Source of the DNA: a virus
DNA: 29,914 nucleotides
Reading direction: 5' to 3' (one strand)
IMG/VR virus record: IMGVR_UViG_3300024999_000295
Span: 1-29,914 of that record
The first letter of the stretch is position 1. Each line of letters opens with the position of its first letter. Made by a program: the position numbers and the translations under genes. Of the stretch, positions 1-29,914 are shown piece by piece. The notes below the pieces were generated by a model. It was given only the letters and a program-made list of their open reading frames with translations, ran no database searches and was not told the DNA's origin.

Positions 1-505
1 TTAAATAAAAGAAATATCCTGAAAATGAATTATTCCAATTTGCAACCTTAATTGATGACTTCAATTGCAAAACACCTATACCACCCAAGTCTTGACCATT
101 AAAATCTTTTAATATTTCATTAACCATGACTAGAGGTTTAATGTAATTATCATCTAAATCCCATCTTGCATTATGAATTACAATTTGAAAACATATATCT
201 ACATTTGTTAAATATATGTTATTTGGTTCAAATATAGGAATGAAAAATCTAATCTCTGTACGAGGATCAGAAACAACTGAATCATAAAATGGCATCTTGA
301 AAAGTTTTTGCTGATTTACAGGATCAGATCCTTTGCCAACCATATCTATAATTTGTTCTATTGTAATTTCAGGTTGTGATAAAGCATCTGCTGAATCATA
401 CTGCAAACATTTCATTAGTGTTTTGTTCTCAATTATTTTATTACCTATATTTGATAGTAAGTTTTGAATGCCATCTAATTTAATTAATTCATTATTTATC
501 GACAA
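1..505 (-). CDS. Probable neck/head-tail protein, 3' end outside window
   Basis: The reading frame stays open from a TTG at 505 to the window edge, giving at least 168 residues, so the C-terminus is missing. An AGAAGG at 517-522 lies 11 bases before the TTG, and no ATG gives a comparable start. The visible protein begins MSINNELIKLDG and contains a stretch near residue 90 (RTEIRFFIPIFEPNN) followed by alternating beta-type sequence. No motif lets me name it. It is the last of a run of small genes downstream of the capsid protein and connector, the usual place for head-closure, neck or tail-completion proteins. That role is inferred from position only. It starts 31 bases after the Ig-like gene ends, so the two are probably co-transcribed. 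Confidence 0.6.
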   Translation of the reverse strand, partial: MSINNELIKLDGIQNLLSNIGNKIIENKTLMKCLQYDSADALSQPEITIEQIIDMVGKGSDPVNQQKLFKMPFYDSVVSDPRTEIRFFIPIFEPNNIYLTNVDICFQIVIHNARWDLDDNYIKPLVMVNEILKDFNGQDLGGIGVLQLKSSIKVANWNNSFSGYFFYL

Positions 506-536
506 ATTTATCACAACCTTCTAAATTACAATCTAA

Positions 537-1709
537 CTAAAACAAACTCTTAATCTGAATAACCATTCCATCTTGACTAACAATTTCTTCATCTGTGCTT
601 TTACACCATAGTTTTACACTACCTAAATTATTTCCCTTAATTTCACAAGTATTATTAACTGAATTTTGCGATGTAATAATTGCTAATGTAGTTGGCAAAT
701 TATCAATTCCTGTTAACCAGAAAGATGATTCTTTAACTATAGGCAAACCATTATTTTTGAATATTGATAAATATTCTTTAGTATACGTCTTAATTATTGA
801 TGTACTACCACTAATTTCCAAAGTTAAATAACTCTGTTCTTCAGCAATAACTTCAATCACAATATCTTCACTAGCTCCATTTGCACTTGCACTAATTGTA
901 CAACTACCAATTCCAACACTTGTAACTAATCCACTTGAATTAACAGTACAAATTAAATTATCACTACTCAAATATGAAATTGTTGGATTTACCAATAAAA
1001 CACCATTATCCGTAACATTTACATTTAATTGAAGTGTATTATCTTCTTGAATGCTCAAATTTAATCCATTTAAGATAGTAATTACAAAAGTATGTGTTTC
1101 CTGTGATACTTCGCTATACACCATTTTTAGCAAGAGCAAACCAGGAATTGTAATATCATTGATGTCAGTTATGGTATAATTCCTCAATCCAATTTTGAAG
1201 GTGTTATTCATTGGAATTTGTCTAGTAATTGATGTATTACTTATTTGTACTGCAATTTCTGAATCTAATGTTGATATTATTTTTTGTTCATCTAGGGAAA
1301 TTAATCCTTTTGAAATTATGCAAGGGATTGTGTGGAGAGTTGATGTTGAGTCGTAGAATGTGAATGTATTGTTACATTTAATCATACTAGCAGTTTTATA
1401 TGCTTGTATATTATCAATATTACTAACTATAATCCACTTATTATTTTCCCATTCAACTATTGATCCAGTATTGACAACTGTTTCAATTGGCATATGAATT
1501 TTCTTATCATATTTCCCCTCATTTAATGGGTTTAAATGTGATTGAATTATTACTTGTGTTGTGGTGTTGTCGATTATTACACTTTTTCCTTCGTTAGATT
1601 GATATCTTTGAATATCATATCTATCTTTTGCTTGTTTAAGTTGTACATTCTTGGCATAGTCATCTCCGAATAAACTACTATCAGTCATCCAGTCTTGATG
1701 AAGATTCAT
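537..1709 (-). CDS. Virion protein with bacterial Ig-like (BIG2-type) domain
   Basis: This 390-residue protein is probably displayed on or near the neck or head-tail junction. Residues about 225-290 look like a BIG2-type immunoglobulin-like domain: the segment CTVNSSGLVTSVGIGSCTIS followed by SASANG has the usual 'statement, G-V-G-T, T-I-T-A' rhythm. A second beta-rich, possibly Ig-like unit follows at about 295-390. The N-terminal 70 residues are polar (WMTDSSLFGDDYAKN) and may be the particle-binding part. The ATG overlaps the stop of the upstream 80-aa gene by four bases (ATGA), implying translational coupling, and there is only a weak ribosome binding site of its own. Ig-like domains in phage structural proteins are thought to help particles adhere to cell-surface or environmental glycans. 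The exact position in this virion is inference. Confidence 0.65.
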   Translation of the reverse strand: MNLHQDWMTDSSLFGDDYAKNVQLKQAKDRYDIQRYQSNEGKSVIIDNTTTQVIIQSHLNPLNEGKYDKKIHMPIETVVNTGSIVEWENNKWIIVSNIDNIQAYKTASMIKCNNTFTFYDSTSTLHTIPCIISKGLISLDEQKIISTLDSEIAVQISNTSITRQIPMNNTFKIGLRNYTITDINDITIPGLLLLKMVYSEVSQETHTFVITILNGLNLSIQEDNTLQLNVNVTDNGVLLVNPTISYLSSDNLICTVNSSGLVTSVGIGSCTISASANGASEDIVIEVIAEEQSYLTLEISGSTSIIKTYTKEYLSIFKNNGLPIVKESSFWLTGIDNLPTTLAIITSQNSVNNTCEIKGNNLGSVKLWCKSTDEEIVSQDGMVIQIKSLF

Positions 1710-1948
1710 TTAATATCACTTCTATCATCTTTTACTTCAATAATTTCTGAAATAGTTGAAGGAAGTCTACGTATAAAGTTTCCTGTATCAAGAATTGATT
1801 TTCTTAATTCTGGATATTTATTAAGATCAACAGAAAAAGTTTCTTCTATAAGTTTCATTATTAATACAACTCTTCGATACTCTTTCTCTGCCCAAAAATT
1901 AATATCCATTTCTCCTAATGAATTTTTTATTATTATTTGATTCTTCAA
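1706..1948 (-). CDS. Small protein in head-tail connector cluster
   Basis: This 80-residue protein starts at a TTG (1946-1948) preceded by GAGGAAGTGATTAA. I do not recognise a family. It begins MKNQIIIKNSLGEMD, has a helical centre rich in charged residues (FWAEKEYRRVVLIMKLIEE) and a polar tail. It sits between the probable connector and the Ig-like virion protein. Its stop overlaps the next start by four bases and it lies 12 bases after the previous stop, so it belongs to the head-completion operon. A small neck or stopper component is a guess from position alone. Confidence 0.55.
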   Translation of the reverse strand: MKNQIIIKNSLGEMDINFWAEKEYRRVVLIMKLIEETFSVDLNKYPELRKSILDTGNFIRRLPSTISEIIEVKDDRSDIK

Positions 1949-1960
1949 TTAATCACTTCC

Positions 1961-2389
1961 TCAAGAATACTTATACGTATTAAATTCTTGTTGCAATTCT
2001 TTAATATCTTCTTTTAGTAAATTCTTAGAATTTTGAATACCATCTAATTCTTGTTTTTTACTTGGAAGAGAATTAAAATCTTTTGTTCCTATACGTGTCT
2101 TCAATGAAACCAAATACGATTCTTTTTTATTATAATTTTCATAAAGCATTTGTGTTGCAATTAGTTCTATTTCATCATCGTCAAGAATATTTATAAAACT
2201 TCCATCATAGGACACGATGACTGGAGCTATAGGAGTATCCAATGTATAATCTAAAGAATTTCTTACGTATTTTTTGCATTTAGATATTGCTGAATTTAAC
2301 CATTGAAAAATCAATGATTCTTTTCCAGTAAAATCTTCATCTGCTTTAGACAAAAATAAATTATACACCGTTTGTAGTGTTGTACTCAA
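1961..2389 (-). CDS. Probable head-tail connector (adaptor) protein
   Basis: This 142-residue, mostly helical protein has the size and composition of gp6/gp15-type adaptors that bind under the portal ring. Helices at about 8-45 and 70-95 (IELIATQMLYENYNKKESYL) resemble those families, but I see no decisive motif, so the role rests on length and gene order (capsid protein, small protein, this gene, neck genes). The start is a TTG at 2387-2389 whose last two bases and the following A form the upstream endonuclease's stop (TTGA overlap). Its ribosome binding site GGAGG lies inside the last codons of that endonuclease. The N-terminus MSTTLQ is nearly the same as the endonuclease's own N-terminus (MSTPTTLQ), which suggests the endonuclease was inserted exactly at this gene's start. 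Confidence 0.6.
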   Translation of the reverse strand: MSTTLQTVYNLFLSKADEDFTGKESLIFQWLNSAISKCKKYVRNSLDYTLDTPIAPVIVSYDGSFINILDDDEIELIATQMLYENYNKKESYLVSLKTRIGTKDFNSLPSKKQELDGIQNSKNLLKEDIKELQQEFNTYKYS

Positions 2390-3339
2390 ATTGCAACACC
2401 TCCAAGCAAGTCTTTTCTTAAAGAATGTATTGTATTAAATAATAAACCGAAATTATATTCTCCAATGAAATTAGCATAAGAAACAGTGCCATTATCAATA
2501 TCAAATGTTATCCATGAATGTCCTGTTAATAAATATTCTTTAGCAAAATCAATCATATTAATAAGCATATGGTCAGAGGTAAGTTTATCTTTTCTAGAAA
2601 TTATTTTAATTTCTTGCCATCCATTTTTTTTTAAAAAATATTTTCTTTTCCTCTCTTTATTTATATATTCATCTTTTGTAATTGATTTGAATACAACTTG
2701 CAATTCATGCCCAGAACCATCATATTCTATGTATATTTTTTCATTGGGAAATGCAATGTCTAATGAACAGTGCCCAACAGGATAATTTAACTCACCATTT
2801 AAAATATCATTTATATGATTTTGCTGTTTTGATGATGGTGCTGAATTATTTTTATACATAGTGTTTCTTTGTTTTGCTTTGAATTCTTCTAATTGAATTG
2901 GATACTCAACACCATATCTTTTTATATTTGTATTTTTAGTTAGTTCTGTTTTACAAATTTTACATCTACTGCCACTTTTAAATTGAGAATAAGAAATATA
3001 ATCAATATTTCCACAAGAACATCTAAATTTTAATAAACTTCTAGAGGTTATATAATCTTCTTTTGTACTTAATAATTCGCAATTATTATCATCAAAACAT
3101 TTTATTACATCATCAAAAGGGTGTTTGATTTTTTCGCGACTAATTATTATATTACACTCAGAACAATAACCTGGACTTTTTAAATACTTGTCTAATCTTT
3201 TTGTATCATTTTTACCACATTTACATTTATAATGAATCATTGATCTATTTCGTTTACCTTCGTATTTTTGTATATATTCTTTTATTAAAATACAGCCTTT
3301 TTCTAATAGCATTTCTTGTAGCGTTGTAGGGGTAGACAT
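2386..3339 (-). CDS. Homing endonuclease, Vsr/PD-(D/E)XK-like, with Zn ribbons
   Basis: This 317-residue protein is built from two cysteine-ribbon repeats (C39/C41...C59/C62 and C107/C109...C126/C129) followed at about 165-255 by a Vsr/PD-(D/E)XK-like nuclease core. The core shows D194, then KIYIEYDGSGH with E205, D207 and H211, then KKNGWQEIKI. This matches freestanding homing endonucleases that cut intron-less or connector-free alleles and so spread by recombination. The ATG at 3339 has an AAGGGGG site seven bases upstream. Its C-terminal codons (L-G-G-V-A-I) provide the ribosome binding site of the next gene, and its stop overlaps that gene's TTG. It separates two virion genes that would otherwise be adjacent. 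The ribbons resemble those of the HNH endonuclease at 13554-14909. Confidence 0.8.
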   Translation of the reverse strand: MSTPTTLQEMLLEKGCILIKEYIQKYEGKRNRSMIHYKCKCGKNDTKRLDKYLKSPGYCSECNIIISREKIKHPFDDVIKCFDDNNCELLSTKEDYITSRSLLKFRCSCGNIDYISYSQFKSGSRCKICKTELTKNTNIKRYGVEYPIQLEEFKAKQRNTMYKNNSAPSSKQQNHINDILNGELNYPVGHCSLDIAFPNEKIYIEYDGSGHELQVVFKSITKDEYINKERKRKYFLKKNGWQEIKIISRKDKLTSDHMLINMIDFAKEYLLTGHSWITFDIDNGTVSYANFIGEYNFGLLFNTIHSLRKDLLGGVAI

Positions 3340-3351
3340 ATTTTAACCCCC

Positions 3352-3930
3352 TTAAATTTCTTTAAATTTTTTGCCAGAATGTTCTTCAAGAAAAGTAATC
3401 TTCTCAAAACTATCAAGTTTAACTTTTTTAGCATAGTTCATAATTCTTACTCTCTCATGGTAAGAAACAACTTTTTCGTTAACAAGTTTTTCGAATTGTT
3501 TTTGACTTTTTGAATCAAGTATTTCTTGGCATAATTCGTCGGTTAAGACTTGTTGTTTTACTTTTCCATCTGCTGAATCAAAACCAACATAGATACGAAG
3601 ATCAGGATTTTGAATGTAGATTCTAGCATTCGCTCCATTTCCTGTTCCTACAAAGAAGATGTTTGAATTGTTGCGAAGTGAAACAATATCACGATTTAGT
3701 AGGTCTAAGTATCCATTTGCTTTTATTGATAAGTCACCACCTTGGACTAAAGAAAAGTAAATATCATTATCAGCAAGATTTTGTAAACTTGAATATGAAT
3801 CCATGAGTGGGGGAGTATAGGTGTGTTGTTGAGATGATTGAGTTGTTGTTTGAGAAGGAGACTGGATTTCTGTATTTGGTTGATTTTCTGTATTAATTTG
3901 TTCCTTTGTTTCTGTTGATTTTACCGCCAT
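3352..3930 (-). CDS. Uncharacterised protein of the capsid operon
   Basis: This 192-residue protein has an excellent ribosome binding site (GGAGG, eight bases before the ATG). Residues 1-45 are low-complexity and rich in Thr, Gln, Ser and Asn, a probably disordered arm. The remainder is compact and mixed alpha/beta, with a central segment (NIFFVGTGNGANARIYI) and a charged helical end. I do not recognise the family. It lies between the capsid-side endonuclease and the connector-side endonuclease, that is, two genes after the major capsid protein once the mobile genes are ignored. A minor head or head-tail joining protein is possible but not shown by sequence. Confidence 0.6.
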   Translation of the reverse strand: MAVKSTETKEQINTENQPNTEIQSPSQTTTQSSQQHTYTPPLMDSYSSLQNLADNDIYFSLVQGGDLSIKANGYLDLLNRDIVSLRNNSNIFFVGTGNGANARIYIQNPDLRIYVGFDSADGKVKQQVLTDELCQEILDSKSQKQFEKLVNEKVVSYHERVRIMNYAKKVKLDSFEKITFLEEHSGKKFKEI

Positions 3931-3967
3931 TACTTATTCCTCCATTTATTCCTTTTAATTTTTTGAT

Positions 3968-5392
3968 TTAAGATGCTAAAAATAAAAATAACTCATCTTT
4001 TATATCAGATAAGTTACATTTTAAACTCTTTGGAAAAATACCTATATAATTTATATCTGGATTGTTTTTAAAATATAAATCTTTTTTGATTGTTTTATCT
4101 TTATATTCCTTATAATAACCAAATACAGACTTATCATTATATAGTCCATAATATTCAATTATAATAGGTTTATTTAATAACTTTCCATTGTAATATTCAA
4201 TCACAAAATCAGGATAATATTTCCGATCTTCATCTATGAACATATATTTTTTGTTACGTTTTGTTCCAATAGATTTAATTGAATTAATAAAGAAATCATG
4301 ATAAATATAATCAAAAACAAATTTTTCTTCGGCACTATCCAATATTGATTTTCCGTCGATTCCTATAAATAGTTTAAAATCAGATGGTTTTAAATCCCAT
4401 TCAGGATATAATTCATTTAACCAATCGTAAAACACAGCAGTATTATAATTTTTATAATTGGCATTAACTAAATAAGTATACCCATTTAGATACAACCACT
4501 TCGCATTAAAAAACTTTGCTAATGAATTTTTAAAGTTAACTTCATTAATTAATTCTTGATCAAATAAACTCTTTACATACCTCTTTAATTCTAAATCACA
4601 ATTATCTTTGCTATTCCAATATCCTATCGGTTTTACCCTAAAATCACTATAACTTAAGGCGATAGAAAAATATTTTTGACAGAACCATATGTATAAATCT
4701 GTTATATTTTTGTTATATAGTTCAGTTATGACATATAAGTTGTTTTCAACTAATGTAAGTCTGTTTACTTTACAACTTTTTACATCTTCTATTGTATAAT
4801 TATTTTTATTAAACATCCATTCTAACGCATAATAAACATTTTGCTTGTCTTTAAAATAATGAGGAGTCGTATTTTGCATTTCCCATTCTCTGATATCAAA
4901 TTGCGGAAAACATAAACTAATAATTTCGTAACATGTGTATGATTTATTATTTCGCATTGATGAACCAAAAGAGATAGAGTAATGTTTAATTTGATCACTA
5001 TTAAAGTGTAATAACTTTTCCTTATTATCGTATTTAAGGATATCTAAAATTACGTATTTCCATATTTTAATGTATTGTATCTCGTTCTGAAATTCATATG
5101 GTATTCTGTTTATTAATTTTCCATTAGAAGTTTTTTCAATAGTAGTCCACTTATACCACTGGATTACATCATAATCAGAAATACCGTTTATCAAGTTAAT
5201 TCCATATTTATTTTTATATCTCAATATATCAGTATTTATATTTTGACATTTCCTACACGTTCCTCTAAAACCATCTTTGCTTCCTTGTCTCAATGCAAAA
5301 TATTCAATATCCAAAGGATAAGATTTTTCACATTGAGAACATTTTTTAGTTTCTATTGCTATCAACCCTTTCTTAAACAATATATCAACCAT
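3968..5392 (-). CDS. Putative homing endonuclease, Zn-finger plus PD-(D/E)XK-like
   Basis: This 474-residue protein has an N-terminal zinc finger (C18-x2-C21...C46-x2-C49, with CSQCEKSYPLDIEYF, a form common in phage endonucleases). A long central DNA-reading region follows with repeated 'Y-x-W / F-P-x-W/F-D' elements (CFPQFDIREWE, ELYPEWDLKPSDF), then a C-terminal nuclease-like core (SAEEKFVFD; YYPDFVIEYYN with D395; IIIEYYG with E413). The catalytic Lys of PD-(D/E)XK is replaced by Tyr in the visible motif, as in some related families. It lies just downstream of the major capsid gene, a favoured homing site. The ATG at 5392 has no convincing ribosome binding site; instead a folded leader lies at 5410-5475. 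Function is inferred from domain layout and context. Confidence 0.65.
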   Translation of the reverse strand: MVDILFKKGLIAIETKKCSQCEKSYPLDIEYFALRQGSKDGFRGTCRKCQNINTDILRYKNKYGINLINGISDYDVIQWYKWTTIEKTSNGKLINRIPYEFQNEIQYIKIWKYVILDILKYDNKEKLLHFNSDQIKHYSISFGSSMRNNKSYTCYEIISLCFPQFDIREWEMQNTTPHYFKDKQNVYYALEWMFNKNNYTIEDVKSCKVNRLTLVENNLYVITELYNKNITDLYIWFCQKYFSIALSYSDFRVKPIGYWNSKDNCDLELKRYVKSLFDQELINEVNFKNSLAKFFNAKWLYLNGYTYLVNANYKNYNTAVFYDWLNELYPEWDLKPSDFKLFIGIDGKSILDSAEEKFVFDYIYHDFFINSIKSIGTKRNKKYMFIDEDRKYYPDFVIEYYNGKLLNKPIIIEYYGLYNDKSVFGYYKEYKDKTIKKDLYFKNNPDINYIGIFPKSLKCNLSDIKDELFLFLAS

Positions 5393-5409
5393 AAATATAA
5401 AATATTAAA

Positions 5410-5475
5410 TAGAGGAAGAATAATGGTTGATTAATTATTCTTGTCAATGGGTTAATTACTCCCACCTATCCTCTA
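5410..5475 (-). ncRNA. Three-helix folded leader upstream of capsid-side endonuclease
   Basis: In the transcript leader of the 3968-5392 gene, an outer helix is formed by 5410-5415 (tagagg) and 5470-5475 (cctcta). It encloses a 9-bp perfect hairpin (5416-5424 with 5434-5442) and a TGGG/CCCA hairpin (5448-5451 with 5461-5464). There is no U-tract, so this is not a normal terminator. The AGAGG...TGGG-N8/9-CCCA-N5-CCTCT arrangement recurs before the HNH endonuclease at 13554-14909. A role in limiting endonuclease expression is inferred by analogy with hairpins before T4 homing endonucleases. Confidence 0.45.
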
Positions 5476-5533
5476 AAATCTACAATATTAAAGTATATGA
5501 TAAAATTATTTTAGTTTAGTTATTAACAAAATA

Positions 5534-6655
5534 CTACAGACCTGTAGGGATAGGGAAATTACTATCAGAGATTAAACCCATCATAGCTCCATATTCTTCT
5601 ATAAATTTTGAACCAAATTCCATGTCGAATCGTGTCATATTTTCGCCTGAAATTACGTCAAACCCAGTAGCAGATGTAATACCTCCCCTCATACCTATTT
5701 TCAAAGGAGACATTTCTCCTGCTACCAAGAAAAACATCAATCCTTCAGGAAGGTATAAAGAATAGTTGTCTCCTGCACTATTTAACTTTGTTAACTGATA
5801 TGCATTTGGAAGCTCAACAATTGGAGTACCCATAAATGTAGTAAGCAAACCAGTTTTCATAATCTCATCAAGTATAGCAGGTGAAAATTGTTTTGCTAAA
5901 ACTCCTGCCGTATCAGTATTAAAACCAGTCATCAAATTGAGTTGTGAAATTACAGAATAGTCCCCCAAAATTCCTAATTTACCCCATCTTCGGACTTTTG
6001 TAATCATATCTTGAACTGATGCTTTTGTAATTCCTGCTGCTTCAATAAAGTGCTTTACTCCTGTTGAATTTTTAACTCCGCCATAAAGTGAATTAATTAC
6101 ATCATAAAACATTTTGTTTGTCATATCTGTAATGGTTTGTTCAGCCATGACACCTGTCCCGTCAAGGTTATTAGTAGCAATTTCCCTATAGTTAACGCTC
6201 ATACCTCCACTGATTGTTTTGGTAGATAATTCACGATAACTCCATGTGGATTTTGCAAATGGAACATCACCTTGATTAGCAGCAAAATTAGACATCTTTC
6301 CTTGTAATTTATATATTTTGAATAATAGACGATCTGCATATCCTACAGTTTGTGTTTCACCCATAAAATCAAAAAGGTTCAATCTCTTAAGCAATGGTGC
6401 ATTAATATATTGTGCAACAATTGTATTTAACTCCACTTTTGCTCTGCCATCACCTGCTAAAGCATCTGCACCCAATTTCTTAATAAAAGCATTCGCTTTA
6501 TTAGCTTTTTCACCAAATCTACCCGTATCTTCACCTTTAACCATTGCACTAAAAATCTCAACAATAGGCGACTTTTCTGTATATTTATGTTCAGGTTGAA
6601 CGCTATTCAATTCAACACTTGGTCTAAAATTTTCTAATCCTAAAGTATTACTCAT
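5534..6655 (-). CDS. Major capsid protein, HK97 fold
   Basis: This 373-residue protein is the best candidate for the main shell protein. It follows protease, scaffold and a small beta-rich protein, has one of the strongest ribosome binding sites (AGAAGGAGG, about nine bases before the ATG), and its sequence has the ordinary HK97-type pattern: a helical charged N-terminal arm (1-75), then an alpha/beta core ending in GMRGGITSATGFDVISGENM and MEFGSKFIEEYGA. Two Glu-Leu-Asn sites occur, at residues 15-17 (VELNS) and 75-77 (VELNT). Cleavage at the second would remove an arm the size of an HK97 delta domain and leave a shell protein of about 296 residues. That processing is my inference. No zinc or extra domains are visible. 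Confidence 0.85.
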   Translation of the reverse strand: MSNTLGLENFRPSVELNSVQPEHKYTEKSPIVEIFSAMVKGEDTGRFGEKANKANAFIKKLGADALAGDGRAKVELNTIVAQYINAPLLKRLNLFDFMGETQTVGYADRLLFKIYKLQGKMSNFAANQGDVPFAKSTWSYRELSTKTISGGMSVNYREIATNNLDGTGVMAEQTITDMTNKMFYDVINSLYGGVKNSTGVKHFIEAAGITKASVQDMITKVRRWGKLGILGDYSVISQLNLMTGFNTDTAGVLAKQFSPAILDEIMKTGLLTTFMGTPIVELPNAYQLTKLNSAGDNYSLYLPEGLMFFLVAGEMSPLKIGMRGGITSATGFDVISGENMTRFDMEFGSKFIEEYGAMMGLISDSNFPIPTGL

Positions 6656-6686
6656 TATTATTAATCCTCCTTCTAAATATTATTTA

Positions 6687-7511
6687 TTAGTTATTTGTAA
6701 TTTTACAGTAGAATCCAGTTCCACCAAAAGTAGTTTTCTCTATCACTTTTAATACACAAGCATATCCAGTATCAGTTGCTTTTTTCCACATCATTGCATT
6801 TGCTCCAGCAGGAACAGGAACTAAAAATTCTCCAACAGCAACACTACCATAAGCAGTTGTTACTAAGTCACTTGACAATTCAACAGGATATCCTACCAAA
6901 TTATTAAGATTAAAGGCTCTAATATAACTTCCAGCAGGAATGACAAAATCTGCTTGATTCCACAATTCAGGTGTATCAATGATATTCATTGCTACATAAA
7001 GTTTATCAGCTTTTGCACCAGCATCATTGGCAGAAGGTACTGCTGCTTCATTATAAGCTGTAGCATCAGTTCCAGCAGTATAAGTAGGTGCGAAAGTAAT
7101 GGTAGTATCTGCCACACTGATATTATCTAAAAGAACAACTGAGGTAGAAGATCCAACTGCTGGTGCAGTAATTGTAAGTGTTGCTGTGTCAATTGCTACT
7201 GTATATCCCAATCCAAGTAAAACTGCATCGCAATTAGTTTTTATTAATGCAGCAACTTTTGCATCAGTATCTTGTGTTAATGCTACAATAGTGGTATAAA
7301 TATTTTGACCACCAATATTAAATTGTACTACTCCATCTGCAATAGTGTCAGATCCTACTACAATAACTACTTTAGATTTACTTCCACCAGAAGTATAATT
7401 ATCTGTGATTTTAAAAACATAACCATTTTTTGTTGCGGCAGTAGCTTGGACTCTAGGGTTATTAACTGTGTTCATGACTGCGGCAATGGTTCCAAATTTA
7501 AATAAACTCAT
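6687..7511 (-). CDS. Probable capsid decoration/head protein
   Basis: This 274-residue protein lies between protease-scaffold and major capsid gene, the usual location of a decoration protein. It is rich in Ala, Thr, Val and Gly and almost entirely beta-like (residues 25-150, for example GSDTIADGVVQFNIGGQ). The C-terminal part contains VGYPVELSSDL and GEFLVPVPAGANAM, reminiscent of the loops of phage head decoration proteins. Translation should be high: AGGAGG lies eight bases before the ATG. Codon use is visibly less AT-extreme than in the endonuclease genes, as expected for an abundant virion protein. I cannot tie it to a named family, so decoration protein is an inference from order and composition. 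Confidence 0.6.
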   Translation of the reverse strand: MSLFKFGTIAAVMNTVNNPRVQATAATKNGYVFKITDNYTSGGSKSKVVIVVGSDTIADGVVQFNIGGQNIYTTIVALTQDTDAKVAALIKTNCDAVLLGLGYTVAIDTATLTITAPAVGSSTSVVLLDNISVADTTITFAPTYTAGTDATAYNEAAVPSANDAGAKADKLYVAMNIIDTPELWNQADFVIPAGSYIRAFNLNNLVGYPVELSSDLVTTAYGSVAVGEFLVPVPAGANAMMWKKATDTGYACVLKVIEKTTFGGTGFYCKITNN

Positions 7512-7545
7512 TATTAATTCCTCCTATTTCTTATTTTTTGTTAAA

Positions 7546-8097
7546 TTAAAATAAATCCGAAATATCTTCTTCGGACTTCTCAGTGTTATGGATTGCCATA
7601 AATAAATCATTATTATCTTGTTTAGAATTCAACTCTACATTTTCCACGTTAGTTTTTAAAGAATTTAATTCCTTGACTCTTTTGACACACAATTCTGCTT
7701 CTTTTGCTTTAAGTCCCTCCATGTCATTCTTTTCTACATATTCAGTTTTTAGAGTATTAAGTTCGACCTCACTAAACCCATTTTTCTTAATTTCTACTTC
7801 AAAATATGTATTTATTTCTGCTATTCTTGCTTGTGCTTCTGCCTCTTGTGCTTCGATGTCTTTTGCTTCCTTAAACGCCTTTAAAGAATTTAACTCTTCA
7901 GTCATAGAATTAAGTTCGGTAGCTTTTGCTTCGATTGTTTTATTTGCTTCAACTATCGTACTATTTAATTCAGTAACAGTAGAATTCAATTCATCAATTT
8001 TAGTATTTGATTCTACAATTTTAGAATCTGAGTCAGTTAGTCTTGCTGTTAAATCATCTAATTTTGCATTGATTTCAGCAATTTGTTTTTCATCCAT
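7546..8097 (-). CDS. Internal in-frame scaffold protein start
   Basis: A second start lies inside the protease-scaffold gene, in the same frame: ATG at 8095-8097, preceded by AAAGGAGG with about eight bases between. It would give a 183-residue protein beginning MDEKQIAEINAKLDDLTARL, almost all coiled coil, with heptads broken by seven Glu-Leu-Asn motifs and an acidic end (EKSEEDISDLF) that could bind the capsid protein. Making free scaffold in excess from an internal start of a protease-scaffold gene is established for lambda C/Nu3. Here the evidence is the strong ribosome binding site falling exactly at the domain boundary, in a stretch (DKGGKEK) that is otherwise low-complexity linker. Confidence 0.65.
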   Translation of the reverse strand: MDEKQIAEINAKLDDLTARLTDSDSKIVESNTKIDELNSTVTELNSTIVEANKTIEAKATELNSMTEELNSLKAFKEAKDIEAQEAEAQARIAEINTYFEVEIKKNGFSEVELNTLKTEYVEKNDMEGLKAKEAELCVKRVKELNSLKTNVENVELNSKQDNNDLFMAIHNTEKSEEDISDLF

Positions 8098-9147
8098 TTT
8101 TTCTTTTCCTCCTTTGTCTTTCTTTTTTGATAATATATCCTTAATCAATGATGAATTAACTTCTATAGAAGGTTCATCATTGAGAGGAGTCCATGCTTGC
8201 TCTACTTCCACGATATCTCCGATGGTGACATCATTGTTGGTAACATTGTATGATGTTTTATAATAATTTTGAGGCGTACCATAGTCGGTCATTATTACAG
8301 TTTGGCTTTGTGGATAAAATTTATATGGATAGTAATATTTGTAGTCTTCTGGTTCTCTTATATTCATTGTTGCATTAAAAGCCCTACAAACAATCGTAGC
8401 TATGTCATCGTATGATAATTCATTAAGTTCAAAAACCTTACTTTTTACAATTACTTTTTCTTTTACTTGTTTACTCAATTCTTCTTTCACCTCATCTTCT
8501 ATGATAGTGTTTTGTTCTATTGGAATTACTTCTTCTATAACTTGATTTACTTGACTTGTATTATCAGATGGTTCTGTTTGAGCATTAAGTTCTAATAATA
8601 TTGCATTCTTATCAGATGGATTTATTACAAAGGCACTCCCGTTAAAATCGAACACACAAGGTTTACGATTGGTGGCAGTCCATTTTCCTGATTCATAAAT
8701 TATACTATCATTGCCTTTTTTTGCATGAATTTCAACACTAGTTTTGGGATTTACTCCTAAATCTAATTCTTCTTTAAGTTGGGCAATAAAATTAGGAACT
8801 TTATCTTCTTGAAGATATCCTTCTGCAATAAGATACTTCCCTTTAATTTCATCAATAGTTAAATTAGAAACATAAGCATTAGTAGTAACGCCTACTATAG
8901 ATGTATCAGGAAATATATATTCTCCATCATCTGTTTTTTGCTCACCATGATCTGTATATTGACTTTTATCTATATCTGCAAAAGTTGCATATAATAACAT
9001 ATTTCTAGCAGATTCAATGTTGTCATTAACATATTGTTCTGTAAAAATGCATCCATTCCCATTTTCTACTTCTAATTCGCTTACTACAAATTTTATTTCT
9101 CTACGATTAGCAACTTGTTCAGACGATAATTCAATAATGTGATTCAT
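7546..9147 (-). CDS. Prohead maturation protease fused to scaffold
   Basis: The 533-residue protein combines three parts. Residues about 1-185 resemble a herpesvirus/HK97-type prohead serine protease: QYTDHGE with candidate catalytic His67, and VNPKTSVEIH with candidate Ser137. Residues about 235-330 form a small domain with many aromatics (EDYKYYYPYKFYP and VTIGDIVEVEQAW) known from similar phage scaffolds, and 351-533 is a coiled-coil scaffold. A GTG at 9160-9162 would add five residues but overlaps the ribosome binding site AAGGAGG, so I prefer the ATG at 9145-9147. Nine Glu-Leu-Asn motifs lie in the two linkers and the scaffold, fitting self-cleavage and scaffold removal. The protease assignment is by pattern and by its place between portal and capsid genes. 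Confidence 0.75.
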   Translation of the reverse strand: MNHIIELSSEQVANRREIKFVVSELEVENGNGCIFTEQYVNDNIESARNMLLYATFADIDKSQYTDHGEQKTDDGEYIFPDTSIVGVTTNAYVSNLTIDEIKGKYLIAEGYLQEDKVPNFIAQLKEELDLGVNPKTSVEIHAKKGNDSIIYESGKWTATNRKPCVFDFNGSAFVINPSDKNAILLELNAQTEPSDNTSQVNQVIEEVIPIEQNTIIEDEVKEELSKQVKEKVIVKSKVFELNELSYDDIATIVCRAFNATMNIREPEDYKYYYPYKFYPQSQTVIMTDYGTPQNYYKTSYNVTNNDVTIGDIVEVEQAWTPLNDEPSIEVNSSLIKDILSKKKDKGGKEKMDEKQIAEINAKLDDLTARLTDSDSKIVESNTKIDELNSTVTELNSTIVEANKTIEAKATELNSMTEELNSLKAFKEAKDIEAQEAEAQARIAEINTYFEVEIKKNGFSEVELNTLKTEYVEKNDMEGLKAKEAELCVKRVKELNSLKTNVENVELNSKQDNNDLFMAIHNTEKSEEDISDLF

Positions 9148-9184
9148 TTTTCTACTTCTCACCTCCTTAAAATGATAAAATTAT

Positions 9185-10771
9185 TTATTTTGTTGATGGT
9201 TTAGGTGTCTTATTAGTATTAGCTGACTTAGACGCTAAAGTGTTTGGATTATTAGAGTCTTTGGTTGGTGCTCCACCTTTATCTCCAGTTTCATTATTTG
9301 ATGTAAAACTAGTTAAATGGGGAGGATAGAGGGCATCCATATCCATTACCTTCTCATATTCCATTAATGACATATATGTATCTATATCGCCACTACCAAC
9401 AGCATACAACCATAATCTACTTCCACTTGCTAACGTAAACATTTCTTTGGCAATATCATATTCATTTTTCTTATTCAATGAAGATGTTTTTAAATATATA
9501 AATTTAATTATATCTTTGCCTTTAGAATTAATTAGATTATTAAATACTTTAGTATATTGCCATGAAATTTGTTCTAACCATTGATAAATTTGTGTCAATA
9601 CTAGGTCGATATTAACTTGCAAACTACTATATGTAGCATTCCCTTCACCATTTAATGCTCCAGAAGCAAATCCTAAATCAGTTGAAATTCTTTTCATATT
9701 TTCATCTGTTAAAGTATTTATTGTATCATTAGTATTCGTTTCAAGTTTTCCAACTTCAGTCCCAGGAGCTAAAACTAAAGTAGTGGTCTTTCCAATTCTT
9801 CTATCACTTCCAGATGAATTAGATGAAACTGCATTCTTAAAATTATCATATTGATTTTGCTGTGCATCTTTATTTAATGCACAAGTTCCTTGTTTTTCAC
9901 CACTTGGTTGCTTGAGCCACCTTATGGTTCCAGCATTTTCAATAATATTTGCTCTTTGACTATCAGTATATTGATCAGAGAAAAACATATCTGACAAAGC
10001 AGCAACAGCCAACCCTCTACCGAATGGTTCATCAATATTACTCTTTATTTTTAAAACAACAGTTTTAGATTGATCTAATTTAAACCATCTTTTACTACCA
10101 TCTTTTTTATAATCTAAATATGCCTTTACAAATTCAGGTGGAAAGTTTTTAATTTCACCTAATAAATCATTACCAACAAAAGCATTAAAATAAATCATAT
10201 CAAACCCAACGACATAATCATTATTTTGAAAACCCAATATTCTACAATAATCTAAATTTAATGGTTGAATCATCATAGAATCATCCATAGACAATCCTTC
10301 AAGAATCTGCATACTGTCAACTAATCCTTGTTGAATTACTGCGTCTTTATTAGATGCTTTGGAATTTCTCATAAATCCTACATACATTCCATCTATACAA
10401 AGTCTAAGTAAAATATCTCTAGAAGTTAATTTATGATTAATCTTATCAGTCATTAAATTATATAGTTTTCTTCTTTTTTGATTTTGAGTTGTATTATCAT
10501 AGCATGTTGTAATTTTATCTAATGACGCAATAGATACATAATAATCTGTTGTATTCGACATAATTCCATTCATTCCATACATTTCTCTACTTAATTTACG
10601 TAATTGCATATTATATCTCATTGGATATTTACAATAAAGTTTTAGCTGTTCAAGTGAGATGCCAGTCGTTAATGCTTCTTGAAACATATATGTGGTTAAA
10701 GACATTGAATTCAATTCAACTGCATGAGAAGTTTCAAGTTTAAGTGGCAATATATTATTATATTCCTCCAA
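9185..10771 (-). CDS. Portal protein
   Basis: The portal forms the dodecameric ring through which DNA is packaged and to which the tail binds. This 528-residue protein lies directly between the large terminase and the protease-scaffold and has typical portal content: a helical N-terminus, a central part with YKKDGSKRWFKLD and SNIDEPFGRGLAV (clip/stem region), a long helix around NVDLVLTQIYQWLEQISWQY-like sequence at about 390-410, and a disordered Thr/Lys/Asn-rich tail (about 490-528). Translation starts at TTG (10769-10771), seven bases after AAAGGAGG; no ATG competes. Residues 18-22 read VELNS, a motif also found in the capsid protein and scaffold, so a 21-residue N-terminal peptide may be cut off during maturation (inference). 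Confidence 0.85.
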   Translation of the reverse strand: MEEYNNILPLKLETSHAVELNSMSLTTYMFQEALTTGISLEQLKLYCKYPMRYNMQLRKLSREMYGMNGIMSNTTDYYVSIASLDKITTCYDNTTQNQKRRKLYNLMTDKINHKLTSRDILLRLCIDGMYVGFMRNSKASNKDAVIQQGLVDSMQILEGLSMDDSMMIQPLNLDYCRILGFQNNDYVVGFDMIYFNAFVGNDLLGEIKNFPPEFVKAYLDYKKDGSKRWFKLDQSKTVVLKIKSNIDEPFGRGLAVAALSDMFFSDQYTDSQRANIIENAGTIRWLKQPSGEKQGTCALNKDAQQNQYDNFKNAVSSNSSGSDRRIGKTTTLVLAPGTEVGKLETNTNDTINTLTDENMKRISTDLGFASGALNGEGNATYSSLQVNIDLVLTQIYQWLEQISWQYTKVFNNLINSKGKDIIKFIYLKTSSLNKKNEYDIAKEMFTLASGSRLWLYAVGSGDIDTYMSLMEYEKVMDMDALYPPHLTSFTSNNETGDKGGAPTKDSNNPNTLASKSANTNKTPKPSTK

Positions 10772-10801
10772 GAAGAAACCTCCTTTCTTTATAAATATTA
10801 T

Positions 10802-12538
10802 TTATGAATAAGTAAATACGAAATCGTAATCATCATCTGTTTGATTTTTTCTATTATATTCTTCCATTTCATTAATTACTGACAAACCATAAGCCAAACT
10901 TGTTGCTCTATCACGTTTATGGGTTTTTACAATACGATCATAAATTATATTATTATTGCCACTTAAAATTTGTTTGATATTAGATAACTCCTGAATCAAT
11001 AAATCTGTCTGAACAAACATAGAATATTCTTCAACTGTTATTTGATCATTTTTGTATTCTTCGTCTACCTCTGTAGAATGTTTTAATAATCTTAAAGAAT
11101 TATTCTCAAAAGACGCTTTAAGATAAGTATACATTGTATTATTGCTACTTTGAGTTGCTGTGATCCCTCTAATTATAGGTAGAGAATTTTTTATTTCTCT
11201 ACCTTTATCATCATCATCTAAAACTAATGGGGGAAATTCAATCGTTTCTTTTGTTTTTTCATCTCTATATTCCCAAGCTTCATAAAAAAGTGAAGGCAAA
11301 GGTTCTCCGTTTCCACGCATATCAATAATTATTTTTATTGCATTAGGAAATTTAAGATGATATAATTCTCTTAAGAAATCTCTTTGTTCTGGAAGAGTTG
11401 CCCCATTATGAGTTTTTGTATAAACAACGTCTTTAAAATATGTACCATTAGCCTTTTCTTTAAGTTTAATCACATGGGTACATGCATTATCAGAGTTTTT
11501 AGCATTAGATAAAGCAACGTCATGTACAATTACATATTGACTTTTACTCTTTTTTGGTTGAATTAATTCACACTGATCTAATATTCTACATGGATATGTT
11601 ATTTCATAAGGATAATAACTTTCACCACTAGAACCTACGAACTGTCCACAATACTCATAAAGAAAAATTTCTTCAGTTGTGTCTGGTTTACTTCTTTCTT
11701 CCTCAATATCTTCTGCATCAAATATCATAGCTTCAATTCCAACTTTATAATCTAACGCACATACAAAATAGTTTTTATTACCTTCTTTCATTTTATCAGC
11801 AAAATAAGTAAATCTTTTATACAAATCGCTTGTTTTTAAAAAAGCTGAAGATATAAAAATTACTTTACCTTTTTCTGGTTGCATATGTTCAATTGCAACT
11901 GGTCTTTTAGTTTTTGTCATCGGTATTAGGATGGTTGATATTATACTATCTGGCACGAGCCTAGCTTCGTCAATTGCCAAATAATGAAATCTCCAACTTC
12001 TAGCTCCGTCGCCTTGATTTCTTCCCAATACGATAGCTCTAATTTCACTACCATTTCTAAAATTTACAACACAATTGTCCGAAGAAACACTAATTGGGAA
12101 TATTATTTCTCTTGCTATATTTGGATTGTTAGCTAATTCTCCTTTAATTTTTTGAATAATTACGTTCCTAGCCTGTTGTCCTTGCCCTGAAGCTATACCA
12201 CATTTTAACCCCTTGTGAAGAATACAAGAGCAAACAAAAAATAAAGCCACTATCCAAGATTTTCCAAGACCACGACAACAGATAAGCATTATATATTGAT
12301 ATCTTGCCATTGCTCTTAGTATCAATCGTTGAAAAAAATGAAGCTTTAAGCATAGAATTTCAATGCAAAATTTGTCGATATGAATTCTATAATATGCAAT
12401 GAATTTCTTCCATTCTTCATCATTTAAATTTTCCCCTTCTCCTATAATTGGATCATAACTAAAACTACTGTCTAAATTATCATAATCACCATCTTTTATA
12501 TGTCTACTTTTCTTACTAAAGTTTTTAAATACTGCCAT
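10802..12538 (-). CDS. terL: Terminase large subunit, ATPase plus nuclease
   Basis: The DNA-packaging motor and headful nuclease, 578 residues, with all expected elements: Walker A CCRGLGKS (88-95), Walker B LAIDE (187-191, Asp190/Glu191), a coupling motif FISSA (228-232), then the RNase H-like nuclease with Asp340 (YVIVHDVA), Asp406 (IIIDMRGNG) and Asp543 (KRDRATSLAYGL). The ATG follows TAGGTGA nine bases after the stop of the probable small subunit, and the portal follows 30 bases later, the ordinary packaging-module order. It is complete. A separate protein at 15109-16218 is related to it but carries the nuclease half before a fragment of the ATPase half. Confidence 0.93.
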   Translation of the reverse strand: MAVFKNFSKKSRHIKDGDYDNLDSSFSYDPIIGEGENLNDEEWKKFIAYYRIHIDKFCIEILCLKLHFFQRLILRAMARYQYIMLICCRGLGKSWIVALFFVCSCILHKGLKCGIASGQGQQARNVIIQKIKGELANNPNIAREIIFPISVSSDNCVVNFRNGSEIRAIVLGRNQGDGARSWRFHYLAIDEARLVPDSIISTILIPMTKTKRPVAIEHMQPEKGKVIFISSAFLKTSDLYKRFTYFADKMKEGNKNYFVCALDYKVGIEAMIFDAEDIEEERSKPDTTEEIFLYEYCGQFVGSSGESYYPYEITYPCRILDQCELIQPKKSKSQYVIVHDVALSNAKNSDNACTHVIKLKEKANGTYFKDVVYTKTHNGATLPEQRDFLRELYHLKFPNAIKIIIDMRGNGEPLPSLFYEAWEYRDEKTKETIEFPPLVLDDDDKGREIKNSLPIIRGITATQSSNNTMYTYLKASFENNSLRLLKHSTEVDEEYKNDQITVEEYSMFVQTDLLIQELSNIKQILSGNNNIIYDRIVKTHKRDRATSLAYGLSVINEMEEYNRKNQTDDDYDFVFTYS

Positions 12539-12546
12539 TATATCAC

Positions 12547-13389
12547 CTACAAAGATTTCTGGATGTTATTAAATTGATCTAATAAATGTTCAATAGCATC
12601 TTTTTCGTATTCTTCTGCTTCATATATCCACTCTTTACTTTCAATTTTATCAACAACTTGACAAATACTATTGATACCTGCACTCATACTTGATCTAGAA
12701 TTCTCACTAAATTGAGCAGATTTTGATAGAGTATCAAAAGTTGATTGTAAATCTTTATATTTTTTATCTGCTCCGTTTACACCATCTAACATATCTTGAT
12801 AAGCTTTATTTACCGCTAAACTAGCACAACAAATTTTCTTTGCATAGTCTTTATAACTCGTTGTGTTAATTTTAAAATCAGAATGTAGCCCCGTAAGATA
12901 TTGATTAAGATAATTTATATCTGTTTGGGTATATCTCCCGTTCCACTCTTCGCTATATATTCTTGTTTGATCTTCAAATACTAATTGCATCCCCTGTGAG
13001 GTGTTTTTAGCAAATATACTATCTTTATATCTTATAATTCCTTGTTTTTTCCACTGTTGCATTGATGAATTTTTAAGATACAAACCTAAAATTTTAATAC
13101 TGTCTTTTTCTTTTTCATATGTTGTAAAAAATACATCTTCAATGTACGGTCTATCTAATAATTCGCAAATCTGTATAGTAGCATTTCTAATATCAGAACC
13201 ATTTTGTATATGTGCGTTATATAATTCATAAATACAATCTTTACATGTTGGGAAAAATTCACTATACAAAGGGTTATCTGTCTTAAAAAAATTACTTATA
13301 TTTATAGATTTAATTAATCCACATTTAGTACAAGTAATTTCATTACGTTTAATTTTTACCTTTGTTTTAGATTTTTGAGTAGTTACCAT
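12547..13389 (-). CDS. Probable terminase small subunit
   Basis: This 280-residue protein ends nine bases before the large terminase and is therefore the likely small subunit, which recognises phage DNA. The N-terminal half has a zinc-finger pair (CTKCG at 20-24 and CKDC at about 49-52), then KDNPLYSEFFPTC-like and RDNIATIQICELLDRPYI-like text (about 68-82). The C-terminal half is helical, with a long region at about 180-280 suitable for oligomerisation. Zinc-ribbon small terminases of this length occur in low-GC phages. The ATG has AAGGAG ten bases upstream. The assignment relies on position, size and the N-terminal zinc finger; a transcription-related zinc-finger protein is an alternative. 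Confidence 0.6.
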   Translation of the reverse strand: MVTTQKSKTKVKIKRNEITCTKCGLIKSINISNFFKTDNPLYSEFFPTCKDCIYELYNAHIQNGSDIRNATIQICELLDRPYIEDVFFTTYEKEKDSIKILGLYLKNSSMQQWKKQGIIRYKDSIFAKNTSQGMQLVFEDQTRIYSEEWNGRYTQTDINYLNQYLTGLHSDFKINTTSYKDYAKKICCASLAVNKAYQDMLDGVNGADKKYKDLQSTFDTLSKSAQFSENSRSSMSAGINSICQVVDKIESKEWIYEAEEYEKDAIEHLLDQFNNIQKSL

Positions 13390-13412
13390 ATTTAATTGAC
13401 TCCTTAATTAAA

Positions 13413-13435
13413 GAAGAAGTTTAACCAACTTCTTC
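13413..13435 (-). other. 9-bp hairpin carrying a stop codon in its loop
   Basis: A perfect 9-bp stem (13413-13421 with 13427-13435) with a 5-base loop lies 24 bases before the probable small terminase start. In the transcript it is followed by a short U-rich stretch and then by AAGGAG. It could be a weak terminator or attenuator limiting read-through into the packaging genes. It also contains the stop of an orphan open frame (13421-13525). Confidence 0.4.
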
Positions 13436-13525
13436 TAAATCTTTATATTTGCCACTAATATAATCTTCCTTAAATTCATTAAATTGTTCTATATTATTCT
13501 CACCATACCCATATTGATTTCTATT
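13421..13525 (-). pseudogene. Orphan coding-like 3' fragment after HNH endonuclease
   Basis: From a stop at 13526-13528 the frame is open for 34 codons to a TAA at 13421-13423. The translation (NNIEQFNEFKEDYISGKYK, then DLEEVG at the end) has the amino-acid make-up of a real C-terminus but no ATG, GTG or TTG at its beginning. It lies directly downstream of the HNH endonuclease, so it may be the cut-off end of the gene into which that endonuclease was inserted, or a downstream exon. I cannot identify the parent protein. Confidence 0.3.
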
Positions 13526-13550
13526 TTAGTTAATTCGAATAGAAATCAAT
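13513..13550 (-). other. 13-bp perfect hairpin after endonuclease stop
   Basis: Positions 13513-13525 pair perfectly with 13538-13550 around a 12-base loop, three bases after the stop of the HNH endonuclease. There is no U-tract on either strand, so it is not a classical intrinsic terminator. It may protect the mRNA 3' end, or mark a boundary of the mobile unit. Confidence 0.45.
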
Positions 13551-13553
13551 AAT

Positions 13554-14909
13554 TTATTTTAAAACATTGATATATTTATATTTATCTTCTAATAAATAAT
13601 CGAACTCAAAATTCTTATACTTAATACAAAATTCTTCAAATTCACCATTATCAATTATTAAATTACCCATTTGTGAATGAAAAATCTTATGCAAAGAACT
13701 AAGAATCGGTTTCCCAAAACCTTTAAAATAATGTAATTCTACAAATTTATCTCCAATAGATTGGAGTTCTTGTTCTGTGTAATTATTTATTTCTCCCTTT
13801 AATTCTATATTTAATAAAGATAATGTTTCTTCTAAAATCTTTGTATATGAATGTAAATGATGTACAACTAAAGTTGAATCATTTAATCCAGTTATGCAAC
13901 ATTTAAAATTGTAAGCCTGTAATGAATCAAATTTCCAATTATTTAATTTACCTCTCATATAATCTGTTAAGTTGGATATTCCACCCTTCCAATTCCAACT
14001 ATTTTCTCCACTATGCCTAGCAAGTCCACACTCAGGACATCCTTGGTTTTCATTAATTATAGCACGTGGTCTAATATATTTAATTTCGTAATTATGTATG
14101 GCACAAATATATGGAACTAAAATATCAGTATGGATATGTTCTTCTGCTAATAAGATAAGATTTTTCTCTGCAAATTGATCTTTTACAAAATTATAATCCA
14201 ATCTTAGTGCTATTACTGCTCGTTCATCTCCACAATATTTACATCCTTGACCGTCATATATTGCCCTAGCTCTTATAGACTGAACGCCAATATCTTTATG
14301 TTTATCACATATAAATTCTAGTAATTGATCACCATTAATATATTCTTCTTCTTTTGTAATTAATGTAAGACCTTTATCTTTAAACATAATTGTAGTTTCT
14401 GCAAATGGTTTTCTAGTTTTAATCGCTGTTAATTCAGTTCCACATTCTTTGCACCCTGAATTTTGATTCAATTTAGCTAAAGTTATAGTTTTTATACCTT
14501 TATCATAATGTTTTCTACAAATATATTTTAACGGACTAAAACAATTTTCATAATCATCTATAGTAGATAATAATTCATAATTATATTCTTCAAACTTCTT
14601 TTTACCTTCTTGAAATTTTAATTTGTGTTCACACTCTTTACAAATATATTGCTTATCTTTATAATAATCATTATATTCCCTGTATGGAATATTTCTTTCT
14701 GCACCACATATGTCACAACCCATTAATACATTTACATGACTTTCTTTTTTTAAATCTTCGATTTTAATTAAAATAGTTTTGTCCAAATCAATAACTAAAA
14801 TATTTTTCCTTTTAGAATGTTGTTTTTTAGGAATATTATATCCTAAATTTCCGAAATATTTCGCATTTCCACCACTTAACTTAATTTCTACAAACTCACT
14901 AACTAACAT
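13554..14909 (-). CDS. HNH homing endonuclease with tandem zinc ribbons
   Basis: A 451-residue freestanding homing endonuclease. Residues 1-95 form an N-terminal module ending in a zinc ribbon (C65/C68...C90/C93). Three tandem repeats of about 70 residues follow, each with CxxH...CxxC (C131/H134...C153/C156; C201/H204...C223/C226; C269/H272...C291/C294), a DNA-reading array. Then comes an HNH domain at about 330-415: CCITG, LVVHHLHSY (His350/351/353) and SSLHKIFHSQ (His407/His411). It sits between the two terminase-related regions. The ATG at 14909 has GAAGGA nine bases upstream, and a folded leader lies at 14943-15009. The N-terminal module resembles that of the endonuclease at 25866-27080, although the nuclease types differ. 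Confidence 0.88.
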   Translation of the reverse strand: MLVSEFVEIKLSGGNAKYFGNLGYNIPKKQHSKRKNILVIDLDKTILIKIEDLKKESHVNVLMGCDICGAERNIPYREYNDYYKDKQYICKECEHKLKFQEGKKKFEEYNYELLSTIDDYENCFSPLKYICRKHYDKGIKTITLAKLNQNSGCKECGTELTAIKTRKPFAETTIMFKDKGLTLITKEEEYINGDQLLEFICDKHKDIGVQSIRARAIYDGQGCKYCGDERAVIALRLDYNFVKDQFAEKNLILLAEEHIHTDILVPYICAIHNYEIKYIRPRAIINENQGCPECGLARHSGENSWNWKGGISNLTDYMRGKLNNWKFDSLQAYNFKCCITGLNDSTLVVHHLHSYTKILEETLSLLNIELKGEINNYTEQELQSIGDKFVELHYFKGFGKPILSSLHKIFHSQMGNLIIDNGEFEEFCIKYKNFEFDYLLEDKYKYINVLK

Positions 14910-14942
14910 TCTTCTAATTCCTTCTTTCTACACATTTATTGT

Positions 14943-15009
14943 TCTCTACACTTAAAAATAGAAGAAGAGAGGCGTGTAGAGATGGGTCATGACTCCCAAA
15001 TTACCTCTC
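14943..15009 (-). ncRNA. Pseudoknot-capable leader upstream of HNH endonuclease
   Basis: Stem A pairs 14943-14951 with 14974-14982 (9 bp, perfect). Stem B pairs 14967-14972 (gagagg) with 15004-15009 (cctctc). A TGGG/CCCA hairpin (14983-14986 with 14995-14998) lies inside stem B. Stem B begins inside the loop of stem A, so both together would make a pseudoknot, or they may alternate. The sequence skeleton AGAGG...TGGG-N8-CCCA-N5-CCTCT is shared with the leader at 5410-5475. Confidence 0.45.
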
Positions 15010-15040
15010 AACTTTGATCCACATATTCCTGTGAATAACA

Positions 15041-15068
15041 AATAATCCAAACATTCTGCTTGGATTAT
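15041..15068 (-). terminator. Hairpin downstream of terminase-like gene
   Basis: A 9-bp perfect stem (15042-15050 with 15060-15068) and a 9-base loop begin about 40 bases after the stop of the terminase-like gene. On the minus strand it is followed by TTGTTATTC, a weak U-rich tail. A weak intrinsic terminator is the simplest reading. Confidence 0.45.
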
Positions 15069-15108
15069 CGACTTACCCACAAAACTTTATCTATATTTGT
15101 TTTCTAAT

Positions 15109-16218
15109 TTACATCTCAATAGTCTCAATATTATAATTATCTTTCAAACCCATACTATCTTTATCTCTTTCAAACAAAACAGAAGCAGGAAGAATTACAC
15201 TATAAAAAATATCTTTTTCTAAATCACTATCCACTACAGCATAATGATATCTTTGTCCACGACTATTTTGACCACCAGATACAAATCTAATATAGCTTCC
15301 ATTGAAAAATACAATATCTAATCCATCTTTTGTAATACTTAAACTCTTAATATCCTTAGAAAACAATTTCCTAAAATTTTCTTCTTGAGTAATATTCTGA
15401 AATTGTTTTATTTTATGTTTACCATTATGATAAAACAAAACCTCAATACCATCATTCTCAATACATTTGAATAAATATTTATAAAAAGTTCCATGAACTA
15501 CTTCATATTGTGCAATCCTTTTAGTAACATTATATTTTTCTTTAAAACTAATATCTAATTCTTCCTTGTTTTCAACAACCACGCCACTCATAGGATATGA
15601 ATAAAATGCTAATAAACAATTAACTCTTGATTTACCTATGGTTTCATCAATACGAGATAATCGTGGTTGTCCAATTGACTCCATTTTGATCTCAAGATTA
15701 TTTATCTCATTAATTAATTCACTAGTTTCTCTATGAAAATCCATAATATTTGATAATCCTAAAAATGGTTTTACATAACTAACCATAGCTAATTCTGGTG
15801 CTTGTAAGAATCTCAAATTTCCAAATTGTAAATCTTTCTTTATTTCATTAATATCTATGCTTTGATATATTTTTCTTCCATCTAATGCTCTTACAGAAAC
15901 ATTATTTGGATTTATATTCATTTTAAATTGTTCAATAAATCCTAACCCCATACCTGATTTATCTGCTAAAATAATCTGTATTCCAAATTCATTGCACAAC
16001 CAATATGCTTCATCTACAAGCTCTGCAAATGATTTTCCTATAAATGTTTTTATAACTAATATATCTTTTCTATTTCCTTGATTATTAATTGCCATCATAG
16101 TTGTAATATCTCTATTATTTCCTTTTGTAGCAGATACATCTACAATTAGATAATCACATTTACGATTATTTGACATAGTTAATACTCTGTTTTTGTTTAA
16201 TAGTTCTTTAGTTATCAT
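15109..16218 (-). CDS. Domain-swapped terminase-like protein
   Basis: This 369-residue protein resembles the large terminase with its halves in reverse order. Residues about 22-210 match the RNase H-like packaging nuclease: DYLIVDVSA (Asp27), IILADKSGMG (Asp86) and RIDETIGKSRVNCLLAFY (Asp191), aligning with Asp340, Asp406 and Asp543 of the large subunit. Residues about 293-345 then match the ATPase region around Walker B: FFNGSYIRFVSGGQN and RYHYAVVDS against FRNGSEIRAIVLGRN and RFHYLAIDE. The Walker B Glu is replaced by Ser (Ser331), and no Walker A is visible, so the ATPase part is probably inactive. I choose the ATG at 16216-16218 because AGAAGGAGA lies upstream; an ATG six codons earlier overlaps that site. 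Function is unknown; a packaging nuclease partner, regulator or recombination nuclease are options. Confidence 0.75.
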   Translation of the reverse strand: MITKELLNKNRVLTMSNNRKCDYLIVDVSATKGNNRDITTMMAINNQGNRKDILVIKTFIGKSFAELVDEAYWLCNEFGIQIILADKSGMGLGFIEQFKMNINPNNVSVRALDGRKIYQSIDINEIKKDLQFGNLRFLQAPELAMVSYVKPFLGLSNIMDFHRETSELINEINNLEIKMESIGQPRLSRIDETIGKSRVNCLLAFYSYPMSGVVVENKEELDISFKEKYNVTKRIAQYEVVHGTFYKYLFKCIENDGIEVLFYHNGKHKIKQFQNITQEENFRKLFSKDIKSLSITKDGLDIVFFNGSYIRFVSGGQNSRGQRYHYAVVDSDLEKDIFYSVILPASVLFERDKDSMGLKDNYNIETIEM

Positions 16219-16300
16219 ATATTTTCTCCTTCTCATGGTAGGACATGACCCAATATTTTAGTGGTAAGACACTACCTTATTTGCATAACTTATTATTTTT

Positions 16301-16326
16301 AAAACGCCTGATTGCTCAAGCGTCTT
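16301..16326 (-). terminator. Terminator-like hairpin with GCAA loop
   Basis: Eleven base pairs (with G-U wobbles) close on a GCAA tetraloop (GNRA type) between the antirepressor and the terminase-like gene. On the minus strand the 3' arm ends in TTTT followed by AAAAATAAT, so a U-run is present but short. It probably separates the antirepressor transcript from the packaging genes. Confidence 0.55.
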
Positions 16327-16358
16327 ATAACTTAGGAAACATTATTTATTATTTTAAT

Positions 16359-17255
16359 CTAATTATCATCACCACTAACCAAAATATCATCAATAATTAT
16401 GTATCCCTTTTTAATCAAGAAATTCCACAACCAATTTATCCCCTTTGGTGTTACTTTAGTTGTAGATGATAATTTTGTACCACCATATCCATTGTCAAAT
16501 GTACTAGTTTTTAACACAAAACATCCATTATCAATATATTTCTGTCTAGGATTGTTTTTCTCTGAACCATAAACCATTAATACTTCTTCATCTCTTAAAA
16601 TATCAAACAATTTAGTACGCCCAATTGACTTACCTTTTCTAATTTTCTCATTAAATAGTTTTGCTACTTCTCCAATGTTAACTTCTGCATCACAAATAAA
16701 TAACCTATCTGCCATTTCAACTTTAGGTTTTTGTTCTGCTATAATTAATTTTTGTTCTTGTATTTTATTTTCTGAAGCAATTCTTTTTATTCTCTCTTCT
16801 TTTAATTGTGTAGCTAATTGTATAATAAAATCAGGATCAGTCAAAGTCTTTTCAATTACTTCTTCAGTCATATATGCACCATGCTTATTAATTGCAGGTA
16901 GAACATCTGTAGTAACCCATTTGCGGAATGGTCTAGCATGTTTAGCTTTACTCTCTAAACACAAATCATAAAAAGCATCTTCTGTAATGTATGTATTTTC
17001 AAAATCAATATCTTTTAATATGTCAAATTCATCTCTGTCATCAAGTGACAGACCTTTAATATCAAGTGTTTCACATATATTTTCGATATTATCTTTTCTT
17101 AAATATAATTTTCTACCATCTGATTTTGTATAACCTAGTCCAAAACAAACATCACTAAGATTAAAGGTATCTTTATCATTTATTTTAGCGATTCTTAATT
17201 TACCAAATTGTTCACTATTAAATACTTGTAACATATCATTATTATTATTTTCCAT
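16359..17255 (-). CDS. Phage antirepressor, Bro-N and KilAC type
   Basis: This 298-residue protein has a Bro-N-type DNA-binding domain at about 8-120 (FNLSDVCFGLGYTKSDGRK, ITEDAFYDLCLESKAKHAR, FRKWVTTDVLPAINKHGAYM), a short charged helical linker (about 130-180, KEERIKRIASENKIQEQ) and a KilAC-type C-terminal domain (about 190-295: NIGEVAKLFNEK, GRTKLFDILRDEEVLM, TPKGINWLWNFLIKKG). Such proteins bind a repressor or DNA to switch phage development. The presence of an antirepressor hints that the phage is temperate or descends from temperate phages. The ATG has AGAAGGA about ten bases upstream. It is placed at the boundary between the replication side and the packaging genes. Confidence 0.9.
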   Translation of the reverse strand: MENNNNDMLQVFNSEQFGKLRIAKINDKDTFNLSDVCFGLGYTKSDGRKLYLRKDNIENICETLDIKGLSLDDRDEFDILKDIDFENTYITEDAFYDLCLESKAKHARPFRKWVTTDVLPAINKHGAYMTEEVIEKTLTDPDFIIQLATQLKEERIKRIASENKIQEQKLIIAEQKPKVEMADRLFICDAEVNIGEVAKLFNEKIRKGKSIGRTKLFDILRDEEVLMVYGSEKNNPRQKYIDNGCFVLKTSTFDNGYGGTKLSSTTKVTPKGINWLWNFLIKKGYIIIDDILVSGDDN

Positions 17256-17298
17256 TAATTAATCATCCTTCTTTCATTTTTATTTTGTCACTCATAAA

Positions 17299-17499
17299 TT
17301 ATTTACCCCTAACACACCATTCCGAATACACATTTGACGTTTCGTTAAACCCAAATTTGTACCAGATTCTTTTCGTTTTAGGATGAACGCCCGTTGCCTT
17401 CGGAGCAACCCCATTTTCCATATAGAATGAAGCTTGTTCAGGATTGTATATAAATACATATCTTTCTTCATCCTTATGTTCTTGTTTTTGTTCTGTCAT
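17299..17499 (-). CDS. Small DUF5659-like protein A
   Basis: This 66-residue protein shares its layout with the 63-residue protein at 22842-23033: VFIYN..QA.FY...G..P...GV..K, then an aromatic strand (IWYKFGF), then EWC near the end. Both look like the small phage family exemplified by DUF5659 ('IYS..LA..L...GF'), whose function is unknown. The ATG has GAGGTGA seven bases upstream. It lies alone between two terminator-like hairpins and the antirepressor. Confidence 0.6.
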   Translation of the reverse strand: MTEQKQEHKDEERYVFIYNPEQASFYMENGVAPKATGVHPKTKRIWYKFGFNETSNVYSEWCVRGK

Positions 17500-17554
17500 T
17501 TTTATTTCACCTCATTTCACTCATAAATTTGTATTGCACTTTTACAACACAAGA

Positions 17555-17580
17555 AAGAGCATCAACTCACTGATGCCCTC
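17555..17580 (-). terminator. Hairpin with U-rich tail between small genes
   Basis: GCATCA (17559-17564) pairs with TGATGC (17571-17576) around a 6-base loop, extended by G-U pairs outward. On the minus strand it is followed by a run beginning TTTCTTGTGTTG. A weak intrinsic terminator or a processing hairpin before the 66-aa gene. Confidence 0.45.
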
Positions 17581-17614
17581 TATCTACTGTAAAAGTATTA
17601 AATTAACTTAATAA

Positions 17615-17648
17615 AAATCCAAAATAAAACTTAGAATTTATTGGATTT
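17615..17648 (-). terminator. Probable terminator after cysteine-rich gene
   Basis: An 8-bp stem (17615-17622 with 17641-17648) begins 16 bases after the stop of the cysteine-rich gene. On the minus strand the 3' arm runs into TTTTTATT, giving the U-tract expected of an intrinsic terminator, although the loop (18 bases) is long. Confidence 0.5.
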
Positions 17649-17663
17649 ATTATTCATAATCAA

Positions 17664-18209
17664 TTAATCATCCAACCACTCTTTCATATCCTCTTTTGTT
17701 TCTTTAATTCCAAAATTTTTAAATATATAAAGACTATCAATGAATTTCTCAATTACACATTCCCTGCAAGCACCTTCTGGATCAAAAAGCATATCAAGAA
17801 ATTCTGAAATGACATTCTGTTCTCGCTCTTCCGTACAATATTCACAAGTGCAAAATTCACGTTCGTCTTCATATTCCAAAGCATCGATTCTCCTTTGTTC
17901 TACACAGTCAGGACAATCACATTGGATAACTAAATCATTATCAATATAATCTTCCACCTCATTATCTTCATAGCAATCAGGTTTACCACATGTGCAATTA
18001 TACTCATCACAATCATCATTATCGCAAGAACAACATTTACAGAGATATGATTCTTCTTCTAATTCCATTTCATCATCTGCGACTAACATTTCAACTTCCA
18101 ATTGTTCATGATATATTTTTTCATCAACAATTTTCCCATTAATACTGTATGTATCGTACCATTGTTGGTTCTCAGCATCCCACATTGATTCATTGTTAAA
18201 AATACGCAT
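17664..18209 (-). CDS. Acidic cysteine-rich, probably metal-binding protein
   Basis: This 181-residue, very acidic protein carries repeated C-x-C-x2-C-type clusters: LCKCCSCDNDDC, NCTCGKPDC, QCDCPDC, FCTCEYC and a final CREC, separated by Glu/Asp-rich spacers. Such spacing is well suited to bind zinc or other metals, and I do not recognise a named family. The N-terminal part (YSINGKIVDEKIYHEQLE) resembles that of the next gene upstream (YQINNKFVTKEVYDSME), and both have an F-C-x-C-x2-C element, so the two genes are probably distant paralogues. The ATG has AGGAATAAAACA upstream. A metal-dependent regulator or a protein-binding decoy are guesses without direct evidence. Confidence 0.65.
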   Translation of the reverse strand: MRIFNNESMWDAENQQWYDTYSINGKIVDEKIYHEQLEVEMLVADDEMELEEESYLCKCCSCDNDDCDEYNCTCGKPDCYEDNEVEDYIDNDLVIQCDCPDCVEQRRIDALEYEDEREFCTCEYCTEEREQNVISEFLDMLFDPEGACRECVIEKFIDSLYIFKNFGIKETKEDMKEWLDD

Positions 18210-18268
18210 TGTTTTATTCCTGCCTTTTTTATTTTATTTTTATTTATAATAATTATTTTCTTTTCCTA

Positions 18269-18730
18269 TTATTCTTCCACAACATCAAACTGACTCAAAA
18301 AATCATCTAATTGATCTTCTAATTTTCCTGAAACCTTTATCATATTATTACCAATCTCATTATATATTTGAGATGCAGTTTCTAAATGAGATTTTATTTT
18401 GATAGATTCAACATAGTTTTGTAATCCTTCTAAAGCCTCATTATCATCCATTTCTCTAATGTCATCAATAATTTGAAGTAATTCTTGGCATTGATCACAT
18501 TGGCAGAATTCAAATTCATCATTGCCTCTATTTTTATTAATATCAATAACTTTACAACTATTTTCAGGACTTCCATTCATTTTAGGGAGTGGAGGTAGAA
18601 CAAATAGAGATTCATCTTGTTCCATTGAATCATATACTTCTTTTGTGACAAATTTATTGTTTATTTGGTATGAAGTTTCATTTGTTGTTTCATTGATAAT
18701 CTCTTTGAACTTTATTTTTTCAAATGACAT
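18269..18730 (-). CDS. Acidic protein, paralogue of neighbouring cysteine-rich protein
   Basis: This 153-residue protein has an N-terminal segment (YQINNKFVTKEVYDSME) that matches the start of the gene at 17664-18209, one FEFCQCDQCQELL cluster (C-x-C-x2-C, about residue 75), and a C-terminal helical part (QIYNEIGNNMIKVSGKLE) ending in acidic residues. It has one cysteine cluster where its neighbour has four. The ATG has GAGGATA about seven bases upstream. Function unknown. Its presence beside a repeat-expanded relative suggests local duplication and divergence. Confidence 0.6.
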   Translation of the reverse strand: MSFEKIKFKEIINETTNETSYQINNKFVTKEVYDSMEQDESLFVLPPLPKMNGSPENSCKVIDINKNRGNDEFEFCQCDQCQELLQIIDDIREMDDNEALEGLQNYVESIKIKSHLETASQIYNEIGNNMIKVSGKLEDQLDDFLSQFDVVEE

Positions 18731-18753
18731 ATAATTATCCTCATAAATCTTTC

Positions 18754-18867
18754 TTATTTTAATTTAATATCATTGATATATTTCTTTCCATACCCTTTGC
18801 GAACTACAAACATTGTAGAACCTGCATCAGAACTCTTCTTAAGAAGCAAACTTCCATATAAAACCAT
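18754..18867 (-). pseudogene. Orphan coding-like fragment after GIY-YIG gene
   Basis: A 37-codon frame runs out of the 3' end of the GIY-YIG gene in the +1 frame and continues past it. The part beyond the endonuclease (KKSSDAGSTMFVVRKGYGKK, then YINDIKLK) reads like a genuine protein C-terminus. The ATG at 18867 lies inside the endonuclease and has AAAGGAG 15 bases upstream, too far to be convincing. I interpret it as the remnant or downstream end of a gene interrupted by the mobile gene; a tiny real gene is possible. Confidence 0.3.
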
Positions 18868-19747
18868 GAGTATAAGGTCTTTCTCCTTTACATACTCTTG
18901 AAATCATTTTATATCCGATACCAGTTATACGCTCTGCTTCTCTTGCCGATTCAAATGTTGCTATATAATTATTTTCCAAGTCATATTGAATTATTTGTTT
19001 AAAAGATCTTCCAGATGCCTTCTTATATTTTGGAAATACTATATTCTCAGTAAATGTTTTCCAAGTTTTATAATTATAAATGTCCCATATAGTAGAAATA
19101 TTAACATTGTATTTACGAGCTATATCTACCATAAACATTTTATTTAGCAACAGATTTATGATCTCTGGTATTTCAACTTCTGTTAATATACTATTATTAC
19201 AATCCTCTCCACCTTTTTGTCTGTGGATAAAATCCATATCTTTTACAACATTTGTATAATTTTGTTTAAAATAAATTTGATATATTGTTCTATAATGTAC
19301 TCCTGTAAATTCTGATACTTTAGGTATGGGTAATTTTGTATTGCATAAATAATATATTACTTCATCAAATTCTTCTTTTGATATTAAGAATTTTCCATTT
19401 ACGATATCTTCATATACAGTAGGTAAAGGAGTTGAACTTATTGAACTTTCACTTACGTTGTATCCATAATTAAAATCATAAGATTTAAAAAAATCTAAAT
19501 AATACTGTTCTAACTTTCTTAATTCTTTTGTTTCTCCAACAAATACCTCTATAACTTCAAACTTAAAATTTACTTCACCATATTTATCCCATGCTCTTTG
19601 CATTTTATAACTATGGTGTCTGCTCTTCCTTAACGCTGTTTTATGTTCATCCCATCTTTTATGAATATTTACACTACTTCCAATATATAATTTACCATTA
19701 TTAATATTCTGTATTTTATATATACCACAAATCTTTTCCTTTTTCAC
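18839..19747 (-). CDS. GIY-YIG homing endonuclease
   Basis: With the GTG start at 19745-19747 this is a 302-residue protein. The GIY-YIG domain is at 6-95: GIY at 8-10, YIG at 21-23, Arg31 and a following EHK...RKSRHHSYKMQRAWDKYG region. A helix-turn-helix (VDIARKYNVNISTIWDIYN) at about 210-240 and a NUMOD1-like DNA-binding end (SAREAERITGIGYKMISRV) follow. The GTG is chosen because AAAGGAG lies eight bases upstream. An in-frame longer start would read through the terminator at 19775-19805. It is placed after the metallophosphoesterase and before an orphan coding fragment, consistent with a mobile insertion. Confidence 0.9.
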   Translation of the reverse strand: MKKEKICGIYKIQNINNGKLYIGSSVNIHKRWDEHKTALRKSRHHSYKMQRAWDKYGEVNFKFEVIEVFVGETKELRKLEQYYLDFFKSYDFNYGYNVSESSISSTPLPTVYEDIVNGKFLISKEEFDEVIYYLCNTKLPIPKVSEFTGVHYRTIYQIYFKQNYTNVVKDMDFIHRQKGGEDCNNSILTEVEIPEIINLLLNKMFMVDIARKYNVNISTIWDIYNYKTWKTFTENIVFPKYKKASGRSFKQIIQYDLENNYIATFESAREAERITGIGYKMISRVCKGERPYTHGFIWKFAS

Positions 19748-19774
19748 ATTCCCATCTCCTTTATTTTTACAAAC

Positions 19775-19805
19775 AAAAAAGATGGTAGAAAAACACTCTA
19801 CCATC
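19775..19805 (-). terminator. Strong intrinsic terminator after metallophosphoesterase
   Basis: A perfect 9-bp stem (19781-19789 with 19797-19805), a 7-base loop, and on the minus strand six consecutive T residues (19775-19780) followed by GTTTG. This is the clearest Rho-independent terminator in the window. It lies 38 bases after the metallophosphoesterase stop and just before the ribosome binding site of the GIY-YIG gene. Confidence 0.9.
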
Positions 19806-19842
19806 AACTCCATACAGAAAAACAGTCTGAAGGAGTAATTTA

Positions 19843-21048
19843 TTAACTTAAAACTACATTATATAAACACTCTAAACCTAAATTATTATATATTGCCACT
19901 GTTTGACACGCAGTTCCAGTCTTTCTAATATTTTTGGCATATTCATCTGTTCCGCAAATACTACCAGACATAATTATATTAATTCCATTTACGACATCAG
20001 CTTGAAAATGATGTTTATGACCAATAAATATATCTGTCATAATAGTCCCTAGTGTTAATGATAGAGAAGATACAATATTAGTTAAACTATCATTATCACC
20101 ATGCGAAAATACTATTTCTTGATTATTTGTATGTATCATTCCAATGCCTTCATCAATAGTATTATCATGGATTATAATATTGCCAACTTCAGATAATCTA
20201 CTTTTAACATACCAAGGAATAATCTTTTCAAAGTTATTAGTATACACATTATCTGGTTTTGAAGGATTTACCCTTCCGTGGTTGCCGATTACACTATAGA
20301 AATGGACATCATTAAATTCTAAACTTAAAGCATATAATCCATCTGCGATATGTTCTGAAACTTCTTGAGTTTGCTTAATTACATCTATGCTATTTTGATT
20401 AGCTAAATTTTGGTGTATCTCACCACTTACATAATCTCCAAGTCCTAAAACATATAATTTTCCAATATTATGTTGTTTCCCAATATCTATAATTCGAGAT
20501 ATGTAATTATTAAATCTCTCTTTAAAAATAACTGTATCATACTTATTAAAACTATTATCAATTTTATAACCATAGTGAAAATCTGAGAAGCAAGCAACAA
20601 TTGTTTTATTATTACAACCTACTTTGTGAGGGATATATTTATAAGTTGTAAGATTACAATTTTGCATGGCATCTTTAAATTCATCTATAAGATTTTCATA
20701 TCTTGCAGTTTTTCTTATTGTATCATTTAATTTATTTCTTAAATCTTGAAGTTTTACTCTTTCCTTCTTTAACCCTATTTCTTTTAAATCAAGGTCAGAT
20801 AATTTCTTGTCAACTACATCATCTTTAATAATATCCCTAACAACTTCTAACTTCTTTAATGTACCATCTCTGTCCTGTCTCTTCTTGATAAACTGACGAT
20901 AATGTTCTCCAGATTTAAACTGAAATCCCTGATACTCATTTAAATCATTCCAAGAAGGATTTTTACTATTAAGTATTTTCTTATATTTATCTCTATTGTT
21001 TTTAAAATCTACACCAATAATATAAAGTTCATCTTTTGATTTTGACAA
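19843..21048 (-). CDS. Calcineurin-like metallophosphoesterase
   Basis: This 401-residue enzyme has all core metal-binding motifs: SDFH (Asp156, His158), GLGDY (Asp205), GNHGR (Asn256, His257), SHGD (His316) and GHKHH (His344, His346). Residues 1-150 are an additional charged, largely helical N-terminal part with a coiled coil (about 65-135). The motif set is that of DNA-processing phosphoesterases (SbcD/Mre11-type fold) as well as other calcineurin-like enzymes, so the substrate is not fixed by sequence. In a phage replication region, DNA-end processing is plausible (inference). The start is a TTG (21046-21048) with AAAGGGTGG upstream. The unusually long leader (about 200 bases) contains a switch-like structure, and a strong terminator follows the gene. 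Confidence 0.88.
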   Translation of the reverse strand: MSKSKDELYIIGVDFKNNRDKYKKILNSKNPSWNDLNEYQGFQFKSGEHYRQFIKKRQDRDGTLKKLEVVRDIIKDDVVDKKLSDLDLKEIGLKKERVKLQDLRNKLNDTIRKTARYENLIDEFKDAMQNCNLTTYKYIPHKVGCNNKTIVACFSDFHYGYKIDNSFNKYDTVIFKERFNNYISRIIDIGKQHNIGKLYVLGLGDYVSGEIHQNLANQNSIDVIKQTQEVSEHIADGLYALSLEFNDVHFYSVIGNHGRVNPSKPDNVYTNNFEKIIPWYVKSRLSEVGNIIIHDNTIDEGIGMIHTNNQEIVFSHGDNDSLTNIVSSLSLTLGTIMTDIFIGHKHHFQADVVNGINIIMSGSICGTDEYAKNIRKTGTACQTVAIYNNLGLECLYNVVLS

Positions 21049-21105
21049 TATTTATTAATACCACCCTTTATTTTGTATTAATACCCTATAACCCTTACCA
21101 CTTAA

Positions 21106-21195
21106 GCATTTTCCGAAAACGCGTTGGGAATTGTACACAAGAGGTTATTATATAGAACTCCCGTTGGGTTCTTCGTAACCTCGTTACCATAGGTC
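21106..21195 (-). ncRNA. Structured, possibly switching leader of metallophosphoesterase gene
   Basis: Three elements are visible. GAGGTTA/TAACCTC (21141-21147 with 21176-21182) encloses a hairpin AGAA-CCC/GGG-TTCT (21154-21172). GTAAC-CTC-GTTAC (about 21175-21187) is a short alternative hairpin using one arm of the first helix. A 7-bp hairpin (21106-21112 with 21116-21122) lies next to the coding region. Two of the pairings are mutually exclusive. I do not recognise a named riboswitch. Confidence 0.4.
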
Positions 21196-21244
21196 TTAAT
21201 ACTTTACTATTAGATTACTATTATAAGAATATAAGAGATAAGTA

Positions 21245-22795
21245 TTAAACATTAACCATAATATTAGTAGTACAATAATCTCTATACTTTGTTACTTCTC
21301 TATAATCCCAATCAGTTAACATTACTTTTAATTCTTTATTAGTAAACATATAGCACATACATGAATTAAAACATTCTATACAATTTTTATCACATATTTT
21401 AAATAGTTTACCATCTTCTATTTCTACATTTGAACACAATAGGTTTACTACATATCTATTTGTCTCAGAAACAGGTTTATTTAATTTACTATTAAACGTA
21501 GGAGTTTCTCCTCTTGTTACAGTAATTAATTTTGATTCTTCTAATTGCTTAATTATTTTTACTAATGTTGTTCTAGATTTAATTCCTGTAACTTTCATCA
21601 TCTGAGCATAAGACATATAAAATACTCCAGACTTGATAGCATATCTCTTACTATGAATAAGTAAAGAATATAATACTAGTCTATCATTTTTACCTTTAAT
21701 TTTAATAATTTCCATTATTTCTTCCATACTAACATCAATATCTACATTCTTTAATACAAAACTACAGTTATGACTATAAATATACTCTATCATTTCATCA
21801 ATATCTAAAAGTATTGCATCCCATTTAGTTGTATAAGTTGTCTTATCTTGCTGTTCCATCCATTGTATGATAAAATCTCTATTATCATCTTTAGATACTC
21901 CTAAATGCTTATAATACTTAATAATATTAAACATAGCATTATGCCTTGAACCAGTAATTGTTAATCCATTAGTAATTATATTTTCTATTTGTTCAATAGT
22001 AAATTTTTCATCAACATTATTTTTGTATTCAGGAAGTGGTTTATGTTTATCTGTAATTGCTTCAATTTTATCTTGTTGTTCGGGAGTTATTAAAATATCT
22101 GCTTCTTTTTCTAAGATGTCTAGTAATATTTGTTTTGGCATGGGCTCAATAGATAAAACATAATTATAATCCTTGATAGGAGCTAGACCTTTATCATAAT
22201 CACAAAACCAACATATATTTTTAGTTTCAAGATGTATTCCTAAAGGTAATTTCATACCTAATGTTTTACCATTTGATGTCTTATCTGGTCTAATTTCTAT
22301 TTTTCCATAACTAACTTTTCGTAAATCAGTATTATCTAAAATAATTTGATATATCTTATAGACATCACTGACATATATTGGTTCATCAAAGAAAACATCT
22401 ATATGATAACCTTTATTGCCACTAATACTAATGTGAATGTATTTCCCTGCTATACCTATGTTTTGTAACGCATCGACAATTTTATCTACTGCCCATTTAC
22501 ATAAGAATGGATCTTTAATATCTACATCAAAACACATAAAGGAAGTAATAATACTTCCTGAAAATATACCTATAGTCGTTTGTTGCGTTAGATGCTTTAA
22601 TATCATTGAATCATTCAATGTAAACTTATTTTCTTTATATGTAACTTCGTCTTTTTCTTTATTGTAATATTGTTCAATAAATCTTTTTCTATATGTAACA
22701 TAAAGCTTGCCTATTGTTTGTGCTATTTCTATACCATTCTCAACATAAACTTTACGATTTTTTACTTTGTTATTAGGTTTTATTTCCTCTTCCAC
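21245..22795 (-). CDS. Archaeo-eukaryotic-type primase/replication protein
   Basis: This 516-residue protein has the three catalytic elements of AEP-type primase-polymerases: FMCFDVDIKDP (Asp90, Asp92), SGNKGYHIDVFF (His131) and KLPLGIHLE (Lys182, His188). It therefore probably makes primers, or primer-polymerase products, for phage DNA replication. A middle region (about 255-345) looks like a PriCT-like helical domain. Residues about 385-450 form a winged-helix-like segment (MSYAQMMKVTGIKSRTTLVK), and a cysteine cluster (CDKNCIECFNSCMC, about 470-483) may bind metal. The start is GTG at 22793-22795 with AAAGGA 16 bases upstream, a poor fit, but no other start preserves the frame. TOTE-type and plasmid replication primases have similar catalytic motifs. 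Confidence 0.8.
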   Translation of the reverse strand: MEEEIKPNNKVKNRKVYVENGIEIAQTIGKLYVTYRKRFIEQYYNKEKDEVTYKENKFTLNDSMILKHLTQQTTIGIFSGSIITSFMCFDVDIKDPFLCKWAVDKIVDALQNIGIAGKYIHISISGNKGYHIDVFFDEPIYVSDVYKIYQIILDNTDLRKVSYGKIEIRPDKTSNGKTLGMKLPLGIHLETKNICWFCDYDKGLAPIKDYNYVLSIEPMPKQILLDILEKEADILITPEQQDKIEAITDKHKPLPEYKNNVDEKFTIEQIENIITNGLTITGSRHNAMFNIIKYYKHLGVSKDDNRDFIIQWMEQQDKTTYTTKWDAILLDIDEMIEYIYSHNCSFVLKNVDIDVSMEEIMEIIKIKGKNDRLVLYSLLIHSKRYAIKSGVFYMSYAQMMKVTGIKSRTTLVKIIKQLEESKLITVTRGETPTFNSKLNKPVSETNRYVVNLLCSNVEIEDGKLFKICDKNCIECFNSCMCYMFTNKELKVMLTDWDYREVTKYRDYCTTNIMVNV

Positions 22796-22841
22796 GCATT
22801 AATTCACTAGTCCTTTCGTTTTGAAATCAGGTATACAATTT

Positions 22842-23033
22842 CTATCTAATTATCGGAGTCTTGGTATTGCACCATTCTTTGAATGCAGTCATTAATTGAT
22901 CACTTTTAGCGAATTTAACATAAGTATCTTTTTTAGATCCTACGCCTACATTTAAGGGTAAAATCCCTTTACTAAAGTAAAAATCTGCTTGACGTAAATT
23001 ATAAATAAATACTGCCTCATTATTATTAATCAT
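22842..23033 (-). CDS. Small DUF5659-like protein B
   Basis: This 63-residue protein is a paralogue of the 66-residue protein at 17299-17499: VFIYNLRQADFYFSKG against VFIYNPEQASFYMENG, a conserved KF segment and a shared EWC. It is probably a DUF5659-type phage accessory protein of unknown function. The ATG has AGAGGTAATCGA upstream. It lies between the 71-aa protein and the primase, so in a replication-module operon. Confidence 0.65.
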   Translation of the reverse strand: MINNNEAVFIYNLRQADFYFSKGILPLNVGVGSKKDTYVKFAKSDQLMTAFKEWCNTKTPIIR

Positions 23034-23081
23034 TCGATTACCTCTTTTCGGTTTTACTTTTTATCAGAAAATTACCATTAT

Positions 23082-23297
23082 CTATGTTCTGTACAAAAGC
23101 GTTTTAATATTTTCATAGCATCCAAAATACTTACTAATATCAGAATTATAAAAGTCCTTCAACATTTCATCCACTAATTCAGCATCTTCATAGATAAATA
23201 CTTTCTTATTTCCTTCTCTAATAAATCTAGAGAAATTAATATTTTTATAATTCAAATAGGCAATCTGCTTGCTGTCGGTAAGAGATACTTGTGCCAT
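23082..23297 (-). CDS. Small DUF5659-like protein C
   Basis: This 71-residue protein begins MAQVSLTDSKQIAYLNYKN, followed by a KKVFIYEDAELVDEMLKDFY helix. The 'SK.IA.L....' opening followed by a strand and an acidic helix is typical of a further DUF5659-like group. It is less similar to proteins A and B than these are to each other. Strong ribosome binding site (GAGGAGG) ten bases before the ATG. Function unknown. Confidence 0.55.
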   Translation of the reverse strand: MAQVSLTDSKQIAYLNYKNINFSRFIREGNKKVFIYEDAELVDEMLKDFYNSDISKYFGCYENIKTLLYRT

Positions 23298-23318
23298 TTT
23301 TTATTATCCTCCTCAAAG

Positions 23319-23852
23319 TTAATTATTATTTATATTTACCACTGTACCAAAACCATTAAAAACTTCACTAAACTTCTCATAATCATTTCCCCAATAAACC
23401 ATACAACATGCCATAGGACAACCTTTATTTTCCTCATTACCATCTATTCTAAATTTAAGTCTAGTATCATTTAAAAAACAAATGGCTATTGCTTTACCAA
23501 ATATGTATTCTTTCCAATGACTTGTATTTGTTGCTACTGGAATCAATGCTAATATATTATTATTATATTTAGATTGTGTGTCATAAATTTTATGTATCCA
23601 ATTCTTTATTGTAGTATGTCTTTCTGCATCTCTTCCATATGGAGGATTAACATAGATATTATGATAATTCCAATTTTGTTTTAAACCATCTGTAGGCAAT
23701 GCCCATTTAACTTTTGCATCAATTATTGAATCCTCATTGGAACAAGGATCTAAATCAATATTATAATTAAAAAATGTATTAATTGCTTCAACATATTTTT
23801 GCGGAGTACACCACGATTGACTTAATGTGTTTACTTGTCTTCCTGCTGTCAT
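23319..23852 (-). CDS. Phage DNA N6-adenine methyltransferase (Dam type)
   Basis: With the ATG at 23850-23852 this protein has 177 residues, the usual size of phage Dam-type methyltransferases. Motifs are DLDPCSNE (34-41), the catalytic NIYVNPPYGR (NPPY at 69-72), IPVATNTSHW, and a beta-strand ending CCMVYWG. It probably methylates adenine in phage DNA, to escape host restriction or mark replication state. I prefer this start because AGGAGG lies nine bases upstream; an ATG six codons earlier overlaps that site. It lies in a compact run with small accessory genes and the primase. Confidence 0.9.
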   Translation of the reverse strand: MTAGRQVNTLSQSWCTPQKYVEAINTFFNYNIDLDPCSNEDSIIDAKVKWALPTDGLKQNWNYHNIYVNPPYGRDAERHTTIKNWIHKIYDTQSKYNNNILALIPVATNTSHWKEYIFGKAIAICFLNDTRLKFRIDGNEENKGCPMACCMVYWGNDYEKFSEVFNGFGTVVNINNN

Positions 23853-23900
23853 TATATTATTCCTCCTCATAGTTATTTATAAAATATTATTTTTATAAAA

Positions 23901-24041
23901 TTAAATCTCAATCCAATGCCCACAATCAGCACACCATAATATTGTCTTACCGCAATAAAACTTTAACCAGAACCTATTTTTGAAGCATACAGGGCAAATT
24001 GTATCTTCGTTGATTGAATCATAAATATTAGTTTCTTTCAT
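23901..24041 (-). CDS. Small zinc-ribbon protein
   Basis: This 46-residue protein begins MKETNIYDSINEDTICPVC and contains a second pair WCADC, giving a CPVC...CADC zinc ribbon, followed by a short end (GHWIEI). AAGGAGG lies 13 bases before the ATG, slightly distant. It probably binds zinc and perhaps nucleic acid. Such mini-ribbons are common next to phage methyltransferase or replication genes. No homologue can be named from sequence alone. Confidence 0.6.
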   Translation of the reverse strand: MKETNIYDSINEDTICPVCFKNRFWLKFYCGKTILWCADCGHWIEI

Positions 24042-24106
24042 TTTATTTTTTAATCCTCCTTATATAGAGAATATAATAAATATTAAATTGTGTAGTGTAG
24101 GATTCT

Positions 24107-24125
24107 AAAAAATAGCACGCTATCG
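24107..24125 (-). terminator. Mini terminator-like hairpin
   Basis: ATAG-CGTG-CTAT followed by TTTTTT on the minus strand, upstream of the zinc-ribbon gene. The stem is only four to five pairs long, so this is weak evidence; the U-tract is clear. Confidence 0.35.
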
Positions 24126-24878
24126 AACAGTTTGGAAACCAATCTCTTCAATTGAGTTGTAAACAAAACTTATCCTACCAAAGTTTTTCTAACAATTCTC
24201 TCGTACTCATCTGAGCAAATTATTATGGCAAATGTAAAAAATACACTTACAATCCTCATGCCTTTCAGCAAGGGTTATTATATTCATCCATTTAAGGACT
24301 AATGATATTCCTGATTTAAAATCCTAGGAAATACAGTTTTTCTTGGATTATAGTTGCCGTTTTCATCTGAGATAATCACGGCAAAACTCATTTAGTTTGT
24401 TATTGGAGAAGTCACTCGTACTTCCCACTCTTTGAATTATTATATCTAACCAGTAAAGCAAGCAAAATAAGACTATTTCTTAATTATCCATTTATTATTA
24501 AAATCAGTATCCTCTTATTTCTAAGAGATATAATATTTAAAATACTATATTGTTTTATATTTCTTCTATAAGGATTTAAAATCCTAAAATTTATCAAAAA
24601 GTGATTAGCGATTGATTGTCGTACTAATGAATATTGAAATTAGAGACATATCGAATTTGTGAATGATGATTTTATGTTTAGTGAAATGATTAGCGATTCT
24701 TCTTGCTTGTGATAGCAAACCTAAATTTTGCTTTATTTTTATTTTATGTATTTAATATACATAACCTGCATTATTTTTACCATGTTTGAATATGGTAACT
24801 TGAATTTACATCTAATTTCAGATGTATAGATGTCTATAAAATAGTCTATATTTTACTTTGCTTCTGGCTAGTTGTTTT

Positions 24879-24914
24879 AATAAGGAGAAATGTGGTTAGG
24901 CATATCTCCTTATT
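24879..24914 (-). other. 10-bp perfect inverted repeat after 223-aa gene
   Basis: 24879-24888 pairs perfectly with 24905-24914 with a 16-base loop, 18 bases after the stop of the 223-residue gene. Neither strand has a U-tract after the stem, so it may be a 3'-end-protecting hairpin, a protein-binding site or an origin element rather than a standard terminator. Confidence 0.45.
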
Positions 24915-24932
24915 AATTGTCTTAGTTAGATT

Positions 24933-25604
24933 CTATAAAGTATCTAAATACTTACTTACAATATCAGCAATACTATCATGAATACTATAAGGAAATTCAT
25001 ATTCAACAATCTCTTCCATCATAGCTTTTTCGATGGATATACTGAGCTTATCTGTAATATTCAATAAATCCTTATAGTTTTTACTTATAATATCTTTATC
25101 AAAATCTACAGTTTTTACAACATTAATATCATAGCGATATGGAGTTTCTTCAAGATTTAAATTAAATCTAAAAGCTTGACCTTGACGCTTAATTTCTTCA
25201 GACTTTATTTTAATTAGATTGTCTAATACATTAGCTAAATTTCTAGATTGTTTTGCATTAGAAATAGCAGAATCTAAGCTAAATTTGTTAATATCACTTT
25301 CTATTACTAGAATACGTTTGGCGTTTTCCACAGCAATTTCTAATTTAGCTTTTTGCGATATTAACGTCTTTACAAGATGTATAATGTCAACCGTAGAAGC
25401 ATCTTTGTATTCCCTAATAGTAGTCATATCAAGCTCTTCGTCTTTGGCCTCTGGGTTAGACTTCTCTTTAAAATGCATTTCCTTAACTGAGATAGAATTA
25501 TTTTTATTAGAAAGATAAGATGTAAGAGAAGATATTGTTTTATCAATATATGTAAGAATTCTAAAGCTTTCTTTTAGTGAAATTGCGTTTTGTGTATTTA
25601 TCAT
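24933..25604 (-). CDS. Unidentified 223-aa helical protein
   Basis: I do not recognise this family. The protein is mainly helical, with long stretches rich in Lys, Ile, Leu and Glu (for example 85-150), a motif-free N-terminal part MINTQNAISLKESFR, and an acidic end. A short beta-like stretch lies at about 150-175 (FRFNLNLEETPYRYDIN). The ATG has AAAGGAG about twelve bases upstream, which is slightly far but the only candidate. It lies just before the non-coding possible origin region and behind a damaged homing endonuclease. A role in DNA replication or condensation is only suggested by location. Confidence 0.6.
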   Translation of the reverse strand: MINTQNAISLKESFRILTYIDKTISSLTSYLSNKNNSISVKEMHFKEKSNPEAKDEELDMTTIREYKDASTVDIIHLVKTLISQKAKLEIAVENAKRILVIESDINKFSLDSAISNAKQSRNLANVLDNLIKIKSEEIKRQGQAFRFNLNLEETPYRYDINVVKTVDFDKDIISKNYKDLLNITDKLSISIEKAMMEEIVEYEFPYSIHDSIADIVSKYLDTL

Positions 25605-25611
25605 TATTTTT

Positions 25612-25797
25612 TTATTCTCCTTTATTATAAAATTTCCAAACTAACTTTTCACCCTTATCTGGATGTTTCCCTGCCGATGTTGCTTTGTTATTACAACATA
25701 AAGATATACTAGTTTCGTTAATATTACATTTTTTAGATGCTTCTGTAATAGATATAAAAATTTCTCCAGTTGTTACACATATAACTGACTTACTCAA
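25612..25797 (-). pseudogene. NUMOD-type C-terminal piece of a frameshifted homing endonuclease
   Basis: The 61-residue frame (VICVTTGEIFISITEASKKC, then TSAGKHPDKGEKLVWKFY) is the NUMOD-type DNA-binding end of homing endonucleases. In the same frame, coding-like sequence continues upstream without a start (SATTKYLKQGAKLKWCNY...) to about 25890, where it joins the end of the gene at 25866-27080 in a different frame. The best reading is that a one-base deletion in an A-run near 25887-25892 detached this end from the endonuclease. The TTG at 25797 is not preceded by a good ribosome binding site. It may be untranslated, unless frameshifting occurs. Confidence 0.7.
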
Positions 25798-25865
25798 TCT
25801 AATATTATGTTTTTCTTTTTCTTCATTGGGATTATAATTACACCATTTTAATTTTGCTCCTTGTT

Positions 25866-27080
25866 TCAGATATTTCGTAGTCGCACTTTACCTATCTTTA
25901 ATATTTCTGCTATTTGTAATACATTTTTAGTTCCATCTTGCCATAAACTACTAACAATTTTAACCAAACTTTTATAACCTGATTCATGACATTTTAACCA
26001 ATCAATATTACTTTCTTTAAAATTTAATAATTTAGGTAAATTACTTCGCATTATACTATTTTTAATCCATTCCAAATCCGAGTATCTACAGTCAATTACT
26101 ATATAATTTTTAATTTTATTTAATTTCGCCAACCATTCTTTGTCAAAATCATTATTTTGTGTTTCTTGTAATGTAAATTTCCAATTTCCTGTAACTTCTT
26201 CATAATGTTGCATTCCGTGAAGTTCAATAATGCAATCAATTTTCCTTATGTAATTGTCATATTTATATTTACTACACCAACTAAATATTTTATTATTTAA
26301 TTGTGTTTTAAAATTTACACATATTTGTTCAAATAATGAAAATATAAATTTTTCAGGATAACTAATACCATCTGAACAACGAGGACAAGCAAAACCTTGA
26401 CTTATTAAATTATGAATATTCATCATTTTTTCATGCTTACAATTAGGACATTTCATTAAAACACTCTTATTTGAATGAGCAGAATATTTTAAAGTATCTT
26501 CTTTATTAACAAAAAACTTGGTATACTCTGGATGGGTTACTGAAATAGTATTACATTGATTGCAACTCTCTTTGCGTGCATCTCTAGTTGTAAAATGAAT
26601 AATACTTTTTTGTTCAGATTTATGTTCTGAATTATCTAAACACTTGAACCAATACCCTTTTTTATTAAAACCAGCAGAACCATATGTTATATCTTTAGGA
26701 CTTATTATCTTACCATTCTTATCGATGTTTAAATCATAGTCCCAACGAGATAATATATAATCCGCTAATTCTTTTGATAAATTTAAGTAACACCATTCAT
26801 AAAAACTTATCCATTTTTTATATCCATTTGCTGCACAATTCTTACAATAATATTTACCATCTTCTTTAACATATCTCTTATAATCCTCCCATGGAATATC
26901 TTTTAATATAGTTTCGCAACCATCACATCGAACATCTACTATACCTCGTGCGGTATCTGTCAGGTCTTCAATTTTTACCTCAAAATAATCTCCATGTTTT
27001 GTAAAATTATATCCTTTATTCTCATATGTATTTTTATTTCTATGTCCCCATTTAATCATTACAGTTTTATTTTCTAACAT
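25866..27080 (-). CDS. Homing endonuclease, EDxHD-like, C-terminus lost by frameshift
   Basis: A 404-residue protein. Residues 1-85 form an N-terminal module with a zinc ribbon (C52/C55...C79/C82), related to that of the HNH endonuclease at 13554-14909. Two more zinc-ribbon units follow (C173/C176; C211/C214...C232/C235), then a Vsr/EDxHD-like nuclease core: SYPEKFIFSLFEQ (Glu243) and IDCIIELHGMQHYEE (Glu286, His288, Gln291, His292). The final residues VRLRNI do not fit. Adding one base restores KSATTKYLKQG (a helix-turn-helix) and the NUMOD end at 25612-25797. The gene therefore looks like a recently damaged copy, about 490 residues when intact. It lies behind a structured leader. Confidence 0.82.
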   Translation of the reverse strand: MLENKTVMIKWGHRNKNTYENKGYNFTKHGDYFEVKIEDLTDTARGIVDVRCDGCETILKDIPWEDYKRYVKEDGKYYCKNCAANGYKKWISFYEWCYLNLSKELADYILSRWDYDLNIDKNGKIISPKDITYGSAGFNKKGYWFKCLDNSEHKSEQKSIIHFTTRDARKESCNQCNTISVTHPEYTKFFVNKEDTLKYSAHSNKSVLMKCPNCKHEKMMNIHNLISQGFACPRCSDGISYPEKFIFSLFEQICVNFKTQLNNKIFSWCSKYKYDNYIRKIDCIIELHGMQHYEEVTGNWKFTLQETQNNDFDKEWLAKLNKIKNYIVIDCRYSDLEWIKNSIMRSNLPKLLNFKESNIDWLKCHESGYKSLVKIVSSLWQDGTKNVLQIAEILKIGKVRLRNI

Positions 27081-27110
27081 ACTACCCTCGCTTTCTTATT
27101 ATTTACTCGC

Positions 27111-27195
27111 CCATAAAATAATATAGAACTAGTAGAAACGAGATGCGAGTTATCTCTAATGATGATTCATGAGGTCATCACCTTCTACTAGTTAA
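27111..27195 (-). ncRNA. Three-helix folded leader upstream of EDxHD endonuclease
   Basis: An 11-bp outer helix AACTAGTAGAA/TTCTACTAGTT encloses GAGAT/ATCTC and GATGA/TCATC hairpins. There is no U-tract. The layout (outer helix, two inner hairpins) is like that before the endonuclease at 3968-5392, while the sequence differs, which favours a conserved fold with changing sequence. Confidence 0.45.
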
Positions 27196-27238
27196 AATTG
27201 TTGTTATTATATTGATAGCACAAAAAACATATTATATT

Positions 27239-27301
27239 TTAATAGGTTGTTTCTATTATCAATTGTTGAATTGTTGGATTAGCGTTTTGCGAATTAGACA
27301 T
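27239..27301 (-). CDS. Possible 20-aa microprotein
   Basis: ATG at 27299-27301 preceded by AGAAGG with a nine-base spacer, a good ribosome binding site. The product MSNSQNANPTIQQLIIETTY has no recognised motif. It lies between a hairpin cluster and the leader of the frameshifted endonuclease. It could be a real small protein or a leader peptide. Confidence 0.35.
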   Translation of the reverse strand: MSNSQNANPTIQQLIIETTY

Positions 27302-27392
27302 TAATATTTTCCTTCTTTCGAATTTAATTTCTTTTTTGTTAAAGTCATCACGACTCAATTCAATTTGTTGTGGTTGGACTTACGTTTTTCAA

Positions 27393-27513
27393 CTGCCCTA
27401 TCCACCTATATCGTAATAGGACAGGAGAGAAGGGAGAATAATTATTATTATAACCTTACTACTCTCCCAAGGTGCTACTAGGCACATCAATATGTCAATT
27501 AATCATGACATAT
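27393..27513 (-). ncRNA. Cluster of four hairpins
   Basis: Four stems follow one another: CTGCCCTAT/ATAGGACAG (27393-27424, 9 pairs with one wobble), GGGAGA/TCTCCC (27432-27468), GTGC/GCAC (27472-27485) and ATATGTCA/TGACATAT (27490-27513, 8 bp perfect). Only the last is close enough (71 bases) to the stop of the 77-aa gene to be its terminator. The cluster may be the 3' UTR of that gene, a leader, or a small RNA. Confidence 0.4.
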
Positions 27514-27583
27514 TTCAAGCAATTTAACCAACTCCTAAAGATATCACTTTTACTCTGTAATTGTTATAATAAAGAAATTACTA

Positions 27584-27817
27584 TTATTCTCCGTCTGAAT
27601 CTTCAATATCATCCTCTTCAATTACATCTTCAACTTCTTCTTCTGTAAAAGAAAATTTAACATATTTTCCTGAGAAATTTTTAAGTAACTCAATCAAATT
27701 TTTAACGCCTTCGTCTGGAATCGCTATTACTGCAATTTGTCCATCAATTGTTAATTCACCTTCAGATGCTAATTTATGTGTAATTTTCTTTGTTTCGGTA
27801 AGTTTGGATTTTGCCAT
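27584..27817 (-). CDS. Small acidic phage protein
   Basis: This 77-residue protein has a basic start (MAKSKLTETKKITHKLASEG), a central beta/helix part (VIAIPDEGVKNLIELLKNF), SGKYVKFSF and a strongly acidic tail (EEDDIEDSDGE). Composition and length resemble small YonK-like proteins of SPbeta-type phages, but I regard this as weak. AAGGTGG lies 12 bases before the ATG. It follows the HU gene with a 116-base structured gap. Confidence 0.55.
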   Translation of the reverse strand: MAKSKLTETKKITHKLASEGELTIDGQIAVIAIPDEGVKNLIELLKNFSGKYVKFSFTEEEVEDVIEEDDIEDSDGE

Positions 27818-27859
27818 TGTTTTATTATTCCACCTTTTAATTTTATTTTATTTAATGTT

Positions 27860-27890
27860 GAGACTAAATACCTTATGAGTATCTAGTCTC
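27860..27890 (-). other. 12-bp hairpin between HU and acidic gene
   Basis: 27860-27871 pairs with 27879-27890 (12 pairs, one G-U) with a 7-base loop. A second hairpin at about 27903-27929 lies next to the HU stop. Neither has a U-tract on the transcribed strand. mRNA processing or protection seems more likely than termination. Confidence 0.45.
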
Positions 27891-27933
27891 TAGGATATTA
27901 ATGGTGCATATGGTTTGTGCCATACGACCTCTC

Positions 27934-28209
27934 TTATGCTTTAGCCATTTCTTTTAGTTTCTTCCCAACTTTAAAACGAACTGCTTTAGTAGCTGGAATT
28001 ACAATTTTCTCTTGAGTCTTAGGATTAACGCCGTTTTTCGAGGCACGATCTACAACTTCCATTGAGAAATGTCCAACAAATTTCAAAGATTCTTTATTTT
28101 CAACGCAATATTCAAATACTTTCAATACTGCCTCTACATATTTCTCAGACTCTACTTTTGTTCCCTCTACGATTTGTGATACCATTGCGATTGCTTCTTG
28201 CTTATTCAA
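27934..28209 (-). CDS. hup: HU/IHF-family DNA-binding protein
   Basis: This 91-residue protein has the HU layout: two N-terminal helices (QEAIAMVSQIVE and AVLKVFEYCVEN), the FVGHFSMEVVDRASKNG turn, the arm sequence NPKTQEKIVIPATKAVRFK, then GKKLKEMAKA. The Pro (IPA) that intercalates into DNA is present. It probably bends or packs phage DNA or helps start replication. Translation starts from TTG (28207-28209) with AAAGGGGA nine bases upstream. HU genes of this kind are common in large low-GC phages. Confidence 0.93.
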   Translation of the reverse strand: MNKQEAIAMVSQIVEGTKVESEKYVEAVLKVFEYCVENKESLKFVGHFSMEVVDRASKNGVNPKTQEKIVIPATKAVRFKVGKKLKEMAKA

Positions 28210-28422
28210 AATTATTATCCCCTTTTTATTTTTAATAGTATCTGCACATCTTTGATGCCAGACCTGCGTTTTTATTGTTGTTTGTTTATTATTAATTAAT
28301 ATTTTAACTAATATCTAATTTTTACTAACCGAAATCCATTATTATAAATCTTCCCTCCTTGAATTAATATTTACAGAGGGATAGAGGTGTGTTATCACAA
28401 CATGACATACCCCAAAAAGTAA
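28210..28422. other. 213-bp gap with hairpins and no clear gene
   Basis: Hairpins include TCTG/CAGA enclosing CATC-AAA-GATG (about 28232-28254), TCCCTC/GAGGGA (about 28352-28381) and GGTGTG/CATACC (about 28387-28412). A strong AAGGAGGG precedes an ATG but the frame has only four codons. I see no promoter that I would defend. Confidence 0.4.
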
Positions 28423-29646
28423 CTAATCTAACAAACTTGCCATTTGAGCAATTTCACTACGCTCACATTTATCAAGATAAACATATCCGAACATTGGATG
28501 CCCTTTAAATCTGTTTATCATTAATTCTAAACCATTGTTTCTTTTGAATATTTTATCATCTATTTGCTTAACGTCTCCATTAAAAAACACAATGCTTCCT
28601 TCAGATACTCTGCTTACAATTAATTTAACTAGAGAATCTGACATATTTTGTGCTTCTGTACAATAGATAATACTATTTCTTAAGTCTCTACCTCTTAAAA
28701 ATCCTGGATGGATTAATTCTACTTTGCCATTATTAAGCAACATTTCAAAACTAATCTTATCTCCCATAAAGTCACTAATTATATCAGCATATACGGATAA
28801 TTTTTCAGTCATAGTTCCTGGAAGAAATCCCAATGGTTTGGTTCCATCAACCTCTATATTATTTCGTATCCATATAATTTTGTCATAAATACCCTTGTCA
28901 ATCATGGTTAAAAAATTTGCTAATGCTAAAAAATCTTTACCTACTCCGTAAGAACCTTGTGCTATTTTCACTTTAGATTCTTTATCCTGAAGCATATCCA
29001 TATACAATTCTTGTTGTAAATTTCTTGGTTTTACTTTTCCTACATATCTACTTTCTGTATTTTTGTAAGACAATGATTTAAAACCTTTTTCTGTCCATTT
29101 TAATTTATCAACAATATCACCATTACCATCTTTAATTAGAAGATATTCATTTAATAATATATTCCAATTATTAGTTTTGCACTCATAAAATGTTGCTAAT
29201 TCATATTCCGATAATGTAATTTCTTTGTAACCAAGATATGAATTGTCAAATGTATTATCCAAGTTCCCAAACTTCTCACAAACTATACCAATAGATTCAC
29301 AAGTAAATCTAAACAGAATATCGTTGCTCAATGCTAAAATTTCATTATCTTTAGCACATAATTCTCTTATATTTGATATTATCCGATTATCAACTATGTC
29401 CTTATCAAAACAGTCAGGCATATCATATTTATTTTCACTAACGAAATAAACTACTTTATCCTTATTAGCCTCGATATCTCTACATGCTCTTCTACTTAGA
29501 TATTTTTTCTCCTCATTTATACTGTGTTTATTTCTCTCCAGTTCACGGAGTACGAACCCTACAATATAAACTTTATCAAATTGTTCGAATATTTCTTTAG
29601 AATATTGCATCAGGCAATTGGTGTCACTAGAACACTTTTTCTGCAA
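28423..29646 (-). CDS. PIN-PhoH protein with altered ATP-binding motifs
   Basis: The 407-residue protein consists of a PIN-like nuclease domain (1-160: SSDTNC with Asp8, FVLRELE with Glu35, AKDNEILALSNDILFR) and a PhoH-type ATPase (205-407). Walker A is GSYGVGKD (231-238), with Asp where Ser/Thr normally follows Lys. Walker B is YCTEAQN (328-334), with Thr instead of Asp before Glu. PHP/LPGTMTEKL- and LRGRDLRNS-type segments are otherwise typical. PIN-PhoH proteins are RNA helicase-nucleases in bacteria, and phage PhoH genes are common with unclear roles. The start is TTG (29644-29646) with GGTGG nine bases upstream and an in-frame stop just before it. Confidence 0.85.
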   Translation of the reverse strand: MQKKCSSDTNCLMQYSKEIFEQFDKVYIVGFVLRELERNKHSINEEKKYLSRRACRDIEANKDKVVYFVSENKYDMPDCFDKDIVDNRIISNIRELCAKDNEILALSNDILFRFTCESIGIVCEKFGNLDNTFDNSYLGYKEITLSEYELATFYECKTNNWNILLNEYLLIKDGNGDIVDKLKWTEKGFKSLSYKNTESRYVGKVKPRNLQQELYMDMLQDKESKVKIAQGSYGVGKDFLALANFLTMIDKGIYDKIIWIRNNIEVDGTKPLGFLPGTMTEKLSVYADIISDFMGDKISFEMLLNNGKVELIHPGFLRGRDLRNSIIYCTEAQNMSDSLVKLIVSRVSEGSIVFFNGDVKQIDDKIFKRNNGLELMINRFKGHPMFGYVYLDKCERSEIAQMASLLD

Positions 29647-29697
29647 TATTGATTACCACCATTCATTATTTATTTTACTATTTAGTATCATGAGACA

Positions 29698-29914
29698 CTT
29701 ACACTATTACTACTATTGTCACTAAACAAATACTTTTGGTTATCTTTAACTTTATCAAAATCAAATATTTCTTTAGATTTTAAATTTCCTAGTTTATAAA
29801 GCAATGTTGGTGGGGCATATCTTTGTTTTCCTCTGCCACTTCCGAATTTTCCTGTGACAACTAATTTTTTATCACCTGAATATTCTTTATATCCACCATT
29901 CTTTATTTGAGTTA
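29698..29914 (-). CDS. Unidentified protein, 5' end outside window
   Basis: The frame enters from the right edge and ends in TGA at 29698-29700, giving the last 71 residues. The sequence contains NGGYKEYSGDKKLVVTGKFG and KQRYAPPTLLYKLGN and ends in a Ser/Asn-rich tail (NSSNSVSVS). I do not recognise it. It precedes the PIN-PhoH gene by 51 bases and may belong to the same transcript. Confidence 0.6.

Follow-up and report, generated by a model that had tools for sequence, protein, structure and literature searches.

The phage contig analysed here, referred to as the window and taken over its whole 29.9-kb length, has a G+C content of ∼28%, and its genes lie on the minus strand. In transcriptional order, a KilAC-type antirepressor gene is followed by that of the protein encoded at 15109–16218 (−), which is termed PERM, and then by genes for an HNH-type homing endonuclease, a small-terminase (TerS) candidate, the large terminase (TerL) and the portal protein. 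The features of this region are the following.

16235–16271 (−): PERM leader with two direct repeats of TGTCYTACCAY (16261–16271 and 16235–16245), operator-like
15109–16218 (−): PERM, derived from TerL with its halves swapped (family alignment; ribosome-binding site before 16218)
15610–16203 (−): N half of PERM, residues 12–209, resembling TerL 313–549, the nuclease domain of RNase H fold (hhalign probability 97.6; AF2 and Foldseek)
16138–16140 (−): D33, counterpart of TerL D340, kept in 14 of 14 covering sequences (alignments)
15961–15963 (−): D92, counterpart of TerL D406, kept in 14 of 14 covering sequences (alignments)
15628–15630 (−): S203, counterpart of the catalytic TerL D543, with loss of the third metal ligand (hhalign, MAFFT and model)
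15187–15498 (−): C module of PERM, residues 247–350, resembling TerL 96–206, the ATPase core past Walker A and through Walker B (hhalign probability 97.2; phrog_15503, E 2.8e-8)
15226–15231 (−): D336-S337, a degenerate Walker B that is Asp-Glu in TerL (family alignment)
15041–15069 (−): predicted terminator-like hairpin 3′ of PERM
14918–15009 (−): structured leader RNA of the homing endonuclease gene, with two stems, a pseudoknot and an alternative partner beside the ribosome-binding site (covariation)
13554–14909 (−): homing endonuclease-like gene of HNH type, replaced by a GIY-YIG type in some relatives (homology and position)
12547–13389 (−): TerS candidate, phrog_3314 of no assigned function (PHROG match and position before TerL)
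10802–12538 (−): complete TerL with Walker A CCRGLGKS, Walker B AIDE and D340, D406 and D543 (homology and motifs)
9185–10771 (−): portal protein (phrog_2739, E 6.7e-45)

The PERM reading frame is a real one. It is open from 16236, the position of its first ATG, and residues are numbered from there; subtracting 6 gives the numbering of a preliminary description of this DNA. The likely start codon is at 16218, and since the ribosome-binding site AGAAGGAG precedes it, the limits of 15109–16218 originally given for this minus-strand gene fit the likely start. The HNH assignment of 13554–14909 rests on sequence features, its Pfam match being sub-threshold. Inspection of the TerS candidate (12547–13389, −) revealed an N-terminal CxxC...CxxC zinc-ribbon-like segment; it resembles the N-termini of homing endonucleases encoded nearby, for example at 3968–5392. 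Opposite the gene at 7546–9162 there is an antisense open frame of 225–226 codons (7583–8263 (+) in the window and 17943–18620 (−) in contig L016); codon bias in an ELNS-rich protein probably accounts for it. Among GTDB genomes, the nearest TerLs are those of Cytobacillus kochii and a Lachnospiraceae bacterium (57–58%), which suggests a host within the Bacillota.

Both halves of PERM are homologous to TerL and stand in swapped order. In an hhalign comparison between a profile built from 17 PERM relatives and 44 TerLs from the fetched loci, TerL 313–549 was matched by the N half (score 89.8) and TerL 96–206 by the C half (score 79.3), at the probabilities listed above. Column shuffles, 20 for each half, scored at most 21.0 (N) and 23.2 (C) and reversed profiles 17.9 and 14.7, respectively, and descent from TerL is thus statistically supported for each half, far above the shuffles. 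The profile phrog_15503 matches residues 255–352 of PERM (E 2.8e-8) as well as the window TerL. A functional TerL has its ATPase before its nuclease; in PERM the nuclease-like half comes first and half an ATPase second, and this architecture is solid. It is the one given in the preliminary description, and the profile comparison bears it out, in that the C-terminal part matches TerL as the nuclease-like half does and is not an unrelated domain. Absent from PERM are TerL residues 1–95 (with Walker A) and 207–312 and the conserved C-terminal tail (DYDFVFSYS type), which is found in eight of eight TerLs in one alignment.

In tree analysis each half forms a monophyletic group outside all TerLs sampled, with support of 100. 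Because both halves branch outside every TerL sampled at these loci, PERM did not arise by rearrangement of the adjacent terL, and its earlier explanation as a fusion of neighbouring phage genes finds no support. An exon of a split and spliced terL was also rejected, as the window TerL is already complete and the window contains no Rfam intron. By Pfam, PERM has no HNH, GIY-YIG or other nuclease motif; a TATA-binding-like match was sub-threshold and was disregarded. A profile search of solved-structure sequences with PERM returned no relevant match.

The counterparts of TerL D340 and D406 are D33 and D92, neither of which varies among the 14 sequences with coverage at these positions. TerL D543 aligns with S203, by hhalign and independently by MAFFT, where the column holds Asp in 14 of 14 TerLs and S, T, G or L across the PERM family (the MAFFT alignment used was the version without partial PERM rows, mixed versions that misplaced TerL fragments having been discarded). 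The preliminary description had equated Asp27, Asp86 and Asp191 with D340, D406 and D543. The first two, D33 and D92 in the present numbering, hold; the third, D197, is not the counterpart of D543 and is Lys or Asn in some relatives, with no nearby acid conserved. The nuclease triad of PERM is therefore incomplete, with two carboxylates kept and the third gone. On the ATPase side, homology to TerL begins past the P-loop, at TerL residue 96, and in the Walker B pair D336 is invariant and is followed by S, N, T, R or K; the absence of Walker A and the replacement of the Walker B Glu by Ser had been read correctly from the window PERM. Judged by sequence, both active sites are incomplete, although PERM may have kept some metal-dependent activity, residual or altered, D33 and D92 being invariant.

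Structure prediction by AlphaFold on PERM sequences alone (a nine-member family) gave a poor model (mean pLDDT 43.8) that was not used for fold claims. With TerL pieces added to the alignment, AF2 gave a mean pLDDT of 79.0 and a pTM of 0.67, and this model predicts an RNase H-like nuclease fold, with support that is only partly independent, since it was built under the guidance of TerL rows. The top Foldseek matches were the TerL nucleases of G20c, cytomegalovirus, Sf6, HK97, D6E and SPP1 (E 1.2e-6, probability 1.00); the best are metal-bound, and they concern the nuclease half of PERM. An Avs3–terminase complex was also among the structural matches. In the model, S203 opens the last helix of the nuclease-like half, D197 lies in the preceding loop, and one continuous helix (231–260) is predicted in place of the first strand and P-loop.

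Scans of IMG/VR recovered 18 PERM relatives with 51–93% identity, among them the near-identical pairs L016/L020 and L004/L005; all occurrences come from one metagenome series (3300024999–3300025012), a possible bias. Sixteen relatives have at least part of the nuclease-like half, and the swapped order first noticed in the window is kept on these 16 further contigs, as is the gene order of PERM, homing endonuclease (HNH or GIY-YIG), small-terminase candidate and TerL. PERM always lies beside a homing endonuclease locus in this sample, and endonuclease loci without PERM also exist. Contigs L022 and L023 have the C module only, in the same position. The free-standing C module of L023 nests within the fused family in the C-half tree, so that it is simpler to assume that the N half was lost, and an ancestral C module that was fused later is disfavoured. 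A free-standing N half was not found among the viral contigs, nor was PERM found in GTDB genome contigs by a pattern scan. Among annotated phages there was no record at 80% PERM coverage, the matches being ordinary TerLs or weak.

Within this small group of related phages PERM is conserved under purifying selection. The frame is intact in all complete copies and dN/dS is 0.13–0.25 for most close pairs in both halves, with a few pairs at 0.4–0.6. A 14-residue N-terminal motif, NKNRVLTMSNNRKC, is constant as protein, with up to 5 of its 14 codons differing synonymously. The divergence of the two halves differs in some pairs (dS of 0.82 versus 0.29 between the window and L002, and of 0.41 versus 0.96 between the window and L003), which points to recombination between them. 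The breakpoint lies at about residues 222–235, and synonymous divergence is two- to threefold different between the halves in several pairs.

PERM was shown not to be tuned to the TerL of its own phage. The window and L016 have identical TerLs (100%) and PERMs of 71% identity, whereas the window and L001 have PERMs of 93% and TerLs of 26% identity. Contigs L006 and L007 are 95% identical in PERM, 98% in the endonuclease and 93% in the portal protein, with TerS at 23% and TerL at 24%. In L044 and L036, PERM is missing exactly between flanks of 85% and 93% DNA identity (upstream and downstream, respectively, for L044 compared with the PERM-bearing L006), and the TerLs of both PERM-free contigs are 94% identical to that of L006. 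The TerL of L033, which has no PERM, is 98% identical to that of the PERM-bearing L017. Since near-identical TerLs occur with and without PERM, it is an accessory protein that the adjoining terminase does not need.

The terminase genes themselves vary at this site. The TerS–TerL pair is swapped wholesale between L006 (about 3753–6331) and L007 (3534–6358), between a conserved endonuclease and portal, and about six TerL lineages use the same site. The TerL frames of some relatives are interrupted at residue 93 (L058, L059, L062 and L074), at ∼185–195 (L073 and L080) or at 414 (L076 and L077). These positions coincide with conserved sites or lie close to them, in the vicinity of Walker A and of Walker B, and the interruptions are probably introns, inteins or inserted genes. 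The N half of PERM begins at a TerL domain boundary and its C module near the Walker A site, and it is a matter of speculation that the C module was born from TerL breakage near Walker A.

Two leader elements accompany these genes. The PERM leader is near-invariant at all PERM loci, with its repeats 25–27 nt apart and one copy in L007; the repeats are missing from the two loci that have the C module only and nearly missing elsewhere in the fetched loci. An RNA hairpin in this leader was rejected (z +0.66), and because no RNA fold is present the repeats are possibly a protein-binding operator. The structured leader RNA upstream of the endonuclease also occurs in L001, L002, L003, L005, L008, L016–L019, L021, L028, L033, L044, L045, L048 and L077, where it precedes HNH and GIY-YIG genes alike. 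It consists of two nested stems and a pseudoknot arm. The arm covaries with each of two copies farther downstream, and the position of the second copy, beside or over the ribosome-binding site, suggests a two-state translation switch. Of the cells, 92.6% pair, and both sides change in 16 of the 22 pairs (0 of 500 shuffles). Weaker matches to it lie ahead of endonuclease genes in L064 and downstream of the portal. This leader is not in Rfam, and the whole window has nothing at the Rfam gathering threshold; a weak match near the leader was dismissed as a chance animal microRNA on the opposite strand.

TerL is among the most conserved phage proteins and is a known trigger of bacterial immunity. 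We tentatively favour the reading that PERM is an accessory look-alike of TerL, without a complete active site, that would act by binding and not as a subunit of its own phage's motor. PERM probably neither hydrolyses ATP nor cuts DNA as TerL does, and it is because of this probable incapacity that we infer a binding role. A binding target other than the own motor is suggested because the active sites are incomplete, the protein is under purifying selection, its distribution is accessory and it does not match the local TerL. As a look-alike, PERM would compete for something that recognises TerL, and candidate targets would be a host terminase sensor of the Avs1–4 class or the partners that a rival phage uses for packaging. 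Avs1–Avs4 recognise TerL, the portal or another phage protein (PMC12931631). A decoy for a host sensor and interference with rival packaging would be the two concrete versions of the binding reading. A TerL look-alike might trigger a TerL sensor instead of blocking it, and the constant place of PERM beside TerS and TerL would also fit a role in packaging. More broadly, phages might carry purpose-made, reversed-order TerL pseudo-proteins as decoys or interference agents against anything that recognises terminase, be it immune sensors or rival packaging, while TerS–TerL is swapped wholesale; this we regard as possible but doubtful.

It is unlikely that PERM regulates or joins its own motor, with the C module sitting in the TerL ring and lending an ARG-type arginine, without an ATP site of its own, so as to tune or pause packaging. 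Such a role would agree with the position of PERM, always upstream of TerS–TerL in the relatives, and with R326, which is invariant and aligns with an Arg that many TerLs conserve ahead of Walker B. The TerL of P74-26 has a trans-acting arginine finger, R139, between alpha2 and beta3 and before the Walker B strand (PMC5727402), and by likeness to such fingers R326 could in principle serve a neighbouring subunit. However, one PERM type stands beside TerLs that are 22–26% identical and identical TerLs stand beside PERMs that are 71% identical, close TerS–TerL cassettes exist without PERM, and PERM lacks the P-loop part, the motif III region and the conserved C-terminal tail of TerL. The mixed-motor regulator suggested in the preliminary description is likewise unsupported, since PERM shows no co-variation with the TerL next to it and phages with nearly the same TerL lack it. 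We give a similarly low standing to PERM as a dominant-negative TerL mimic that is directed at co-infecting rivals, binding their TerS, portal or TerL, and linked to the homing endonuclease cassette, itself rival-targeting. Its own TerS and TerL would have to be spared, yet about six unrelated TerL lineages occur with no matching variation in PERM. What speaks for it is that a homing endonuclease immediately follows every PERM, at a site where terminases are replaced wholesale, and that nuclease genes mark exchange boundaries between phages and are frequent beside terminase genes (PMC10448857).

The invariance of D33 and D92, together with the metal-bound TerL nucleases as best matches of the predicted structure, would be in keeping with an active or altered nuclease that uses these two residues and a third ligand not yet recognised, and that might, for example, help to process DNA at the packaging site. 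This is nevertheless quite improbable, given the S, T, G or L at the third carboxylate position, the lack of a nearby conserved acid and the Lys or Asn at D197 in some relatives; the nuclease subunit once considered for this locus is unsupported, as the loss of the third metal-binding Asp extends to the entire family. Least of all do we expect PERM to be a functionless decaying relic or an assembly artefact. The incomplete active sites, the retention of part of TerL only, the pairs with dN/dS of 0.4–0.6 and the two contigs that keep the C module alone could be read in that way, but the same fusion is found on 16 further contigs with intact frames, dN/dS mostly near 0.2 and a near-invariant leader.

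As a decoy, PERM would show a phage answer to terminase-directed defence; as a protein that interferes with packaging, it would be a new phage-versus-phage weapon. In either case, a nuclease-like TerL match near terminase need not be a nuclease, and TerL-based phage classification can catch look-alikes such as PERM. Neither a conserved TerL derivative under selection, with its halves swapped and its active sites incomplete, nor a TerL-mimic inhibitor of Avs was found in the open-access literature searched, and the connection of PERM with Avs is a putative one drawn here. The Avs1–Avs4 sensors and their phage triggers (PMC12931631) may offer a phage a reason to make a TerL look-alike.

Compared with TerL itself (Terminase_6N, phrog_2 and phrog_15503; T4 gp17, G20c, Sf6 and P74-26), PERM is homologous in both halves, shares the predicted RNase H-like fold and keeps the FxNGSxI, ARG and Walker B strand motifs. 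Unlike TerL, it has the reverse order, lacks Walker A, the Walker B Glu, the third nuclease Asp, the lid region and the C-terminal tail, and clusters with no TerL sampled. The terL of ICP1 is split by introns, with homing endonucleases nearby (PMC10448857). A homing endonuclease beside terminase is common to both systems, and TerL pieces in separate frames also occur in relatives here; PERM, however, is a single fused and reversed frame beside a complete TerL, and cannot be spliced into one. An HNH nuclease of the HK97 type is encoded upstream of terminase (PMC10448857), an arrangement shared by the HNH gene directly upstream of TerS–TerL in the window. Its counterpart here is the gene at 13554–14909 and not PERM, which is without an HNH signature.
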